A DNA stretch of 64,000 nt from a virus (IMGVR_UViG_3300033182_000581:105381-169380); one strand, 5' to 3'. Shown: positions 1 through 64,000, numbered from the stretch's first letter. Made by a program: numbers and translations. The notes: generated from the letters alone by a model not told the origin.

Positions 1-1
1 T

Positions 2-226
2 CAGATAAGAATAAGATTAGCACAAGTAGAGTATAGGGTAAACCCATCTATAAAGATAGGAATATCTCCATTTTGGATGTTAGGACCCCTCCCACAAAGA
101 GGATACTATAAGACACCCACATCTATATATGCAGATTTCAGATTGAAAAATGACCTGTTCTTTGTAACAACATTCACCACATCTCAGAGAGAAATGGTAC
201 AACTATCCGTTCGGAAGAGATTGTAA
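2..226 (+). CDS. C-terminal end of an unrecognised protein (partial, runs off the left edge)
   Basis: An open frame enters from the left edge and stays open for 75 codons before a TAA. The peptide is mixed hydrophobic and basic, with alternating residues (RIRLAQVEYRV, IYADFRLKNDLFFVTTF) suggestive of beta strands, and ends in RKRL. It is followed by AT-rich non-coding DNA and an intrinsic terminator at 407-434, as expected for the last gene of a transcription unit. No family is recognised. Confidence 0.5.
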   Translation, partial: QIRIRLAQVEYRVNPSIKIGISPFWMLGPLPQRGYYKTPTSIYADFRLKNDLFFVTTFTTSQREMVQLSVRKRL

Positions 227-282
227 AAAAAAGTGAGGTAGAATAAAATAACCTCAATAATAAAGAAACTACCTTATATACT

Positions 283-335
283 AATAATAACCCATACTAT
301 ACATATTACTCTATAAAGAGAATAATAACCCATAC
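283..335. repeat. 15-bp direct repeat pair
   Basis: The 15-mer AATAATAACCCATAC occurs at 283-297 and again at 321-335, in non-coding DNA after the first gene. Function unknown. Confidence 0.6.
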
Positions 336-376
336 CGTTCCCACCGTAGGTTACCGACCGAAGGTGTGTAGAGAAA

Positions 377-393
377 AAATTCCAGAGGAATTT
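377..393. repeat. Perfect 7-bp inverted repeat with 3-nt spacer
   Basis: AAATTCC-AGA-GGAATTT. It is a short hairpin or operator-like palindrome directly before the terminator at 407-434. Confidence 0.5.
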
Positions 394-406
394 CTATAAA
401 AGCCAT

Positions 407-434
407 AACCTCCTAATCCATAGGGGGTTTTTTT
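407..434 (+). terminator. Intrinsic terminator
   Basis: AACCTCC pairs with GGGGGTT (one T-G wobble) around a 9-nt loop, and the 3' arm runs straight into a run of seven T. It lies about 180 nt after the gene ending at 226 and is the likely end of that transcript. Confidence 0.65.
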
Positions 435-728
435 ATACCCAAACTCCCCCATAAAGCCCTACTAAAATACCCACTTTCTACCACATTTCACCACTTTCCA
501 TAAAACTCTAGCACTCTCTAACCATTCCCTATCAGTATTACCTAATATTGGGAATGGGAGGCCTCCCCGCCAAGGCCATAAATCCCCTCCCCGCCAAAAC
601 CAATGATATCCCATTTATACCAAACTCCCCTTAGGGGAAGGGTAGGGTAAGAAAATGAGGTGTAAATGAAATAAGCTCATGCACTTTTTTGTGAAGAAAA
701 CAAATTTTTATGCCCAGAAGTTATTAAC

Positions 729-868
729 TGACAGAGTGTCATAGTGGCTTTATGGGGCACTGAAAAAGTTATCAACACCCATTTTATGACATTATGTCAC
801 CCGAAGCGGGATAAAAATGGGGCATAAAAAGTTATCCACAAAGTTATTAACATACTGACATATTGTCT
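729..868. repeat. Three TGACAnnnTGTCA palindromes (iteron/operator-like)
   Basis: Copies at 729-741 (spacer GAG), 787-799 (spacer TTA) and 856-868 (spacer TAT, last base T instead of A). Copies 1 and 3 extend upstream to ACTGACA. A fourth, longer copy lies at 22232-22248 before the Hsp20 gene. The symmetry suggests a dimeric DNA-binding protein. No candidate regulator was identified here. Confidence 0.55.
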
Positions 869-891
869 GTTGATAAGTTTCTTTAGCTTTA

Positions 892-923
892 TTTGGAATT
901 CTCCCATTTATTTCGTATCTTTA
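892..923 (+). promoter_or_regulatory. Bacteroidetes-type promoter reading into non-coding DNA
   Basis: TTTGG starts at 892 and TATCTTTA at 916, the same 24-nt offset as all other promoters of this class here. The next real gene begins 310 nt later and has its own promoter. Downstream are a hairpin around CCCATTTATGGG (950-961) and a 23-codon frame at 957-1028 (MGNTPKPLPAVGFRGYLDSY and three more residues). The product may be a small RNA, a replication primer or a micropeptide. Confidence 0.55.
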
Positions 924-1179
924 CAGGGGGGTTATATATAAAAAAACTGCCCATTTATGGGTAACACTCCAAAACCCTTACCAGCAGTCGGGTTTCGAGG
1001 GTATCTCGATAGCTATAAAAGTTTATAAATCTCCAATATTGGGAAGATAAAGTTATCCACAATGCTGCCCTGTTCCTATAATTGGAATAAATAGTTACAT
1101 TTGTAACACGCTGTGTTTACTATTTATGGGGGGTTGTGGATATCTTGTGGAAAACTTAACACAAATTTAACATTAGGGA

Positions 1180-1211
1180 TTTGGATATATGGGGATAATG
1201 TGTTATCTTTA
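1180..1211 (+). promoter_or_regulatory. Bacteroidetes-type promoter
   Basis: TTTGGATATAT at 1180, preceded by TTAACATTA, and TATCTTTA at 1204-1211. It starts the operon 1234-2356. The leader ACTATGTAAAAGAGAGATAA is nearly identical to that of the next promoter. Confidence 0.75.
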
Positions 1212-1233
1212 CTATGTAAAAGAGAGATAAGTT

Positions 1234-1806
1234 ATGAAAAACAAGAAAATCAAAATCGAGTTGGGTGGTCAAATGTATGAGTTGAACGCCAAGTGTTTAC
1301 GAGAAAATACCTACGGAGCTGGTAAGAACGTAGGAAAATACCTTTACATCAGTCACGCTGATGCTGGGTCTTTGGTGAAACAATTTGTTAAGAAGAATTA
1401 TCCTAATGTGGTATGTAAGGTGAGTTCATCCTCTTTTAGTGGTGGTAACTCTCTTGATGTTTATGTCCACGATAAATTAGGTAACCCCATCGCTCAAGAC
1501 ATTTACGACAATATTAACCGATTCGCCCACCAATGGGAGTATGGTAAGTTCAACGGAATGTTCGACATCTACGAGAACTATGAGTCCGCCGGAGCGGTGT
1601 CTGACAACGGAACGACCATCCAAGCCGGTGTTAAGTATGTGAATGTTTACAACCGAGCTAAATTCGGAACGATGGAAGCTATCCTCTACGAAGTAATGGA
1701 AGAGGGTCGTGAGTTCGGTGAGGTCACCAAGTTCTACACCGATTCAACCACCAAAAACCAAGTGGTTCGAGCTCAAAAAGTTCTTTCAGAGTTAGGTAAG
1801 ATTTAA
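1234..1806 (+). CDS. Early protein with a possible LPD29-like domain
   Basis: 190 residues, soluble. The segment around residues 50-75 (VKQFVKKNYPNVVCKVSSSSF followed by SGGNSLDVYV) resembles the large-polyvalent-protein-associated domain LPD29, whose core reads like FSVRSxSFSGGxSxxV. I recall that motif from the family and could not search. The ATG follows a GAGAGATAAGTT leader. The gene sits alone between two near-identical promoters. Codon use is richer in G+C than the following small genes. Role unknown; early accessory protein. Confidence 0.75.
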   Translation: MKNKKIKIELGGQMYELNAKCLRENTYGAGKNVGKYLYISHADAGSLVKQFVKKNYPNVVCKVSSSSFSGGNSLDVYVHDKLGNPIAQDIYDNINRFAHQWEYGKFNGMFDIYENYESAGAVSDNGTTIQAGVKYVNVYNRAKFGTMEAILYEVMEEGREFGEVTKFYTDSTTKNQVVRAQKVLSELGKI

Positions 1807-1826
1807 CACAAAGTTAACATTAAAAG

Positions 1827-1858
1827 TTTGGAACTTTGAGAATTATTCACTACATTTA
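1827..1858 (+). promoter_or_regulatory. Bacteroidetes-type promoter
   Basis: TTTGG at 1827 and TACATTTA at 1851-1858; TTAACATTAAAAG lies just upstream. It precedes the gene pair 1881-2356. Confidence 0.75.
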
Positions 1859-1880
1859 CTATGTAAAAGAGAGATAAGTT

Positions 1881-2096
1881 ATGAAACAACTAGAAGAATT
1901 AGTAAATGATGGATATGAAGATTTAACTATATCAAAACAAAACTTTATTACATTAATAGAAAAATATGGACATAATATACCGATACTTATCAATAATAAA
2001 AAGGTATGGATTCACTTTACGGAATCTGATAAAATATTAGTAGAATGTGATATAAGTGATGGAAGTGGTATAGAATTAAATATTGAAGAAATATGA
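1881..2096 (+). CDS. Small unrecognised early protein (71 aa)
   Basis: Soluble, acidic. It follows a GAGAGATAAGTT leader and overlaps the next gene by 4 nt (ATGA). No family recognised. Confidence 0.7.
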   Translation: MKQLEELVNDGYEDLTISKQNFITLIEKYGHNIPILINNKKVWIHFTESDKILVECDISDGSGIELNIEEI

Positions 2097-2356
2097 AACA
2101 TAAAAGACTAACTCAAGAACAATTAAAAGAGTATGAAAATAAAAAACTCACTTCAAAAGATATAATAGAAATGGAAGAAAAGGGTTTTAGAATACCGCTA
2201 ATGGTAAAATTATATAATTTAGAAAAAGAAGATAAAATAAGTTTTACCGAAGATACACTAACAGATATGTTAAAATTTGCTATTGAAAATGAGTATTATG
2301 AAAAAGCAGCTATATTAAAATCGTATTTAGATAATCACATCACACCCAACAATTAA
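2093..2356 (+). CDS. Small charged early protein (87 aa)
   Basis: Predicted mostly helical, lysine/glutamate-rich. Its start overlaps the stop of 1881-2096, so it is likely translationally coupled. Residues 60-80 (KFAIENEYYEKAAILKSYLD) resemble the short UvrB/UvrC-type helical hairpin seen in small binding proteins, but this is weak. Function unknown. Confidence 0.7.
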   Translation: MKHKRLTQEQLKEYENKKLTSKDIIEMEEKGFRIPLMVKLYNLEKEDKISFTEDTLTDMLKFAIENEYYEKAAILKSYLDNHITPNN

Positions 2357-2377
2357 AGCACCTTTATCAAATTAATT

Positions 2378-2387
2378 GATATTTATT
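2378..2387 (+). promoter_or_regulatory. ATATTTAT motif (candidate phage late-type promoter)
   Basis: GATATTTATT, 48 nt before the ATG of the gene at 2435. See the finding on this motif. It is short and AT-rich, so chance is a serious alternative. Confidence 0.25.
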
Positions 2388-2434
2388 AGTATAGATGAGA
2401 TAATCGAAAAAATAATAATCTAAATTCAAGATAT

Positions 2435-2629
2435 ATGAAGAATCAGTATGGTAAGAAGTATCAGTATGGATACCAACCCAAAATTAATTACTGGAAGTAC
2501 AAGTGGAATCAAGCCTTAGAGATGGGTGATGTAGAAGGAGCACTCCGAGCAGAGTGGAAGGTAGAATACTTTACCCAACGCCAGTTAGATATCTACGGGC
2601 ACCATATGGTGGTAGGGAATGTAATATAA
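2435..2629 (+). CDS. Small basic/aromatic protein (64 aa)
   Basis: Tyrosine- and tryptophan-rich (QYGKKYQYGYQPKINYWKYK), with a helical segment in the middle (QALEMGDVEGALRAEWKVEY). No Bacteroidetes-type promoter of the usual form lies directly upstream. Family not recognised. Confidence 0.6.
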   Translation: MKNQYGKKYQYGYQPKINYWKYKWNQALEMGDVEGALRAEWKVEYFTQRQLDIYGHHMVVGNVI

Positions 2630-2854
2630 GAGATGGGCCACAACCACCCTTCGTAAGCCATTATAGGCGATGAAAGATACTCGTGCAGGGGGGTGGGGGT
2701 ATTTTCTCGTAATCCTCTGAGAATCAATGACTTAGACGTGGGCTTAGTTGGTTTTTATGCAGAGGTCGCTTTTTCTCTCTAGGGAAAACCTATCTGAAGT
2801 GGTATGTAGTACATATGAGGTAAATAATAATTAACATAAAGTTAACATTGGAGA
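2630..2854. other. Gene-free stretch, about 225 nt
   Basis: No coding frame is supported. It holds a G-run (GGGGGGTGGGGG near 2688), a possible hairpin pairing TTCTC with GAGAA around 2703-2722, and the AT-rich TTAACATAAAGTTAACATTGG sequence that precedes the promoter at 2855. It may be a small RNA or an untranslated end; nothing firm. Confidence 0.3.
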
Positions 2855-2886
2855 TTTGGTAGTTTGGGTTATTATTATTATATTAG
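2855..2886 (+). promoter_or_regulatory. Bacteroidetes-type promoter
   Basis: TTTGG at 2855 and TATATTAG at 2879-2886. An in-frame ATG at 2864 lies between the two boxes and so cannot be the start of the message. This decides the start of the next gene. Confidence 0.7.
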
Positions 2887-2905
2887 TAGTGTAATAATGA
2901 GAGAT

Positions 2906-3187
2906 ATGATTTACAATAAAGAAAGTTTTAAGAGTTCGGTTGTTGGACTTCCAAAAGAAGAGTTAGTGTTACTCCACTCATCTATCAGAGTGGCAATGGC
3001 CAAAACTCCAAAAGAGAAACGTCGTGTTATGAACCAATGTGAAAGACTAAGGAAGGTTGTGTTTGGAACTGATGTGATTGAACGATTAGAAGGGTTGGAT
3101 AGAAAGGTACTACTATCTATGTTGAATTCAACCAACGGAATCTTAATGAAGAAATCATATAGTGAAACAGGTAGAATGAATTGGTAA
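2906..3187 (+). CDS. Unrecognised early protein (about 93 aa)
   Basis: Basic, helical. The ATG at 2906 is chosen because the preceding GAGAGAT leader is the same as before the genes at 9557 and 17737. An ATG at 2897 is also possible; one at 2864 is upstream of the -7 box. It contains AMAKTPKEKRRVMNQCERLR, which could contact nucleic acid. No family recognised. Confidence 0.7.
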   Translation: MIYNKESFKSSVVGLPKEELVLLHSSIRVAMAKTPKEKRRVMNQCERLRKVVFGTDVIERLEGLDRKVLLSMLNSTNGILMKKSYSETGRMNW

Positions 3188-3198
3188 TTAGATAATCT

Positions 3199-3585
3199 AT
3201 GAAAAACCCAATTAACGAATCTGGCCTAAAACTTGAAGAGTCATTAGAGAACTACTTGAGGGTCAATGGGTTACCTTATAAACGAAACTCCAATGGTATT
3301 GATTTTATTGTAGGCGATGGTCAGTATTATATAGAATGTAAGAATCAAACACAAGGTGGTTCAGTAAATGAGAAGTTACCACATACCATTTGGAAGTATC
3401 AGCAAAAGTATGGAATGGACACGATGTACATTATTCAACCATATACTGATGGTATGGGTGTGGTTATGAACCATATACAATGGTTGGAGTCTATGTTAGG
3501 TATTAATGTACATATTGTATCGTATGAAGATATGTGTAATGTGTTGAGTGGTAATAAAATTGACCCACCATCAATCTATTGGTAA
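3199..3585 (+). CDS. PD-(D/E)XK-fold nuclease (restriction-endonuclease-like)
   Basis: 128 residues. After an N-terminal helix (GLKLEESLENYLRVNGLPYK) come NGIDFIV (Asp), about 12 residues, then YYIECKNQTQGGS. This is the D...ExK plus following Gln pattern of the PD-(D/E)XK superfamily, also seen in archaeal resolvases and small restriction-like nucleases. The protein is about the size of a single catalytic domain. It would act on DNA as a dimer. It lies 11 nt after 2906-3187 in the same operon. Whether it attacks host DNA or processes phage DNA is unknown. Confidence 0.75.
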   Translation: MKNPINESGLKLEESLENYLRVNGLPYKRNSNGIDFIVGDGQYYIECKNQTQGGSVNEKLPHTIWKYQQKYGMDTMYIIQPYTDGMGVVMNHIQWLESMLGINVHIVSYEDMCNVLSGNKIDPPSIYW

Positions 3586-3670
3586 ACAAGCGACGCAGGA
3601 TTAGATATCCATTCTTCAGAAGTAAAGGATGACAAGTGGAATGGTATAACACTTAAAAGATTATAGAGAT

Positions 3671-3781
3671 ATGAATAATGTTATATACATAGATGGTATT
3701 GGGTATAAGGTTATTACCAAAAATCGAATTAACTCAGATGGTGTATCAGAGCCATATGATATTTATGAACCTTTAAATTAA
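3671..3781 (+). CDS. Very small protein (36 aa)
   Basis: Reads MNNVIYIDGIGYKVITKNRI and ends EPLN. The ATG follows AGAGAT at a good distance, and the stop is 3 nt before the next ATG. The tight packing supports it as a real gene. Function unknown. Confidence 0.5.
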   Translation: MNNVIYIDGIGYKVITKNRINSDGVSEPYDIYEPLN

Positions 3782-3784
3782 GAT

Positions 3785-3904
3785 ATGAAACGGGATAAAC
3801 AATATAGGGATTCAGCCCTATTCGCGGGAATTGGTATGATTAGTTTCGTTGCCATAGTTATTGGAATGATAATCTATAATATAGTGGTAAATGGGATTGG
3901 TTAA
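3785..3904 (+). CDS. Single-pass membrane micropeptide (39 aa)
   Basis: A charged N-terminus (MKRDKQYRD) is followed by one hydrophobic helix (FAGIGMISFVAIVIGMIIYN). It overlaps the next gene by 14 nt in another frame. It would sit in the inner membrane. Role unknown. Confidence 0.55.
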   Translation: MKRDKQYRDSALFAGIGMISFVAIVIGMIIYNIVVNGIG

Positions 3905-4064
3905 AAAATGGAAAGGAAAACTGCTCACCAAACTATTTGTGGAATGGGTGCGGGAATCTAAGGATGTCGAAGCCCTTCAGTTCTCTAAGGAACTGATTTC
4001 CAATAGGTTAGATATGGTAGAGGGTAGAATTAGAGTTATAGGATTCCGAAATGATATTAAGTGA
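3891..4064 (+). CDS. Small basic helical protein (57 aa)
   Basis: Begins MGLVKKWKGKLLTKLFVEWV and is predicted helical, with a basic N-terminus. Its start lies within the end of 3785-3904 and its end within the start of 4051-4314, a chain of overlapping genes typical of phage early operons. Not recognised. Confidence 0.55.
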   Translation: MGLVKKWKGKLLTKLFVEWVRESKDVEALQFSKELISNRLDMVEGRIRVIGFRNDIK

Positions 4065-4314
4065 ACGACAGTGGAATGCATTGGGTAAAATGCTTGGTGG
4101 TAACTCTGAGTATTCGGATAGGATTTCAGGCGGGGGTTCTACCATAACCCTTAAACGCATATCCCATCTTCAGAACTCTTATCTACTTACCTATAATGGG
4201 AATATAGAAGTAGAGATACATAGGTATTCAGAGATATCTAATTATGATTTAACCCTTTTACATACTCTATGGAATCTATGGGTAGCTCGTAATTATCCTA
4301 AAGAGTTAGATTAA
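4051..4314 (+). CDS. Unrecognised early protein (87 aa)
   Basis: Soluble; mixed strands then helix (DLTLLHTLWNLWVARNYPKELD). Overlaps the preceding gene by 14 nt. No motif recognised. Confidence 0.65.
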   Translation: MILSERQWNALGKMLGGNSEYSDRISGGGSTITLKRISHLQNSYLLTYNGNIEVEIHRYSEISNYDLTLLHTLWNLWVARNYPKELD

Positions 4315-4343
4315 GTAATTTATTTTTTACATCACTTTTGAAA

Positions 4344-4454
4344 ATGTACAGATACAATATAGATTCGTTTGATTGGGATGGAATCCTTTTCCACGCAAAG
4401 TTATCCCAATTATGGGATTCCGATAGGCGAGGTAGGTGGCTTTCCCAATGGTAA
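4344..4454 (+). CDS. Very small protein (36 aa)
   Basis: MYRYNIDSFDWDGILFHAKL to SQW, tryptophan- and aspartate-rich. Supported only by its clean frame and spacing between neighbours. Confidence 0.35.
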   Translation: MYRYNIDSFDWDGILFHAKLSQLWDSDRRGRWLSQW

Positions 4455-4474
4455 ACGACAATTCGTTATAGAGA

Positions 4475-4600
4475 ATGAAAGGGCTGGTGGGTTTCGTAGA
4501 ATTCCAATGTGAAGAGTGGGAAGAAGAAGGTCTTTACTGGCGATTCACATCTGAGGATGGGATTCCCCTAAGAGTATTTGTAGATGGTGAATGGGCGTAG
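4475..4600 (+). CDS. Very small acidic protein (41 aa)
   Basis: Begins MKGLVGFVEFQCEEWEEEGL and ends VDGEWA. The ATG follows AGAGA. Last gene before a roughly 107-nt gap that holds a 5-bp ACCAC/GTGGT hairpin (4653-4667, no T-run) and the next promoter. Function unknown. Confidence 0.45.
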   Translation: MKGLVGFVEFQCEEWEEEGLYWRFTSEDGIPLRVFVDGEWA

Positions 4601-4707
4601 ATTGTTGACGGGCCTGCATGCGAAAGGAATTGAAAATTTCTTTTAAAAGCACACCACTTCGGGTGGTCTGATGGGCACGAAGATTTAACAATTTTTTAAC
4701 ATTGGGA

Positions 4708-4739
4708 TTTGGATATATAAAAAATTATTCGTATATTAG
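4708..4739 (+). promoter_or_regulatory. Bacteroidetes-type promoter
   Basis: TTTGGATATAT at 4708 after TTTTTTAACATTGGGA, and TATATTAG at 4732-4739. It starts the operon from 4765 to about 6437. Confidence 0.75.
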
Positions 4740-4764
4740 TACTGTAATAAGAGATTAAAACAAT

Positions 4765-5124
4765 ATGATTATGAACTTCAATGACATTAAATTCGGAACT
4801 CACCCAAATGGGAGAGGTATTCAAGGTAAGTTAAAAGTGAATGGGTTTACCCTAAGTGTGGTGGCCGGTTCATCTGCTTACAGTACACCGCGCGAAGATT
4901 TGAATTCACCTGATGATTTCAGTTCGTTTGAAATTGCAGTGTTTGATTCCAATGGTGATTGGGCAACTCAAACATTCTTTCCTGATTTAGGTGATGATGT
5001 TAAAGGTTGGGTAGATAGAGATGAGATTACTGAGTTGATTGGTAAACTTCAAAACCACATCCCTAATAACACAATTGCTGGTGTTGATTTTACCGATTCA
5101 CTAAACCTACTGAATAATCTTTAA
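4765..5124 (+). CDS. Unrecognised early protein (119 aa)
   Basis: Acidic and soluble, probably beta-rich in the first 80 residues (GIQGKLKVNGFTLSVVAGSS) with a helical end. First gene of its operon, 26 nt downstream of the -7 box. No family recognised. Confidence 0.7.
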   Translation: MIMNFNDIKFGTHPNGRGIQGKLKVNGFTLSVVAGSSAYSTPREDLNSPDDFSSFEIAVFDSNGDWATQTFFPDLGDDVKGWVDRDEITELIGKLQNHIPNNTIAGVDFTDSLNLLNNL

Positions 5125-5135
5125 AACAAAAGAGA

Positions 5136-5273
5136 GTGAGTAAGGCAAAACTTGTTGGTATGATATGTAAAGAGCAGTTGCAAATGCTTGAGGAAAACCA
5201 CCCATTTTTTGGAATAAAGAAAGTCCTCACACCTTACTCTATTTTAACCTTTAACACCAAAGACAATGAATAA
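5136..5273 (+). CDS. Small protein with GTG start (45 aa)
   Basis: The frame opens with GTG preceded by AAAAGAGA, reads (M)SKAKLVGMICKEQLQMLEEN and ends overlapping the ATG of 5266-5826 by 8 nt. The overlap and purine-rich leader support it. Function unknown. Confidence 0.5.
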   Translation: MSKAKLVGMICKEQLQMLEENHPFFGIKKVLTPYSILTFNTKDNE

Positions 5274-5826
5274 ATTTAAGTTTTTAAAAGTATTTAATTC
5301 ACCATTCAAAAGACCAAAACTTAAATGGTATTTTGGAAAGGTTGCAATTGGTACTCCATATTTTTATCCACGAAGATGGGTTAAACATACACCAAAAACT
5401 GCATCTAAAATTGCATTTGAAAAAGTTAACAAAATGAATGTTGACATTAGTAAACGTAGAGATGCTTACAATAAATGGTATAATTCAACGTTGAATTCTA
5501 GATATGCCGTTCCAAAAAAGATTGGATTTGACTTTGTAGGATTAGGTTGGAAAATAAAATGGACTGATACGGATTACCGATTTGAATGGAATCCTATTTG
5601 GTCATTCGTTTTCTTTAAGTGGCAAATTGCAGTATCATTTGTACCAGATGATTGTCATCACTATTGGGCTTGTTGGTTAACTTATGAAAATAATACTGAT
5701 AAAAATCTACCAGCTGAAGAACGAATTAAGATAGCCAAAGAAATTAATCCTGAGGTTTGGACTTCAAGTCGTGAGGGTAAAGAAGAAACAATTTGTTATT
5801 GGGATAAAGTTTTAAAAGAAAAATGA
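5266..5826 (+). CDS. Unrecognised aromatic-rich protein (186 aa)
   Basis: Unusually rich in Trp, Tyr, Phe and Lys (for example FDFVGLGWKIKWTDTDYRFE and HHYWACWLTYENN). This suggests a compact beta domain rather than a membrane protein. Its stop overlaps the next start by 4 nt. No homologue recognised. Confidence 0.7.
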   Translation: MNKFKFLKVFNSPFKRPKLKWYFGKVAIGTPYFYPRRWVKHTPKTASKIAFEKVNKMNVDISKRRDAYNKWYNSTLNSRYAVPKKIGFDFVGLGWKIKWTDTDYRFEWNPIWSFVFFKWQIAVSFVPDDCHHYWACWLTYENNTDKNLPAEERIKIAKEINPEVWTSSREGKEETICYWDKVLKEK

Positions 5827-6221
5827 AAGAGTTTATTAATCGATACAATGATGTATTCACATTTGAATACAATGATAGAGGTAACATCCAATGGAGTGGT
5901 AACTTTGAACATTGTCGTTTTGGAGTTGCTAATGTGTATGATGATGCATACAATGAATATAAGAAAGATGGTGGTACACTATCTATGAAAGAATTCATTA
6001 AGGAAGTTCATTACTACGATTCTGAATCCTTTGAATCATCGGAGATTTCCAAAGCATATCGTGGGTTGGTGTACTCTGATTGGAATACCATCACAATGGT
6101 AGACCCAAGTGGTGGCCCATACATTAGTAAGGGATTGGATATGGGTCTTTTTGAAATGGAAGGAAAAGTAACTGGATTCACTCCTAATGAGAGTGGATAC
6201 GAAATTCATATAGAAAAATGA
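5823..6221 (+). CDS. Unrecognised early protein (132 aa)
   Basis: Acidic and soluble. Coupled by ATGA overlaps to both neighbours. No motif recognised. Confidence 0.7.
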   Translation: MKEFINRYNDVFTFEYNDRGNIQWSGNFEHCRFGVANVYDDAYNEYKKDGGTLSMKEFIKEVHYYDSESFESSEISKAYRGLVYSDWNTITMVDPSGGPYISKGLDMGLFEMEGKVTGFTPNESGYEIHIEK

Positions 6222-6319
6222 TAGAGTTTAAATGGATGGTAGTGATACTAACGATTGTTGTTAGTGCATTGTTTATATACTTAACAGGTAAAGAAGAAAA
6301 TGAAAATATCAATAAGTAG
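6218..6319 (+). CDS. Single-pass membrane micropeptide (33 aa)
   Basis: MIEFKWMVVILTIVVSALFI then a polar tail. It starts inside the stop of the preceding gene (ATGA) and overlaps the next gene by 20 nt. One transmembrane helix. Role unknown. Confidence 0.55.
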   Translation: MIEFKWMVVILTIVVSALFIYLTGKEENENINK

Positions 6320-6437
6320 TATATGGGGTCAGATTTATATCTTACCCTTTATTAAGTTGACACATACCCGAACACTAAATGGTGATTTGGAACTAATCAT
6401 TGGTTGGTTAAAGTGGGAGATTATTTTTGGAATTTAA
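6300..6437 (+). CDS. Small hydrophobic protein (45 aa)
   Basis: Begins MKISISSIWGQIYILPFIKL and ends at the -33 box of the next promoter. Mixed hydrophobic sequence, possibly membrane-associated. Position in the overlapping gene chain is the main support. Confidence 0.45.
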   Translation: MKISISSIWGQIYILPFIKLTHTRTLNGDLELIIGWLKWEIIFGI

Positions 6438-6469
6438 TTTGGTAGTTTCAAAAATATTTAGTATATTAG
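6438..6469 (+). promoter_or_regulatory. Bacteroidetes-type promoter giving a near-leaderless message
   Basis: TTTGG at 6438 and TATATTAG at 6462-6469. The ATG of the phosphoesterase is only 5 nt after the -7 box, where transcription itself should begin. Confidence 0.7.
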
Positions 6470-6473
6470 ATGT

Positions 6474-7154
6474 ATGAGAATTTGGCACATATCAGATACA
6501 CACACGTATCATAGATTGTTGGAAGTTCCAACTGATATTGATATGGTGATTTTTAGTGGGGATTGTTCTAATCCAAGAGACCCTTATCCAAACGAAGTTG
6601 AGGTAAGGGGTTTTATTGATTGGTATCGTACACTAAAGATTCCCCATAAGATATTTGTTGCTGGAAATCACGATACTTCTATTGAAAAACGATTTGTAAC
6701 AAAAGAAGATTTTGAATATCACAAAATCATCTACTTAGAAAACGAAGATGTAACTATTGATGGACTGAAAATCTTTGGTTCACCTTACACTCCAAGATTT
6801 GGATACGGTTGGGCGTGGAACAAAGAACGACATAAGTTAGATAGGATTTGGAGAAACATCATTGATGAAGATGTGGATATCATTATCACTCACGGACCAC
6901 CAAAAGGAACTTTAGATTTATCGTTTGATAGAAATAGGTGTTTAGAGAGATGTGGTGATAAATCTCTACTCAATAGAGTAATGGAAGTTAATCCAAAGTT
7001 GTGTTTATTTGGACATATTCATAATTGTGAAGATGTGATAAATCAAGGTACAATGACTTTAAGCGGATTAGATACTATCTTTTCAAATGGTTCGGTAATG
7101 AAAGATGGTAAATTTGGTACATTAACATCAAACGGAAATATATTTGAACTATGA
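6474..7154 (+). CDS. Calcineurin-like metallophosphoesterase
   Basis: 226 residues, a complete single metallophosphatase domain. The five motifs are in order: DTH (SDTHTYH, residues 8-10), GD (IFSGDCS), GNHD (VAGNHDTS), H (ITHGPP) and GHIH (LFGHIHN). The short form with no cap domain is closest to MPPED/YfcE-like phosphoesterases; it would bind two metal ions. The substrate (nucleotide, phosphodiester or phosphoprotein) cannot be told from sequence. It overlaps the next gene by ATGA. The message is predicted leaderless. Confidence 0.88.
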   Translation: MRIWHISDTHTYHRLLEVPTDIDMVIFSGDCSNPRDPYPNEVEVRGFIDWYRTLKIPHKIFVAGNHDTSIEKRFVTKEDFEYHKIIYLENEDVTIDGLKIFGSPYTPRFGYGWAWNKERHKLDRIWRNIIDEDVDIIITHGPPKGTLDLSFDRNRCLERCGDKSLLNRVMEVNPKLCLFGHIHNCEDVINQGTMTLSGLDTIFSNGSVMKDGKFGTLTSNGNIFEL

Positions 7155-7510
7155 TAACTGGAGCACAACCTAAGATTCTGTTAAAACAAGATGAGAATGG
7201 GAATCTTAAAATGAATGATGAAATGGGTAAGCTACTATTTGGCGATACCGAAATGAACTGGAAGTTAGTTAGAGAACGAGATGGATTAACCAAACAATCT
7301 AAGGAAGTAATATGGCTTGAATGGAATGAAGATGGTACATTCAAATCTAAACATGATGAACCTGCAGTTAATAGGAGTTTGATTATGTCCCCATTCAATC
7401 AGTTCTTTACCTGGCAAACCACATCGATTACTGAGATTGTAGAAGAAAGAGATGGGTATCTAAAGTTCAAAACACAAAATTCAAACTATGAGTTATTTAG
7501 ATTATCTTAA
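7151..7510 (+). CDS. Unrecognised protein (119 aa)
   Basis: Soluble, beta-rich (KLVRERDGLTKQSKEVIWLE). Coupled to the phosphoesterase by a 4-nt overlap. Function unknown. Confidence 0.7.
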   Translation: MITGAQPKILLKQDENGNLKMNDEMGKLLFGDTEMNWKLVRERDGLTKQSKEVIWLEWNEDGTFKSKHDEPAVNRSLIMSPFNQFFTWQTTSITEIVEERDGYLKFKTQNSNYELFRLS

Positions 7511-7517
7511 AAATAAA

Positions 7518-7549
7518 TTTGGATATATCAAAAATAAGTTGTATATTTG
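7518..7549 (+). promoter_or_regulatory. Bacteroidetes-type promoter
   Basis: TTTGGATATAT at 7518 and TATATTTG at 7542-7549, a perfect -7 consensus. Confidence 0.8.
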
Positions 7550-7576
7550 TATCAAATAAACATTGAGTATAGCGTA

Positions 7577-7963
7577 ATGAGTAAACGAAAAGTAATTAAC
7601 GTAACCTATCGGAAGGATAGTCAAACGTTTCCTGATTGGATGAAGTATGAGGTTGAAATCCTCAACGAAGATGGTACTACTGAATTGATTCCAGCGTATG
7701 GTAAAGACCTGCAGGATGCATTGAGTAGAGTAGTACATGATTCCAAAGTAGAGAAGGTATCAAAGGTAGTGGATAAAATTCCAACAGTTGTATGGCCATT
7801 TGTATGGCTTGTATTGTTGGGTATTGCAGTAACATACATCACCACATATGGTTATTTGTTTGGTGATTGGATTGGGTTCGCATACATTGGTAGTATGTTT
7901 ATAATTAGTGGTATCACACTATCCATTTCAAATTGGTTTAACCTAAAGAATAGGGATAAGTAA
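7577..7963 (+). CDS. Membrane protein, two transmembrane helices (about 128 aa)
   Basis: The ATG at 7577 (MSKRKVINVTYRKD) is chosen because an in-frame ATG at 7547 lies inside the -7 box. The N-terminal 60 residues are soluble. Two helices follow (VWPFVWLVLLGIAVTYITTY and FAYIGSMFIISGITLSISNW) with a short basic tail. Role in the envelope unknown. Confidence 0.75.
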   Translation: MSKRKVINVTYRKDSQTFPDWMKYEVEILNEDGTTELIPAYGKDLQDALSRVVHDSKVEKVSKVVDKIPTVVWPFVWLVLLGIAVTYITTYGYLFGDWIGFAYIGSMFIISGITLSISNWFNLKNRDK

Positions 7964-8131
7964 ATGAGTGGACCATATAAGAGATACGTTCCTGATATTG
8001 AGGATTTAGAAAAGAAAGATAAGAAAACTATTTGGGAGATGTATCATAAGGTAGAAATCTTTATCGGGCCATCCGATAGTATCAAATACATAAATAAAGT
8101 TTTAGAAGAATATGGCAAAGAAGAAAAGTAA
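7964..8131 (+). CDS. Small charged protein (55 aa)
   Basis: Starts directly after the TAA of the preceding gene and overlaps the next by 20 nt. It reads MSGPYKRYVPDIEDLEKKDK and ends VLEEYGKEEK. Not recognised. Confidence 0.6.
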   Translation: MSGPYKRYVPDIEDLEKKDKKTIWEMYHKVEIFIGPSDSIKYINKVLEEYGKEEK

Positions 8132-8561
8132 AGACTACGATAATATATGGAAGGAGTTTCAATCCGACCTTACCAATGGTGAGTTGCAGAATAACTACAA
8201 TGGATTCAAAGATAAGGTAAATGATTTGATTCCTCAACATGAAGATGCGTTTATCCACCACCAAAAGATGGAGAAACAAATTTCAGAATTGAAGGATGCT
8301 ATTCTGATGTCTGCCCTTAATGGTGTATCATCTGAATCTCTTAATCGTAAGATGCGGGATTTGGAATCTGCATGTGAAGAGTTAGAAGAACAAATGAATA
8401 TTATTTATTCTCAAATCAAATACTATGAAGATTTGATTTCTAAGTATGAAGATTGGTCTGAACGCAAACTCTTTATTTGGTGGAGAGTGTTTACCACATT
8501 AGATGATACTACACCTAATTGGGTTGAGTGGAAAGAAATATATAAAGATAATATTATTTAA
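8112..8561 (+). CDS. Coiled-coil early protein (149 aa)
   Basis: Residues 40-120 are helical with heptad-like spacing (KQISELKDAILMSAL and MRDLESACEELEEQMNIIYS). Followed after 2 nt by the next gene. No family recognised. Confidence 0.7.
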   Translation: MAKKKSKDYDNIWKEFQSDLTNGELQNNYNGFKDKVNDLIPQHEDAFIHHQKMEKQISELKDAILMSALNGVSSESLNRKMRDLESACEELEEQMNIIYSQIKYYEDLISKYEDWSERKLFIWWRVFTTLDDTTPNWVEWKEIYKDNII

Positions 8562-8563
8562 TT

Positions 8564-8932
8564 ATGAAACTTGATTTTAGAACTCGTACTACCTATACGA
8601 TTACACAGGTATCACCAAATCCAATTACATTGGATAGTGAACAATTCAGAAATGCAAACCCACCATTCGAAGGTAGTACCATTGAAGATTTTTGGGATTA
8701 CATCACCGATGTACTTTCTGATTTTGAAGCAGAAGAGTTTATAAATGATAACGAAGGTGTACTATCCGATGATTTATTGGATTCGCTATACGAAACGTTT
8801 GTAGAATACCCATCAGAGATAATGTTTGATTCACGTACTAAGAGTGAAGATATTATTATTGAAGGTGGGGTTATCGATAAAGAGTACACAAAATACAATG
8901 GATTTAACGCAGAATTTAATACTGATTACTAA
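8564..8932 (+). CDS. Unrecognised acidic protein (122 aa)
   Basis: Strongly acidic (many Asp/Glu). Its TAA shares one base with the ATG of 8932-9474. Function unknown. Confidence 0.7.
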   Translation: MKLDFRTRTTYTITQVSPNPITLDSEQFRNANPPFEGSTIEDFWDYITDVLSDFEAEEFINDNEGVLSDDLLDSLYETFVEYPSEIMFDSRTKSEDIIIEGGVIDKEYTKYNGFNAEFNTDY

Positions 8933-9474
8933 TGGCAAATCACGTAACAACAACACTAGAAGTGGTATCCGATGAACCACAAGTATTTCAACAACTAAAG
9001 AGTTGGTTTGATAATAAGAATTGGGATGAACTTTCCGATACTATGTTCCTATACAATACATTGTATCCAGAAGCAAATGGAGTTTATGATAGAAGTGAAT
9101 ATACAGATAGGATGGGTTCTAAATGGGCATACATTGATGATATGGAAATAGAAGATGATTACTTTAGAATGAATGTTGTATCTGCATGGTATTTTATTGA
9201 ATATGGTATTGATAAATTAGGAAAACTTCTAAATCAAATTGATGAGAAGGTATTACTTAAATACACATTTGAAGATGAATCATTAGACCCAATTGGTGGT
9301 GGTGCTTGGTACAAAGGTGAGATGGAGTTTGAAGAGGATTCATATGAATGGCCTGATGAAGAAGAGTTATCAGAAGAAGAGTATGATTTAGAAATGGATT
9401 CGATGTATGAGAACGTATATACCATATGTGAAGAACTTATGGAAGATGCTGTAACATCCTTAACATCTGAGTAA
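8932..9474 (+). CDS. Acidic protein, possibly api92/YubB-like
   Basis: 180 residues. The opening MANHVTTTLEVVSDEPQVFQ and the later VSAWYFIEYGIDKLG and GGGAWYKGEMEF resemble the ferredoxin-like api92/YubB family, in which proteins start MANxxxNxL and have a central W-rich strand. The C-terminal 50 residues are nearly all acidic. The match is by eye and weak. It is the last gene before a terminator and promoter composite. Confidence 0.6.
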   Translation: MANHVTTTLEVVSDEPQVFQQLKSWFDNKNWDELSDTMFLYNTLYPEANGVYDRSEYTDRMGSKWAYIDDMEIEDDYFRMNVVSAWYFIEYGIDKLGKLLNQIDEKVLLKYTFEDESLDPIGGGAWYKGEMEFEEDSYEWPDEEELSEEEYDLEMDSMYENVYTICEELMEDAVTSLTSE

Positions 9475-9499
9475 ACATTTAACAATTATTTAACATTAG

Positions 9500-9525
9500 A
9501 GGTTTGGTTATTCCAAACCTTTTTT
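9500..9525 (+). terminator. Intrinsic terminator overlapping a promoter
   Basis: A perfect 8-bp stem AGGTTTGG/CCAAACCT with loop TTATT, then six T. It starts 26 nt after the stop of 8932-9474. The TTTGG of its 5' arm is also the -33 box of the promoter at 9503-9534. Confidence 0.8.
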
Positions 9526-9534
9526 GTATATTTA
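9503..9534 (+). promoter_or_regulatory. Bacteroidetes-type promoter overlapping a terminator
   Basis: TTTGG at 9503 and TATATTTA at 9527-9534. The whole spacer is the terminator hairpin and its T-run. Confidence 0.75.
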
Positions 9535-9556
9535 CTATGTAATAAAAATGAGAGAT

Positions 9557-9787
9557 ATGAATAGTATAGATTTAAGTCGAGAGATGGCATGGGTAACATT
9601 CTTCAATGAAGGTTGGCAAACTGTATGGTATCCTGTAACTGATGTTGCTGGTAACCATTTAGAGTGGAGTGATTCTATTATGGATTTCTGCCGAGCACAA
9701 TTCAATAACGAAAATAATTGGGTATCGTTTGGTATTGCACCTACATCTCAAATGATACTGATGAACTCCGTTCGTGATAATCTTTAA
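9557..9787 (+). CDS. Unrecognised protein (about 76 aa)
   Basis: The ATG at 9557 follows the recurring GAGAGAT leader; in-frame ATGs at 9548 and 9524 are less likely, the latter being upstream of the -7 box. Trp-rich (REMAWVTFFNEGWQTVWYPV). Soluble. Not recognised. Confidence 0.65.
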   Translation: MNSIDLSREMAWVTFFNEGWQTVWYPVTDVAGNHLEWSDSIMDFCRAQFNNENNWVSFGIAPTSQMILMNSVRDNL

Positions 9788-9797
9788 TGTATAGTAT

Positions 9798-10124
9798 ATG
9801 AGAAAAGTTGTTAGTAAACAAAAAGCATTAGACCTAATTGGTGGTACTTATTTGGTTGGTAAGTTGGTTGGATACACTTACTCCGAATTAGTAGACCTTA
9901 TGGGTGAACCTACCTTTAGTGAAGGTAGTGATGATGGTAAGGTTCAAAAAGAATGGGTAGTTATTGATGGTGATAATGTGTTCACTATCTATGATTGGAA
10001 AACATATGATGTTGAATATACCATTACTGAAAATACCATTTGGAATGTGGGTGGTAAGAAACTTGCATACGAATTCATTGGTAAGTTAGAATCTAAGTTG
10101 AACGCCAAAAAAGAATTAGTATAA
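9798..10124 (+). CDS. Unrecognised protein (108 aa)
   Basis: Soluble alpha/beta. Contains LVDLMGEPTF and DVEYTITENTIWNVGGKKLA, reminiscent of small SmpA/BamE-like folds, but without confidence. Shares a base with the start of the next gene (TAATG). Confidence 0.65.
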   Translation: MRKVVSKQKALDLIGGTYLVGKLVGYTYSELVDLMGEPTFSEGSDDGKVQKEWVVIDGDNVFTIYDWKTYDVEYTITENTIWNVGGKKLAYEFIGKLESKLNAKKELV

Positions 10125-10606
10125 TGGGATACAATCCGTTCCGATGGTACACATCAGGTAAGTATCGTAAGAAACCACTATACTCGTCTGCACCACTATT
10201 ACTGAAAATTCGTAATGGTGATTTTGAGTATTCACCTTTTTATAAAGAGGCAGAAGATAATCATAAGATGTATGATAAGATGTATAATGAGTATATGAAT
10301 ACATCTCCAATTCAGAACATCAATGATAAGAAGCATGAAGCCCACCAACACGCTAAGATGAAACGAATCAAAGCGATGAAGTTAGAAGAGAAGGGTTGGG
10401 AAGAAGAGCAGGTTCGTTTGGCTCAATTACGAAAAGAGTTGGAATCTGAATTCGGTAAAGACCTTTGGGATAAGTGTTTAGAGCGTCAAAGGGGAAAGGG
10501 TACTACTGAGGATATGTATTGGTGGTATAAGAAACAATGTAAGATGGGTATGACACCATCGGAGATTGCTATTCAATTAGGTAGAAAAACAACTAAAGGA
10601 TTATAA
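10124..10606 (+). CDS. Basic helical protein (160 aa)
   Basis: Lysine/arginine-rich, with a helical centre (KMKRIKAMKLEEKGWEEEQV) and a C-terminal segment (MTPSEIAIQLGRKTTKGL) that looks like a helix-turn-helix end. Possibly DNA-binding. No family recognised. Confidence 0.65.
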   Translation: MGYNPFRWYTSGKYRKKPLYSSAPLLLKIRNGDFEYSPFYKEAEDNHKMYDKMYNEYMNTSPIQNINDKKHEAHQHAKMKRIKAMKLEEKGWEEEQVRLAQLRKELESEFGKDLWDKCLERQRGKGTTEDMYWWYKKQCKMGMTPSEIAIQLGRKTTKGL

Positions 10607-10607
10607 T

Positions 10608-10826
10608 ATGAAGTACGACCCAAACAAACCTTTAACAGCCGAGGAAGTAGATAAACTTGGAAAAGATGATTTTGATGCGTTTCTCGAATACTTAGATTCA
10701 ATGCAGGAATACAAACAAAAAAACTTTAAAGAAAAGGTAAGGGCTGCTAAAAAAAAGAAGCACGATATGTTAAAAGAAAGTGGTGTAAAGAATGTTAAAA
10801 CACATCGTTCTCAATGGTTCGATTAA
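10608..10826 (+). CDS. Small charged helical protein (72 aa)
   Basis: Lysine-rich, with KEKVRAAKKKKHDMLKES near the C-terminus; possibly nucleic-acid binding. Ends just before a promoter. Confidence 0.65.
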   Translation: MKYDPNKPLTAEEVDKLGKDDFDAFLEYLDSMQEYKQKNFKEKVRAAKKKKHDMLKESGVKNVKTHRSQWFD

Positions 10827-10827
10827 A

Positions 10828-10859
10828 TTTGGAAATTTAAAAAATAATTTGTATATTTG
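10828..10859 (+). promoter_or_regulatory. Bacteroidetes-type promoter giving a near-leaderless message
   Basis: TTTGG at 10828 and TATATTTG at 10852-10859. The next ATG follows the -7 box after 4 nt. Confidence 0.8.
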
Positions 10860-10863
10860 TAAT

Positions 10864-11028
10864 ATGAAAATAACTAAATATGGACACTCTTGGATTTTAA
10901 TGGTATTGGGTATATTATTTACCTCATCCGATTCATTACTATCCTCATTCATTGGTGGTATCTTAATTGGTACATCTGTTTTAATGGCTAGACAATCAGG
11001 TATAGAGGATGCCTCCAAAAATGAGTAA
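10864..11028 (+). CDS. Small membrane protein (54 aa)
   Basis: MKITKYGHSWILMVLGILFT continuing through a hydrophobic segment (SLLSSFIGGILIGTSVLMA). The ATG at 10864 is chosen because upstream in-frame ATGs precede the promoter. Two short hydrophobic helices. Shares a base with the next start. Confidence 0.6.
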   Translation: MKITKYGHSWILMVLGILFTSSDSLLSSFIGGILIGTSVLMARQSGIEDASKNE

Positions 11029-11219
11029 TGGGTTATTGGTCAGATAAATGTTTTATGTGTTACTTCGTTGGTACACTTGTTGCGATTGTATCATTATCAA
11101 CACATAGTATTGTAAAACAAAATAAAAAAGAGAAACGTTATGAACATAACACAAGAGGGAGAGGACCAGTTTCAGATACGACAAAAACCGCAGGATATGA
11201 AAGCAATTTTAGAATTTAA
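11028..11219 (+). CDS. Small membrane-anchored protein (63 aa)
   Basis: One hydrophobic helix (FMCYFVGTLVAIVSLSTHSI) then a basic tail. Starts on the TAATG junction. Its end overlaps the next gene by 23 nt. Confidence 0.5.
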   Translation: MGYWSDKCFMCYFVGTLVAIVSLSTHSIVKQNKKEKRYEHNTRGRGPVSDTTKTAGYESNFRI

Positions 11220-11433
11220 TTTACCTGAAGATAATCAGGACTTCAAACTAGCAACCAAAGGTTCATGTTGGTGGCATGTTTGTTGGGAGATGGACCAATG
11301 GTTGAGACAACAATACAAATATATGTCCGATGATGAATATAGTGCGGATAAGTATAATGCTTATTATGAAGCTAGACAGAAACTCTTTGAGTTGATGCAG
11401 GTGAATGGTGTAAGTTTAGCTGATGTAGAATGA
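11197..11433 (+). CDS. Early protein, paralogue of the gene at 13861 (copy 1, 78 aa)
   Basis: MKAILEFNLPEDNQDFKLAT is almost identical to the start of the protein at 13861. The match sets the start at 11197 although the frame is open from an ATG at 11140. The core KGSCWWHVCWEMDQWLR is shared. Cys replaces Asp at residue 24. The family is not recognised, but both copies end in NGVSLxDV. The two copies flank the tRNA cluster. Confidence 0.75.
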   Translation: MKAILEFNLPEDNQDFKLATKGSCWWHVCWEMDQWLRQQYKYMSDDEYSADKYNAYYEARQKLFELMQVNGVSLADVE

Positions 11434-11747
11434 GAACAATCAAACAATTCATTCGTAGAGTAAAACGTACTTATGCGTTTCTACCCATCATTTGGAAAGG
11501 ATATGATTGGGATTATGGATACGCAATCGAACTATTCAGATACCAATTAGAACGTACTGCTGATTTCTTAGAAAGTGATAAGGCAGTTACAATGGATGCA
11601 CATCTACACGCTAAAAAAATCAGAACCGCAATTAGATTGATTGATATGGTTTATGGTGATGAGATGATATCTTTTGAAAGATGGAAAAAGGCTGAAAGAG
11701 TACTTTGGAAATTTATTTCACATAATATCAAACATTGGTGGGATTAA
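11430..11747 (+). CDS. Helical early protein (105 aa)
   Basis: All-helical (YAIELFRYQLERTADFLESD). ATGA overlap with 11197-11433. Ends at the promoter of the tRNA cluster. It resembles small phage proteins with this helical organisation next to tRNA genes, but no name can be given. Confidence 0.7.
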   Translation: MRTIKQFIRRVKRTYAFLPIIWKGYDWDYGYAIELFRYQLERTADFLESDKAVTMDAHLHAKKIRTAIRLIDMVYGDEMISFERWKKAERVLWKFISHNIKHWWD

Positions 11748-11748
11748 A

Positions 11749-11780
11749 TTTGGATATATAAACTTTGTGTTGTATATTTG
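11749..11780 (+). promoter_or_regulatory. Bacteroidetes-type promoter of the tRNA cluster
   Basis: TTTGGATATATAAAC at 11749 and TATATTTG at 11773-11780. The first tRNA starts 25 nt downstream. Confidence 0.8.
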
Positions 11781-11804
11781 TAAAAGTTCTTTGATATTTA
11801 AGAA

Positions 11805-11893
11805 GCTCGGGTGGTGGAATTGGTAGACACGCCGGACTTAAAATCCTGTGGGCAGTAATGCCCGTGCGGGTTCGATTCCCGCTCCGAGTACCA
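11805..11893 (+). tRNA. tRNA-Leu (anticodon TAA)
   Basis: Class II tRNA. The acceptor GCTCGGG pairs with TCCGAGT (G-T at both ends), followed by A and an encoded CCA. Anticodon loop CTTAAAA, long variable arm GGGC-AGTAAT-GCCC, T-arm GCGGGTTCGATTCCCGC. The anticodon stem CCGGA/TCCTG has one C-T mismatch. TTA is a frequent Leu codon in this AT-rich genome. Confidence 0.92.
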
Positions 11894-11894
11894 A

Positions 11895-11949
11895 GTGGGG
11901 AGTTACACAATACGCGTTGGAACTATGTAACTTTAAAATAGAACCCCAC
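11895..11949 (+). ncRNA. Structured spacer between tRNA genes
   Basis: GTGGGG (11895-11900) pairs with CCCCAC (11944-11949), and inside it AGTTACA (11901-11907) pairs with TGTAACT (11926-11932). The stacked stem may guide tRNA processing or be a stable RNA in its own right. Confidence 0.45.
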
Positions 11950-11954
11950 AATAT

Positions 11955-12028
11955 GCACCCATAGCTCAATTGGATAGAGCAACGCACTTCTAATGCGTAG
12001 GCTACAGGTTCGACTCCTGTTGGGTGTA
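11955..12028 (+). tRNA. tRNA-Arg (anticodon TCT)
   Basis: GCACCCA/TGGGTGT acceptor, D-arm AGCTCAATTGGATAGAGC, anticodon stem ACGCA/TGCGT with loop CTTCTAA, T-arm ACAGGTTCGACTCCTGT. The discriminator A is followed by CA; a full CCA is not encoded. It reads AGA, a favoured Arg codon in AT-rich phage genes. Confidence 0.92.
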
Positions 12029-12036
12029 CAAAAAGT

Positions 12037-12202
12037 ACTTACCACGCTACCCATAAGAACAGCGTCCCAGGGTAAGTCTTTTGCGAGAGAGATAGTGAAG
12101 CTGTTAGTTAATGGTGGTGTTAAAAGGATGAAAAAGGGTTTAGAGTAATCCGAGCGCAAACAAACCATTAATCAGTAACCCTGAAAGACCCGAAGTCTCT
12201 CT
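12037..12202 (+). ncRNA. Highly structured RNA between tRNA-Arg and tRNA-Ser
   Basis: 166 nt without a gene but with many complementary segments: ACTTACC (12037-12043)/GGTAAGT (12071-12077); ACGCT (12044-12048)/AGCGT (12061-12065); TTTGCG (12080-12085)/CGCAAA (12155-12160); AGAGAGA (12086-12092)/TCTCTCT (12196-12202); TTAATGGT (12108-12115)/ACCATTAA (12164-12171) extended by GTTA/TAAC; and AGGGTT (12135-12140)/AACCCT (12177-12182). Not all can form together; some imply pseudoknots. It does not fit a tRNA fold. It would be co-transcribed with the tRNAs. Confidence 0.5.
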
Positions 12203-12207
12203 TTAAT

Positions 12208-12292
12208 GGAAGATTGGCAGAGTGGTCGAACGCACTTGACTTGAAATCAAGCGTACAGCAATGTACCGTAGGTTCGAATCCTACATCTTCCG
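12208..12292 (+). tRNA. tRNA-Ser (anticodon TGA)
   Basis: Class II. GGAAGAT/ATCTTCC acceptor, anticodon stem CTTGA/TCAAG with loop CTTGAAA, variable arm GTAC-AGCAAT-GTAC, T-arm GTAGGTTCGAATCCTAC. It reads TCA, common in this genome. The 3' CCA is not fully encoded (GCA). Confidence 0.93.
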
Positions 12293-12331
12293 CAAAGGTT
12301 ATCGTTCTTTGATTTAAAAATAGGAGAAACT

Positions 12332-12760
12332 ATGGAAATAACATCATTTATTTTAGGTGTATGTGCGGCTATCGCATTGTTGATAGTTGTGGGTACGTTT
12401 GTGAATTATATGAGTTTTAAATTACTCAAAAAGCAAATGGATGATATCAGTAGAACACTACATGATATTGAGCGTGATATCTACGATAATGTAGATGAGT
12501 TAAATAAAGAACTTCACAACGAAGTTGATGAGTTAAATAAAGAACTTCACAACGAACTTGATGAGGTTTACAAAACAATCGATTCCAGATTTGATAAGTT
12601 TGAGAATCGAATGAATCGTGATATCTACGATAATGTAGATGAGTTAAATAAAGAACTTCACAACGAAGTTGATGAGTTACACAACGAACTTGATGAGGTT
12701 TACAAAACAATCGATTCCAGATTTGATAAGTTTGAGAATCAAATCAATCAAAACAAATAA
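12332..12760 (+). CDS. Membrane-anchored coiled-coil protein with internal repeats (142 aa)
   Basis: An N-terminal transmembrane helix (FILGVCAAIALLIVVGTFVN) is followed by a long coiled coil built from repeated units such as VDELNKELHNE and LDEVYKTIDSRFDKFENR. The ATG is preceded by TAGGAGAAACT, a clear ribosome binding site. The protein would protrude from the inner membrane as a rod. The repeats are nearly identical in DNA, so copy number may vary. The gene sits inside the tRNA cluster. Apolipoprotein- or methyl-accepting-like coiled coils look similar; function unknown. Confidence 0.75.
   Translation: MEITSFILGVCAAIALLIVVGTFVNYMSFKLLKKQMDDISRTLHDIERDIYDNVDELNKELHNEVDELNKELHNELDEVYKTIDSRFDKFENRMNRDIYDNVDELNKELHNEVDELHNELDEVYKTIDSRFDKFENQINQNK
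12473..12739 (+). repeat. Tandem repeat within the coiled-coil gene
   Basis: A 144-nt unit starts at 12473 and again at 12617, with long stretches identical at DNA level. The second copy lacks one short sub-unit coding for a heptad-like block. Each unit contains smaller repeats of GATGAGTTAAATAAAGAAC. Near identity implies recent duplication or recombination. Confidence 0.8.
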
Positions 12761-12788
12761 TTAATTAACCCTAAAGAATGATAACCTT

Positions 12789-12870
12789 CGGGATGTGGTG
12801 AAATTGGTAGACACGCTGGTTTTAGGCACCAGTGCTTCACGGCTTGTGGGTTCGAGTCCCTCCATCCCGA
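12789..12870 (+). tRNA. tRNA-Leu (anticodon TAG)
   Basis: CGGGATG/CATCCCG acceptor, anticodon stem CTGGT/ACCAG with loop TTTAGGC, short class II variable arm, T-arm GTGGGTTCGAGTCCCTC (imperfect). Discriminator A. Reads CTA. It lies after the coiled-coil gene and may use the same transcript. Confidence 0.9.
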
Positions 12871-12896
12871 CTTTAGAAAAAAAATTCGAAAATATA

Positions 12897-12928
12897 TTTG
12901 GAAGTTTGAAAAAACTTTTGTATATTTG
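12897..12928 (+). promoter_or_regulatory. Bacteroidetes-type promoter
   Basis: TTTGG at 12897 and TATATTTG at 12921-12928. The ATG of the next gene is 7 nt after the -7 box, so the leader is absent or only a few nucleotides. Confidence 0.8.
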
Positions 12929-12935
12929 TATTCAA

Positions 12936-13202
12936 ATGAAATGGGATAGTGTAAATATAACCGATAAGATTCATTACTTGAAAAAGTTAATGGAGAATAC
13001 TGATAGTGTTGATATCGGTGATATGTATATTGTTCAAGCCCTAATTACAGGTTCCCTAAACACAAGAGATGCTGATGATGATTATGGATTCAAAATCCAA
13101 CCACATCACATTGAGTTTATGAGAAAGTTATGGAATGTTGCTATTGAGAATCAGCACGATAATTCCGTTATTAATAAAATCAAACAAGAAATTAAATCAT
13201 AA
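12936..13202 (+). CDS. Unrecognised early protein (88 aa)
   Basis: MKWDSVNITDKIHYLKKLME. The frame is open upstream into the tRNA-Leu gene, but the promoter sets the start at 12936. Helical and acidic. Shares a base with the next gene (TAATG). Confidence 0.7.
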   Translation: MKWDSVNITDKIHYLKKLMENTDSVDIGDMYIVQALITGSLNTRDADDDYGFKIQPHHIEFMRKLWNVAIENQHDNSVINKIKQEIKS

Positions 13203-13543
13203 TGGATTACAAATCAATACATAAACTGATGGAAATTCAGTACCTTAAAGGCAGGTTAGATGAGTTGTACAAAGGATATGTTCCTAACAGTAATTCATCT
13301 AATAATCGATATGTAGATTGTCGTATCTCTAAGTATGAGGATAAGTTGAAAGAGATAGATGAGATTGCGTACCATTTGTATGAAGTAGAACGTACCAATG
13401 TTAAATTCTCTAAGGATAAATCTAAAAGAGATATGAAGCAACTCTTATCCGAAATAATGGATGTTATGAATACAACTCCATTGAATCCAGATGTTTCAAC
13501 TCTTATGGATAAGATTAAATTACAAATTCTTAAATATGACTAG
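13202..13543 (+). CDS. Helical early protein (113 aa)
   Basis: Charged, mainly helical, and soluble. Overlaps the next gene by 8 nt. Not recognised. Confidence 0.65.
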   Translation: MDYKSIHKLMEIQYLKGRLDELYKGYVPNSNSSNNRYVDCRISKYEDKLKEIDEIAYHLYEVERTNVKFSKDKSKRDMKQLLSEIMDVMNTTPLNPDVSTLMDKIKLQILKYD

Positions 13544-13694
13544 CGAAGAAGAAATTGAAGAGATTCTATATGAAGCATCCGCATATGGACTTCGTACTGA
13601 AGTGATGGATTCGGCAAACAAAGAGATGGAAGAAAATCCAAACCTTTCTAAGGTCGACGCATATCAACGGGCATATTATGAATGGATTAAATGA
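13536..13694 (+). CDS. Small acidic helical protein (52 aa)
   Basis: MTSEEEIEEILYEASAYGLR. The frame is open further upstream, but the ATG at 13536 overlaps the preceding stop in the way usual for this operon. Ends AYYEWIK; overlaps the next gene by ATGA. Confidence 0.65.
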   Translation: MTSEEEIEEILYEASAYGLRTEVMDSANKEMEENPNLSKVDAYQRAYYEWIK

Positions 13695-13864
13695 AACCAA
13701 CTACGAAGGAAGTAGAACAGGCAATTGATAGAACATGCATTCACTATGATTCAATCGTAGAGAATGTTGTACGTCATAGTGTATATAAGTTAGACAAGAA
13801 CTTTGCTAAACACATTGATGATACATTAGAAGCATTAACAAAAGCACACCAATCGATATTATGA
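13691..13864 (+). CDS. Small helical protein (57 aa)
   Basis: Begins MKPTTKEVEQAIDRTCIHYD. Joined by ATGA overlaps to both neighbours, which strongly supports it as a real gene. Function unknown. Confidence 0.65.
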   Translation: MKPTTKEVEQAIDRTCIHYDSIVENVVRHSVYKLDKNFAKHIDDTLEALTKAHQSIL

Positions 13865-14097
13865 AAGCAATTTTAGAATTTAATCTACCCGAAGATAACC
13901 AAGAGTTCAAACTTGCAACCAAAGGTTCGGATTGGTGGCATGTTTGTTGGGAGATGGACCAATGGTTGAGAGCACAATACAAGTATATGCCTGATGAAGA
14001 ATTTACGCAAGATAGATATGATGCGTATGTTGAGGCCAGAGAAAAACTATTTGAATTGATGAGTGAGAATGGTGTAAGTTTAAATGATGTACAATGA
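13861..14097 (+). CDS. Early protein, paralogue of the gene at 11197 (copy 2, 78 aa)
   Basis: Shares MKAILEFNLPEDNQ, FKLATKGS and WWHVCWEMDQWLR with the first copy, and differs mainly after residue 37. It marks a duplication either side of the tRNA cluster. ATGA overlap with the next gene. Family unknown. Confidence 0.75.
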   Translation: MKAILEFNLPEDNQEFKLATKGSDWWHVCWEMDQWLRAQYKYMPDEEFTQDRYDAYVEAREKLFELMSENGVSLNDVQ

Positions 14098-14342
14098 TAG
14101 AACAAGAACTTATTGATTTAGGATTTGAGAAGTTTGAAGAAACTGCTGAGAACAGTGGGTATCCTAACGATTGGTATTACTATACAATTGATATAGGTGA
14201 TATCTCTTTCATTACAAATGATAGCGATGATGCAGAAAAGAATGGGTGGAAGGTTTATCTCTTTGATTATGAATCAATGGAAATCGCCGACTCCACTCAA
14301 GCACGAACCCTAATTGAAATCATAAAGAGTAACACCAAATGA
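14094..14342 (+). CDS. Unrecognised acidic protein (82 aa)
   Basis: Soluble alpha/beta, with GFEKFEETAENSGYPNDWYY and AEKNGWKVYLFDYESMEIAD. ATGA overlaps on both sides. Function unknown. Confidence 0.65.
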   Translation: MIEQELIDLGFEKFEETAENSGYPNDWYYYTIDIGDISFITNDSDDAEKNGWKVYLFDYESMEIADSTQARTLIEIIKSNTK

Positions 14343-14710
14343 AGTTAGCAGTAATCGCACATGATGGTAAGAAAGCGGATATGGTATCGTTCGTAATGAA
14401 ACGATTACCATTCTTCAAACGTAAAGATGTTGAACTTGTGGGAACTGGAACTACTGGCACTATGATTATTCATGCTGGCCTAAAAGTAGAGAGAGTGGCA
14501 TCGGGTCCAATGGGTGGTGATGCGGAGATTGGTGCGATGGTAACCAGAGGTGAGATTGATGGAGTAATCTTCTTTAGAGACCCGTTAGATAAACACCCAC
14601 ACGATGTAGATATCTCAATGTTGATGCGATTGTGTGATGTACACGAAGTACCACTTGCTACCAACTATCGTTCAGCACATATTATGATTAAGTATTTTGA
14701 AAACAAATGA
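14339..14710 (+). CDS. mgsA: Methylglyoxal synthase
   Basis: 123 residues, somewhat shorter than bacterial MgsA (about 150). Family motifs in order: IAHDGKK (residues 6-12), TGTTGTMI (phosphate loop, about 37-44), GPMGGDAEIGAMV (about 57-69), FFRDPLDKHPHDVDI (about 81-95, with the catalytic-region His and Asp), then VPLATNYRSA. The enzyme turns dihydroxyacetone phosphate into methylglyoxal and phosphate, bypassing lower glycolysis and relieving phosphate shortage. It is cytosolic, normally a homohexamer, and inhibited by phosphate. It overlaps the thyA fragment by 4 nt. Other MGS-fold domains (carbamoyl-phosphate synthase, IMP cyclohydrolase) lack the GPMGGD and PHDVD pair. Confidence 0.9.
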   Translation: MKLAVIAHDGKKADMVSFVMKRLPFFKRKDVELVGTGTTGTMIIHAGLKVERVASGPMGGDAEIGAMVTRGEIDGVIFFRDPLDKHPHDVDISMLMRLCDVHEVPLATNYRSAHIMIKYFENK

Positions 14711-14919
14711 ATAAGCTCGATAAACAATATCAAGAACTACTAATGACCATACTTGAGTATGGAGTAGATAAATCGGATAGGACTGGTACAGGTACCAAGT
14801 CCATCTTTGGTTACACCATCCGACATAATATGGAAGATGGATTTCCCCTACTAACCACAAAGAAGATAGCAGTCAAAACTATGATGACTGAGTTGAAGTG
14901 GTTCTTAGAGGGAGATTAA
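14707..14919 (+). pseudogene. thyA: Truncated thymidylate synthase (N-terminal 70 residues)
   Basis: The peptide carries the N-terminal ThyA signature: SDRTGTGTKSIFGYTIRHNM, FPLLTTKKI, and ELKWFLEGD. The reading frame then stops. Full-length ThyA is about 260 residues; the catalytic Cys and the folate and dUMP sites are missing. The break falls after the codon for Asp of WFLEGD, and the following DNA is the standard TTAACATTTAACA...TTTGG promoter lead-in. So the 3' part seems to have been lost by recombination with a promoter module. Activity on its own is not expected. Confidence 0.8.
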
Positions 14920-14941
14920 CATTTAACAATTTCTTAACATT

Positions 14942-14968
14942 GGGGGTTTGGAAAAATCCCCTTTTTTT
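14942..14968 (+). terminator. Intrinsic terminator overlapping a promoter
   Basis: GGGGGTTT pairs with AAATCCCC (one G-T wobble) around a GGAA tetraloop, followed by seven T. It ends the mgsA/thyA transcript. The loop-side TTTGG is the -33 box of the promoter at 14947. Confidence 0.8.
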
Positions 14969-14978
14969 GTTATCTTTA
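14947..14978 (+). promoter_or_regulatory. Bacteroidetes-type promoter overlapping a terminator
   Basis: TTTGG at 14947 and TATCTTTA at 14971-14978. The leader ACTATGTAAAAGAGATAAAG matches those at 1211 and 1858. Confidence 0.75.
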
Positions 14979-15007
14979 CTATGTAAAAGAGATAAAGATT
15001 AAATAGT

Positions 15008-15205
15008 ATGAAAAATTATCAAGCAATTTTGTTAGTGTTAGTTGGATTCGGATTGAGTATCGGAACTATGTTCGGTAAGGTTCAATCCTTAATACATTTT
15101 GCGGGTGTTATCAATGAAATGGGATTCGCGTTTTTGTCATTTATGATAGGTATAATCGGATTGTGTTCGATTAACTACACTAAAATTTACAAAGCACTGA
15201 TTTAA
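15008..15205 (+). CDS. Small membrane protein, two helices (65 aa)
   Basis: Two hydrophobic segments (AILLVLVGFGLSIGTMFG and MGFAFLSFMIGIIGLCSINY) joined by a short loop. Single-gene transcript behind the composite terminator and promoter. Role unknown. Downstream a direct repeat GTTGATAACTTGTTGATAAC lies near 15209. Confidence 0.7.
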   Translation: MKNYQAILLVLVGFGLSIGTMFGKVQSLIHFAGVINEMGFAFLSFMIGIIGLCSINYTKIYKALI

Positions 15206-15253
15206 GGTGTTGATAACTTGTTGATAACTTTAACAATTATTTAACATAGAACA

Positions 15254-15285
15254 TTTGGATATATCAGAAATATTCACTACTTTAG
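15254..15285 (+). promoter_or_regulatory. Bacteroidetes-type promoter
   Basis: TTTGGATATATCAGAAATA at 15254 and TACTTTAG at 15278-15285. It drives the VWA-metallopeptidase gene. Confidence 0.7.
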
Positions 15286-15313
15286 TACTGTAATAATGAG
15301 AAAGGATAAACAT

Positions 15314-17476
15314 ATGAGAGATAACACAAAATATTCTTCGTACTGGTTACGTGGTGATTTGTTTGATGATGACTCTAATGATGTTGTTGATGCAGTTGAG
15401 AAGAAACAATCGAATCTTCTCGCTCTCGCTTCATATAAACGAGCTATCTCAAACTTTGTTAACATTGTAACCAATGAGAACATCAAAGTAATGTTCGACC
15501 AACGTGGTGATAATTCCTACACCGATGGTAAGACGGTTACCATTTCCGCTAAGATGGATGATAAGGAATTTGACCCGACAGTTGGTTTGGCGTTGCATGA
15601 GGGTTCTCACATTAAGTTAACTGATTTTAGTTCCCTTCAACAACTAAACAATCACAACTTTCCACATCCATTAGATTATGATTACATTTCTTCTTTGGAA
15701 GAAAAACACAATATGGGATATGATAGTGTTCGTAATTGGATTGCTGGTGTTGTTAAGGATTTGTTGAATGTGATTGAAGATAGACGTATTGATTATTACA
15801 TCTACTCTACCTCACCTGGTTACAAAGGTTACTACCACGCAATGTACGATAAGTACTTCAACGCTAAGATTATCGATAAAGGACTTCAATCCTCTGAGTA
15901 TCGTACTGAGGATTGGGAATCTTATATGTTCCGTATCATCAACATCACCAATGAGAATCGTGATTTGGATGCACTTCCAATGTTACGAAAAGTTTGGGAG
16001 TTGATTGATTTGAAAAACATCAACCGACTTCAGAATACTCAACAGGCGTTTGAGTTGGCTTGTGAGGTTTTCAAAATGGTAGAAGATTCACTTCCAAAAT
16101 CTCAACAACCTGAGCAGGGTGATGGTAATGGTAATGGTGATTCTGATAACAATGAACAACAACCGGGTGAAGGTGCTGGTGGCGGTGGTGATAACTCCGA
16201 AACCAATGGTACTGATAATACTGAAGGGCCTGAGAATGATGGTCAATCTAAGCAAGATTCCAATGGTACTGATGATACCAAAGGTGATGCAGAAGGAGAT
16301 GATGTAAAGAGTGGTCGTTCTTCTTACAATCCCAATGGTGCTGGTGGTGATGGTTCTAATAACCAACCTACTGATAACAAAGTTGATGGTGGTGAAGGCC
16401 CACTTTCAGACCGACAAAAGAAACAATTAGATAACGCTATTAATAAACAAAAGAAGTTTCAAAATGGTGATATCACAAAGAAGAAAGTTGGTAAGAACGA
16501 AAATCAAAAGTTAGAAACTCTATCTAAGGCTGGTATCGATGAGAAGCTGGCAGGTAAGGATTACCAATCAGGTCGTTATTGGAGAAATGATAAAGCAACA
16601 TCTGTTGTGATTGTTCGTAACTTCACTAAGGCATTGGTTGATTCAGATACCATTGATATGTTATCTTCTTACTCTTGGTACACTGACCGTAATCAGGAGG
16701 CCATCAACAAAGGTATTCAGATTGGTACTATGTTGGGTAAGCGTTTGAAGATTCGTTCTGAAGAACGTTCGTTGATTACTCCGCGAATGAAGAGTGGTCG
16801 TATCTCTGGTCGTTTGTTACATGAGTTGGGTATGGGTAATACACAAATCTTTGACCAGACTGTAATCAACAAACACAAACCGGCATTGATTCACATCTCC
16901 ATTGATGCAAGTACTTCGATGGGTGATGGTAAGTGGACTAACTCACAAATTGCGGCAGTTGCAATCGCTAAGGCCGCTTCGATGACTAATAATCTTGATG
17001 TGGTTATCTCATACCGAGCCATTCAAGAAGGTGGTCGTTCACATAAATCAGTACAACCTTTGATGTTCATTGCTTACGATTCTCGTAAGGATAAGTTCAC
17101 TAAGATTCAACAATTGTTCAAATACATTCGGACGTGTGGTACTACTCCAGAAGGTTTGTGTTTTGAATCAATTTTAAATGAGATTACCAAAACCAATGGT
17201 GGTGTTGATTCTTACTTCATCAACTTCTCAGATGGATGGCCAGGATTCTCTAACTCTGATATTGAGTATAGTGGACAGGCTGCTATTGACCACACCGCGA
17301 ATCAGGTTAAGAAGATGAGAATGGCTGGAGTTAAGGTTCTATCTTACTTCATCGAAGAAGGTTACTATGGTGGGGCTATTGATAACTTCCAAAAGATGTA
17401 TGGTAAATCTGCTGAGAAGATTGATGTTACATCACTCATCCCATTGACACGAACTTTAAATAAAATGTTTGAATAA
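15314..17476 (+). CDS. Putative metallopeptidase with C-terminal VWA domain (MoxR-ATPase partner)
   Basis: About 720 residues. Residues 95-99 are HEGSH in GLALHEGSHIKLTDF, an HExxH zinc-protease motif. A Gly/Asn/Asp/Gln-rich low-complexity linker covers about 260-370. A von Willebrand A domain follows, with MIDAS motif DASTSMGDG at 531-539, a central conserved Thr region (TCGTTPEG) and NFSDGWPGF. The order resembles bacterial proteins with a DUF2201-type metallopeptidase plus VWA, and CobT. Such proteins act with a MoxR/CobS AAA+ ATPase, here at 18046, in remodelling or metal-insertion tasks. The ATG at 15314 has AAAGGA upstream; ATG 15296 is an alternative. The target is unknown. Confidence 0.8.
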   Translation: MRDNTKYSSYWLRGDLFDDDSNDVVDAVEKKQSNLLALASYKRAISNFVNIVTNENIKVMFDQRGDNSYTDGKTVTISAKMDDKEFDPTVGLALHEGSHIKLTDFSSLQQLNNHNFPHPLDYDYISSLEEKHNMGYDSVRNWIAGVVKDLLNVIEDRRIDYYIYSTSPGYKGYYHAMYDKYFNAKIIDKGLQSSEYRTEDWESYMFRIINITNENRDLDALPMLRKVWELIDLKNINRLQNTQQAFELACEVFKMVEDSLPKSQQPEQGDGNGNGDSDNNEQQPGEGAGGGGDNSETNGTDNTEGPENDGQSKQDSNGTDDTKGDAEGDDVKSGRSSYNPNGAGGDGSNNQPTDNKVDGGEGPLSDRQKKQLDNAINKQKKFQNGDITKKKVGKNENQKLETLSKAGIDEKLAGKDYQSGRYWRNDKATSVVIVRNFTKALVDSDTIDMLSSYSWYTDRNQEAINKGIQIGTMLGKRLKIRSEERSLITPRMKSGRISGRLLHELGMGNTQIFDQTVINKHKPALIHISIDASTSMGDGKWTNSQIAAVAIAKAASMTNNLDVVISYRAIQEGGRSHKSVQPLMFIAYDSRKDKFTKIQQLFKYIRTCGTTPEGLCFESILNEITKTNGGVDSYFINFSDGWPGFSNSDIEYSGQAAIDHTANQVKKMRMAGVKVLSYFIEEGYYGGAIDNFQKMYGKSAEKIDVTSLIPLTRTLNKMFE

Positions 17477-17670
17477 TGATACTAAATTTAGAACGATTAA
17501 ATTTGGAATACATCTATTGGACTGTTGATAATGGAGAATGTCGAAACTCAGATGATTTGAGATTCGGCCAGTTTCTCCACAACAAATACCAATTGGATGG
17601 ATTATCGGATGTGTTTTATGTAGAAAACGCAACATCTGCTTACGAAACTTTGTTAAAAGATTTAACATAA
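17476..17670 (+). CDS. Small unrecognised protein (64 aa)
   Basis: Starts on the TAATG of the preceding gene, so it is translationally coupled to the VWA protein. Soluble and acidic (DDLRFGQFLHNKYQLDGLSD). Function unknown. Confidence 0.65.
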   Translation: MILNLERLNLEYIYWTVDNGECRNSDDLRFGQFLHNKYQLDGLSDVFYVENATSAYETLLKDLT

Positions 17671-17685
17671 ACTTAACATTAAAAG

Positions 17686-17717
17686 TTTGGATATATCAGA
17701 AATAAGTGGTACTTTAG
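17686..17717 (+). promoter_or_regulatory. Bacteroidetes-type promoter
   Basis: TTTGGATATATCAGAAATAA at 17686 and TACTTTAG at 17710-17717, almost a copy of the promoter at 15254. Confidence 0.7.
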
Positions 17718-17736
17718 TACTGTAAGATTGAGAGAT

Positions 17737-17955
17737 ATGAGAACGACAATTGAAGTAAAAAAAGTTTTGGATTACGTTAACAACCAACTTGCTCGTACTG
17801 ATGAGTATTGTGATGATAAGTTTAAGGCTGGTATGTGTACGATGATTGAACGAGTGTTGTATGATACTAATCAGTATAATGGTTATACTCCATTGAATGA
17901 TGCGAATGTAGGTGAGGTTGGTTACTACAATCGATTTTACCACATGAAAAGTTAA
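17737..17955 (+). CDS. Small unrecognised protein (72 aa)
   Basis: The ATG at 17737 follows GAGAGAT. MRTTIEVKKVLDYVNNQLAR then a Cys-containing helical stretch. It lies between the VWA and AAA+ genes, under its own promoter. Confidence 0.65.
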   Translation: MRTTIEVKKVLDYVNNQLARTDEYCDDKFKAGMCTMIERVLYDTNQYNGYTPLNDANVGEVGYYNRFYHMKS

Positions 17956-17975
17956 CAATTTGATAACATTAAAAA

Positions 17976-18007
17976 TTTGGAGTTGTGAACCTAAATCACT
18001 ATCTTTA
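17976..18007 (+). promoter_or_regulatory. Bacteroidetes-type promoter
   Basis: TTTGG at 17976 and TATCTTTA at 18000-18007. Drives the AAA+ ATPase gene. Confidence 0.7.
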
Positions 18008-18045
18008 CAAAGTAATAAAAGTTAAAAAATAAACAATAATTAGAT

Positions 18046-19314
18046 ATGGCAAAAGCACAAAGATTTGTATTCCTCAAAGTTGTTCGTAATGAGAACAAAG
18101 AGTTGATTTTGGTAGACACCAATGGTGTTGAGTTTTTAGTTCCTCAGATAAATGAGAAAGGAACTTCACTTTATAAACGAGCCGTTGCATCGGCTAACAA
18201 TCCTTCAAAGTATTGTTTCAAAGCTCGTGTTAGTGGTAACCTTACTAATGGTTCGGTTGAATTCGGACGTGTTCCGGCTGAGAAGTTTAATGGGGCTGAA
18301 CCTGTTACAAACTTCAATCAACCAAATGGTGGTTTGGAAGCATTCAAAATGACTGTAACTCCTACACCATCGGAAGCTGTTGAGAAACCAATGGAAGAAG
18401 ATTTCCTAAAGTTCATTCACTCTGAGGCTAATGGTTTGAAACCAAAGATGTTGTTTATGAGTGAACTGAAATGGAAGTATCTGATTCGTAACATTCTTCG
18501 TGGTAAGAACATTATGATGACTGGCCCGGCCGGTTGTGGTAAGACCATGGCGGCTAAGGCGGCTGCAAATTCCATTGAAGGTTACAATACCGAAATCTTC
18601 AATTTGGGTTCAACGCAAGACCCCCGAGCTACTCTGATTGGGAATACTCAGTTCGATACTAAGAAAGGTACGGTCTTTAACCCATCACCTTTCGTTAAAG
18701 CAATTCAAACTCCAAACACTGTGATTGTGTTGGATGAGATTAGCCGGGCTCACCCTGAGGCTCACAACATTCTGATGACTGTGTTGGATGCTGGACAACG
18801 TTACCTACGTTTGGATGAGGCTGCAGATTCACCTGTTGTGAAGGTTGCTGAAGGCGTTTCCTTCATCGCCTCCGCTAATATCGGTAATGAATATACCGCA
18901 ACTCGTCAACTTGACCGTGCGATTGTTGACCGATTCACAATCATTGAGATGGATACTCTTACTACTGAAGAGGAATCTAAACTACTTCAAATGATGTACC
19001 CATCGGTTGATATGGCACTTATCAAATCAGTTGCAGAGATTACTTCAATGACCCGTTCTGAGGTTAAGAAAGAAACTCCACAACTTACGAACTCACTATC
19101 GACTCGTACAGCGGTTGAGATTGGTTCTCTACTATACGATGGGTTCTCATTGGCTGAGGCTGCTGAAATCACTATCTATCCTCTCTTCGATGACGCGGGT
19201 GGGGCTCAATCAGAACGTACTTACATTCGACAGTTCGTTCAGAAGTTCGTTGGTTCTACTGAAGAAGAAAATCTCTTCAATACTGAAACCGAAGATTTAA
19301 ATAACCCTTTCTAA
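18046..19314 (+). CDS. MoxR/CobS-type AAA+ ATPase
   Basis: 422 residues. The N-terminal 115 residues are a separate domain with no recognised name. The AAA+ module has Walker A GPAGCGKT at 160-167, a loop with STQDPRATLIGNT, Walker B VIVLDE at 226-231, sensor 1 in ASANIGNEY and the arginine-rich RQLDRAIVDRF. The inserts around TLIGNTQFD and ASANIG are typical of MoxR/CobS ATPases. Its natural partner is the VWA protein encoded 0.6 kb upstream. CobS-like genes are common in T4-like cyanophages, where the role is still debated. Ends at a strong terminator. Confidence 0.88.
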   Translation: MAKAQRFVFLKVVRNENKELILVDTNGVEFLVPQINEKGTSLYKRAVASANNPSKYCFKARVSGNLTNGSVEFGRVPAEKFNGAEPVTNFNQPNGGLEAFKMTVTPTPSEAVEKPMEEDFLKFIHSEANGLKPKMLFMSELKWKYLIRNILRGKNIMMTGPAGCGKTMAAKAAANSIEGYNTEIFNLGSTQDPRATLIGNTQFDTKKGTVFNPSPFVKAIQTPNTVIVLDEISRAHPEAHNILMTVLDAGQRYLRLDEAADSPVVKVAEGVSFIASANIGNEYTATRQLDRAIVDRFTIIEMDTLTTEEESKLLQMMYPSVDMALIKSVAEITSMTRSEVKKETPQLTNSLSTRTAVEIGSLLYDGFSLAEAAEITIYPLFDDAGGAQSERTYIRQFVQKFVGSTEEENLFNTETEDLNNPF

Positions 19315-19340
19315 TTGTTTAGTGTTTAACTAATGGGTAG

Positions 19341-19363
19341 ACCCCACCACTTCGGTGGGGTTT
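19341..19363 (+). terminator. Intrinsic terminator
   Basis: An 8-bp stem ACCCCACC/GGTGGGGT with loop ACTTC and a short T-run. It lies 26 nt after the AAA+ gene. Confidence 0.8.
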
Positions 19364-19376
19364 ATTCTAAATTAAA

Positions 19377-19408
19377 TTTGGAAAACAATTTTATTTTTTG
19401 TATATTTA
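19377..19408 (+). promoter_or_regulatory. Bacteroidetes-type promoter
   Basis: TTTGG at 19377 and TATATTTA at 19401-19408, just after the terminator. Starts the operon 19428 to about 22236. Confidence 0.75.
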
Positions 19409-19427
19409 TCAAACAACAATAAAAGAT

Positions 19428-19748
19428 ATGGATATAAAATCCCTTACAAACGACATTTACGAATCCTTAAAAGAAGATGGGCTCTTTAAAAGTGAGTTTA
19501 TAGATGGGTATAAGTTTAAAGCTCGATTCTATAAAACAATGAGTAACTCAAATGTTACTACAAAACAACTAAATGCTGAATCAATTATGGGTTTAGTAAT
19601 GGAAATCACCAAAGAGATAATCAAAGAGAATGTTGATAATACAATTTCCGAATTAAAAGATAAGGGAATACTCAATGAGGTTGAAATTGAAGATGGTGAG
19701 ATTGGTTATGTATTAAATGAAAATGTAAATATAGAAAGTTATGAGTAA
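19428..19748 (+). CDS. Unrecognised protein (106 aa)
   Basis: The ATG at 19428 (MDIKSLTNDIYESLKEDG) is chosen because the in-frame ATG at 19398 lies before the -7 box. Mostly helical and acidic. Overlaps the next gene by 8 nt. Confidence 0.7.
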   Translation: MDIKSLTNDIYESLKEDGLFKSEFIDGYKFKARFYKTMSNSNVTTKQLNAESIMGLVMEITKEIIKENVDNTISELKDKGILNEVEIEDGEIGYVLNENVNIESYE

Positions 19749-20145
19749 CGAAAACGAAAATTTAATACCTGAAGATTATTGGAATGAACTAACTCAGGAA
19801 GAAAAAGATGTACTCGCATCCGCAGCATCTGAAATGGAAGAGTATCTATCACAACCTACCGATGAGTGGCATGAGATGGATGAGGGTTATTACCAACATC
19901 TAAGACAACGATTTGGTAAAGGTGAAGATGAGATTGGCCCACGTCATTTTAAACAATACCAAAATGCGTTTCTGCCAATCCAAATGATGGTAATTCCAGC
20001 AGGTAGACAACACAATGGTGAAGAGATGATTCAGTACTTCCACACCTTAACTGAAGATATGGAGTTGGGTGAATGTAATGGTTCTTATGAATTAGTTACT
20101 GAATCAGAATTAGAAGAAAAATTTAATATCAAATATAATAATTAA
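19741..20145 (+). CDS. Acidic protein (134 aa)
   Basis: Very acidic, with many Glu (EDYWNELTQEEKDVLASAAS). No motif recognised. Possibly a DNA-mimic-like or regulatory protein, but this is only composition. Confidence 0.65.
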   Translation: MSNENENLIPEDYWNELTQEEKDVLASAASEMEEYLSQPTDEWHEMDEGYYQHLRQRFGKGEDEIGPRHFKQYQNAFLPIQMMVIPAGRQHNGEEMIQYFHTLTEDMELGECNGSYELVTESELEEKFNIKYNN

Positions 20146-20155
20146 AATCAAAGTT

Positions 20156-20356
20156 ATGAAGTATTACATTGCAAAAGTAAAAGTAGTTACAACCGATGAC
20201 AAGGGTCGTCAAAAGAAAACGATGGAACAATATTGTGTACACGCAGTATCAGTAACCGATGCAGAAACTAAGGTACATGAAGAATTTAAAAACGATGGTT
20301 TGGAATTCGAAGTTACATCAGTATTAGAAACTAAAATCATAAAAGTTATTAGTTAA
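20156..20356 (+). CDS. DUF4494-like protein (66 aa)
   Basis: YYIAKVKVVTTDDKGRQKKT, then EQYCVHAVSVTDAETKVHEEF. This matches my memory of DUF4494, a family largely confined to Bacteroidetes and their phages and mobile elements (YxxKV...GK.KK..E.YLVDA.S.TEAE). Function of the family is unknown. It supports the host assignment. Confidence 0.65.
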   Translation: MKYYIAKVKVVTTDDKGRQKKTMEQYCVHAVSVTDAETKVHEEFKNDGLEFEVTSVLETKIIKVIS

Positions 20357-20365
20357 GGAGAATTA

Positions 20366-20587
20366 ATGAATTATGTAACTGGTTCGACTGTAATAGTTAG
20401 TGTATTTAATGTTCTTAAAGTAGGTAGTGTTGTAGATAAAGCTACTGTTAAAAAGGGTATTAGATACACTATTAAAACCGAAGATGGTAAGATACATGAT
20501 AACGTATTTGTTGATACTAAAAATGTAGATTCATTTATTAATAGTAGTCTTACTAAATCATTTTTGAAATCTAAGGATAATGGATAA
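20366..20587 (+). CDS. Unrecognised protein (73 aa)
   Basis: Beta-rich start (VTGSTVIVSVFNVLKVGSVV), preceded by a clear ribosome binding site (AAGGAGAATTA). Overlaps the next gene by 8 nt. Confidence 0.65.
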   Translation: MNYVTGSTVIVSVFNVLKVGSVVDKATVKKGIRYTIKTEDGKIHDNVFVDTKNVDSFINSSLTKSFLKSKDNG

Positions 20588-20870
20588 GAAAAAATTCAAT
20601 CGTATAAAGAAGCAGGTTCTAAAGAAGTATCCCAAAGCACAAACTAAAATCAATAAAGATGGGATGTATTATGTATCAACAGGTACAGAAGAATCTGTAA
20701 TTACTGAATATATGATACCACCACAATCAAGTGTATCAATGGCTTGGTTGGTAGTTAGTGAAACTTTAAAGGCACATCAGAATATAGAACGTACAAATCC
20801 AAATAGAATGGATACTGCTTCTTTTGAGAAAAAGTTCAATAGAATTTCAAATAGAAATAAACGTAAATAG
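20580..20870 (+). CDS. Basic protein (96 aa)
   Basis: Lysine/arginine-rich at both ends (KKKFNRIKKQVLKKYPKAQT and FNRISNRNKRK). Possibly nucleic-acid binding. Not recognised. Confidence 0.65.
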   Translation: MDKKKFNRIKKQVLKKYPKAQTKINKDGMYYVSTGTEESVITEYMIPPQSSVSMAWLVVSETLKAHQNIERTNPNRMDTASFEKKFNRISNRNKRK

Positions 20871-20892
20871 TTGATTTCATTAAAGATATTTT

Positions 20893-20902
20893 CATATTTA
20901 TT
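20893..20902 (+). promoter_or_regulatory. ATATTTAT motif (candidate late-type promoter)
   Basis: CATATTTATT, 31 nt before the ATG at 20933. Confidence 0.3.
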
Positions 20903-20932
20903 GTAAATAGTTTAATACTTAATTACAATCTT

Positions 20933-21223
20933 ATGAAAAAATACAACGGAAAGCCAAGAGGTAGAGTAAATCACGGTGGTGCAACAAACGAAAAAGATAG
21001 AGAGAGGTTACGCAAGTTAGGAAAGAATTATAACTCAATTGATTTTTTGATGAGTGATAATCTTAATGAATCTAACTACACCGATAAAAGTCAACCCATT
21101 GGCACTTTAGAAGTTGGAAATGTTTCTGTTGATTTGACTTGGTCAGAATGTTCTAAGATTATGGAAACATTAGAAAACGCACAACTTACTCACAAACAAA
21201 AAATTCGATTAGGATTATTTTAA
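20933..21223 (+). CDS. Unrecognised protein (96 aa)
   Basis: Basic, low-complexity N-terminus (MKKYNGKPRGRVNHGGATNE) and a helical C-terminus (LTWSECSKIMETLENAQLTH). Not recognised. Confidence 0.65.
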   Translation: MKKYNGKPRGRVNHGGATNEKDRERLRKLGKNYNSIDFLMSDNLNESNYTDKSQPIGTLEVGNVSVDLTWSECSKIMETLENAQLTHKQKIRLGLF

Positions 21224-21226
21224 TGA

Positions 21227-21652
21227 ATGGAAACATCAGAATTCTTTAAACAACTTGGATTAGGAGACCCGGATATGGAGAAAGCCCGAGAATGGGTTTC
21301 CTATTCCAAATTTGAAGAAGCAGTTCCTGATATTCTTACACTATCTGAGTTTGTTGATACTGTACTTAAAAAATCTGTTGTGGATAACGCAAAACCACAT
21401 CAATGGTTTTCTGAGAGATATATGGTTACTAAATACATATCATCTACTCAACCTGCGAATGATGAGTATATCAAAAAATTAGATACTAAGATTTCACATC
21501 TAAAGGAATCAATTCCAACCGAACCAAACTATGAACATATACATAGATTCATTGAGATTTTATCTACTGAAGTTCATACAAAGCGAAATATACTTCCTAA
21601 AGAAGTTTTGGAATATTTGAATGAATTGTACAAAGGAAAGGGAAAACGATGA
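21227..21652 (+). CDS. Helical protein (141 aa)
   Basis: Largely helical, soluble. The ATG at 21227 is chosen over 21223, which closes quickly. Ends KGKGKR. Not recognised. Confidence 0.65.
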   Translation: METSEFFKQLGLGDPDMEKAREWVSYSKFEEAVPDILTLSEFVDTVLKKSVVDNAKPHQWFSERYMVTKYISSTQPANDEYIKKLDTKISHLKESIPTEPNYEHIHRFIEILSTEVHTKRNILPKEVLEYLNELYKGKGKR

Positions 21653-21660
21653 TATTTATA
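21651..21660 (+). promoter_or_regulatory. ATATTTAT motif (candidate late-type promoter)
   Basis: GATATTTATA directly before the ATG at 21662. If used it would give a leaderless message or serve a later start. Confidence 0.25.
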
Positions 21661-21661
21661 A

Positions 21662-21856
21662 ATGATGGGTATAGAACAAATTAAAGAACCATATAAGAGT
21701 AGTATACTTGAAATACTAAACTCTGATTCTGATTCCGATAGGGTATTTCAGAAACTAAAATTATATATGGTATCCGAGTCATACTTTAAAGAAGTTATAG
21801 ACGAACCAACGTGGTTAGCCTATGAGATTCACAAACAATTCAATAAGAGGAAATGA
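21662..21856 (+). CDS. Small helical protein (64 aa)
   Basis: MMGIEQIKEPYKSSILEILN then an acidic stretch. Overlaps the next gene by 4 nt (ATGA). Confidence 0.6.
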   Translation: MMGIEQIKEPYKSSILEILNSDSDSDRVFQKLKLYMVSESYFKEVIDEPTWLAYEIHKQFNKRK

Positions 21857-22236
21857 TTATGACAAGTACTGAATATTGGGATGAGAGTGAATTCAACTTC
21901 TTTAATCAATTGGATGATGTAGATAAACTACTATACATCTATGATTTAATGATTGGTGAATTCGTATATGAATACAATGGTGAAGATGTATCCCTTCCCA
22001 TCTTTGAATTTGAATTTGAAGAAGAAGAAAAAATCAGACAAGATGTTTTAGTATCATTTACAGAGGATGGTGATATTAAGTTCGAAGGTGGTGATTTGGA
22101 TGTATTAGAAAACGCTGCAAGATTTATGGTTACAAATGGATTATTACTTACAAATCGTAAAGTTTCATTTATACATGAAACTGTGATTCTTACTTATACT
22201 TTATTAGGTGAAGGGTTACCAATCTCAATGAACTGA
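21853..22236 (+). CDS. Acidic protein (127 aa)
   Basis: Rich in Glu/Asp in the middle (FEFEFEEEEKIRQDVLVSF). Last gene before the Hsp20 control region. Function unknown. Confidence 0.65.
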   Translation: MIMTSTEYWDESEFNFFNQLDDVDKLLYIYDLMIGEFVYEYNGEDVSLPIFEFEFEEEEKIRQDVLVSFTEDGDIKFEGGDLDVLENAARFMVTNGLLLTNRKVSFIHETVILTYTLLGEGLPISMN

Positions 22237-22248
22237 CAGATTGTCAGT
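22232..22248. promoter_or_regulatory. Palindromic operator-like site ACTGACA-GAT-TGTCAGT
   Basis: A perfect inverted repeat with 7-bp arms. The same core occurs three times at 729-868. It overlaps the stop of the gene before it and lies about 90 nt upstream of the Hsp20 ATG. No standard promoter pair was found in this gap (a TTTGG at 22278 has no -7 partner at the usual spacing). An activator-controlled promoter is therefore possible. Confidence 0.5.
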
Positions 22249-22335
22249 ACTATATGACATAATTTCCTATTTTATAATTTGGTACATAAGTTGAAATATA
22301 CTGAGTGTATGTTTTAAAAATTAAAAGGAGATAAT

Positions 22336-22686
22336 ATGTTTATTACAAACCGAACAATTGACAGATTATTTGATGATGTTATGAAAATGAACCACCGTAA
22401 TGTATGGAACTCATTGTATGATAATATGAAAGTAGAAGATGATGAACTTATCATGCAGTTTGATGTACCTGGCTTTTCGAAGAAAGATTTTAAAATCAAA
22501 GTAGAAGATTATGTATTAACTATTGAAGGTGAGACTGATACTCGTACTTTTAATAAACAATACAAATTGAATAAAGATTGGGATACATCTAAAGTATCTG
22601 CTAAGGTTGAGAATGGTGTATTAACAATCACTACACCTAAGTTAGAAGAAAAGAAATCAAAGGTTATTGAAGTAGTTGTTAAGTAG
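22336..22686 (+). CDS. Hsp20-family small heat-shock protein
   Basis: 116 residues. An alpha-crystallin domain covers about residues 30-116: DDELIMQFDVPGFSKKDFKI, VLTIEGETDTR, then VSAKVENGVLTITTPK (the conserved A.xxxGVLxxxxPK end). The N-terminal arm is short. It would hold unfolding proteins as an oligomer in the cytosol. The ATG has a strong AAGGAGATAAT ribosome site, unlike most early genes here. Small heat-shock genes are known in T4-like marine phages. Its leader region carries the 22232 palindrome. Confidence 0.92.
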   Translation: MFITNRTIDRLFDDVMKMNHRNVWNSLYDNMKVEDDELIMQFDVPGFSKKDFKIKVEDYVLTIEGETDTRTFNKQYKLNKDWDTSKVSAKVENGVLTITTPKLEEKKSKVIEVVVK

Positions 22687-22886
22687 TGTTTTGTAAAGAA
22701 GTTATAGATAGGTCGGGTAAACTCTATATAGTACTCAGAAAGATTCGGATTGACCACAATCCCATCGTTCAGGCTTGGAGAGAACATCTTAGAGCTGATA
22801 TTGTTTTAAAGAAAGAACCATTCTATTATTTTTGTGAAGAGATTATAGATGTTGAACCGATAGATGAAAATTTAACACAAACTTAA
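22686..22886 (+). CDS. Small protein with GTG start (66 aa)
   Basis: Starts with GTG overlapping the TAG stop of the Hsp20 gene. (M)FCKEVIDRSGKLYIVLRKIR. Not recognised. Confidence 0.5.
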   Translation: MFCKEVIDRSGKLYIVLRKIRIDHNPIVQAWREHLRADIVLKKEPFYYFCEEIIDVEPIDENLTQT

Positions 22887-22890
22887 CATA

Positions 22891-22917
22891 GGGGAGTTGG
22901 ATAACTCCCCTTTTTTT
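22891..22917 (+). terminator. Intrinsic terminator overlapping a promoter
   Basis: A perfect 8-bp stem GGGGAGTT/AACTCCCC with a GGAT loop and seven T. Third case in which the 5' arm carries the -33 box, here GTTGG. Confidence 0.8.
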
Positions 22918-22927
22918 ATTATCTTAG
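22896..22927 (+). promoter_or_regulatory. Bacteroidetes-type promoter overlapping a terminator
   Basis: GTTGG at 22896 and TATCTTAG at 22920-22927, with the fixed 24-nt offset. The first base of the -33 box departs from TTTGG. Confidence 0.6.
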
Positions 22928-22946
22928 TAGGGTAATTAAGTGATAG

Positions 22947-22956
22947 TATATTTATA
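22947..22956 (+). promoter_or_regulatory. ATATTTAT motif (candidate late-type promoter)
   Basis: TATATTTATA, 5 nt before the ATG at 22962 and downstream of a Bacteroidetes-type promoter; the gene may have both early and late control. Confidence 0.25.
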
Positions 22957-22961
22957 GTATT

Positions 22962-23093
22962 ATGAGTGATAACAAAGACAAACTACAAAAAGTTGAACTT
23001 ACCATGCAGGAGATATGGCAAGCAATGCGTGGTAACGTCTATAAGAATAAGAAGAAATATACTCGTAAAAAGAAACATAAAAACAAAGAATAG
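22962..23093 (+). CDS. Small basic protein (43 aa)
   Basis: MSDNKDKLQKVELTMQEIWQ followed by a very basic tail (KNKKKYTRKKKHKNKE). Possibly binds nucleic acid. Ends 2 nt before the UV endonuclease start. Confidence 0.55.
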   Translation: MSDNKDKLQKVELTMQEIWQAMRGNVYKNKKKYTRKKKHKNKE

Positions 23094-23095
23094 TT

Positions 23096-23998
23096 ATGGG
23101 AAATTTAGGTTATGCCTGTATTAATATGACGTTGGGTAAGCAGGGTATTACTACCAATCGTAGTATGATTAAACGCACGTTTAAAGAAAAAGGTATTCCA
23201 TACGCATCTGAACTTAGTATTCAGAACGTAAGGGATTTGATTGAAATTATTAAGTGGAATGAACAGAATGATATTAAGTTCTTTAGAATGAGTTCTGATG
23301 TATTTCCTTGGGCTTCTGAATATTCTCTATCGGAACTACCACATTACCATCGCATCAAAAATCTTTTGACTGGTGCGGGTCATCTTGTCAACAAATACGA
23401 CCATCGTATCACAGCACATCCAGGCCCATTCAATGTATTGGTATCTCCTAATGAGAATGTAGTTCAGAATACCATTACAGACCTATCTATACACGGCGAA
23501 GTATTTGACCTTATGGGTTTATCTCGTACTCCATACAATAAATTAAACATCCATTGTAATGGTGTTTATGGTGATAAACAATCTGCTATGGATAGATTCT
23601 GTAAGAATTTTGAACGATTACCAGAATCCGTACAGACTCGATTGACTGTTGAGAATGATGATAAGGCATCAATGTATTCTGTAAAAGATTTGATGTACAT
23701 TCACGAACGTATTGGTATTCCGATTGTGTTCGATTACCATCACCATAAATTCAATACTGGCGATTTATCAGAAGAGGAAGCTCTTAAACTCGCAGTTAGT
23801 ACTTGGGGTGATATTAAACCTGTTGTTCACTACTCTGAGAGTAAATCGTTACATGAGAATAACGATAGTATTAAACCACAAGCACATTCAGATTACATAT
23901 CTGAAACTATTAACACTTATGGACTTGATGTAGATGTTATGATAGAGGCAAAGGCCAAAGAATTAACCCTTTTAGAATACAGAGGCGTTAACGCATAG
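23096..23998 (+). CDS. uvdE: UV-damage endonuclease (UvdE/UVDE family)
   Basis: 300 residues, full length. Opens with LGYACINMTLG and has FFRMSSDVFPWAS, RITAHPGPFNVL, HCNGVYGDK, TVENDDK, PIVFDYHHHKFN, VVHYSES and AHSDYI: the metal-ligand His/Glu/Asp series of this TIM-barrel nuclease. It nicks DNA 5' of UV photoproducts and abasic sites to start excision repair, with Mn as the usual cofactor. It fits a phage of sunlit water; T4 uses DenV instead. Second gene of the unit starting at 22962. Confidence 0.93.
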   Translation: MGNLGYACINMTLGKQGITTNRSMIKRTFKEKGIPYASELSIQNVRDLIEIIKWNEQNDIKFFRMSSDVFPWASEYSLSELPHYHRIKNLLTGAGHLVNKYDHRITAHPGPFNVLVSPNENVVQNTITDLSIHGEVFDLMGLSRTPYNKLNIHCNGVYGDKQSAMDRFCKNFERLPESVQTRLTVENDDKASMYSVKDLMYIHERIGIPIVFDYHHHKFNTGDLSEEEALKLAVSTWGDIKPVVHYSESKSLHENNDSIKPQAHSDYISETINTYGLDVDVMIEAKAKELTLLEYRGVNA

Positions 23999-24041
23999 TA
24001 TGGGGTTAAGCTTGTTGAAATATCTTAATTATTTTCTTTTT

Positions 24042-24051
24042 AATATTTATT
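24042..24051 (+). promoter_or_regulatory. ATATTTAT motif (candidate late-type promoter)
   Basis: AATATTTATT, 78 nt before the ATG at 24130, just upstream of the hairpin at 24062. Confidence 0.25.
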
Positions 24052-24061
24052 ATCAGATTTA

Positions 24062-24082
24062 TGGGGTTGTTTTACAACTCCA
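24062..24082 (+). terminator. Hairpin, possible weak terminator
   Basis: TGGGGTTGT pairs with ACAACTCCA (9 bp, one G-T) around TTT, followed by TTCTTCTT. The T-run is interrupted, so termination may be partial. Confidence 0.45.
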
Positions 24083-24129
24083 TTCTTCTTATAAGAAAGA
24101 ATTTGATATAAATACAAATCAGGAATTTA

Positions 24130-25230
24130 ATGAAACTAAAAATCAGTAAATTTGTTGATAACTTTTTTTCAAAAAGTACTTGGTTCATCATTTTGATGAG
24201 TTTAAGTACTCTTGCATTAGCAGGTTCAGCAGCATACTATTCCGTATTCGGATTAAGTTCTTTATTCGCTGGAGCACGATTTGAAGTTATTATTATGGCA
24301 TCCGCATTAGAGTTCTCCAAACTTATATTAGCATCTTACCTACACAACCATTGGAAGAGGGCTGGTTGGATGAAGTGGTATCTCACAATAGCATTAGTAA
24401 CACTTATGTTAATCACATCAGCAGGTATATATGGATTCTTAACATCAGCGTATCAGAAAACTGCAGACCAATTGGGTGTAATGGATAAACAGGTTGAAGT
24501 TGTAGAGTTAAAGAAAAATAGATTCGAAGAATCATTATCGGGTTATAAAATTGAGAGAGAACAATTAAATACATCAATATCAGAATTAACCAAAGGATTA
24601 TCTAATAACGTAATCACATATACAGATGCAGATGGTAATCAGGTTACCACCACATCATCTGCGACCCGTAGAGTATTAAATAATCAATTAGATGATATGA
24701 AAACTCAGCGTGAAAATGTATCCATTAAGATGGAAGCATTAACGGATTCAATAACTAAATTGGATTTACAGATTTTAGATTTAGAATCAAATAATGAGGT
24801 AGCCGCAGAAGTAGGCCCACTAAGATATATGGTAGAGATTACTGGAAAATCTATGGGGGTGATTGTGAATTGGTTTACACTACTAATTGTATTTGTGTTC
24901 GACCCACTTGCAATCTCAATGGTAATCGCATTAAATAAACTTATAAATAAGGAAGGTGATGGAAATAGTAATAGTACTAACACTCAGTTGTTTAGCAACA
25001 TTGATGTTGTGGAAATACCCACCGATGATGAAACGGATGGGAGTTCAATACCAGTTTCTAAAACAAAAGTGGGAGAAAAAAGAAAAGAAACTCCACAAAA
25101 AGAAATTAAAAAACCTAAAAAAGAAAAAGTAGAATTCATACCTACTGATGAGGACGCCGTAAACATATATGGTGAACCTAAAAAGAAAAGATATAACGAT
25201 TCAGTTGCATCCGCAGAAGGTCGTAAATAA
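24130..25230 (+). CDS. Membrane protein with periplasmic or cytoplasmic coiled coil (366 aa)
   Basis: Three to four hydrophobic helices in the first 115 residues (STWFIILMSLSTLALAGSAA, FEVIIMASALEFSKLILASY, WYLTIALVTLMLITSAGIYG). A coiled coil follows over about 120-220 (KQVEVVELKKNRFEESLSGY). Another helix comes near 245-270 (WFTLLIVFVFDPLAISMVIA), then a charged tail of about 90 residues rich in Lys/Glu. No enzyme motif. Similar membrane-plus-coiled-coil proteins occur in T4-like marine phages without an assigned role. It could organise replication or the envelope. Confidence 0.75.
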   Translation: MKLKISKFVDNFFSKSTWFIILMSLSTLALAGSAAYYSVFGLSSLFAGARFEVIIMASALEFSKLILASYLHNHWKRAGWMKWYLTIALVTLMLITSAGIYGFLTSAYQKTADQLGVMDKQVEVVELKKNRFEESLSGYKIEREQLNTSISELTKGLSNNVITYTDADGNQVTTTSSATRRVLNNQLDDMKTQRENVSIKMEALTDSITKLDLQILDLESNNEVAAEVGPLRYMVEITGKSMGVIVNWFTLLIVFVFDPLAISMVIALNKLINKEGDGNSNSTNTQLFSNIDVVEIPTDDETDGSSIPVSKTKVGEKRKETPQKEIKKPKKEKVEFIPTDEDAVNIYGEPKKKRYNDSVASAEGRK

Positions 25231-25231
25231 A

Positions 25232-25263
25232 TTTGGTTAATTCAAATTTTATTTGTATATTTG
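25232..25263 (+). promoter_or_regulatory. Bacteroidetes-type promoter
   Basis: TTTGG at 25232 and TATATTTG at 25256-25263. It starts the ClpP-GroES unit. It is the last promoter of this class seen before 45.7 kb. Confidence 0.75.
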
Positions 25264-25298
25264 TATCAACAAACTTTAAAAAACACTTTTAAAAGCAT

Positions 25299-25937
25299 AT
25301 GGGTGATTTATATAACGAAGGTAGAACCACTACAAGTGGTAACATTGATGTAGAGTATAGTACTCCATCAACTGAGAGAGAGAAATGGTTTCAAGAGTTC
25401 AGAGAATTTGATTATGGATTGGATATCAGAGATAACGTTATCTTAGTTCAAGATGAAATCATTCAGGGATTAACATTCGATGTATTATCGAAAGTTAGAT
25501 TGTTAAGAAAAATAAATCCTGATTTGAAATCAGTTACAATTCTACTTAATTCACCAGGTGGTGATGTTGTAGAAACATTAGGGTTGATTGATTATATTCG
25601 CTCTTTGGATTCAAATGAAGGTATTAAAACAAATATCGTATGTAGAGGTTCAGCTATGAGTGCAGCAGCATTGTTACTCGCATCAGGTACTGGTGTTAGA
25701 GCAGCATCTAAACACTCTAAGATTATGGTACATCAATTATCTACATTCGCCGCAGGTAAACTTTCTGATTTAAAATCAAACGCAAAGTTTGCTGAGCAAT
25801 TAGAAAACGATTGTAACACCATTATGGAAGAGTGTACAAAGAAAGATAAGAAATGGTGGGAAGAGAATCAGCAAAACGATTACTTCTTATCAGCTGAAGA
25901 TGCATTAGGATTAGGAATCATAGATAAAATAATTTAA
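25299..25937 (+). CDS. ClpP-like serine protease
   Basis: 212 residues, with the ClpP/crotonase core: SVTILLNSPGGDVVETLGLI (oxyanion loop), CRGSAMSAAALLLASG with the nucleophile Ser in GSAMSAAA, and KIMVHQLS with the catalytic His. The end reads FLSAEDALGLGIIDKII, the usual ClpP close. Shorter loops and an N-terminal extension differ from host ClpP. It could be an S14-type prohead protease, a tailored Clp subunit or a signal-peptide-peptidase-like enzyme. Next to GroES it suggests a proteostasis or capsid-maturation role. Confidence 0.88.
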   Translation: MGDLYNEGRTTTSGNIDVEYSTPSTEREKWFQEFREFDYGLDIRDNVILVQDEIIQGLTFDVLSKVRLLRKINPDLKSVTILLNSPGGDVVETLGLIDYIRSLDSNEGIKTNIVCRGSAMSAAALLLASGTGVRAASKHSKIMVHQLSTFAAGKLSDLKSNAKFAEQLENDCNTIMEECTKKDKKWWEENQQNDYFLSAEDALGLGIIDKII

Positions 25938-25940
25938 GTT

Positions 25941-26237
25941 ATGGAATATAGTTACAAACCTTTAGGGGATAGAGTTGTTGTTAAGATTGTAAAACGACAC
26001 GATGAGAAAACAGCAGGTGGGTTGTATAAACCATCTGGTTCAGATACTACAATGATGGGTGAAGTTGTTGCAGTTGGAAATGGATTATTCACACAAACTG
26101 GGGATTCAATCCCAATGACAGTTAAAGTAGGAGATACAGTTCTATTAGAAGGAACTGGATTTAAACATAAGAACGGAAAGGATACTTACCACATTTACAG
26201 AGAAAGTGAGTTACTATCCGTATTAAACGAAAAATAA
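25941..26237 (+). CDS. groES: GroES-type co-chaperonin
   Basis: 98 residues. YKPLGDRVVVKIVKRHDEKT and AGGLYKPSG are the GroES start and mobile loop; GEVVAVGNG, VKVGDTVLLEGTG and YHIYRESELLSVL complete the family. It would cap host GroEL, as gp31 does for T4 when the major capsid protein folds. Three nt after the ClpP-like gene. Confidence 0.93.
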   Translation: MEYSYKPLGDRVVVKIVKRHDEKTAGGLYKPSGSDTTMMGEVVAVGNGLFTQTGDSIPMTVKVGDTVLLEGTGFKHKNGKDTYHIYRESELLSVLNEK

Positions 26238-26249
26238 AAACAAAAAGTT

Positions 26250-27017
26250 ATGATACACATTTTAGATGAAAATCAAATTGCAGATAACTACGAAAAGTTT
26301 CGTAAGTTAATTAACCAAACATTTACAGGTGAACGATTGGAAGTACTAAATAAAATGTACGACCAACTTGAAGATAGAATCGTATTAACACCTGCATCAT
26401 CAATTGAACATTTTCATAATGCGTTTGCAGGTGGTTATATCGACCACGTTTTGAGAGTTACCAGAAATGCTATTAAACTTTATGATTTATACGAATCATT
26501 GGGAATGCCATTGGATTTTGATAAGGAAACTTTAATCTTTGTTGCACTTCATCATGATTTAGGTAAAGTGGGTAATCATGAGGAGAGTTGGTATATCCCA
26601 AATGATTCTCAATGGCACATTGAAAATCAAGGTAAGATTTACAAAACAAATCCAAATATGCATTGGATGGATACAACTGATAGAACTTTTTGGTTACTAA
26701 ACCATTATGGTATTAAAGTTACTGAAAAGGAATATATTGGAATCAAATTAACTGATGGGTTGTATGTTGATAGTAACAAAGATTACTTAATCAGTTGGAA
26801 TAAAGACCACCGATTAAAAACTCAGTTACCAACAATAATGCATCAGGCAGATTTAATTGCAGCTAATTTTGAAAGAGATAGAGTTATGAATTCAGATAAG
26901 CAAATTGAATCTAAAAACGTTGGTGGTAGACCAACTAAGAAACAAAAATTAGAAAACGTAACTATGCCAGAGAAGATTGATTTCAAATCTATCTTTGGTG
27001 AAACAGAGGAAGTATAA
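26250..27017 (+). CDS. HD-domain phosphohydrolase
   Basis: 255 residues. The HD signature H...HD...D is seen as AGGYIDHVLRV (about 68-78), VALHHDLGKVGNH (about 96-108) and MHQADLIAANFERD (about 205-218). Such proteins hydrolyse nucleotides or nucleic-acid phosphates with bound metal. The C-terminal tail is lysine-rich (GGRPTKKQKLENV). The substrate cannot be assigned. Same operon as GroES. Confidence 0.82.
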   Translation: MIHILDENQIADNYEKFRKLINQTFTGERLEVLNKMYDQLEDRIVLTPASSIEHFHNAFAGGYIDHVLRVTRNAIKLYDLYESLGMPLDFDKETLIFVALHHDLGKVGNHEESWYIPNDSQWHIENQGKIYKTNPNMHWMDTTDRTFWLLNHYGIKVTEKEYIGIKLTDGLYVDSNKDYLISWNKDHRLKTQLPTIMHQADLIAANFERDRVMNSDKQIESKNVGGRPTKKQKLENVTMPEKIDFKSIFGETEEV

Positions 27018-27018
27018 T

Positions 27019-27312
27019 ATGGAATTATTATTCATAGTTATATTGTCAGTTTCAACCTTACTATTAGGATACACAACATACAATCTCCTTCGTAAAAACG
27101 AAGCATTAGAAGATGAGATAGAGTTTGCAGATAAGTATTTAGAATCTGCGTTCGAATCAATGAAGAGTGCATATGAGAGAATGAAGAAAGTGGATAGGTT
27201 AGGTTCGTTTGAGGCTGATGATGAGAGTGGATACATCTTTGAAGAGATTAAATCCGCATTGGAACAATTAAACGAAACATTTAACTTAGATGCCGAAGAA
27301 GAGAAAGAATAA
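27019..27312 (+). CDS. Membrane-anchored coiled-coil protein (97 aa)
   Basis: The ATG at 27019 gives MELLFIVILSVSTLLLGYTT, a single N-terminal helix, then a helical acidic part (YLESAFESMKSAYERMKKVD). Upstream in-frame codons belong to the HD gene. Overlaps the sigma gene by 23 nt. Confidence 0.7.
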   Translation: MELLFIVILSVSTLLLGYTTYNLLRKNEALEDEIEFADKYLESAFESMKSAYERMKKVDRLGSFEADDESGYIFEEIKSALEQLNETFNLDAEEEKE

Positions 27313-28006
27313 AAGGTATTTCACAAAGATTACTGAGATTGCTATAAACGCCTATAATAATTGTGATGACCAGAAGTTAAAAAATAGAATCTATAATAGA
27401 TTCATTCATTACCCATTTGATAAATTAGCAGAGAACGTAATCCACACATATAAAACTTATTATTTCGATGTACCATACGAAGATGTAAAAGCAAGTGTAG
27501 TTGCATTCTTAAATGAGAAGATTCACAAATTCAATGGTGCAAATGGTAGAGCATTCTCATACTTTACAGTAGTTGCGAGAAACTATTTATTCAACGAGAA
27601 CAATGCCAACTACGCCAGAATGAAAGTAAGGGAAGATTTAAGCAAAGTAGATTCATCTCGTAATATCGTAAATGAGGTTGTTAGTCAACAATTACAAGAA
27701 TCTAAATCAGATTTCTTTGATTACTATACACAATATATAGATTATCACTTAGATGATTTATTTACAAAGGATAGAGATAAAGCAATTGCAGATTCAATAA
27801 ATGAATTATTTAAAAACAGAAACGATTTATATTCATACAATAAGAAAGCACTTTACATACTTATTAGAGAGAGGACTGGAGTTCATACTCAGTACATAAC
27901 AAAAGTGGTTGGTAAAATGAAAACCATTTACGCGGAACTTTATACTGAGTACAACAAAAAAGGACACTTTGAAATAACATATAAGTTAAAGGACAACAAT
28001 GGATAA
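27290..28006 (+). CDS. Late-transcription sigma factor (T4 gp55-like)
   Basis: 238 residues. The central region FDVPYEDVKASVVAFLNEKI, HKFNGANGRAFSYFTVVARN and YLFNENNANYARMKVREDL is the shortened sigma region 2 found in gp55-type factors of T4-like phages, containing the -10 recognition and core-binding helices. Region 4 appears absent, as in gp55. It would direct host RNA polymerase to phage late promoters together with the sliding clamp and a gp33-like co-activator. It stands exactly before the structural genes. Assignment is by recalled family pattern; a search would settle it. Confidence 0.78.
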   Translation: MPKKRKNKRYFTKITEIAINAYNNCDDQKLKNRIYNRFIHYPFDKLAENVIHTYKTYYFDVPYEDVKASVVAFLNEKIHKFNGANGRAFSYFTVVARNYLFNENNANYARMKVREDLSKVDSSRNIVNEVVSQQLQESKSDFFDYYTQYIDYHLDDLFTKDRDKAIADSINELFKNRNDLYSYNKKALYILIRERTGVHTQYITKVVGKMKTIYAELYTEYNKKGHFEITYKLKDNNG

Positions 28007-28364
28007 GGATACTGAATTATTTAAAGGTAAAACATTTTCGGATATTATGTCAGATGTTTATCACAATTCGAAAAAGAAAGATAGACAGCTAAAACTTCTT
28101 ATTGCACAATTAGAACCATTGGTTACAAACATCCAAGATGCTACTGTGGTAGTTCCTTTGATTAAAGAGTATATGGAAGTATCTATAAAGAATGATGAAC
28201 AAATCGTAAAACTTGCGGCAATCGTTCAACGAATGATGAAAGATGCCAACTCAGAAGATGGTGGTGGTTTAGGTTTAAGTGAAGAAGAAAAGAAACAACT
28301 TTTAGAAAATGCAAAAGCAATTGATGAGAAAATAGAATCTCTTCAAAACGATGAGGATGTATAA
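27999..28364 (+). CDS. Helical protein of unknown role (121 aa)
   Basis: All-helical and acidic (LLIAQLEPLVTNIQDATVVV and EEEKKQLLENAKAIDEKIES). It lies between the sigma factor and the baseplate genes, overlapping both. By position it could be a transcription co-factor or a tail chaperone; nothing in the sequence decides this. Confidence 0.65.
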   Translation: MDKDTELFKGKTFSDIMSDVYHNSKKKDRQLKLLIAQLEPLVTNIQDATVVVPLIKEYMEVSIKNDEQIVKLAAIVQRMMKDANSEDGGGLGLSEEEKKQLLENAKAIDEKIESLQNDEDV

Positions 28365-29356
28365 TGAGCTCGTTTCAATCAGGAACAATACAAGCCATAA
28401 CACTAAAGGATGATAATCCGAACGAAGTTTATAGTATTCAAGTATTAACTGCTAAGGGTGGTGGTAATTTTGAAACCGCATTCCCATTGGATACTAATAT
28501 AAAACGAATACCATTATTAGGTGAAAGTGTTATATTAATTTCCGCATTAGGACCTGAAGGACAGGGTGGTAGTAGACGGCAAATACAATATTATCTAAAC
28601 CCAACCTCAGTTCAAGTAAATGTACACAATAATGCATTACCCAAAGGTGCTGTAGCAAAGATAACGGGTGGTACTTCATCTGGTATACCATCTGCTGCAG
28701 CAGGTAACCCCGCCGTAACTAAAGTATCATCTGATACAGATTTAGGTAAGGGGTTTGTAGAAAGAACTGATGTGGGCTCATTACAACCATTCATAGGTGA
28801 TGTTTTATTTGAAGGTAGGTTTGGTCAATCACTAAGATTCGGATACACACCTGAGGGTGCAAACACAACCAAAAAACCTACTTGGAGCGCATCAAAACCT
28901 TCAGACCCAATTACCATACTATCTAATGGTAGAAAAGAACCAGGTGAGTTTAATAAGTTTATAATAGAAACTATCAATGATGATTTATCATCTATATACC
29001 TAACATCATCTCAAAAAATAAAATTAACTACATCCCAAACAAACTTAGGAATGGGTGTTGATGTACAATCACAATTTGATAAACCATCAGTAATCATTAC
29101 ATCTGATAGGGTCTTATTAGATTCTAAAAAGGATTATATAATCCTATCGGGTAAGAAAGATATCATAAACGCAACCCCTAATTGGGCGATGGAGATGGAT
29201 AAGATGTTTACAATCTTAGAAGAGCTAATTCAACAATTAGCAGATTTAACAAAGGGAACAGCAACCTTTAGTACAGGTGTTGGACCAACTGGCCCTGCAA
29301 CCAATGTAGCACAGGTTGAAAAACTTTTAGCAGATTTAAAACTAATGAAACAATAA
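28364..29356 (+). CDS. Baseplate protein, gp5-like OB-fold type
   Basis: 330 residues. The N-terminal 90 residues look like the OB-fold of gp5/gpV spike proteins (VYSIQVLTAKGGGNFETAFP and KRIPLLGESVILIS). The middle has many Gly/Thr/Ser and ends in strand repeats (IKLTTSQTNLGMGVDVQSQF, ILSGKKDIINA). A helical tail follows. No lysozyme domain is visible. It would sit in the central baseplate hub or spike. It heads the tail-gene series. Medium confidence in the exact role. Confidence 0.6.
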   Translation: MSSFQSGTIQAITLKDDNPNEVYSIQVLTAKGGGNFETAFPLDTNIKRIPLLGESVILISALGPEGQGGSRRQIQYYLNPTSVQVNVHNNALPKGAVAKITGGTSSGIPSAAAGNPAVTKVSSDTDLGKGFVERTDVGSLQPFIGDVLFEGRFGQSLRFGYTPEGANTTKKPTWSASKPSDPITILSNGRKEPGEFNKFIIETINDDLSSIYLTSSQKIKLTTSQTNLGMGVDVQSQFDKPSVIITSDRVLLDSKKDYIILSGKKDIINATPNWAMEMDKMFTILEELIQQLADLTKGTATFSTGVGPTGPATNVAQVEKLLADLKLMKQ

Positions 29357-29357
29357 T

Positions 29358-29927
29358 ATGGCAGCGTTGTGGACACCATATACAATCGCAGTTGCAGCAT
29401 GGTTTGATGCACCGATAGAAAAAACTGAAGAAGAAACTGCTAAGTTCTTAGCAAACGCATATAGGATTGCGGTAGCACCTACAATGATATCTTTAGTTCC
29501 TGGTTCTACTATTATATCAAAACCACCTATTAAACCAATGGAAGATGCTATATTAGATACTATCAATCAAATGAAAAATGGTGAAGGTAAACCAACCGTA
29601 CCAATGTTTACTGGTTGGGCAACTGAAATAGTTAACTATTGGGCTGCTGTAACATGGAATCCACTACCACCACCGATTGGATATGTATCACCAACAGTAG
29701 GACACTCCGTTATATCGGGTGGTACACCATCACCATTAGATTCTGCGTTATGGAACGCATTTAATAACGAACCACTACCTACACCTATGGGAATTATTAT
29801 AGCAAATAAATTAGTAACCGCGTTCAGAGGACACTTCTTAACAGTTAGTGGTGTATATAACGGATTAATTCCAGCAGCACCATCACCAGCGCCAGGGCCA
29901 CCATTCCCATGGACAGGGTTAGTATAA
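29358..29927 (+). CDS. Structural-type protein (189 aa), unrecognised
   Basis: Ala/Pro/Ile-rich (FLANAYRIAVAPTMISLVPG, PLPPPIGYVSPTVGHSVISG) with a proline-rich end (PAAPSPAPGPPFPWTGLV). Position between gp5-like and gp25-like genes suggests a baseplate or tail component. No family named. Confidence 0.65.
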   Translation: MAALWTPYTIAVAAWFDAPIEKTEEETAKFLANAYRIAVAPTMISLVPGSTIISKPPIKPMEDAILDTINQMKNGEGKPTVPMFTGWATEIVNYWAAVTWNPLPPPIGYVSPTVGHSVISGGTPSPLDSALWNAFNNEPLPTPMGIIIANKLVTAFRGHFLTVSGVYNGLIPAAPSPAPGPPFPWTGLV

Positions 29928-29940
29928 AAATAAACAATTT

Positions 29941-29950
29941 GATATTTATA
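29941..29950 (+). promoter_or_regulatory. ATATTTAT motif (candidate late-type promoter)
   Basis: GATATTTATA, 15 nt before the ATG at 29966, in a 38-nt gap. Confidence 0.4.
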
Positions 29951-29965
29951 TAAAAGTATATTATT

Positions 29966-30475
29966 ATGAAGGCAAAAGAATTAGCACAATTATTGGAAGT
30001 TGTAGTTCGTAAGGTAGTAAGAGAAGAACTTAAACCTATCATTTCAGAGGTTAAGAAAAATTCTAAACCTGTAATGAGAGAACGTGCAGTTGACAATAGT
30101 AAAATTAAAAAAGACCCATTGGATATCAACATATCAGATATCCTAAAGGAAGAACGTAAGCCAAAACGACAAACACAAAAGTTTACAAATAATCCAGTAC
30201 TTAATGATTTGTTGAATGAAACTGCAAATGATGGTGAGTGGAGAAATATGGAATCGACTTTCACATCACAACAAGCACAAGGATTTAATAGAGCCCAAAT
30301 GGCAGAAATGTTAGGATATGGTGATGGGGTTGCTACTCCACAAAATATGGCACCCAATGTAGGGCCCGATGGTGAACCTATGAATGTAAATATCGAAGGT
30401 ACTGCGGTTGGTGATGCGTTGACAAGAGATTATTCTCAGTTGATGAAAACCATCAACGCAAAGAAGGGGAAATGA
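29966..30475 (+). CDS. Structural-type protein (169 aa), unrecognised
   Basis: Helical N-terminus with the VREELKPIISEVKKN pattern also seen in marine myovirus genes next to gp25. The rest is polar and likely extended. Two nt plus a stop separate it from gp25. Could be a tail assembly or scaffold element. Confidence 0.6.
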   Translation: MKAKELAQLLEVVVRKVVREELKPIISEVKKNSKPVMRERAVDNSKIKKDPLDINISDILKEERKPKRQTQKFTNNPVLNDLLNETANDGEWRNMESTFTSQQAQGFNRAQMAEMLGYGDGVATPQNMAPNVGPDGEPMNVNIEGTAVGDALTRDYSQLMKTINAKKGK

Positions 30476-30478
30476 TAA

Positions 30479-30919
30479 ATGGCTAAACAACGTAAAGAAT
30501 ATTCATACAACCCATTAGATTTAGAAAAAGATGTTGCGATTGGAGTGATGTTACCATTTGGGAAACCAAGTGGTTTGTTTCAATTAAGTTACACAACTGA
30601 GGAACAGGCGGTATCTAACCTAAAAAATCTATTACTAACCCGTAAGGGTGAGAGACCATTTCAACCCAACTTTGGTTCAGATGTGTATTCTTTATTATTT
30701 GAAAACATTAATTCAGGTCTATCAGATATATTAACCGAAACACTTACAGAAGATATTAATTTTTGGTTACCATACATAATTATTGATGATATAGTTATTG
30801 ATGTAGTTGAAGATAGAAACTATGTTAAAATTGAATTATCATTCAAAGTAACTGAACAAGGTGCTAATAAACGAATTACATTATTTGTAGATTCGGCAGG
30901 AACTGCAAACATAGAATAG
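30479..30919 (+). CDS. Baseplate wedge subunit gp25-like
   Basis: 146 residues. Matches the gp25/GpW family: GLFQLSYTTEEQAVSNLKNL, LLTRKGERPFQPNFGSDVYS (the ExR-like core) and the closing strands. In T4 gp25 is a sheath-initiating wedge component. Its order before gp6 is that of T4-like phages. Confidence 0.88.
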   Translation: MAKQRKEYSYNPLDLEKDVAIGVMLPFGKPSGLFQLSYTTEEQAVSNLKNLLLTRKGERPFQPNFGSDVYSLLFENINSGLSDILTETLTEDINFWLPYIIIDDIVIDVVEDRNYVKIELSFKVTEQGANKRITLFVDSAGTANIE

Positions 30920-30926
30920 GTATATT

Positions 30927-32867
30927 ATGGCAAAAGAGGCTAAAAAAGATTTAGTACAAAAGGATGTAAAGTTCATTGGTAGAGATTTCGGAGAAATCAG
31001 AAAAAACCTTATTGATTTTACTAAAACGTATTTTCCAAATACATACAATGATTTTAATGAATCATCTCCAGGTATGATGTTTATGGAAATGGCATCCTAT
31101 GTTGGTGATGTACTTTCATTCTATACAGATACACAATTAAGAGAATCTCTTTTAACAAACGCTGAAGAAAAATCAAATTTATTTAATCTTGCAATGGCGT
31201 ATGGGTATAAACCCAAAAATTATGTACCTGCAACAACTACGTTAGATGTATTTCAATTAGTACCATCAAAAGGAAGTGGTGATAATGTAAGACCCGATTA
31301 TGATTATGCTTTAAAAATTGCAAATGGTATGCAGGTTGGTTCATCTGAAAACAATAATGTAAACTTTATTGCAGCAGCAGAAGTAGATTTTTCAGTATCA
31401 TCATCACTCAACCCAACTGATGTAACCGTATATCAAATTGATGCAAATACCAACGAACCAATTTACTACCTACTTAAAAAACAGGTTAAAGTATCAAGTG
31501 GTAAATTAAAAACAAAAGAATTTGAATTTGGTAGTCCAAAGATATATGATAAAATAAAAATAGTAGATGATACTATAATTAGAATCAAATCAATAACTGA
31601 TGATGATGGGGATGAATGGACACACGTACCTTACTTAGCACAAGATACTGTATTCGAACAGGTTGAGAATAATGAAGATAATTCAACTTCATTTGTAGAG
31701 TATAGTGGAGAAACTCCATATCTTTTAGAATTAAAGAGAGTTCCAAAAAGATACATCACAAGAGTTGAGGATAGTGGAGTTATGGTTATTCAGTTTGGTG
31801 CTGGTATATCTCAAAACGCAGATGAAGAATTAGTCCCAAACCCAGATAACGTTGGTTCTAACCTATATAATATCGTTGGTGATTTAGACCAGGGTATTGA
31901 CCCATCCAACTTCTTATATACTAAAACATATGGAGTAGCACCATCCAACACAACTTTAACTGTTGAGTACTTAGTTGGTAATGGTATTGCAGATAACGTT
32001 CCTGCGAAAGATTTAACAAACATTGTATCAATAACATCTACGTTTTTAAATGAACGTAATTTGGATAGCACTCTTACAGAGTTTGTAAGAAATTCAGTAG
32101 CAGTAACAAACCCAGAACCCGCAAGAGGTGGTCGTAGTGAAGAAACATTAGAGGAGATTCGTAACAACGCAATGGCATTCTTCGCAGCACAAAATAGAAC
32201 GGTAACCAGAGAAGATTATGTAATGAGATGTTATGCGCTACCACCACAATTTGGTGCATGTGCAAAAGCATACTTAGTACAAGATTATCAAATTGAAAAT
32301 AAAAAGGCAGATGGCACAACAATTTCATCTGAGATACCAAACCCATTGGCATTAAACTTATATACAATGGGATATACTGATGATAAAAAATTAACACCTT
32401 TAAACCCTGCAACTAAAAATAATCTGAGAAACTATATTTCATATTATAGATTGTTAACAGATGCGGTTAACATTAAAGATGCGCATATCATTAATATTGG
32501 TGTTGATTTTGAAATTACAGTATTACCAGATTACAATTCAAACGAAGTTCTTTTAAGATGTATTGATAAACTAAAAGATTACTTTAATATTGATAATTGG
32601 AGAATCAACGAACCAATTCAATTATCAAAAATATATGTAATGTTGGATGGTGTTAAAGGCGTACAGAGTGTAATTAGACCCGATAGAGATGGTAAGGGTG
32701 GATTACAAATATTCAATAGATTTAACGGAAACTATTCACCAAACAAATATAGTATAAAAAATGCTACAAAGAATGGTGTAATATATCCAGCAAAAGACCC
32801 ATCGATATTTGAGGTCAAATTCCCCAATACCGATATTAGAGGTAAGGTAGTAACACAATCATTCTAA
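30927..32867 (+). CDS. Baseplate wedge subunit gp6-like (J family)
   Basis: 646 residues, the size of T4 gp6 (660). Start FIGRDFGEIRKNLIDFTKTY, then SSPGMMFMEMASYVGDVLSF. The middle PARGGRSEETLEEIRNNAMA, FFAAQNRTVTREDYVMRCYA is the classic gpJ/gp6 motif. It forms the baseplate ring with gp25 and gp53. Followed by AAGGAGATAATA, the ribosome site of the next gene. Confidence 0.9.
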   Translation: MAKEAKKDLVQKDVKFIGRDFGEIRKNLIDFTKTYFPNTYNDFNESSPGMMFMEMASYVGDVLSFYTDTQLRESLLTNAEEKSNLFNLAMAYGYKPKNYVPATTTLDVFQLVPSKGSGDNVRPDYDYALKIANGMQVGSSENNNVNFIAAAEVDFSVSSSLNPTDVTVYQIDANTNEPIYYLLKKQVKVSSGKLKTKEFEFGSPKIYDKIKIVDDTIIRIKSITDDDGDEWTHVPYLAQDTVFEQVENNEDNSTSFVEYSGETPYLLELKRVPKRYITRVEDSGVMVIQFGAGISQNADEELVPNPDNVGSNLYNIVGDLDQGIDPSNFLYTKTYGVAPSNTTLTVEYLVGNGIADNVPAKDLTNIVSITSTFLNERNLDSTLTEFVRNSVAVTNPEPARGGRSEETLEEIRNNAMAFFAAQNRTVTREDYVMRCYALPPQFGACAKAYLVQDYQIENKKADGTTISSEIPNPLALNLYTMGYTDDKKLTPLNPATKNNLRNYISYYRLLTDAVNIKDAHIINIGVDFEITVLPDYNSNEVLLRCIDKLKDYFNIDNWRINEPIQLSKIYVMLDGVKGVQSVIRPDRDGKGGLQIFNRFNGNYSPNKYSIKNATKNGVIYPAKDPSIFEVKFPNTDIRGKVVTQSF

Positions 32868-32877
32868 GGAGATAATA

Positions 32878-34905
32878 ATGATATATAGAATATACGGACA
32901 AAAGGATACTACCATCTACGAACATGGACTTCGTAGAAACCAAAACACAGGTATGGATTCTGTATTGGAGATTACAAAATTCTTCGATGAAGATACTGAT
33001 GAGAATTGGGTGGGTAATAGTAGAATCTTAACTCAGTTTGATTTATCTCCGATATCATCATTAATATCATCTGGTGATATTTCTGGTACTAAAAAATTCT
33101 ATCTAAACCTAACATCGGTTGATGAAGTGGATGTTCGTGCTGAATATCAATTAAACGTACATCAAGTATCTGGTAGTTGGATTAATGGGCTTGGTAAATA
33201 TAATGATAACCCAATAAACACATCGGGATGTAGTTGGGTATATAGAAATGATAATGAACTATGGAGTGTATCATCCGCGCAAACGTTTAATGGTATCAGA
33301 GAGTTTGGAATTCCAACTGAAGGTATCGTATTATACGAAGGATTTTCTGAAGGAACTGGTTCTTTATTCTTAACGCAATCAATCAATGATGTTAGAGGTA
33401 ATACACCAACCATTAACATAACTGATGGTAGATTAATTATATCGGCATCAAATTATGCAGGTACTACATTAGTATTCCCAGCACAATTAGATGAAAACCA
33501 AACCTATGGAGTTCAATTCCAAATCGACCCTGGTTCATTTGATGATATACAATTTAGAGTTTTAGATGCAGATGGTGTTTTAAAAGCAGATGGTGATTAT
33601 GAAGGGTTTGTTGGAGCAATTACAACACCATCAACACAATCGTTTGATTTAACATCCACAACCGCAGGGGAGTATCAATTACAATTTACATTCTTTGATG
33701 GTAGTGGTGATGGTACAACAACAACCGGTTCATTTGATGAAATATATGTTTACGAAAAAACAGGTAATACAATTGCGTATGAAACCTTTGCGTATAACAA
33801 AGGTGGATTTTTATTAAGAAACGTTGTTAAAAATACAAATGATGAACTACCTCGTATGTTTGTATCCGAATCTAAATTAAATTTATATGCAGACAACATC
33901 GGTGGTGGTGACGCAACATTCATTGAAACCTTATCAACTAATTTAGAATATACTTTAAGTTGTGAGGTTGACCCAGGTGATTATCCTGAAATAGGATTTA
34001 CCATATACGACCCAAATGGGTTAAAGTATAGAAATGGTGTTACCGGTTTATCTTCATCATTTACAACACCCCAAACTCAATCAATAGTGTTTACACCACA
34101 GATTGCAGGTGATTATATATTTGCGTACACATTCTTTGATTCTGGTTCTGCAGGTGCTAGTGGTTCATTGGATAACTTTAAAATAGTTTATTCGGGCTCA
34201 ATACCACAACCACCACAAATTGAAGCTGGGTATTATAAAAATAAAGGTGGTGCCACATGGTACACATCATCAGTAAGTAACACCACTATATCCCAAACAT
34301 TCAACAAATACACTAAAGATTTAAATGTTGAAGTTACTGATTATGTTAATGATTGGTTGAGTGGTAGTAGAGAAAATAATGGATTCCTTATCAAAAGACC
34401 CGCAGCTCAAGAAAGTGGTTCTATTAGATATGGTTCATCCAAGTTCTTTTCAAATGAAACCAATACAATTTATGTACCTACATTAGAAGTAAGATGGGTT
34501 ACGGGTTCATTTGAGACTGGTTCATTAAGTGAACTTACTGATGATAACATTACATTATACGTTAAGAATATACTTACTGAATATAAGGAAACTTCTAAAG
34601 CAAAACTTAGAGTGATTGGTAGAGCTAAATATCCACAAAGAACATTCTCTGATACATACCCATATACTACTATTAAATATTTGCCAGAAACTACTTATTA
34701 TCAAGTAAAAGATGTTGAAACCAATTTGGCGTTAATTCCATATGATACAACTTACACAAAAGTAAATTGTGATTCAACTGGAAATTATTTTGATTTTTGG
34801 TTTAATACATTACAACCTGAAAGATTCTATCGTTTTGATTTCAGAGTGGATAGAAACGGAAAGAGTGAGTACTTCGAAGGACCGATATTTAAAGTGGTTA
34901 GATAA
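32878..34905 (+). CDS. Baseplate/tail protein with a DNRLRE-like domain split by two duplicated beta-sandwich inserts
   Basis: 675 residues. The N-terminal part (IYGQKDTTIYEHGLRRNQNT, QLNVHQVSGSWINGLGKYND) and the later part (VTDYVNDWLSGSRENNGFLI, RYGSSKFFSNETNTIYVPTL) together resemble a DNRLRE-type domain. Between them lie two related segments of about 140 residues, near 150-300 and 300-440. Each has a YEGF/YETF start and ends in F-DSGS/GT...GSFDEI. They look like carbohydrate-binding beta-sandwiches. A role at the host-recognising baseplate rim is plausible. Confidence 0.65.
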   Translation: MIYRIYGQKDTTIYEHGLRRNQNTGMDSVLEITKFFDEDTDENWVGNSRILTQFDLSPISSLISSGDISGTKKFYLNLTSVDEVDVRAEYQLNVHQVSGSWINGLGKYNDNPINTSGCSWVYRNDNELWSVSSAQTFNGIREFGIPTEGIVLYEGFSEGTGSLFLTQSINDVRGNTPTINITDGRLIISASNYAGTTLVFPAQLDENQTYGVQFQIDPGSFDDIQFRVLDADGVLKADGDYEGFVGAITTPSTQSFDLTSTTAGEYQLQFTFFDGSGDGTTTTGSFDEIYVYEKTGNTIAYETFAYNKGGFLLRNVVKNTNDELPRMFVSESKLNLYADNIGGGDATFIETLSTNLEYTLSCEVDPGDYPEIGFTIYDPNGLKYRNGVTGLSSSFTTPQTQSIVFTPQIAGDYIFAYTFFDSGSAGASGSLDNFKIVYSGSIPQPPQIEAGYYKNKGGATWYTSSVSNTTISQTFNKYTKDLNVEVTDYVNDWLSGSRENNGFLIKRPAAQESGSIRYGSSKFFSNETNTIYVPTLEVRWVTGSFETGSLSELTDDNITLYVKNILTEYKETSKAKLRVIGRAKYPQRTFSDTYPYTTIKYLPETTYYQVKDVETNLALIPYDTTYTKVNCDSTGNYFDFWFNTLQPERFYRFDFRVDRNGKSEYFEGPIFKVVR

Positions 34906-36089
34906 TGGCAGAAACAAAAGTAGATAAAGTTGCAGAACAAATTGAGAGAAGAGATATTCGAAGAAATTTCTCTAATCAAATTATATCATATGGATTACCT
35001 GAAGATGGTAATTTAAAATATGGGTATAAGAGATTGCCTGCAAAATCGGTAGTGTATCCAACTCTGGCATATGACAAAACCATTGATAGATTATCATCAG
35101 AGTTAATATCAAATTCGGGTGATTTAAGAATTACTGAACAAACATTAAATTATATAAAATTCTTAACACCATCTGGCGAGGCTGAATTCGAAGATACATT
35201 TAGTGGTAGATATGCAATAACTAATGGTGCAACTGAAGTTCCAGGTGGCGGTACATCTTGGACTGGATATAGAGATAATCACTGGATTAATCCATATGTA
35301 GCACCTGGTGATGTTACAACTTATCTTGACTATAGAAATAATTTTAGACACGGCGGGTATCGTACCATTCCGTTTGATGATACAGAAAAAGGGCCTGATT
35401 TAAAAAATGGTGGTTATGTAATTACACCCGAACTTATTGAAAGTGGTAAGAGTTTAAAACTCACTGCAATAATCGGAATCGCAAATGAACTAAAAAATAG
35501 TGCTGGTAACAATTTGGATAGGTCTGTACTATATAAGTTCAAATTTAATAGAATTAGAAAACCATATGAATCAAATTTCCCCGATAACTTAGGAAACGCG
35601 AAGTATGAGTCATTTGATAGAGGTGAATATGGATTTATAAAAGTAGAGTTTGATGTATTAAATTCTAAAATGCAAGTTGGTGATATTTGGGAACTACAAG
35701 GACAAGTAACGACGGGTTTCAGAGGATGTTTCTTATATGGTAACAACTCTATATTTAAAGTAGATGTAATAGAAACTCCATTAGTTCCAACCACAACTAA
35801 CAGAGCACCAAGTAGAATAACCAAAATGCAACCATCCCACATAAAAACATCACCTGCAACTACGGGTTCACCAACCATCTCTGATGGTGGTTCAGTAGCC
35901 GGAGTTGGGAGTACAAACCCTAGAAGTGGTGCTGGGACTAGAAGTGGTGCTGGAGCAAGTTCATCATCTAACAGTGGTGATGGTTCATCTAGAAGAGGTC
36001 GTAACAGTGGTGATGGTTCATCTAGAAGAGGTCGTAACAGTGGTGATGGTTCATCTAGAAGAGGTCGTAAAAGCAAAGCTACGCTTTAA
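34905..36089 (+). CDS. Tail/baseplate structural protein with C-terminal repeats (394 aa)
   Basis: The first 290 residues look like a folded structural domain (DNHWINPYVAPGDVTTYLDY, YGFIKVEFDVLNSKMQVGDI). Residues about 315-394 are Gly/Ser/Arg-rich low complexity, with three copies of NSGDGSSRRGR. The basic, flexible tail could bind DNA, RNA or the cell surface. Its start shares one base with the previous stop. Confidence 0.65.
   Translation: MAETKVDKVAEQIERRDIRRNFSNQIISYGLPEDGNLKYGYKRLPAKSVVYPTLAYDKTIDRLSSELISNSGDLRITEQTLNYIKFLTPSGEAEFEDTFSGRYAITNGATEVPGGGTSWTGYRDNHWINPYVAPGDVTTYLDYRNNFRHGGYRTIPFDDTEKGPDLKNGGYVITPELIESGKSLKLTAIIGIANELKNSAGNNLDRSVLYKFKFNRIRKPYESNFPDNLGNAKYESFDRGEYGFIKVEFDVLNSKMQVGDIWELQGQVTTGFRGCFLYGNNSIFKVDVIETPLVPTTTNRAPSRITKMQPSHIKTSPATTGSPTISDGGSVAGVGSTNPRSGAGTRSGAGASSSSNSGDGSSRRGRNSGDGSSRRGRNSGDGSSRRGRKSKATL
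35970..36068 (+). repeat. Three tandem 33-bp repeats
   Basis: Units at 35970-36002, 36003-36035 and 36036-36068, essentially identical in DNA, coding for NSGDGSSRRGR. Identity in DNA points to recent expansion. Confidence 0.9.
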
Positions 36090-36100
36090 TAGGAAAGTAT

Positions 36101-39100
36101 ATGGCAATAGATAGATATCAAAAACCAGAAATACTAACTGATGTGAAAACACCAGTAGATAGTGTTGCCGTATATTCTTTTTTAGATACGGCACGTATCA
36201 ATAAAACTTCATTGGTATTAACTTCAGAATTGTTAAACCAATCATATGTACATAAACACGTTTATTCTGAGAATAATTTATTACATTCATCGGTATCACC
36301 ACTACAATACGAAGTAACTTCCGAAGAAAATGCAGATTATACATATGATATTTTATTAACACCTGAAAAGGATGTTAGAAGGGTGGGTGCTGAACGAGGT
36401 ACATACAGCATTGTATATAATTTTCTAAAACCATTCTCATCAGAATTAAAAATATTAAACATATCTGCAGATTCTACTGAGATTGAATTGGAAGTAGATA
36501 ATCCAAACTACAGTCTGAAAAAATTATATGATTTAGTAAATAGTAGTAAAAACTATAAAGATAATTTAGTTTTAAATTTTGGTAAGAACAATCTATTCAC
36601 AATAACGGATATTGGTTTTGCTAATAACGAGTCGATTGGTGAGCAATTGCGTTGGCCAAAACATCCAAATGGTAAATACAACGGATTTGATGTTACATAC
36701 TTTCCATCTGAAGAAGATGGTGATAGAAACATTTGGATAGAGGTTTATAAAAAAACCAGATTAACTACTGGTAGGGCTACATCATTCACACCAATAGTAG
36801 ATGAAAAAACTTGGGAAGTTAAATTTGAACCATTAAGAGATGTTAATGGTACTCAAGTATTTTTCTCAAAAAATTCACAAGAATTTGATAGAAGATATGA
36901 AATAGAAGAAGGATTGAGAATACCTGATGATATATTTGATAATATATACTATGGTAATCATCCATTTTCTAAATTTAAAATATTTAACCCATACACATCA
37001 GATACAAATAAGTTAAAAAATGTTGTTGTAAAATTATATACGGAATTACCAGCTGAGTTTGAAAACAAAATCCCAAAGATATCACTTTCTTTAAGAGAGG
37101 ATTATATCGAAAGAGTATTAGTATACCCATACATCAAAGAAGAGGAATATGAAGATTTTTCATATGCAAATTTTGATATTGATATGGGTAATTATGGTAA
37201 ATCACAAGGTACTGATTTCAAAACTTGGAACTCTCTTTTAGATACAACCCTATCAACATCTCAACAAATTATTGATAAGTATATTAGTGGTTCTTTTGGT
37301 GAAGTGAATTTAAATATAGATTACAGTAATTTTAAAAACTTTGTAAATTATTCATCTGCAGTTGAAAGGGTTAACAATTTAAAATATAAATTAGAGTTAA
37401 TAGAATCGTATGATGCTAGAATTAATACGTTAAGTTCAGTAAGTGGTTCACAAGCATTAACTAACATATCTCAATCCTTAAACAGACGAGCTAATGTTAT
37501 TAGTGGTATGGATGGTTGGGAACGTTGGATGTATTATGAAACCACAGGTTCTTTATATACACATTATAGTGCATCATCATATGTTATAAGTCCCTGGCCA
37601 CATTACGATGAACATCCTAAAAAGCTTTATAGTGTTACATCATCACAGGCAATATCACATTTCAACGGATTGATTGACTCTGCAAGTATATACGATACTT
37701 TAAATGATGCAAGATTAACAAAAGTAATTCCTGCATCAATTGTTGAAGAACCATTGAATAGAGATTATGTGTTGTTTATTGATATGATTGGACACCACTT
37801 TGATATTACATGGAGTTACATCAAAGCACTAACATCAATCAATGAAAGAGAAGAACACCCATACGATGGTATGCCAAATGAGATGTTATATGATGTGGCA
37901 AAATCTATGGGGTGGAAACTAACACATGGTAAAGACCGTTCTGATTTATGGAAGTTTGCAGGTGGTACTGATAAGTTTGGTAATTACATTCAAACAGGTT
38001 CTTTACAAACTAAATCAGATGAACAAATCAATTATGAGGTTTGGAGAAGAATTGTAAACAACATTCCATACTTACTTAAAACAAAGGGTTCTGCACGGGC
38101 AGTAAAAGCATTGATTGCAACATATGGTATCCCACAATCATTCTTATCAATCAGAGAATATGGTGGGCCTATGATTGAAGATGTTAGACCTATTTGGGAA
38201 CATGATAGATTCGTATACCATCTTAGAATGGATACTAATAATTATATTACCACACCGTGGGATAAGATTGCAGATATTAACCCAAAAACATACTTAAACA
38301 GAGACCCTAATTCAATTGATACTATTGAAATTCAGTTCCAACAAAATTTAATTAGAACCTCATCGTTACTACACAAAGGTTCTGATTTTGCAGTTTTGTT
38401 AGAACCAATATCAAGAACATCTGGTAGGGGTAATATTCATTTTTATTTAAGTGGCAGTGGTGGTTACAAATCAGCATCCATTGATGATGTTCCTGTTTTT
38501 GATTCTAAGATGGGTACTCTATTAGTTCAGAGAGAATCATCGGTAGATGATATTACAAAAAATAATGAATATAAAATTCAATATAGAAAAAATGTAAAAG
38601 ATAGAATCAGTACATCGAAATCCGCGAGTATTGATATCGACGGTGCAACTGAATCATCATACAACGCGGCGTGGACTGGTAGTGGGGATGTAACATTTAG
38701 TAATACATTACCAACAGGCGGACCATCTATTTGGGCTGATGCAGAGTATATGAGTGGTTCTATTCAAGAGATTAGATATTGGGCTCAACCTCTTAAAGAT
38801 ATTGTAGTAGATGAACACACCCTTTCAAGAGAAACTTATCATGGTAATTCTGCAACTTCATCTTACTTTGATTTAAAGTTTAGATTCATACCAGATTCTC
38901 AATTAAAAACAGTTACAAATCCAGATGGGATTCTCTCACAACATCCTAATCAGAGAATTACTGAAACTGATAGTGGGTACATTTTATCAGCATCTTTATA
39001 CAACTTTGAAAGAGATGATTTAAGAGGTGTAACCGAAGAGTACTACACTAAAGTTCCATCTGCTGGTGCTAATAACATTATGAATAATAAGGTTAGAGTT

Positions 39101-40477
39101 GAATCTAATCGATTGACTGGAATCTTAGACCCAGATAAAAAGAAGGAAAAAGCACAATACGATTCAGCGCCTGTTGATTCAAATCAGGTTGGTGTTTATA
39201 TGTCTGCTACAAAGATGTATAATGAGGATATCTACAATCACACTGGATATTTTGAGATTGATGATTATATTGGCAACCCTGATAGAAGGCCAGGTTATAC
39301 TGAACAAAACGAAGAATTAGATTATGTTCGTAGGCAGGTATTTAAAAAGTATAGTTCTAAAAACTTAATCAATGATACAATCGATATGTTGGCAAGATAC
39401 GATTTCTCAGTATTTGAACAAATCAGACAAACAATGCCAGCAAGGGTTGATTACAATTCAGGTATCTTAATTGAACCACACATCTTAGAAAGACCTAAGA
39501 TGAAATCAAAAACAAATGTTTCATACACAAACCCACAATATGATGTGGTACTTCCTGCTATTGATAGGCCGGTATCATCAGAATATATTAATTATGAAAC
39601 TACAATTGTAAATACCCAAAAAAGCCAAAGCGCCGAATACATTCTTTATGAAACTACGATACCACATCAAACAGTGGTTGTCGCTACGAAGCATGATTAC
39701 ACATCAAGTATTGATACCACACAACTTCGTAATGTAAGTGCACAAAAAGATGACATAGAATCAGTAGGTAATCCTAATATTAAAAATATGTATTCTCCAT
39801 CAACATACAGATACACAATTCTATTCCCAACTGCATCTAATATTGATATTGGGTTTGGTGGTGGTTGGACTACTGGTTCAAATGGGTATTGGAATTACAA
39901 TGTAACATCATCCAATGCATTAGATGGAAAACCATCGAAGTATGCACTTAAAAATATTTACTTTTACAATACTGAATTATCAGCATCATTACGATTAAGT
40001 AATTCATCATCATTAGTACCTGCATCGGTATCAACTGATGAACTACCACTATCGATTGAGAATCTCAGATATTTAGGTTGTAAGATGACATCCGATTCTT
40101 TAACAACAAATTCACCTGATACACCAGATGGTAGACCTGTAATCGAAGTATTTGAAGCAGACCCGAATGTACTTATCTATACATCACAAACTGCAGAAGA
40201 GGGTAATTTGGATGTAGATACCTCTACAAATCTACCAACTCTTAAATTAGAAGATTTAAAGGTTAATGAAGATATCAAATGGAGTAGAGAACAAGAATAT
40301 AAAGAAGCTGTTGCTAAGTTTAGAAAAGAAATCGAAAAACTAATTCAGATAGAAAATGGTAGACGTTCAGAGTTTGATTTGAGATACGAACAAGAAAAAA
40401 TGAGATTTGAATTAGAACAACAACGAAGAGAAGAGTTTGATGTAATTAACCGACCTAATAGAATTATGGATGTTTAA
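36101..40477 (+). CDS. Very large tail/baseplate protein (1458 aa)
   Basis: A multi-domain structural protein. The segment INYEVWRRIVNNIPYLLKTK, GSARAVKALIATYGIPQSFL, SIREYGGP is a pattern I know from marine myovirus tail proteins. A concanavalin/LamG-like region follows (FAVLLEPISRTSGRGNIHFY ... WADAEYMSGSIQEIRYWAQP). The last 80 residues are a coiled coil (EQEYKEAVAKFRKEIEKLIQ). Role likely in the baseplate periphery or fibre attachment. Confidence 0.7.
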   Translation: MAIDRYQKPEILTDVKTPVDSVAVYSFLDTARINKTSLVLTSELLNQSYVHKHVYSENNLLHSSVSPLQYEVTSEENADYTYDILLTPEKDVRRVGAERGTYSIVYNFLKPFSSELKILNISADSTEIELEVDNPNYSLKKLYDLVNSSKNYKDNLVLNFGKNNLFTITDIGFANNESIGEQLRWPKHPNGKYNGFDVTYFPSEEDGDRNIWIEVYKKTRLTTGRATSFTPIVDEKTWEVKFEPLRDVNGTQVFFSKNSQEFDRRYEIEEGLRIPDDIFDNIYYGNHPFSKFKIFNPYTSDTNKLKNVVVKLYTELPAEFENKIPKISLSLREDYIERVLVYPYIKEEEYEDFSYANFDIDMGNYGKSQGTDFKTWNSLLDTTLSTSQQIIDKYISGSFGEVNLNIDYSNFKNFVNYSSAVERVNNLKYKLELIESYDARINTLSSVSGSQALTNISQSLNRRANVISGMDGWERWMYYETTGSLYTHYSASSYVISPWPHYDEHPKKLYSVTSSQAISHFNGLIDSASIYDTLNDARLTKVIPASIVEEPLNRDYVLFIDMIGHHFDITWSYIKALTSINEREEHPYDGMPNEMLYDVAKSMGWKLTHGKDRSDLWKFAGGTDKFGNYIQTGSLQTKSDEQINYEVWRRIVNNIPYLLKTKGSARAVKALIATYGIPQSFLSIREYGGPMIEDVRPIWEHDRFVYHLRMDTNNYITTPWDKIADINPKTYLNRDPNSIDTIEIQFQQNLIRTSSLLHKGSDFAVLLEPISRTSGRGNIHFYLSGSGGYKSASIDDVPVFDSKMGTLLVQRESSVDDITKNNEYKIQYRKNVKDRISTSKSASIDIDGATESSYNAAWTGSGDVTFSNTLPTGGPSIWADAEYMSGSIQEIRYWAQPLKDIVVDEHTLSRETYHGNSATSSYFDLKFRFIPDSQLKTVTNPDGILSQHPNQRITETDSGYILSASLYNFERDDLRGVTEEYYTKVPSAGANNIMNNKVRVESNRLTGILDPDKKKEKAQYDSAPVDSNQVGVYMSATKMYNEDIYNHTGYFEIDDYIGNPDRRPGYTEQNEELDYVRRQVFKKYSSKNLINDTIDMLARYDFSVFEQIRQTMPARVDYNSGILIEPHILERPKMKSKTNVSYTNPQYDVVLPAIDRPVSSEYINYETTIVNTQKSQSAEYILYETTIPHQTVVVATKHDYTSSIDTTQLRNVSAQKDDIESVGNPNIKNMYSPSTYRYTILFPTASNIDIGFGGGWTTGSNGYWNYNVTSSNALDGKPSKYALKNIYFYNTELSASLRLSNSSSLVPASVSTDELPLSIENLRYLGCKMTSDSLTTNSPDTPDGRPVIEVFEADPNVLIYTSQTAEEGNLDVDTSTNLPTLKLEDLKVNEDIKWSREQEYKEAVAKFRKEIEKLIQIENGRRSEFDLRYEQEKMRFELEQQRREEFDVINRPNRIMDV

Positions 40478-40485
40478 TATTTATT
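40476..40485 (+). promoter_or_regulatory. ATATTTAT motif (candidate late-type promoter)
   Basis: AATATTTATT spans the stop codon of the large tail gene and lies 3 nt before the ATG at 40489. Confidence 0.3.
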
Positions 40486-40488
40486 GAT

Positions 40489-41547
40489 ATGAGAGAACGA
40501 GAAATGAATTTAAGGGGTGAACCACAAAGACCTACTGATAATAGAGAAGTTGGTTCTGAGATGGAAGAAATTGTAAGACAAAAACTTGCACCCACATCTG
40601 AACGCCCTCTTATTAAATCTCCAATGAATGCAGAATCAGAACAATCCGAATTAGAACGTGCAATTGAACCTTTGGAAGATATTGTAAAAACAGGTGAAGT
40701 ATTAGATGATAACAAACTAATCAGAGAAAAAGATAGAGTACGTCCTGAAGATATTGCAGATGTAGTATCGAAGCCAATTATACCTACAAAATCAGTACCA
40801 CCTGTAATTGATTCAAATAATGAGTTCTTTACTGAACAAGATAAAGCACGTTTGATTTTAGAAGAAGATAAACGTAGGGCAGTTAGTGACCAAAGAAAAT
40901 TTGATTTTGAAAACGCATTCTTAGAAGAACAAGAACGTAGAGTTCAATTTGATGAGAAAATCAAAATTATGAAAGCTGAATTTGAGTTGTATCTTAAAAA
41001 TACGTTTCCTGAATTTGTTGGTGATAGAAATATGACAGATGAAGATAAACAAAAAAATCAAGCGGATATCAAACGTAAAAAAGAACAAAACTCCACTAAG
41101 GTAAAAGAGTTACAAAAGAAAAAAATAGAAAGATTGGAAAGAGAGAAGGAACGTAAGTTGATAGAATCTCAACTCAGATTAAATAAACTTACAGAAGGTG
41201 AAGTTCAAACTTTTTTTGAAGAAGAGATAATTATAGAACAAAAGGAAAAGATTGCTCAAAATCCTCAAATAGAAAATCTAAATCCAGTTCAAAAACAAAT
41301 TAGAGAAGCTGAAGAAATGGAAATTAGAATGGGGAGGCCAATCGTTCCTCATAGAGATATAGTTGAAAGTGAAGAATCTGATTTTGATTCAAATTCAATG
41401 ACTAAATCGACTGATATTTTAATACGACCCATCAATGTTGAAGAAGAGTTTGGTAGACGACAACAAGAGAATCGTATGGAAATATTAAGAAATGAGTTAA
41501 ATCAAAACCAAAGGGGCGAAGAAGATTATGTATCTACTTTAAAGTAG
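40489..41547 (+). CDS. Coiled-coil structural-type protein (352 aa)
   Basis: Extremely charged and helical (KQKNQADIKRKKEQNSTKVK and KKKIERLEREKERKLIESQL). Resembles the coiled-coil end of the preceding large protein, so the two may assemble. No enzymatic motif. Confidence 0.65.
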   Translation: MREREMNLRGEPQRPTDNREVGSEMEEIVRQKLAPTSERPLIKSPMNAESEQSELERAIEPLEDIVKTGEVLDDNKLIREKDRVRPEDIADVVSKPIIPTKSVPPVIDSNNEFFTEQDKARLILEEDKRRAVSDQRKFDFENAFLEEQERRVQFDEKIKIMKAEFELYLKNTFPEFVGDRNMTDEDKQKNQADIKRKKEQNSTKVKELQKKKIERLEREKERKLIESQLRLNKLTEGEVQTFFEEEIIIEQKEKIAQNPQIENLNPVQKQIREAEEMEIRMGRPIVPHRDIVESEESDFDSNSMTKSTDILIRPINVEEEFGRRQQENRMEILRNELNQNQRGEEDYVSTLK

Positions 41548-41580
41548 AAAACAAAAAATTAACTTAATTTATTTTATTCA

Positions 41581-41590
41581 CATATTTATA
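41581..41590 (+). promoter_or_regulatory. ATATTTAT motif (candidate late-type promoter)
   Basis: CATATTTATA, 31 nt before the ATG at 41622, in a 74-nt gap which also holds the palindrome CTACTTTAAAGTAG at its start. Confidence 0.4.
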
Positions 41591-41621
41591 GTTGAATAAT
41601 ATTGTAAAAAGGTAAAAAAAT

Positions 41622-42287
41622 ATGGGATACTTAGATAATTCATCGATAACAGTAGACGCAATTCTCACCAAAAAGGGTAGAGAGTTACTAGCAAAGGGTA
41701 GAGATTACTTTGTAATCAGTCAATTCGCATTAGCAGATGACGAGGTTGATTATGAGTTGTGGAATCCAGCACACCCACTTGGTTCTGATTACTACGGAAT
41801 CATTATTGAAAACATGCCTATCGTAGAGGCAGTTACTGACGAAAACTATTCGTTAAGATATAAATTGTTAACTTTACCAAAAAACACAATTCGTATTCCA
41901 ATTATTCAAACAAACCCAAGTTCAATTAGTATAGAAGAAGGTGGACGTAGACAAGTTGTCTCTATTGAAACTAAAAATGGTGGTAATGATACATTAGGTT
42001 ACACCGTAACTCTTCTTAACTCAGATGCAGCAACCATTATCGGTGATGGTGGCGGTATCGCAAATAATGAAGATAATGTGGGTGCTAACGAAGATAGAAG
42101 AAGTGTTACCATTAGTACAAATTCAACATTTACAATTGTTTCAAAAGTATTGGCAGATAATACTGATATTTCAACTAAGATTTTTGTAGTTGGTAATGAA
42201 ACGGGTGGTCGTTCTGAGATTACATTGACTGTAACTAATAATCCAGATATCACGGTTGGTAATACATTAGATTCAACATTAGGATAA
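41622..42287 (+). CDS. Tail structural-type protein (221 aa)
   Basis: N-terminal domain MGYLDNSSITVDAILTKKGR then FALADDEVDYELWNPAHPLG, a pattern shared by structural genes of marine myoviruses as I recall. From residue 95 a beta-sandwich (Ig-like) follows (SISIEEGGRRQVVSIETKNG). Could decorate the tail or fibre. Confidence 0.65.
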   Translation: MGYLDNSSITVDAILTKKGRELLAKGRDYFVISQFALADDEVDYELWNPAHPLGSDYYGIIIENMPIVEAVTDENYSLRYKLLTLPKNTIRIPIIQTNPSSISIEEGGRRQVVSIETKNGGNDTLGYTVTLLNSDAATIIGDGGGIANNEDNVGANEDRRSVTISTNSTFTIVSKVLADNTDISTKIFVVGNETGGRSEITLTVTNNPDITVGNTLDSTLG

Positions 42288-42307
42288 CAGATTAAAAGGA
42301 AATAGAT

Positions 42308-43402
42308 ATGGCAATTTTACCAGCAGGTTCGTTTAATACATCAAAGAGAGTATATACGGCATTTAAAGTAGGGGATGTTGTAGAAGGTGGTGTAGAAAAA
42401 GTAACAAGAGGTTTATGGAGTGGTAACGTAGGAACGTTAACTTCATTCTACACTTCTTCAGCACAATCATCTACTCAGAAACAATATTATTATGAGATTT
42501 TTGATGGGATATCAACAAACTCAACATCAGAAGCACAATTCTCAGTAACGTATGGTCATAATGCGGGTAGTGGTTCTTTAGGACAGAATGAAGATTCTCC
42601 TTCAAACGCCATCTATTCCCAATATGCACAAATCCTACTTCCAGACCAACAGAGAACATTTACATTTAATGATGTTTCGTCTGAGCACATTTACGCTATT
42701 AACATCAATAGAGCTAGATTGAAAGATAGGTTAGACCCAGGTAACTTCCAATTGAATTTAATCGAATTATCAGGTAGTGCTGAACTTGTTTACAACACAG
42801 GTTCTAATGTAGCAGTATCATCATCTAATAAAGTTGTTAAGTTGATTGATGATAGTGGTGATACTCAACAGGCTGCAACTCAAATTGGTAGAGTTTACAA
42901 TTTAGTATCAGGTTCTATCAATAGTGGTGTTTACTCACCTAAAACTTACTATGGTTCAGTTTATCCAGAACAAGGTGTTATTATCCTAAATGCAGATACA
43001 TTGGATACAGAACTATCGTTTGGCTCTGTAACCGCATCAAACACAAATGGTGATAACGCATACAAACTATTAACGTCTATTAGTGGTGCCGCATCTTATA
43101 GTGAAGGTTTGAGTGGTGTGGATTATGGATTTGCTGCAAGAAATGAAGAAAGAGTACAATCAACATTCTATTTCGTAAGAGCTAAGAATGGTGAATACAA
43201 CTTCTCAAATAATCCATCTTTTGTAACTGGTTCAAATGGTTCGTTTAAACAACCAACATTTGCAAACAATCCAAAAACATATATAACAACTGTTGGATTA
43301 TATAACAGTTCACAAGAATTATTAGCAGTAGCTAAATTATCTCAACCAATTCTTAAATCATTCTCTAATGAAGTATTGGTTAAGGTTAAATTAGATTTCT
43401 AA
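42308..43402 (+). CDS. Tail fibre/structural protein (364 aa)
   Basis: Beta-rich. The last 80 residues (ARNEERVQSTFYFVRAKNGE ... YITTVGLYNSSQELLAVAKL) are related to the end of the next protein, so both carry a common C-terminal module. Ser/Gly/Thr-rich like phage fibres. Purine-rich ribosome site AAAAGGAAATAG. Confidence 0.7.
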   Translation: MAILPAGSFNTSKRVYTAFKVGDVVEGGVEKVTRGLWSGNVGTLTSFYTSSAQSSTQKQYYYEIFDGISTNSTSEAQFSVTYGHNAGSGSLGQNEDSPSNAIYSQYAQILLPDQQRTFTFNDVSSEHIYAININRARLKDRLDPGNFQLNLIELSGSAELVYNTGSNVAVSSSNKVVKLIDDSGDTQQAATQIGRVYNLVSGSINSGVYSPKTYYGSVYPEQGVIILNADTLDTELSFGSVTASNTNGDNAYKLLTSISGAASYSEGLSGVDYGFAARNEERVQSTFYFVRAKNGEYNFSNNPSFVTGSNGSFKQPTFANNPKTYITTVGLYNSSQELLAVAKLSQPILKSFSNEVLVKVKLDF

Positions 43403-43420
43403 GAACTACGATGATTTATA

Positions 43421-45295
43421 ATGGCAGAAGCACTGAAACCGATAAACGGGGGTGGATTACAACTCTACCCCTATAACACCCATAAACAATGGACTGTTAC
43501 TGATATTAATTATAGAAATGATTACTATTCAGTTTCGGTACTAAAAGGTATTTCACCAAGATATAACGAAAAAATAAACGTTTCTGAATCTATTGGGTTA
43601 CCTGCGTATAGAGAGGTTGACCAGATAGATAACTCAAATTCTAATTCTACTGGGTTTTTAAATAGCAAACACCAAAAAGTAATTTGGAGTGGTTTAAATC
43701 AAATGTTCTTTAAACACAGACGTGGTATGGAACGTGATTTATACGCATCCGCATCTATATTCTCAGTTCCCCATAATCGAATGGGTGATGGTATTAAACC
43801 AGAAAGTATTACCGTTTTAGATAATAGTGTTACATCATCTAACATCGATAACTTAAATCTTAGAGATGTAAAAATAGATGAGTATCATGGTAATTTAATT
43901 GATATAAATCTAAATACAGGCTCATACGTTCCATTTGGTAATTTGATAGGGTATTGGGGATTTAATGATGAAGTAGTTACACATAGAGTTAGTATAGATA
44001 CACACATAGAAGATAGAAGTGGTTATCAACACCATGCATATGGTAGAGGGTTACTATATAATGGTGGAATCAAAACATCAGGATATAAAGAATTACCTTC
44101 TGGCACAAAAGTAACATTTAATGGTTCTGATTCTTATATTAGAGTAGACCATAATAAACAATTAGATTTTTACAAAGGTAATGATTATTCAATTTCATTA
44201 TGGACTGTACTACCAACATCTCAATCCGATACTACTTTAGATTATAATTGGTTAGTTAATAAATCGGGCACATACAGAGATTATGGCCAGGATAAAAAAC
44301 TAAGGGATGTTCTCAGACGGGAAAATAAACGAAACCCAATATTTCCATTTGATTTAAAAATATACAACCAAAACACCTCAAACAATGGTAAGGTTGTTGC
44401 AACATTATCCGATGGATTACGAAATGTAGAAGTAACATCTTCAACATCAATAAATGATGTATCGGAACATCATATCGTATTCAACAAAACAGGTTCTCTT
44501 TTAGAACTTTGGGTAGATGGGATTAAAGAAGTATCATCATCTATAAAACTAAAATCTCAGATAGCAAATACAGATGATATGTTATTTGGAGCAAGACATT
44601 TATCTGATGGGTACAATGATTTCTCAAATGAAGGTTTGGGTGTAATTAGTGGTTCATTGGATGAAATTAGAATTTATAGAAAGGGATTATCCTCTGCAGA
44701 AATCGAAGGATTATCCAATAATGATTACAGAACTGGCTCTGCATATCAAACTAATGTGGTAGGTGAGGTATTCTATAAGCATGGGATTATGGTTGTATCA
44801 GACCCAAGACCAATTTACAAATATGTTTGGACTGGTGCTAGTGGTAGTTGGGATTATGGCACTGACCCTTCATATGGTTGGAGAACAAAATATAAATCAA
44901 CAAAACAATTACATGAAGTTTCTGTAATGTGTGAGATTGGTGCTAACGAATTCAACGTATCACAAAACCCATCTTTAAAAGTAAACAACAATCCTAATAG
45001 TGAATTCTTACAAGATTTTGTAACAGGTTCAGATTTTAGAAACTATTTTACAACAATCGGATTATATAATCCAAATGGAGATTTGATAGCAGTTGGGAAG
45101 TTGGCATCAGCAATTCAAAATAGAGATGATGTTGATATTACAGTAAAAGTTAGATTTGATTTAGATGGACCATTTGGCACTCCAACGACTGGTTCATTAG
45201 AACCTGTTGGTAGACCTGCAACGATTACTAAAACAAAAGATGGAAAGTTTATTTGGAATAAATTAGATAGACCTAATATAGGTGTAAACGAATAA
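43421..45295 (+). CDS. Tail protein with LamG/concanavalin-like domain (624 aa)
   Basis: A central LamG-like domain lies around 180-430: LIGYWGFNDEVVTHRVSIDT, then KVTFNGSDSYIRVDHNKQLD, FYKGNDYSISLWTVLPTSQS and ISGSLDEIRIYRKGLSSAEI. Such jelly-rolls bind sugars. The C-terminal module YFTTIGLYNPNGDLIAVGKL is shared with 42308-43402. A receptor-binding or adhesion role is likely. Confidence 0.78.
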   Translation: MAEALKPINGGGLQLYPYNTHKQWTVTDINYRNDYYSVSVLKGISPRYNEKINVSESIGLPAYREVDQIDNSNSNSTGFLNSKHQKVIWSGLNQMFFKHRRGMERDLYASASIFSVPHNRMGDGIKPESITVLDNSVTSSNIDNLNLRDVKIDEYHGNLIDINLNTGSYVPFGNLIGYWGFNDEVVTHRVSIDTHIEDRSGYQHHAYGRGLLYNGGIKTSGYKELPSGTKVTFNGSDSYIRVDHNKQLDFYKGNDYSISLWTVLPTSQSDTTLDYNWLVNKSGTYRDYGQDKKLRDVLRRENKRNPIFPFDLKIYNQNTSNNGKVVATLSDGLRNVEVTSSTSINDVSEHHIVFNKTGSLLELWVDGIKEVSSSIKLKSQIANTDDMLFGARHLSDGYNDFSNEGLGVISGSLDEIRIYRKGLSSAEIEGLSNNDYRTGSAYQTNVVGEVFYKHGIMVVSDPRPIYKYVWTGASGSWDYGTDPSYGWRTKYKSTKQLHEVSVMCEIGANEFNVSQNPSLKVNNNPNSEFLQDFVTGSDFRNYFTTIGLYNPNGDLIAVGKLASAIQNRDDVDITVKVRFDLDGPFGTPTTGSLEPVGRPATITKTKDGKFIWNKLDRPNIGVNE

Positions 45296-45299
45296 AGTT

Positions 45300-45722
45300 A
45301 TGGCAAAAGGAAATTGGTCTCACATTCAAAAAATGAAAGGCCACAAAAGTGGTCTTGAAACCCAAATTGATGAGCAACTCAAAGCTCAGGGTATCGATGG
45401 TGAATATGAACAGCATGAAATATCATACACCATCCCAGCAACAACACATACATACAAACCTGATTTTAAATTACCCAATGGTATATTCATAGAATCAAAA
45501 GGGTGGTTCTTGCCTGAAGATAGAAAAAAACACTTACTGATAAAGGAACAGAATCCTAATATGGATTTACGATTTGTTCTACAATCCCCAAACGGAAAAA
45601 TATACAAAGGTTCAAAAACAACATATGCGCAGTGGTGCGAGAAGAACGGATTCAAATGGGCTAAGAAAGAAATACCACAAGAATGGATAGATGAAAAACC
45701 AAAACAAATATTTTTTGGATAA
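45300..45722 (+). CDS. Endonuclease I-type Holliday-junction resolvase (T7 gp3 family)
   Basis: 140 residues. SGLETQIDEQLKAQGIDGEY, then THTYKPDFKLPNGIFIESKG carries the PD...ExK active site, followed by DLRFVLQSPNGKIYKGSKTT and YAQWCEKNGFKWAKKEIPQEW. All are signatures of T7 endonuclease I. It resolves branched DNA before packaging, as endonuclease VII does in T4. Having a T7-type enzyme in a T4-like setting is a case of non-orthologous replacement. Confidence 0.92.
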   Translation: MAKGNWSHIQKMKGHKSGLETQIDEQLKAQGIDGEYEQHEISYTIPATTHTYKPDFKLPNGIFIESKGWFLPEDRKKHLLIKEQNPNMDLRFVLQSPNGKIYKGSKTTYAQWCEKNGFKWAKKEIPQEWIDEKPKQIFFG

Positions 45723-45745
45723 TTCAAATATTATTCGTATATTTG
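45714..45745 (+). promoter_or_regulatory. Bacteroidetes-type promoter
   Basis: TTTGG at 45714 (inside the end of the resolvase gene) and TATATTTG at 45738-45745. The primase ATG is 7 nt after the -7 box. Only member of this class seen in the right half. Confidence 0.75.
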
Positions 45746-45752
45746 TAGTTAT

Positions 45753-46706
45753 ATGGAAGATAGACTCATTACTTTACTGGAATCTGTCTTAGGTAAATCT
45801 AAGAAAACATCAGGTGATAACTATGCGTTTTACTCTCCGTTTGTAGAACATTACAAACCAAAGTTGGAGATAAATGTTGCATTGAACTCATTAGGTGAGA
45901 ACCCCTGGCATTGTTGGGTATCTGATGAAAAGGGTAAAACAATACGTTCTCTTTTTAGAAAACTCAAAGTATCAAAAGATGTTTGGGAAGAACACAACTC
46001 TATTTTCAGTAGAAAGTATAGATATCGGAACGACCAAGCTACCGACCAAGCTACCGACCAAGCTACCGACCAAGTTGTACAACTTCCAAAAGAATACATC
46101 CCACTTTGGAAACCATCCAACTCAGTAATCAGAAAACATGCATTACGATATCTAAATGATAGAGGGGTAACCCCATCTGAAATTATAAAGTATGAGGTTG
46201 GATATTGTGAAGAGGGTATATACAAACACAAAGTAATTGTACCATCATATGATAAAGATGCAAGATTAAATTATTTTGTAGGTAGAAGTTTTTATGATGG
46301 TGGTTTCAAACACAAAAATCCTGATGTATCGAAAGATGTAATTGGGTTTGAGATGTTTATAAATTGGGAATGTGATATAACCATTGTTGAAGGTAGTTTT
46401 GATGCAATGGCAATACGAATGAACGCAATACCATTATTTGGTAAATCAATCCAATCTAAATTATATTCCAAAATTTTGGAAAAAAAACCACCTGCTGTGA
46501 ATATATGTTTGGATACCGATGCTCGGCAAAATGCACTTAAACTTGCTGAAAATTTTATAAATAATGATATATGTGTTAGATTAATAGAATTACCCGATAA
46601 TCGTGATGCATCTGAACTTGGATTTGATGTAATACAGGATTTAATTAAAAATACAAAACTTACTACATTTTCTGACATAATTCGTATGAAAATTGGGAAT
46701 ATCTAA
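45753..46706 (+). CDS. DNA primase (gp61/DnaG-type, TOPRIM)
   Basis: 317 residues. The N-terminal region aligns by eye with the primase zinc domain (YAFYSPFVEHYKPKLEINVA ... NPWHCWVSDEKGKTIRSLFR), but the cysteines expected in CPFHxE and HCWxC are mostly replaced, so zinc may not bind. A TDQA repeat linker lies at about 93-105. The TOPRIM part has EGSFDA (ITIVEGSFDAMAIR) and NICLDTDARQNALKLAE. It would make RNA primers for lagging-strand synthesis with a gp41-like helicase. It reads from its own early promoter. Confidence 0.85.
   Translation: MEDRLITLLESVLGKSKKTSGDNYAFYSPFVEHYKPKLEINVALNSLGENPWHCWVSDEKGKTIRSLFRKLKVSKDVWEEHNSIFSRKYRYRNDQATDQATDQATDQVVQLPKEYIPLWKPSNSVIRKHALRYLNDRGVTPSEIIKYEVGYCEEGIYKHKVIVPSYDKDARLNYFVGRSFYDGGFKHKNPDVSKDVIGFEMFINWECDITIVEGSFDAMAIRMNAIPLFGKSIQSKLYSKILEKKPPAVNICLDTDARQNALKLAENFINNDICVRLIELPDNRDASELGFDVIQDLIKNTKLTTFSDIIRMKIGNI
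46031..46074 (+). repeat. 12-bp tandem repeat within the primase gene
   Basis: CGACCAAGCTAC three times plus a partial copy, coding for (TDQA)3. It is in frame, so copy changes would only alter linker length. Confidence 0.9.
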
Positions 46707-46714
46707 TATTTATA
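46705..46714 (+). promoter_or_regulatory. ATATTTAT motif (candidate late-type promoter)
   Basis: AATATTTATA at the end of the primase gene, 17 nt before the endonuclease ATG. Homing endonuclease genes are often late-expressed. Confidence 0.35.
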
Positions 46715-46731
46715 TGTGAAGGGGTATAATT

Positions 46732-47571
46732 ATGAATGAATATAACAGAATTTGTAATCAATGTGGTAATACAATTATATATAAGACAAAATCACAATTT
46801 AATAATGCTGAAAAACATAATAGGATATGTAAGCGATGTGCTAATGTAAATCGTAATAAAGATAGAACTATACCACATCCAGATGTATTAACTAAAAGAT
46901 GTAATCAATGTGGTAAGGAGCATGAATTTTCATCAAAAGTTAAATATATTCAGTCAAAACCAACTGAAAAATATTTATGTAAATCATGTGCTGTTAAAAA
47001 AGCACATACTGGTAAAACTATGTCGGAACAAACTAAATATGATATTGGTACTAAGGTTAAATCAGCATGGGGACGTGGTTGTTATGAATACGCTACAAAA
47101 TGTTCTAGTGAAAGATGGTCTGGTGAAAATAATCCAATGTATAATTCTAATAGAACTGGTTCGTTAAATCCATTCTATAAAAAAACACATACGGATGATA
47201 CCATACAAACTATTATTAGCAAAAACACCAACCCATCAAACGAAACTCGCCTAAAAATGCGTAAATCCGCTATTGCTAGAATACAGTTGGGTGAAAATGG
47301 TGAAATGATACCATCATACAACCCATCTTCAATACCAATCATAGAGGCAAAAGCAAGAGAATTGGGTATAACCGATTTACAGCATGCTGAAAACGGTGGT
47401 GAATACCACATAAAAGAACTTGGATATTGGGTCGATGGATACAGTAAAGAAAAAAACATAGTAATAGAATATTATGAACCACATCACAAACGGCAAGTTG
47501 AAAAAGATAAACGAAGGGAAAGTGAAATTACAGAATATTTGGGATGTAAATTCATAATAATTAAAGAATAA
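46732..47571 (+). CDS. Homing endonuclease, Vsr-like (EDxHD-type) with zinc ribbons and NUMOD3-like motifs
   Basis: 279 residues. Two CxxC...CxxC ribbons lie at residues about 5-36 (CNQCGN ... CKRCAN) and 60-87 (CNQCGK ... CKSCAV). NUMOD3-like repeats follow near 125-145 (SGENNPMYNSNRTGSLNPFY). The C-terminal catalytic domain SIPIIEAKARELGI, QHAENGGEYHIKELGYWVDG, NIVIEYYEPHHK and EYLGCKFIIIKE is clearly homologous to that of the endonuclease at 59686. Freestanding between primase and gp47; it would cut alleles lacking it at the insertion site. Confidence 0.85.
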   Translation: MNEYNRICNQCGNTIIYKTKSQFNNAEKHNRICKRCANVNRNKDRTIPHPDVLTKRCNQCGKEHEFSSKVKYIQSKPTEKYLCKSCAVKKAHTGKTMSEQTKYDIGTKVKSAWGRGCYEYATKCSSERWSGENNPMYNSNRTGSLNPFYKKTHTDDTIQTIISKNTNPSNETRLKMRKSAIARIQLGENGEMIPSYNPSSIPIIEAKARELGITDLQHAENGGEYHIKELGYWVDGYSKEKNIVIEYYEPHHKRQVEKDKRRESEITEYLGCKFIIIKE

Positions 47572-47574
47572 TGT

Positions 47575-48276
47575 ATGAGAAAAGCAAAATTGATTAAGTA
47601 TGATGGTAAAATCAAAAAGATTTACCACATTGCTGATGTTCATATCAGAAATTTAAAAAGACATACTGAATATAGAGAAGTTTTCGAACGATTATATCAG
47701 TATATTGAAAATACAAAAACGGATGATTCGGTAATCGTATTAGCAGGTGATATTGTTCACGCTAAAACCGATATGACACCAGAAGTGATTGAGATGACTC
47801 AAACATTTCTAAAAAGATTATCGGATATGTTACCTACAATCTTAATACCAGGTAACCACGATGCAAATCTAAATAATCATTCGAGGTTGGATGCGTTATC
47901 ACCAATTGTTAACGCATTAAATCATCCAAACCTACACTATCTTAAAAATGATGGTGTATGGAAAATGGGTGGAATTTCCTTTTCTCACTCTTCGATTTTT
48001 TCCGAATCAAAAGGAATCATTCCTGCGTCCGATGTGAGTGGGGATTATAAGATTGCATTATATCATGCTCCTGTTGATAAAGTAAAGACTGAGCACGGGT
48101 TTGAGATTGAAAACAAAAATGTGAATGTAGAATCATTTGATGGATATGATTTAGTTTTGTTAGGTGATATTCACGTTCCAAATCAATGTTTGCAGGAATT
48201 TCAAATTGAAACGATGGAAATTGATGAGAGTGAATTGGAAGAATATCTAAAAAATGGATGGGAAATTTGTGAATAA
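47575..48276 (+). CDS. Recombination nuclease gp47 (Mre11/SbcD), N-terminal fragment
   Basis: 233 residues. Metallophosphoesterase motifs: ADVH (D21, H23), LAGDIVH (D59), PGNHD (94-96), LYHAP (H164) and LLGDIH (198-200). The usual continuation into the capping domain (..YxGSxxQQN.E..HG) is absent. Instead the frame continues through CLQEFQIETMEIDESELEEY, LKNGWEICE to a stop. The missing part is at the start of the gene at 49120, after an HNH endonuclease gene. The two pieces would assemble into the phosphoesterase that works with gp46 on DNA ends. Confidence 0.85.
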   Translation: MRKAKLIKYDGKIKKIYHIADVHIRNLKRHTEYREVFERLYQYIENTKTDDSVIVLAGDIVHAKTDMTPEVIEMTQTFLKRLSDMLPTILIPGNHDANLNNHSRLDALSPIVNALNHPNLHYLKNDGVWKMGGISFSHSSIFSESKGIIPASDVSGDYKIALYHAPVDKVKTEHGFEIENKNVNVESFDGYDLVLLGDIHVPNQCLQEFQIETMEIDESELEEYLKNGWEICE

Positions 48277-48341
48277 TCTTAGTGGTTTTGTATAATCGTA
48301 GATACTTATATATGGTTATACAAAATCAAAAGGAGATATAT

Positions 48342-49133
48342 ATGGCAAAGCGAAGAGCTAAATGGGTTGATAGGAATTGTGAGTATTGTAATACTAAATT
48401 TGAAATTAAAGAAAGTTCATTAAAATATGGTAGGGGTCGTTTTTGTAGCAGAATGTGTTCTGATAAGGCTAAGACTACCATAACGGGTAGTAACCATTAT
48501 AACTTTGGTAATAAGCATACAGATGAATGGAAATCTAAACGAAGTATCGAAACAAGAAAATTATGGGAAGATGATGATTATGTGAAAAAAGTAAAAGAAG
48601 GCCGTGATAGATTTGTAAAACAGAATGGTTATCATCCTGGCACAGATGCACATTCCAAATCTAAAAGAAAAAATACAATGGTAGAGTTATACGGAATTGA
48701 ACATAATTGGAATGGTGAATATGGTAATCGTAGTTGTGATATTACTTGTGAGAACTTATATGGTAAATCTAGCATACAACTACGATTATCAGCATCAATG
48801 TCTGAAGAATCTGTTGAATCTCGTAGAAAAACCCTAATAGAAACCATATCAGGAGTTTCATATGATGAATGGGAATCTACAAAAACTGAGAAAGAATTAT
48901 ATTACAAAGAAGTATGGAGATATACAAGAAAACAAAATATTGAATTATTAGAAAATTACGAAAAACGTGCAAGAGCTGGTGAACCTGATGCATATCATTT
49001 AGACCACATAATACCAATAATATATGGGTTTTATAACAATATACCAGCCGATGTTATTGGTGATATAGCAAACTTACAATTCATACCCGCATCTGATAAC
49101 TGTTCAAAAAGCTGGAAATATGAAAAAGATTAA
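48342..49133 (+). CDS. HNH homing endonuclease inserted in gp47
   Basis: 263 residues. The start at 48342 is set by the strong AAGGAG ribosome site; upstream codons in frame lack one. An N-terminal zinc-finger-like NCEYCNTKF ... RFCSRMC is followed by helices and a C-terminal HNH domain DAYHLDHIIPIIYGFYNNIP, then IANLQFIPASDNCSKSWK. It would nick or cut intron-less/insert-less gp47 alleles. It overlaps the next gene by 14 nt and so may set that gene's translation. Confidence 0.88.
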   Translation: MAKRRAKWVDRNCEYCNTKFEIKESSLKYGRGRFCSRMCSDKAKTTITGSNHYNFGNKHTDEWKSKRSIETRKLWEDDDYVKKVKEGRDRFVKQNGYHPGTDAHSKSKRKNTMVELYGIEHNWNGEYGNRSCDITCENLYGKSSIQLRLSASMSEESVESRRKTLIETISGVSYDEWESTKTEKELYYKEVWRYTRKQNIELLENYEKRARAGEPDAYHLDHIIPIIYGFYNNIPADVIGDIANLQFIPASDNCSKSWKYEKD

Positions 49134-51696
49134 AATACAAAGAAAAAAACCCAAAATTTCATATGTGGGTTCAACCATTATGCAAAATCACTCTGAAGCA
49201 AAATATCCTGAACATGGTATTTTGGTATGGGATGTTGAAACGAAAGAATCTGAATTTGTTCCTATTCATAACGATTATGGGTATGTTACTGTTGATGTAG
49301 AAGATGGTAAGATAGTTGGTACACCAAACATACCAAACAAACCACGTATGAGAGTTCGGGTAAAGAACACATCTCAATCAGCACTTAAAAAGGTTTTAGC
49401 AGAAATCAGAGTTGGTAGAAAAGTACAAGAGGTATCAATCCAAAAAGTAATTACTGATAAAAAAGATTTCGATGGTAGTTCTAATATTGTTTTACAAAAT
49501 GTAAGAGATGTTGGATTCCAAAACAAATTGATTGAAGATTTCTTATCCGAAAGATATGTGGTGGGTGAAGAACATTTAGAAGTAATCCGAAATATCAACA
49601 ATGATATCAATCAGAAATTGGGAACATCAGTTGGTATGAAGAATATTATTTGGAAACCTAAAACATTTGAGTTCTCAAATATGTTTTCATATGGTACTAA
49701 GAATATAATTGATTTTACCAATATGAAAGGTGCATATGGAATCTTCGCACCAAACGCTAGTGGTAAATCATCTCTATGGGATGCACTATCATTTTGTATT
49801 TACGATAAGTGTTCTCGTACCTCAAAGGCAATTGATGTATTAAATTACTCAAAGATGAGTTTCGATTGTAAATTTAACTTTGAAATTGAGGGAGTAGATT
49901 ACTTTATCGAAAGGGTTGGTAAGAAATCACCTAAGAGGGGAACTGTTAAAGTAGATGTAAACTTCTATCGAATCAATGAAGATGGCTCTACTGAATCCTT
50001 AAATGGTGAAGAACGTAGAGATACAAACTCAATCATCAGACAATATGTTGGTTCATATGATGATTTTATTCTAACTGCAATGTCAAACCAATCTAATAGT
50101 GGTGGGTTCATTGAGAAATCACAAAAAGAAAGAAAAGAACTTCTTGCTCAATTCTTAGACATGGATGTATTCGAACAATTGTATCAAGTGGCAAATGAAG
50201 AAATTAAAGAGTTAAGTGGTTTACTTAAAGATTATAAAAATCAAAACTTTACTGAGAAGTTATCTGATGCAGAAGAAAGTTTGATTGAAAATAAAAAGAA
50301 TGTATCTAAAACTCAAAAGTTATTAGATGAGTACAAACTGAAAAGAGTAGAGGTGGCCACTCAAATTGAAAGTTTATTATCACAACTAATTTCAGTAAAT
50401 TCCGAAATAATTGATACTGATAAGTTAATAGAAACAAAATCTGAATTAGAAGAACTTGCCAACATAAAGGCAACTGAGTGTAATGGTTATGTGGATACAC
50501 TTGTTGATTTAGAATCTAAACTAAAACAAACCAAATCAGAGTTTGATAGGTATGATTTGATAGATTTAAAAGAGAAACATCTAAGGTACGAATCGCATGT
50601 TGCGATGGTGGAAGATATCAAAGACCAGATGGAAGATTTGGAAAGAGAAATTGAACATAAGAAAGAACACTTAGAGGGCATTGGTTCTCTTACATTTGAT
50701 GATGGGTGTGAACATTGTGTAAAGAATAAGAACACACCATTTGCACAGCAGGCACAATCATTAGAAAAAGAAATTAAAGAATTATCACTTATTTATTTGA
50801 CTCGTTCTGGTGAATATGATGAAGCATCAATTAACAAAATAAAGTATGATGTTACAAATATTTTAAAAGAAGTTCAGATTTTAAAAACACAAATAACAGA
50901 ATACGAATCTCAAATTGAAAAAGTAGAACTTCAAACAAAATCATGTAATTTAGAATTAACTGAACTACAAGGTAAGATTGAAAAAGTAGAATCTGACATC
51001 AAAAAATCAATCGAACAAAAAGAATCGGTAGAGCATAATACAAAGATACAAAAAGAAATTGATAAATACAAAGAAAATTTAAAAGAAATTGAAGATTTAA
51101 TATATGAAACTAATGATATCTTAATTGATGTTAGTGGTGAGGTTAAGATAGCAGAAAATACAATCAAAATGGTAAACGATTCTATTCAACGATTAGAAGA
51201 TATGGAAACTAAGTATGAGGGGTATGAATATTATCTACAATGTGTAAAGCGGGATGGAATCCCATACGAACTAATTTCAGATGTTTTACCTAAATTAGAA
51301 ATTGAGATAAATAATATTCTACAACCATTAGTTGATTTCCAAATCCTATTGAATACTGATGGAAAGAACATCAATTCATATATTGCGTATGGCGATGATG
51401 AATTTTGGCCTTTAGAATTGACAAGTGGTATGGAGAAGTTTATTTCATCAGTAGCAATTAGAACTGCACTTACAAATGTATCGAATCTACCACGTCCAAA
51501 CTTTATAGCAATTGATGAAGGATTTGGTTCATTAGATAGTGATAACTTTAATTCATTATATTTATTATTTGATTACCTAAAAAACCAATTTGATTTCTTA
51601 GTAACTATATCACACATTGATAAGACAAGGGATATGGTTGACCAAATCATAGATATCACAAAGGTGGGTGGATTTTCATCTATTAGATATTTATAA
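49120..51696 (+). CDS. Fusion of gp47 C-terminal domain with gp46 (Rad50/SbcC ATPase)
   Basis: 858 residues. Residues 1 to about 180 are the gp47 capping and gp46-binding part (PKISYVGSTIMQNHSEAKYP, HGILVWDVETKE). From about 185 comes gp46: IWKPKTFEFSNMFSYGTKNI, Walker A APNASGKSSLWDALSF, a Q-loop near SNQSNSGG, two long coiled-coil arms, a CEHC zinc hook near 530, the end signature ELTSGMEKFISSVAIRTAL, Walker B FIAIDEGFGSLD and a His switch (ISHIDK). The MR complex resects ends for recombination-dependent replication. The join of gp47-C and gp46 in one frame is unusual. Confidence 0.88.
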   Translation: MKKIKIQRKKPKISYVGSTIMQNHSEAKYPEHGILVWDVETKESEFVPIHNDYGYVTVDVEDGKIVGTPNIPNKPRMRVRVKNTSQSALKKVLAEIRVGRKVQEVSIQKVITDKKDFDGSSNIVLQNVRDVGFQNKLIEDFLSERYVVGEEHLEVIRNINNDINQKLGTSVGMKNIIWKPKTFEFSNMFSYGTKNIIDFTNMKGAYGIFAPNASGKSSLWDALSFCIYDKCSRTSKAIDVLNYSKMSFDCKFNFEIEGVDYFIERVGKKSPKRGTVKVDVNFYRINEDGSTESLNGEERRDTNSIIRQYVGSYDDFILTAMSNQSNSGGFIEKSQKERKELLAQFLDMDVFEQLYQVANEEIKELSGLLKDYKNQNFTEKLSDAEESLIENKKNVSKTQKLLDEYKLKRVEVATQIESLLSQLISVNSEIIDTDKLIETKSELEELANIKATECNGYVDTLVDLESKLKQTKSEFDRYDLIDLKEKHLRYESHVAMVEDIKDQMEDLEREIEHKKEHLEGIGSLTFDDGCEHCVKNKNTPFAQQAQSLEKEIKELSLIYLTRSGEYDEASINKIKYDVTNILKEVQILKTQITEYESQIEKVELQTKSCNLELTELQGKIEKVESDIKKSIEQKESVEHNTKIQKEIDKYKENLKEIEDLIYETNDILIDVSGEVKIAENTIKMVNDSIQRLEDMETKYEGYEYYLQCVKRDGIPYELISDVLPKLEIEINNILQPLVDFQILLNTDGKNINSYIAYGDDEFWPLELTSGMEKFISSVAIRTALTNVSNLPRPNFIAIDEGFGSLDSDNFNSLYLLFDYLKNQFDFLVTISHIDKTRDMVDQIIDITKVGGFSSIRYL
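51686..51695 (+). promoter_or_regulatory. ATATTTAT motif (candidate late-type promoter)
   Basis: GATATTTATA across the gp46 stop, 25 nt before the giant fibre gene. Confidence 0.35.
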
Positions 51697-51720
51697 TAAT
51701 AAAGAATGTATGGAGTGTAG

Positions 51721-54700
51721 ATGTCTTTAATATTTAAGAAAGCAGCAAGAGAAGATTTATCCAAATTATCGGTATATGTTGATGATACATCAAACACATC
51801 ACCGAAATATTTTAGAGTATCTGATGTACCTCAAGTTTTACAAAAAGGTAAAAACTTAATAAGGATATCAGCACACCCTACAAATTTGGTAGAGGGTTCT
51901 CAAATTCTTGTAGATGTAAGAGATTCTAATGGGAATCCAATCTATTTCGAAATACCCGATTATTTAGAAGCAGATAAGAGTAGAGTAATTTCTATTTGGG
52001 TTTATCACGACAAAGGTGATGATAACACTGCGAACGGTGATGCTGTAATTACTTTGGTTGGTATTTCTAAAGTAGGTAACAATGGTGAACCAGTACCACA
52101 ACGATTCAGAGGTAAACCAAATGTTAGATGGCAAACTACTGTAAATGTTGATAGAGATAGAAAGAATACATCATCTGTAATCTTTAAATCAAATATACTA
52201 CCTTCAGTTGCAATATCTGAAAGTATTGAAGCATATCAAAACCAACCTCAAAGTGGTAATGAGTTATTACTCCAATCTCAAACAGGTACTGGTGTTAGAT
52301 ATTTATTTAGAGGTACAACCCCAATCGTACAACTAAACGATGGCACACAATTTAATCAGGAGATGGTTGGGTATTCATTTGTATTATCAAATTATGAATC
52401 ACCCGCAGAACCAATATCAAACTATCCAAACCCAAATAGTGATACATTTTATAGTTCATCTATATCTCAAATATTGGATGCAACTACTGCGGTTTTAAGA
52501 ACACCATACACAACATCTTTTGCAGATAGAGAAGGGTTAGTACACACTTACAATAACATTGAATCTGCAAATTATAGTATTCAATACTTTCAAACGGGTT
52601 CTAATATAGTTACTGAAAATCAACGTTCATTTGCTAACTTAACACTAACAAATGTAAATCCAATCGCAGGTGTAGTTGATAAGGTAAAAGTATTAATTAA
52701 ATCAGATGGGTTACCAGGTGAATATGAATTATTAAATGAGGTTACAGTACCATATAGTTCATCATTTAGTGTAAAAGTACCCGTTCCATCTGAAAACCTA
52801 CAAGACCCAAAATTATTAAAAATCCAATATCTAAACTCCATTGGTGAGATATCAAGAACTGAAACTATTACAAATCCATTTGTATTTCAAGGTGGTAACT
52901 TTTATTTTGGTGGTGGTGATAACCTTATAACGGGTTCTATCTATATATCAAACGCACTTGGTAGTGGTATTGAGGTTGGTGGTGCGAGTAGTGGATTCAT
53001 GCGTTCGGTTGGGTTTGAAGGACAAACTTCAGCATCATTAGGTAAGGGGCCTGGTGGGTTCATTATTTATAGTGGTTCTAACGCATTAAGAATCGGTGAG
53101 GATTATCTACAAGGTGTAGGTATGCAGATGATTGGTGATAATGATGATAGACACTTTATATTCACAACACATAATGGTGGTTTATTAGATGTTAAAACTG
53201 ATAAGTTCTTTATTGGTACATTAGATTCTCAGTTCATTAGTGGTTCGGATAACAATATTGAAATTAGTTCATCTTTATTCCACTTAGACCCACAAAATAA
53301 TTTATTAGTGATTGGAGCGGATGCAGTAATCAATTCTGATTTAACTGTTAATAACCTTAGAACACCTGCCATAATTAATGGGTCTCCATCAACAAGAACA
53401 AATTCATCATCTTCTATTGATTCGGATGGATTTGCTAGATTTGTATCAGCATCGATTGGTGGATTTGAAGTATCAGAAACTCAAATAAATTCTACAAACG
53501 ATAATCTAATCCTAAAGGCAAGTGGTCAAATTACCGCGTCTGATGGATTCTTATTTGGTAATAAAGGTACATCTCAATATGTTCAATTTGATGATGGTAA
53601 CTTAGTTGTTAGAGGTGATTTATCAGTAGACCAAATATTTACACCAGCAACAATCAATGGTTCACCTGCTAATATAAACAACGCAAGTTCATCAATCACA
53701 TCAGATGGTTTCGCAAAGTTTGTATCTGCATCAATTGGGGGTTGGGGTATCACAACAGGTTCTATTGAAGGTGGTAACCTTATAATGAAACCAGAAGGTA
53801 TTCTACAAACAAGAGATTTTGCAAGTGGATTGAAAGGGTGGAAGATTTCATCTGAAGGTAATGGTACTGCTGAATTCGAAAACGTTCGAATCAGAGGTAC
53901 TATGAGAACCACAACATTCGAAAAAGAATCAGTAAATGCAGTTGGTGGTCAATTATGGATTGCTAATTCAACAACAATCACAGGTTCGGTTGTGGCGGCA
54001 GATACAACAATGTCGGTAAAGAATGTTAAAGGATTCGAACAAGGTGAAATTGCTTTAATTAAGAAAGTAGATAATAGTGGATTCCAAACGGAATATGTTT
54101 ATATCAACTCATCTTCAATTGAAGGTGACCAAAGTAACGAAGATGAAAACTATGGTAAACTATATGTAACAAGGGCATATGGTAGTGGTTCACAAGGAGA
54201 TTACGTTGGAGATTTAGCATCAGTATCACAATCATATGAAGATGGGCAGGTTGTAGTATCTACTGGAAAAGTTGGGACGGGATATATAAAATTGAACGCA
54301 AACCCATCTGATACCGCAACTCCATTTATGGATATAGTTGAACGAACAGGTTCTGATATTTACGATGTAACTCTTGCTGCGAGACTTGGTGATTTAAGTG
54401 GATTGGCTGGAAGTGATTATGTATTTGGAAATTCAACACCAGGTTATGGGTTAGCAACAAACAACGTATTCTTACAAGGTGGTATCAAAGCAACCTTTGG
54501 TGAAATTGGTGGGTTTGGTATAAATGAAACAACAATATCATCATCAAACTCATTACTAATTCTAAGTTCATCAGGTCAGATATTTGCGGAAAGTGGTAGA
54601 ATTGCATCATTCCAAATAACATCATCAAAATTTGATGCATTACGATTAGTACAAGAGTTTACACCAATTAGTGAACGTAGTGGTAGCATAAATGTTAATA

Positions 54701-57700
54701 GTATTCCATCAGGTGTTGATGGACGGGCTACTATAAGTATTACAGGTGTTACTTCATCTAATATAGGTATAGAAAGTATTACAATAAATCCATCTGATAC
54801 TGATATAACATTGGATAGTTTAAATGTATTTGCAGAAAATGCTGATTTTCAAATATTCTACACAGAATCAGTTTCATATACTTCAGAAGATAACCAACAA
54901 AAAGCTGTTGTTGCAAAGTTTCAATCATCGTCCATATCATTTTTTGAGCCAACTGCATCTGTATCGGTATATTCATCATCAATAGTAAATGGTGAGTTTG
55001 TATTTACTGGTACACAACATTATGATGTTAATAGTACTTATTTGGATACACTAATAGGAGTAGATTCACTTGCGTTTGGATTACCAATACTTCCTGAAAC
55101 AATGGGTGTGTTGGATAATGGTTTTAATATCTTAACTTTCACAGATAGTAGTAATAAATTAGTTTCATTGGAAGATAGATTAGATTTCTTTGGAAATGGT
55201 ATTAATTTAAATTTATTTGTAGATGTTAATACAACCGATATAGCACCATTAACTGGTTCTACAGTTACAACAATAGTATCATCTTCAAATGTATATACCA
55301 CAATTCAAAATTGGAACACCGAAGTAGAGCCTCCATTTTTTTCAGTAGCGGACGGATACTTAGGGGGAAGTATTACATCAGGATTTAGTTTATTGAGCAA
55401 CTCAAACAATCCAACTGAAGATTTTATAAATTCATATTGGACTGCATCACATTCAACTCAGTATTCTCCAAATCCACAATATATTTGGATTTATAGTGGT
55501 TCTGTGGATGATAGTGGATTTGATGGACTTAATGGAATGCGTGAATTTAAATTCTTCTTAACTGCATCTAATTCAAATGTCGCGGATTTACCAGATACTT
55601 CATTATTTGCACCTACGAAATCATCAATAAGTTATGCGGGGGCTCAAATAACACTGGAACAATATAATACGATAACAGGTTCATCATTTGTTTATATACC
55701 AACCATAGCAGAACGAGGTGGTATTAATCCCAATGATTGGTCTGATATATTATCAAGAGGTCTTGATAGTTTAGGTGATGAAACATTATATTCAGGTTCC
55801 GCTGAACTATTAGGATTTACAAATGAAATACCTGAATCGCCAACTGAAGGAAAGCCTACAACTCCAAACTATGGTACGGGTTATCATCATCTTGCCTTAT
55901 TAAAACCAGGGTGGTTTGTAAATCCAGATGTTTTATCTATACTAAACGGAATTGATAATACAACGGGTTCGTTAGGTGGTTGGAATGAAATCGAAACTTC
56001 GGGTAGTTTAAGTACTTGGGTGACTAGTGATGATATTGATATTGCTGCTCGAACGGGTGGTAGTTATGGATTCCCATTAAAATTTAGACATAACGCATCA
56101 CTTACAGAAACTACATCCTCATCTGAACTAAGAATTACAAATGGTATATGGCCATTGGATATCGCAGAAAGTGGTTCTATTCCAATTGGTACTGCATTTG
56201 CATTAAACCAAGACTTAGGATTAATCGATAGGGGTGGAGACCCGATAAATATAACCCAAAGATTAGATAACACAAGAGTTCAAACTGATTTAACTTCTGC
56301 TGAATTAGGAACACTTTATCCTAATGATAGTACCTTCAATTCTACTGGATTTAAGAAATTTGAAACACAACACGAAACAACAAATACATATGATTCTATT
56401 ACAGAAGGCAGTAAGATTTCATTTGGATATAAATCTGGTTCTTTTGTAGAAAAAGTAACATTCTCAATAAGTGGTAGTGGTGAAATTAGTTCATCTCTCT
56501 TTTTTGTAGATGAAAAAGGAAACATCACAGGTTCACAAGTAAACTTTTCAGGTGGTATCATTTCTGGTTCTAATTTGAACATTAACGCAAATAAATTTGA
56601 TTTTGGAGCAGATGGTGGATTCATATCAGGTTCCAATGGTTCTTTGATAATAAGCTCATCACTATTCTCTTTAACAGATACTACTTTAGAAGTTAAAGGA
56701 GATTTGAGGGCGAGTAGTGGTTTTATACAAGATACATATTTAGGTGGTAAGATTGTGGAAACCGGCGTTCAAAACCCGGATGTTCCATCAATTAGATATC
56801 AGTTACCATTTGTAGAAACATATACAACATCATCAACCGATGTGAGATTAACATTCTTAACTGGTTCTTCAAAAACTGTATTCCAAGGTTCACATGGTAA
56901 ATGGTCATTATCATCTATATTTCAAAATACACCACAAATGTTGGTTACTGGTTCTACATTGGATGGTGTTGGGTATCCTTCTGAATTTAAAAGTTGGTAT
57001 GATATAAGTGGTGTTGGTAAAGATTATAAATTTATAAATGATTTTACTCAACAAGATGTTACTAATGTTAGCTCATCATTATCAACAAATCTAATAGGAA
57101 ACCAATTAGTATTTAATAAAGAAAATACATTTAGAACTGGCTCAAATGTATATAAAACACTAACATCTGAATTTATACACATATCAGAATCATTCGCAGC
57201 TACCGAATATAAAAATGCACATTTACAATTTGCAGTTAGAGGAACTACTCACCCATATAGTGGTGGTTTTACTGGATTCTTTCCTCAATATAAAATAGAT
57301 ATAATCTCAGGTTCAACCACATATTATACTAAAGTATATAAGGATGAAAACGCAACTGAAAAAAGTTGGACAGTATTTGATATTCCAATATCAGATATTT
57401 TAGAAGTAGAAGCAACATCCAATTCGGATAAATCAATCCAGAACGCATTTAGAGTTAGAATTGGAATGTTGTATAGTGGTTCATCTGCTACTGGTACTAT
57501 TGGTAATGGTGTTGATGGGTTAGGGTGGGCCTTAACCGAAATGAGAATGGTTGAACCTGCACGAGTTCCTGCAATTGATACTCAAACCATTCACTTCAAA
57601 GATACTTACTTAACGTGGGGTGATAAAGAGGTAACTGCACACAAAGGACACTTTGCACCAATTATCACATCATCATTATTCGAATCTGTATCAGGTTCAC

Positions 57701-58089
57701 GATACACATTGGGTAGACCAAAGCAAAGATGGCAAACCGCATATCTTAAAAATTCAGTAGATACACTTTCTGATAGAAACTTAAAAAAGAATATAGAAAT
57801 TTCTCCATTAGGGTTAGGGTTTGTAGAATCTTTGAAACCTGTTAAGTATGATTTCAAAGATGATAATACAACTCACTATGGATTGATTGCACAAGAAGTA
57901 TCACAATCTCTTGCTGAGTTTGGTGTACATACTGATGACTTTGGTGGTTATAATGGAAGTGAGGGATATTTATCATTGAAGTATGAAGAATTCATTGCAC
58001 CAATGATTAAAGCAATTCAAGACCAACAACAAATAATAAACGATTTACAAAGTAGAATTGAAACCTTAGAAAGTGGTTCTACTAATTAA
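51721..58089 (+). CDS. Giant tail fibre/spike with C-terminal S74 intramolecular chaperone (2122 aa)
   Basis: Ser/Thr/Gly/Asn-rich beta structure throughout. Repeated blocks such as SSSIDSDGFARFVSASIGGF and SSSITSDGFAKFVSASIGGW come at about 560-680, and a similar SGGIISGSNLN ... FGADGGFISGSNGS block near 1615. The last 105 residues (SDRNLKKNIEIS at about 2017, YGLIAQEVSQSLAE, SLKYEEFIAPMIKAIQDQQQ, then a coiled coil) form the peptidase S74/endosialidase-type chaperone. It trimerises the fibre and then cuts itself off; the Ser of SDRNLKK and the following Lys are the usual dyad. Main receptor-binding candidate. Confidence 0.88.
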   Translation: MSLIFKKAAREDLSKLSVYVDDTSNTSPKYFRVSDVPQVLQKGKNLIRISAHPTNLVEGSQILVDVRDSNGNPIYFEIPDYLEADKSRVISIWVYHDKGDDNTANGDAVITLVGISKVGNNGEPVPQRFRGKPNVRWQTTVNVDRDRKNTSSVIFKSNILPSVAISESIEAYQNQPQSGNELLLQSQTGTGVRYLFRGTTPIVQLNDGTQFNQEMVGYSFVLSNYESPAEPISNYPNPNSDTFYSSSISQILDATTAVLRTPYTTSFADREGLVHTYNNIESANYSIQYFQTGSNIVTENQRSFANLTLTNVNPIAGVVDKVKVLIKSDGLPGEYELLNEVTVPYSSSFSVKVPVPSENLQDPKLLKIQYLNSIGEISRTETITNPFVFQGGNFYFGGGDNLITGSIYISNALGSGIEVGGASSGFMRSVGFEGQTSASLGKGPGGFIIYSGSNALRIGEDYLQGVGMQMIGDNDDRHFIFTTHNGGLLDVKTDKFFIGTLDSQFISGSDNNIEISSSLFHLDPQNNLLVIGADAVINSDLTVNNLRTPAIINGSPSTRTNSSSSIDSDGFARFVSASIGGFEVSETQINSTNDNLILKASGQITASDGFLFGNKGTSQYVQFDDGNLVVRGDLSVDQIFTPATINGSPANINNASSSITSDGFAKFVSASIGGWGITTGSIEGGNLIMKPEGILQTRDFASGLKGWKISSEGNGTAEFENVRIRGTMRTTTFEKESVNAVGGQLWIANSTTITGSVVAADTTMSVKNVKGFEQGEIALIKKVDNSGFQTEYVYINSSSIEGDQSNEDENYGKLYVTRAYGSGSQGDYVGDLASVSQSYEDGQVVVSTGKVGTGYIKLNANPSDTATPFMDIVERTGSDIYDVTLAARLGDLSGLAGSDYVFGNSTPGYGLATNNVFLQGGIKATFGEIGGFGINETTISSSNSLLILSSSGQIFAESGRIASFQITSSKFDALRLVQEFTPISERSGSINVNSIPSGVDGRATISITGVTSSNIGIESITINPSDTDITLDSLNVFAENADFQIFYTESVSYTSEDNQQKAVVAKFQSSSISFFEPTASVSVYSSSIVNGEFVFTGTQHYDVNSTYLDTLIGVDSLAFGLPILPETMGVLDNGFNILTFTDSSNKLVSLEDRLDFFGNGINLNLFVDVNTTDIAPLTGSTVTTIVSSSNVYTTIQNWNTEVEPPFFSVADGYLGGSITSGFSLLSNSNNPTEDFINSYWTASHSTQYSPNPQYIWIYSGSVDDSGFDGLNGMREFKFFLTASNSNVADLPDTSLFAPTKSSISYAGAQITLEQYNTITGSSFVYIPTIAERGGINPNDWSDILSRGLDSLGDETLYSGSAELLGFTNEIPESPTEGKPTTPNYGTGYHHLALLKPGWFVNPDVLSILNGIDNTTGSLGGWNEIETSGSLSTWVTSDDIDIAARTGGSYGFPLKFRHNASLTETTSSSELRITNGIWPLDIAESGSIPIGTAFALNQDLGLIDRGGDPINITQRLDNTRVQTDLTSAELGTLYPNDSTFNSTGFKKFETQHETTNTYDSITEGSKISFGYKSGSFVEKVTFSISGSGEISSSLFFVDEKGNITGSQVNFSGGIISGSNLNINANKFDFGADGGFISGSNGSLIISSSLFSLTDTTLEVKGDLRASSGFIQDTYLGGKIVETGVQNPDVPSIRYQLPFVETYTTSSTDVRLTFLTGSSKTVFQGSHGKWSLSSIFQNTPQMLVTGSTLDGVGYPSEFKSWYDISGVGKDYKFINDFTQQDVTNVSSSLSTNLIGNQLVFNKENTFRTGSNVYKTLTSEFIHISESFAATEYKNAHLQFAVRGTTHPYSGGFTGFFPQYKIDIISGSTTYYTKVYKDENATEKSWTVFDIPISDILEVEATSNSDKSIQNAFRVRIGMLYSGSSATGTIGNGVDGLGWALTEMRMVEPARVPAIDTQTIHFKDTYLTWGDKEVTAHKGHFAPIITSSLFESVSGSRYTLGRPKQRWQTAYLKNSVDTLSDRNLKKNIEISPLGLGFVESLKPVKYDFKDDNTTHYGLIAQEVSQSLAEFGVHTDDFGGYNGSEGYLSLKYEEFIAPMIKAIQDQQQIINDLQSRIETLESGSTN

Positions 58090-58091
58090 AG

Positions 58092-58101
58092 GATATTTAT
58101 C
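58092..58101 (+). promoter_or_regulatory. ATATTTAT motif (candidate late-type promoter)
   Basis: GATATTTATC in the 15-nt gap before the ATG at 58105. Confidence 0.3.
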
Positions 58102-58104
58102 ATT

Positions 58105-59637
58105 ATGGGGAATCTAATTAAAGAGTGGGTTAAGGAAATCTTAACTGAGGATATAAAGAAAAAGGTAGTTGTTTACGCAGGTAGATTTCAACCATTCCAT
58201 AAAGGGCATTATGGAACATACCAGCATTTGGTAAAACAATTTGGTAAAGATAATGTTTACATTGGAACATCCAATAAAACTGATAACATCAAATCACCTT
58301 TTAAATTCAAAGAAAAGAAAATGATTATGATGAAGATGTTTGGTATCCCATCAAGCAAAATCGTTGAAATTAAAAACCCATATGCACCTAAAGAAATTAT
58401 TGGTAAGTTCGATAAGAACACAACTGCGTTCGTAACCGTTGTTGGTGAAAAGGATAGATACAGATTAAAAGGAAAATACTTTGAACCATATCATCCAGAT
58501 AGAATCGATAAAGGTTATGAAGATAAAGGGTATGTTTATGTAGCACCTGAAAGTGGTGGTGGTATGAGTGGAACTGAAGCAAGAAGGCTTTTATCACAAG
58601 GTAGTGAATCTGATAAAATTACTGGATTCAAAAAGGTGTATGATGGTAAGTTCGATTCTAAAATCTTTACATTGATTACAACAAGATTAACAAAAATATT
58701 TGGTAAGATGGAATCATTCTTATCAACATTTGATTTTAACAAACTAATCTCAGAAGCATCGGCAACTCCTGCAAGTGGAAAATCAGTTGTAGATGACGGA
58801 CCAGGATTTACATATGGAAATTCAAAAACATATAAGAAAATCGGTGATGATGCAGCAGAGGCATTGGGTTGGCAAGTTGTTGATTACATTTTAGGAAATG
58901 ATGATGATTCAATCTACGCAGATGATGCAAGGGAGTTAGAAGATAAGTATCCAGTATCATATTTCCCATCTGGTAAAGCCGGTTTGGATGCACAATCTCA
59001 GAGATATATTGATTTAAAAGGTACAAAAGCATACAAAGCATGGTCAGACCATATTAAAGGGGTGGCACTTGTACTTGGATACAAATTGGTTGATTTCTTA
59101 GATGCTGAGCAAGGTATTGAAGATACTAAAAAAGCACCAACAAAAGAATTACCACCTGAAGAAAGATTAAAAGATGGTAATGATAAGACTGAAATAATGA
59201 AAGAAGGTTTGATTATGGAAGGTGGTGCATACGGACATATGAATCACCCATTTGATATTGAAATGAATCTAACCTTTGGTGATTTAAAAGCTATTATATC
59301 AAACGCATTAAATGGTAACTTAGAATTTGCAAGAGAGAAATGTGTTTATGGCGATGCAATCATACAAACTGAAAACAATGGTGAAATGACACTTAAAGAG
59401 TTTGTGGATGGTGATGTGAATGATAGAGTGTTAGCTTATGATGAGATTACTCAAAAGAATGAATACAAAGATGTAATGGCTAAACTGAATAATGATGATA
59501 TTGATGAATGGTTAGAGATTGAGTTGGCAGATGGTAGAACTATTCAGGTAACACCAAATCATAGAATATTTGTAGAGGGTATTGGGTATGTTCAAGCAAA
59601 AGACTTAACCACGGATATGGAATTAAAAATAGTATAA
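58105..59637 (+). CDS. Nucleotidyltransferase N-extein (HxGH adenylyltransferase domain) fused to split-intein N-half
   Basis: 510 residues. Residues 20-165 are a NadM/NMNAT-like adenylyltransferase: VYAGRFQPFHKGHYGTY with HKGH at 32-35, and SGTEARRL at 155-162 in place of ISSTxxR. Residues 225-412 form a second, less clear domain, ending NLEFAREK. From Cys413 on (98 residues) the sequence is intein: CVYGDAIIQT, then GRTIQVTPNHRIFV (block B with TxxH). The chain stops there. The C-intein and remaining extein are at 60410. Lys412 is the presumed adenylated Lys of a KxDG site completed only by splicing. The N-domain would make NAD or a related dinucleotide. Confidence 0.88.
   Translation: MGNLIKEWVKEILTEDIKKKVVVYAGRFQPFHKGHYGTYQHLVKQFGKDNVYIGTSNKTDNIKSPFKFKEKKMIMMKMFGIPSSKIVEIKNPYAPKEIIGKFDKNTTAFVTVVGEKDRYRLKGKYFEPYHPDRIDKGYEDKGYVYVAPESGGGMSGTEARRLLSQGSESDKITGFKKVYDGKFDSKIFTLITTRLTKIFGKMESFLSTFDFNKLISEASATPASGKSVVDDGPGFTYGNSKTYKKIGDDAAEALGWQVVDYILGNDDDSIYADDARELEDKYPVSYFPSGKAGLDAQSQRYIDLKGTKAYKAWSDHIKGVALVLGYKLVDFLDAEQGIEDTKKAPTKELPPEERLKDGNDKTEIMKEGLIMEGGAYGHMNHPFDIEMNLTFGDLKAIISNALNGNLEFAREKCVYGDAIIQTENNGEMTLKEFVDGDVNDRVLAYDEITQKNEYKDVMAKLNNDDIDEWLEIELADGRTIQVTPNHRIFVEGIGYVQAKDLTTDMELKIV
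59341..59634 (+). other. Split intein, N-terminal half
   Basis: 98 codons beginning with Cys1. Block A is CVYGDAIIQT; block B is GRTIQVTPNHRIFVEGIGYV with Thr and His at the positions that aid the N-S shift. Length is close to known split-intein N-halves (about 90-100). Confidence 0.9.
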
Positions 59638-59662
59638 CTCCCATCGGTTTTTTCACAACTTA

Positions 59663-59672
59663 CATATTTATT
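59663..59672 (+). promoter_or_regulatory. ATATTTAT motif (candidate late-type promoter)
   Basis: CATATTTATT, 13 nt before the endonuclease ATG; the AAAGGA ribosome site follows it. Confidence 0.35.
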
Positions 59673-59685
59673 ATAAAGGATAGAT

Positions 59686-60420
59686 ATGAAAGAGAAATGT
59701 AAATATTGTGGAAAAGAGATTGAGATAAAAGGAAAACTTAGCATGAATGGTCATATAACAAATTGTAGTTCATTTAAAAAATGGCGTGATACGACATTTA
59801 ACTATGATATGTTATATACTGAATATATTGTAAATGGAAAATCAGCATTACAAATTGCAAATGAAAATGGTTGGAGTTCATCAACTATTATAAATAAGCA
59901 ACTTAAACGGGTTGGTATTGATGTTCGTAATGTGAAACAATCGCATAAAATGGATTTGTATAAAGAACGCATAGAGAATACTAATATTGATAGATATGGT
60001 GCAGTTAATCCATTATCAAGGGGAACTAAACCATTTGAGAAACGAAATAAGACGGTTAAAGAGAAGTATGGTGTGGATAATGTTTTTCAAGCGGAACATA
60101 TAAAAGATATTATTAGAAAAACAGATGCATATAAAGAATTATTCCCAAATTATAATAGACAATCAATTCCTATCATAGAACAATATGGTAAAGAACATGG
60201 ATATAACTTTCAGCACGCAGAAAATGGTGGTGAATATTATGTAGATGGGCTAGGATATTATTTGGATGGGTATGATAAAGATAAAAATGTTGCAATTGAA
60301 ATAGATGAACCGTTCCATTTTACAAAAGATGGTAAATTAAGAAAAAAAGATATAATACGACAACGAAAGATTGAAGAAAAACTTGGTTGTAAGTTTATAA
60401 GGATAAAATATGAAGATTAA
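59686..60420 (+). CDS. Vsr-like (EDxHD-type) homing endonuclease between split-intein halves
   Basis: 244 residues. N-terminal zinc finger CKYCGKEIEI ... HITNC (4-27), a helix-turn-helix near 45-70 (SALQIANENGWSSSTIINKQ), then the catalytic part: RQSIPIIEQYGKEHGYNFQH, AENGGEYYVDGLGYYLDGYD, NVAIEIDEPFHF and KLGCKFIRIKYED. This is the Vsr-related nuclease fold described for fractured genes with split inteins. It is freestanding, not fused to the intein. Its last 11 nt overlap the C-intein start, so the two are coupled. Confidence 0.88.
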   Translation: MKEKCKYCGKEIEIKGKLSMNGHITNCSSFKKWRDTTFNYDMLYTEYIVNGKSALQIANENGWSSSTIINKQLKRVGIDVRNVKQSHKMDLYKERIENTNIDRYGAVNPLSRGTKPFEKRNKTVKEKYGVDNVFQAEHIKDIIRKTDAYKELFPNYNRQSIPIIEQYGKEHGYNFQHAENGGEYYVDGLGYYLDGYDKDKNVAIEIDEPFHFTKDGKLRKKDIIRQRKIEEKLGCKFIRIKYED

Positions 60421-60514
60421 ATCAATAAAACCGATAAATAAAGTTCAAACCAGATATGATTTGACAGTTGATGATTTTTCATGCTATTATGTAAATGGAA
60501 TATTGGTTCATAAT
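60410..60514 (+). other. Split intein, C-terminal half
   Basis: 35 codons with ATG start, ending His-Asn before Thr+1. The length equals known split-intein C-halves. Confidence 0.9.
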
Positions 60515-61597
60515 ACAGATGGCCAAGCATTGGCAATTAGTTGGAGAGATGATAAAGGTTTGATTGCGGCAAGAAATAAAGGACATCTAAAAAATAGTGG
60601 TGAAAACGCATTGGATATTAGTGGAGTTGCTTCTAAGTTTCAAGGTAGAGGTGGATTAACTGATGCATATAACTTCGCTATGAAAGATTTAACTACTGCA
60701 ATCAAAGGATTATCAAAAGCACAAAGAGATAAGATATTCAAACAAGGTTCATCATTTATGAACTTAGAAGTTATTTACCCTACATCAGTTAATGTTGTAC
60801 CTTATGGTCAACCACTATTGGTATTTCACGGAACTATGGATTATAATGAAGATGGTGAAGCCATTGGTGCTGATACATCTACCGCAAGAACATTGGCAGG
60901 TATGATTAAACAAATCAATGCAAACGTTCAAAAAAATTATACAATACAAGGACCACCTGTAACTGAATTACCAAAGAACAAAAACCTTTCAGCAATGCAG
61001 GGTAAGTTTAATTCACAATTGAATAAACTTCAAAAAGAATTTAAACTAAAAGATTCAGATGGTGTTGCAAATTATCATCAGGCGTGGTGGGAACAATGGG
61101 TTGATAAAAACTCACCATCACCATTAGATAATAAAACCAAAATGGGATTGGTAAAGCGATGGGCTTTTTATGATAAATCATTCCGATTGGATAATAAGAA
61201 TATTAAAGATTCTAAAGTATTAGATTGGGCAAAGAAAACTGATAAACAAGACCAAGCAAAAATATCAAAAGATAACCTTCGTAAATTTGAAGATATCTTC
61301 TTAGGTGTTGGCGCTGAAGTACTTTCGTTTATGAGTTCAGTATTGGTAGTTAATCCTGATTCTGCATTAAGAAATATGAAATCTGAATTAGATAAGACCG
61401 TAAAGGCAGTTCAGAAATCAGGTGATGTTAAGAAGATTGAAAAACTTAGAATGGAATTAGAACGACTTGCCGCAATTGGTGGTAAGGATAAGATTGTACC
61501 AAACGAAGGTATTGTGTTTACTTACAAAGGTAACACATACAAATTGACTGGAGCATTCGCATCATTGAACCAAATATTAGGTTTAATGTATTTTTAA
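60410..61597 (+). CDS. Split-intein C-half fused to ligase-like nucleotidyltransferase C-extein
   Basis: 395 residues. The first 35 are the C-intein: KVQTRYDLTVDDFSCYYV (block F) and NGILVHN (block G). The C-extein starts with Thr: TDGQALAISWRDDKGLIAAR, NKG, matching motif I (after the Lys supplied by the N-extein) and Ia of covalent nucleotidyltransferases. MNLEVIYP resembles motif III, and EGIVFTYKGNTYKLTG near the end resembles motifs IV and V. The spliced product would be 412 + 360 = 772 residues. Whether it is a DNA/RNA ligase, a capping-like enzyme or something else is not decided. Confidence 0.85.
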   Translation: MKIKSIKPINKVQTRYDLTVDDFSCYYVNGILVHNTDGQALAISWRDDKGLIAARNKGHLKNSGENALDISGVASKFQGRGGLTDAYNFAMKDLTTAIKGLSKAQRDKIFKQGSSFMNLEVIYPTSVNVVPYGQPLLVFHGTMDYNEDGEAIGADTSTARTLAGMIKQINANVQKNYTIQGPPVTELPKNKNLSAMQGKFNSQLNKLQKEFKLKDSDGVANYHQAWWEQWVDKNSPSPLDNKTKMGLVKRWAFYDKSFRLDNKNIKDSKVLDWAKKTDKQDQAKISKDNLRKFEDIFLGVGAEVLSFMSSVLVVNPDSALRNMKSELDKTVKAVQKSGDVKKIEKLRMELERLAAIGGKDKIVPNEGIVFTYKGNTYKLTGAFASLNQILGLMYF

Positions 61598-61606
61598 ATA
61601 TATTTA

Positions 61607-61616
61607 GATATTTATA
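61607..61616 (+). promoter_or_regulatory. ATATTTAT motif (candidate late-type promoter)
   Basis: GATATTTATA, 14 nt before the ATG at 61631, in a 33-nt gap. Confidence 0.4.
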
Positions 61617-61630
61617 TACAAAATAAAGTT

Positions 61631-62224
61631 ATGGCAAAATTAAAGAACATCAAAGCAGTTAGTGAAATGTTAGAGGGTAAACACAAAACCCAAACTAAAA
61701 AGACTGTTGCATTTGATACAAAAGAAGTTGTAAGAAGAGAAGTTGGAGAAGTTTGGACTGATGATAAAGGTCAACAATGGGAACAACGTAAAGGTTACAA
61801 AGTTAAGGTAGGAAAACTCGCCAAACTAAGAGAAGAGTTAAAAGGGTTTCCAAATTGTAGAAAAGATGTTTGTACTTGTACAAACCCTGGTTTTGCTGAT
61901 TTGAAGATGAAATCATATCATGGTATGTGTTTAGATTGTGTTACTGATATGGAACATGATTTAAAACTAAAAGGTGAGTATGATGAGTATGAGAGAAAAA
62001 AACTATTGAATAACGCTGAGTCTTGGTTAAGAGAAGCGGAGATAGAAAAAGAAGTTCTGAAATCAACAATCAAAGCATCATTCGTTAATGAGGATGGTTC
62101 TATTGAAGAATGGGATGGTTTATCTGAAGATGAAATCACTGCTAAGATTGATGAGGGTTTTGAGAAGTTTAAAACAAACTTCATTGATAAACTTAAAGGG
62201 GAACAAAATGAAAAAGGTAGTTAA
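61631..62224 (+). CDS. Cysteine-containing structural-type protein (197 aa)
   Basis: A CRKDVCTCTNPGFADLKMKS, YHGMCLDCV region (about 75-108) has four or five Cys able to bind a metal. Helical elsewhere. The pattern CxCxNP...KM...GMCxxC is familiar from marine T4-like phages with unknown role. Overlaps the holin candidate by 17 nt. Confidence 0.65.
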   Translation: MAKLKNIKAVSEMLEGKHKTQTKKTVAFDTKEVVRREVGEVWTDDKGQQWEQRKGYKVKVGKLAKLREELKGFPNCRKDVCTCTNPGFADLKMKSYHGMCLDCVTDMEHDLKLKGEYDEYERKKLLNNAESWLREAEIEKEVLKSTIKASFVNEDGSIEEWDGLSEDEITAKIDEGFEKFKTNFIDKLKGEQNEKGS

Positions 62225-62453
62225 TTGGATTTCAGGACTATTAAAAGATGAAAAGGGCACACCATCATCAAAAAGATTTATTGGAATAGTTGCGGGGTTA
62301 TCATTGTGTATAACTCTTTTTGCTAACCAATTTACTGAAGAACACATCGCACCTTCGCCTGTTTTAATAAACGCAGTTGCTGCATTGGCATTTGGGGCAT
62401 TAGGATTGGCATCGGCTGATAAGATTTGGGGTAAGAAAGAAGAAGAAAAATAA
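62208..62453 (+). CDS. Holin-like small membrane protein (81 aa)
   Basis: MKKVVNWISGLLKDEKGTPS, then SKRFIGIVAGLSLCITLFAN and VLINAVAALAFGALGLASAD as two transmembrane helices, and a lysine/glutamate tail. The size, topology and SSKRF motif fit phage holins. The ATG at 62208 has AAAGGGGAAC upstream. No endolysin was found nearby, so the role in lysis is inference. Confidence 0.65.
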   Translation: MKKVVNWISGLLKDEKGTPSSKRFIGIVAGLSLCITLFANQFTEEHIAPSPVLINAVAALAFGALGLASADKIWGKKEEEK

Positions 62454-62870
62454 ATGAATCTAAGAGAGTACATTCAGAACGTATATGAAACCTACATCAA
62501 TGATGGTGTAGAAGATTCACTTGCGTTAGAATATGTTAAATCTGATATGTACGAACATTTGGTTCAAAAAAATATGATGACCGAAGATTTGAGAAAGTGG
62601 TTCGGTAAAGGAAAGACTGGTACTGCTTCTGGTGGTGGTTGGGATAGATATGGTTCTGATGGTCAGAAGTTAGGTAAATGTGGTGATGGTAAAGAAGGTG
62701 ATGCATACGCCGCTTGTTTATCACAAGAGAAAGCAAAGAAACTTGGGCCAAAAGGTAGAGCCACATTTGTTAGAAGAAAAAGAGCAGCACAAAAGAAAGC
62801 CGGTGATTCTAAAAAAGGTGGGAATCGTAATAAAGGTAAATCACCAACAATGAGTAAAACTGGAGCATAA
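62454..62870 (+). CDS. DUF5872-like protein (138 aa)
   Basis: EDLRKWFGKGKTGTASGGGW, DRYGSDGQKLGKCGDGKEGD, AYAACLSQEKAKKLGPKGRA and TFVRRKRAAQKKAG match, from memory, the DUF5872 pattern common in T4-like marine phages. Very basic C-terminus. Role unknown. Starts right after the preceding stop. Confidence 0.75.
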   Translation: MNLREYIQNVYETYINDGVEDSLALEYVKSDMYEHLVQKNMMTEDLRKWFGKGKTGTASGGGWDRYGSDGQKLGKCGDGKEGDAYAACLSQEKAKKLGPKGRATFVRRKRAAQKKAGDSKKGGNRNKGKSPTMSKTGA

Positions 62871-62872
62871 CA

Positions 62873-63166
62873 ATGAAGGTAAATGTAAAAGCAGGTAGTG
62901 AAAGATACACAATTGAATTTTCAGTATCACCAGGCGGTAGAAGTACAGGTGTAGACCTAATCGCAATGGCTAAAACATCTAAGGACTTAGATAAAGTCCA
63001 AGATTACATTAGTAAAGCAGGTGGTTCGGATTCAACTATTGGAGTATTGATTTCAAAACAAATTGAAAAACAACTAAAACTACCAATTGATGTAGATTAT
63101 GCGTATGATGGTGCTGGGTTTGGGTTTAAGTTTGATATGTACTCAATTGCAAAGAGTTTAAAATAA
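62873..63166 (+). CDS. Unrecognised protein (97 aa)
   Basis: Soluble alpha/beta (SERYTIEFSVSPGGRSTGVD). No motif recognised. Two nt after the DUF5872-like gene. Confidence 0.65.
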   Translation: MKVNVKAGSERYTIEFSVSPGGRSTGVDLIAMAKTSKDLDKVQDYISKAGGSDSTIGVLISKQIEKQLKLPIDVDYAYDGAGFGFKFDMYSIAKSLK

Positions 63167-63175
63167 GGTAATGAT

Positions 63176-64000
63176 ATGAATTTAACTGAATGGGTAAACA
63201 ATTACATTAAAGAAGTAACTCACTCACATGAGTACGAAGATATGAGTCAAATGGGTGAAGATGAAAACGACCCACAAGAAATCAAAGTAGGTAATTACCA
63301 AACAAAATATTTCCACGTTTGTCCTGGTGCATCTAATCTATACAAAGATATTGAATCTAAAGGTGTAGATATGGATATGGCTGAAAGAAGTGTTAGATTA
63401 CAAGATGCACTTTTCTTTGTTGAAGAACACATTCAGAGAGATGGTTACAAACCTGAAAGAGATTATGTAATGGTTGGAAAGAATCTCGCTAAAAACATTA
63501 TGAAATTAGCAGAGATGATGGGATTAGAAAAAGAACATGATTACATACAAGGACACATTGATACAATTGAAAAGGTTGTAAAAGAAAAAGGATTACAAGA
63601 GCGAGTAATGGAACTTACTGAAGAGAATGTTCCAACCGACCCATCAAAGTGGTCTTACTACAAATCACAAGCCAAAAAGAAGTTCGATGTATATCCATCA
63701 GCATACGCAAATGCTTGGGCTGCAAAACAATACAAAGCAGCAGGTGGTGGTTGGAGAACAAAAAAGAGCGAAGCAACTTCTGCTGAAGAAGATGAGTTCC
63801 ATACTAAATTAGATAAGTTAGTTCATAAAACATTTGGTAAGAGTTCGGATGAAAAAAACGAATCAGTAAACGAAAAACAAATCAACGAATGGAAACTTCA
63901 ATTAGATTTAGGAAAAGTAAATCCATCAGAGTTTGAAAATTGGGCAAGTGATTCATTACAAAAGAAACACAAAATTAAAGTAAGTGGTTCTGGTAGAAAT
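63176..64000 (+). CDS. Structural-type protein, N-terminal 275 aa (partial, runs off the right edge)
   Basis: Open from an ATG to the window end. MNLTEWVNNYIKEVTHSHEY at the start resembles the short N-terminal helix of 62454 and 58105 (MNLREYIQN, MGNLIKEWV). The segment DPSKWSYYKSQAKKKFDVYP, SAYANAWAAKQYKAAGGGW is a well-known motif of marine T4-like structural or virion-packaged proteins. Function not assigned. Confidence 0.7.
   Translation, partial: MNLTEWVNNYIKEVTHSHEYEDMSQMGEDENDPQEIKVGNYQTKYFHVCPGASNLYKDIESKGVDMDMAERSVRLQDALFFVEEHIQRDGYKPERDYVMVGKNLAKNIMKLAEMMGLEKEHDYIQGHIDTIEKVVKEKGLQERVMELTEENVPTDPSKWSYYKSQAKKKFDVYPSAYANAWAAKQYKAAGGGWRTKKSEATSAEEDEFHTKLDKLVHKTFGKSSDEKNESVNEKQINEWKLQLDLGKVNPSEFENWASDSLQKKHKIKVSGSGRN

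What the first reader, a model, noticed from the sequence alone, without database searches (positions are those of the whole stretch)
58105..61597. Split intein placed exactly in the KxDG active site of a two-domain nucleotidyltransferase, with a Vsr-like endonuclease gene wedged between the halves
Seen: the first gene ends in a 98-residue N-intein (Cys1, block B TPNH), and the second begins with a 35-residue C-intein ending HN|T. Joining the exteins gives AREK+TDGQ, i.e. the KxDG motif of covalent nucleotidyltransferases, with RNKG, LEVIYP and EGIVF...YKLTG further on as motifs Ia, III, IV/V. Known: split inteins separated by EDxHD/Vsr-like homing genes (fractured genes) were described from environmental phage sequence. 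New here, as far as I can tell: the host protein, which joins an HxGH NMNAT-like domain to a ligase-like domain, with activity gated by trans-splicing.
Basis: partly seen in the sequence, partly recalled or inferred. Interest (0 to 1): 0.87.

Follow-up and report, generated by a model that had tools for sequence, protein, structure and literature searches.

The report
Split-intein cassette in phage ligase-like gene
A large aquatic phage has one gene cut in two by a mobile cassette (half an intein, a DNA-cutting enzyme gene, the other half), placed exactly inside the catalytic motif of a two-domain enzyme; the cassette also carries a conserved copy of its own target site just in front of the cutter gene, probably a switch that keeps the cutter in check.

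Summary
Gene 58105-59637 ends in a 98-aa N-intein. Gene 60410-61597 begins with a 35-aa C-intein. A 244-aa homing-endonuclease gene lies between them. Both intein halves pass NCBI's curated intein cut-offs; joined, they best match the split intein NrdJ-1. About 150 relatives are uninterrupted with nothing added or missing at K|TDG, and 14 other contigs carry the same cassette at the same site. The motifs of covalent nucleotidyltransferases are conserved across 50 ligase-domain relatives, and RNA ligases lead the fold search, though weakly. The N-domain is a HIGH-type (NMNAT/PPAT-like) nucleotidylyltransferase. This is a new host gene for the known 'fractured gene' arrangement.

'Activity gated by trans-splicing' is not supported as regulation: the cassette is patchy, mobile and decaying, like a selfish element.

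New here: between the N-intein stop and the endonuclease start lies an inverted 14-nt copy of the uninterrupted homing site (59641-59654), conserved in all six cassette lineages; its core varies only at the threonine wobble, apart from one end base in one lineage. Many split TerL cassettes carry a copy of their own site at the same place. This parallels the I-TevI autorepressor operator. Splicing, cleavage and repression are untested.

The parts
58105..59637 (+). N-half gene: N-extein (58105-59340) plus IntN
   Evidence: ORF; intact homologues align over the whole extein
58162..58668 (+). HIGH-type nucleotidylyltransferase domain (GRFQPFHKGH 58180-58209; MSGTEAR 58564-58584)
   Evidence: Pfam CTP_transf_like 26.6 bits (cut-off 21); NMNAT/NadM profiles; Foldseek NadM/NMNAT/PPAT
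59338..59340 (+). Lys codon of KxDG, last N-extein residue
   Evidence: invariant K409 in alignment A1; zero-gap empty sites
59341..59634 (+). IntN, 98 aa, Cys1, block B TPNH; stop at 59635-59637
   Evidence: TIGR01445 35.6 bits over cut-off; Pfam Hint/Intein_splicing; dN/dS about 0.08-0.43
59641..59654 (+). CCATCGGTTTTTTC = reverse complement of the joined homing site GAAAAAACCGATGG (K|TDG); proposed HEN operator
   Evidence: 14/14 match to GARAARACNGAYGG, 0 of 5000 dinucleotide shuffles, only tile >=13/14 in the window, conserved in six lineages
59664..59671 (+). ATATTTAT promoter-like motif before the HEN gene
   Evidence: upstream of 10 of 61 genes vs 0.9 expected; 0.05% of ORF-internal 60-mers; 19 of 20 copies on + strand
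59686..60420 (+). Homing endonuclease gene: N-terminal CxxC..HxxxC finger-like and helix-turn-helix-like segments, C-terminal EDxHD/Vsr-like nuclease region (60136-60417)
   Evidence: PHROG homing endonucleases; invariant E183, D194, E205, E208, H211, D222, R225; other members hit Vsr-like nuclease profiles weakly; dN/dS 0.13-0.34
60410..61597 (+). C-half gene: IntC plus C-extein; start overlaps the HEN stop
   Evidence: ORF; same overlap in all cassettes examined
60410..60514 (+). IntC, 35 aa ending HN
   Evidence: TIGR01443 19.7 bits over cut-off
60515..60523 (+). TDG of KxDG, first C-extein residues (+1 Thr)
   Evidence: D411, G412 invariant
60566..60583 (+). AARNKG, motif Ia-like
   Evidence: ARN invariant in 50 sequences
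60764..60781 (+). LEVIYP, motif III-like
   Evidence: E126 of A4 invariant
61505..61519 (+). EGIVF, motif IV
   Evidence: E372 G373 V375 F376 of A4 invariant
61538..61552 (+). YKLTG, motif V (Lys 61541-61543)
   Evidence: K384, T386, G387 of A4 invariant

Best explanation
A 'fractured gene': a mobile split-intein cassette (IntN, free-standing EDxHD/Vsr-like homing endonuclease, IntC) sits in a phage gene for a HIGH-nucleotidylyltransferase + ligase-like protein, exactly between the catalytic Lys and the xDG of motif I. Inferred mechanism: the two precursors associate through IntN/IntC and trans-splice through Cys1, the terminal Asn and +1 Thr, restoring the KTDG active site, so the insertion costs the phage little. 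The endonuclease cuts the uninterrupted K|TDG site of co-infecting relatives and repair copies the cassette in. The endonuclease probably also binds an inverted copy of that site beside its own promoter-like motif and represses itself (this last part about 0.45-0.5 likely). Shown here: the anatomy, intein and active-site residues, exact empty sites, patchy distribution, purifying selection and conservation of the site copy. Inferred: splicing, cleavage, homing, repression, and the host enzyme's reaction.
For: Intein profiles over curated cut-offs; NrdJ-1 as closest solved intein. Cys1, TPNH, HN and +1 Thr intact in all cassettes examined. Zero-gap empty sites. Cassettes at one site in 15 contigs / six lineages. 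Cassette more alike than host: window vs L019 is 82/86/97% in IntN/HEN/IntC but 70% in the C-extein, and the window's nearest host relative L005 is empty. Purifying selection on both intein halves and HEN. HEN stop codon in L093/L095 with intact intein, as expected of a homing life cycle. Active-site motifs; predicted C-domain (pLDDT 82.7) with covalent ligases as nearly all of its best PDB matches. Site copy; I-TevI precedent PMC2988022.
Against: No experiment. PDB fold matches of the C-domain are individually weak (best E 0.015, TM <=0.28 normalised by query), and no Pfam, PHROG or NCBIfam family covers it. The HEN has no match among solved structures. Co-conversion of flanks was not visible. 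The site copy could be a relic, not an operator, and some TerL cassettes lack it.
Confidence: 0.9

Rival explanations
1. Regulatory gating: the phage keeps the split intein as a switch that delays activation of the ligase-like enzyme until both halves are made.
For: The insertion separates Lys from xDG, so neither half can have a complete motif I.
Against: Most relatives lack the cassette, including the closest, and occurrences are scattered. A third gene encodes an endonuclease. A regulatory role would predict retention along lineages.
Confidence: 0.06
2. The site copy at 59641-59654 is a relic of how the endonuclease gene entered the intein gene (cut at a site-like sequence followed by repair), not an operator.
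For: A relic of invasion would place a site-like sequence at the ORF boundary. TerL cassettes carry the copy in the opposite orientation, and HEN-less TerL cassettes L300, L329, L361 keep it.
Against: The core is unchanged in six lineages whose synonymous differences are mostly 0.4-0.7. The varying position inside the core is the one where the real target varies. It lies next to a promoter-like motif.
Confidence: 0.35
3. The two halves are separate functional proteins or the gene is broken; the intein parts no longer splice.
For: No splicing experiment exists.
Against: All catalytic intein residues are kept and dN/dS is well below 1 in IntN and IntC across lineages. The ligase motifs on both sides are preserved.
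Confidence: 0.04
4. Assembly artefact or chance frame arrangement.
For: The source is a metagenomic virus contig.
Against: Same arrangement in 15 contigs of many metagenomes.
Confidence: 0.01

Closest known systems
Fractured genes with split inteins and EDxHD endonucleases (Dassa et al. 2009, doi 10.1093/nar/gkp095; cited in PMC7090010, PMC12350094; text not held here)
   Same: IntN - free-standing Vsr-like endonuclease - IntC in one orientation; typical split position (about 98/35 aa); intein closest to NrdJ-1
   Different: Host gene and insertion site: KxDG of a HIGH-NTase/ligase-like fusion. The conserved homing-site copy before the endonuclease; I could not check whether that paper noted one
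Split TerL inteins of aquatic phages (AceL-TerL type, named from memory)
   Same: Related endonuclease; same gene order; in five contigs the TerL and the NMNAT-ligase cassettes occur together; many have a site copy at the HEN 5' end
   Different: Short IntN (about 25-35 aa), other insertion site (QECD|C), site copy in direct orientation
I-TevI of the T4 td intron (PMC2988022)
   Same: Homing-site-like sequence at the promoter just upstream of the endonuclease ORF; there shown to be an autorepressor operator
   Different: Group I intron and GIY-YIG enzyme; here split intein and EDxHD-like enzyme; copy inverted, adjacent to rather than overlapping the promoter-like motif; no binding data
T4 Rnl1/Rnl2, archaeal Rnl3, Naegleria Rnl, fungal Trl1
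   Same: KxDG and spaced R, E, EG, K motifs; similar predicted core
   Different: Very low sequence identity; extra helical C-terminal region; fused to a HIGH-type domain
NadM/NadR-type NMN adenylyltransferases
   Same: GRFQPFHxGH and SGTxxR motifs
   Different: Below equivalog cut-offs; fused to a ligase-like domain instead of Nudix or a kinase

Membership tests
Intein (class 1, split) | Cys/Ser at position 1 and block A | tested here: met
   Cys1; TIGR01445 over cut-off
Intein (class 1, split) | Block B TxxH | tested here: met
   TPNH, invariant in seven cassettes
Intein (class 1, split) | C-terminal HN and +1 Cys/Ser/Thr | tested here: met
   VHN|T; TIGR01443 over cut-off; same in all cassettes
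Intein (class 1, split) | Precise removal leaves an intact host protein | tested here: met
   zero-gap empty alleles
Intein (class 1, split) | Trans-splicing activity | not testable with these tools
   needs co-expression
Fractured gene arrangement | Host gene in two ORFs with IntN and IntC flanking a free-standing endonuclease ORF | tested here: met
EDxHD/Vsr-like homing endonuclease | Conserved E, D, H, D catalytic residues | tested here: met
   E183, D194, E205, H211, D222 invariant in 13 sequences; exact mapping on I-Bth0305I not checked
EDxHD/Vsr-like homing endonuclease | Profile or structure match to Vsr/I-Bth0305I | tested here: inconclusive
   no PDB match; one member each hits MTES_1575 and DUF559 weakly; phage homing-endonuclease PHROGs
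Covalent nucleotidyltransferase (ligase) superfamily | KxDG motif I with motifs III, IV, V | tested here: met
   invariant K, DG, E, EG, K
Covalent nucleotidyltransferase (ligase) superfamily | Fold | tested here: inconclusive
   nearly all of the 30 best PDB matches are RNA/DNA ligases but E >=0.015 and TM <=0.28 by query length
NMN adenylyltransferase | HxGH and SxTxxR motifs, NMNAT fold | tested here: met
NMN adenylyltransferase | Equivalog-level match / NMN specificity | tested here: not met
   33.7 bits at best against cut-offs in the hundreds; substrate unknown
I-TevI-like autorepressing homing endonuclease | Homing-site copy at the endonuclease promoter | tested here: met
   (promoter is a motif only)
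I-TevI-like autorepressing homing endonuclease | Endonuclease binds the copy and represses | not testable with these tools
   needs gel shift and reporter

The most novel reading that the evidence does not exclude
Split-intein homing cassettes carry a copy of their own empty target site beside the endonuclease promoter, used by the EDxHD endonuclease to repress itself. This operator arrangement arose independently of I-TevI and is shared, in different orientations, by cassettes of two different split inteins (NMNAT-ligase and TerL).
Probability: 0.45. Interest if true: 0.65.

Novelty: new member of a known kind. Interest (0 to 1): 0.55.

Why it matters
It adds a host gene to fractured genes, at the catalytic lysine motif of a ligase-like enzyme, and gives six diverged natural versions of one NrdJ-1-like split intein with Thr at +1, useful for protein engineering. 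It brings out a large, nearly unannotated aquatic phage family (HIGH-nucleotidylyltransferase + ligase-like domain). The conserved homing-site copy makes a direct test possible: whether endonucleases of split inteins regulate themselves through a mimic of their own target, as I-TevI does.

Tried and rejected
Regulatory gating: rejected on patchy distribution. Chance reading of HN|T or KxDG: rejected by profiles and empty sites. RNA-level splint (the element can pair with both exon ends): considered; it mismatches the own junction at the wobble base in every cassette and the protein route suffices; not pursued. Sequence search of the host protein against the PDB gave only the N-domain convincingly; the C-domain profile gave ribosomal S6 matches, judged composition noise. 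The first full-length fold was poor (pLDDT 60), so the C-domain was folded alone. The first TerL script picked the site copy itself as exon 1 in several loci; redone. The PADLOC hit of the HEN to mREase_II is read as a shared nuclease fold. Dassa 2009 is not held.

Full report
What was checked. The three ORFs are as reported. The first protein's last 98 residues and the second protein's first 35 are intein halves by NCBI's curated models: TIGR01445 at 35.6 bits against a cut-off of 24.5, and TIGR01443 at 19.7 against 15.6. Pfam agrees. Joined, they match the solved split intein NrdJ-1 best (E=1.3e-11). The split position, about 98/35, is close to the typical one stated in PMC12707363.

Empty and filled sites. 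A scan of viral contigs with the C-half gave 80 loci out of 361 relatives. In the loci the exteins are contiguous with no base added or missing at K|TDG, apart from the window record, L019, an end-truncated locus, and two distant phage records with a 9-nt indel. A second set gave 79 of 79 (some contigs are in both sets). A scan with the endonuclease found L019 again and 13 more cassette loci, all at the same codon of the same gene. With the window that makes 15 contigs in about six lineages. The window's closest host relative, L005 (95% in the C-extein), is empty. The closest cassette, L019, is 82/86/97% identical in IntN/HEN/IntC but 70% in the C-extein. On a tree of C-exteins the cassette needs at least three changes on well-supported branches. 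In L093 and L095 the endonuclease has an in-frame stop while both intein halves are intact. This is the pattern of a homing element. Flank identity profiles showed no clear co-conversion tract.

Selection. Pairwise dN/dS is 0.08-0.43 in IntN, 0.02-0.39 in IntC and 0.13-0.34 in the endonuclease, between lineages with synonymous differences mostly of 0.4-0.7. All cassettes examined keep Cys1, TPNH, HN and Thr+1. Splicing is therefore very likely functional, but was not tested.

The host protein. It is a phage-specific, mostly aquatic family; hits in bacterial genomes were four contigs of metagenome-assembled genomes, presumably phage. The N-domain has the HIGH-family motifs GRFQPFHxGH and SGTxxR. 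It matches NMNAT/NadM models below equivalog cut-offs and NMNAT/PPAT structures. The C-domain has no Pfam, PHROG or NCBIfam match. It nevertheless keeps K-x-D-G, AARN, E (LEV), EG-x-V/I-F and K (YKxTG) across 50 sequences. A model of this domain (pLDDT 82.7) finds RNA ligases and related covalent ligases as nearly all of its 30 best PDB matches, each weak (best E 0.015). The same architecture occurs in unannotated viral proteins, including one of Synechococcus phage S-PM2. I take it as a covalent nucleotidyltransferase, most likely RNA ligase-like. The reaction and the reason for the fusion are unknown; tRNA or RNA repair against host defence is a guess from general knowledge of phage RNA repair (PMC9503650). 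The gene follows a 2122-aa fibre-like gene with a Peptidase_S74 domain, and in relatives lies near TerL.

The homing-site copy. Between the IntN stop and the endonuclease start the window has CCATCGGTTTTTTC (59641-59654), the reverse complement of GAAAAAACCGATGG, the uninterrupted Lys|Thr-Asp-Gly target (identical to the empty sites of L036, L023 and L027). It matches the degenerate site GARAARACNGAYGG at 14/14 in five of six lineages and 13/14 in L098. None of 5000 dinucleotide shuffles per lineage does so, and no other tile of the window reaches 13. In the intergenic alignment this stretch and the following CAA are almost the only conserved block. Inside the core the varying position is the Thr wobble, the position at which real targets vary; L098 also differs at the terminal base. 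The copy ends 31-38 nt before the endonuclease ATG. In the window an ATATTTAT motif follows. That motif lies upstream of 10 of 61 window genes against 0.9 expected, so it is probably a promoter.

Is it general? Split TerL cassettes with a related endonuclease were examined. Many diverged ones carry a direct-orientation copy of CARGARTGYGAY|TGYG (14-16 of 16) at the 5' end of the endonuclease ORF. Those where the endonuclease ORF overlaps or nearly abuts the IntN stop (L308, L312, L341, L343, L360, L364) lack it. In TerL the bases after the junction are few, and both intein and extein begin with TGT, so there the copy is less specific than in the window. T4's I-TevI has such a copy (15/20) over its promoter, binds it as well as the homing site and represses itself (PMC2988022). 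I therefore favour an operator, with a relic of endonuclease-gene invasion as the main rival.

Novelty. Split inteins around EDxHD genes are known. I found no report of this host gene or insertion site, or of a site copy in a split-intein cassette, within the papers searchable here; the founding paper is not held, so the last point is open.

Noticed in passing
46732-47571: Second, free-standing gene with a C-terminal half 41% identical to the cassette endonuclease and a NUMOD3 motif, between structural genes and with its own ATATTTAT motif.
   Followed up: partly
L019, L093, L095, L096, L097 contigs: The same phages carry two fractured genes a few kb apart: the NMNAT-ligase gene and TerL (L298, L301, L300, L304, L303).
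   Followed up: partly
L098:1468-2370: Endonuclease enlarged to about 300 aa by extra sequence in its middle region (DUF7487-like).
   Followed up: no
L018, L021, L075, L079, L084 and others, upstream of the C-domain: Host protein variants carry insertions of up to about 3 kb around N-extein residue 345-365, i.e. between the two domains; not identified.
   Followed up: no
window, e.g. 7541, 10851, 11772, 12920, 25255, 45737: GTATATT[T/A]GTA occurs 7 times on + and never on -; resembles the Bacteroidota TAnnTTTG promoter element, hinting at a Bacteroidota host.
   Followed up: partly
32878-34905, 34905-36089, 36101-40477, 42308-43402: Large structural-region proteins without any PHROG match, next to a T4-like baseplate wedge protein at 30927-32867.
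   Followed up: no
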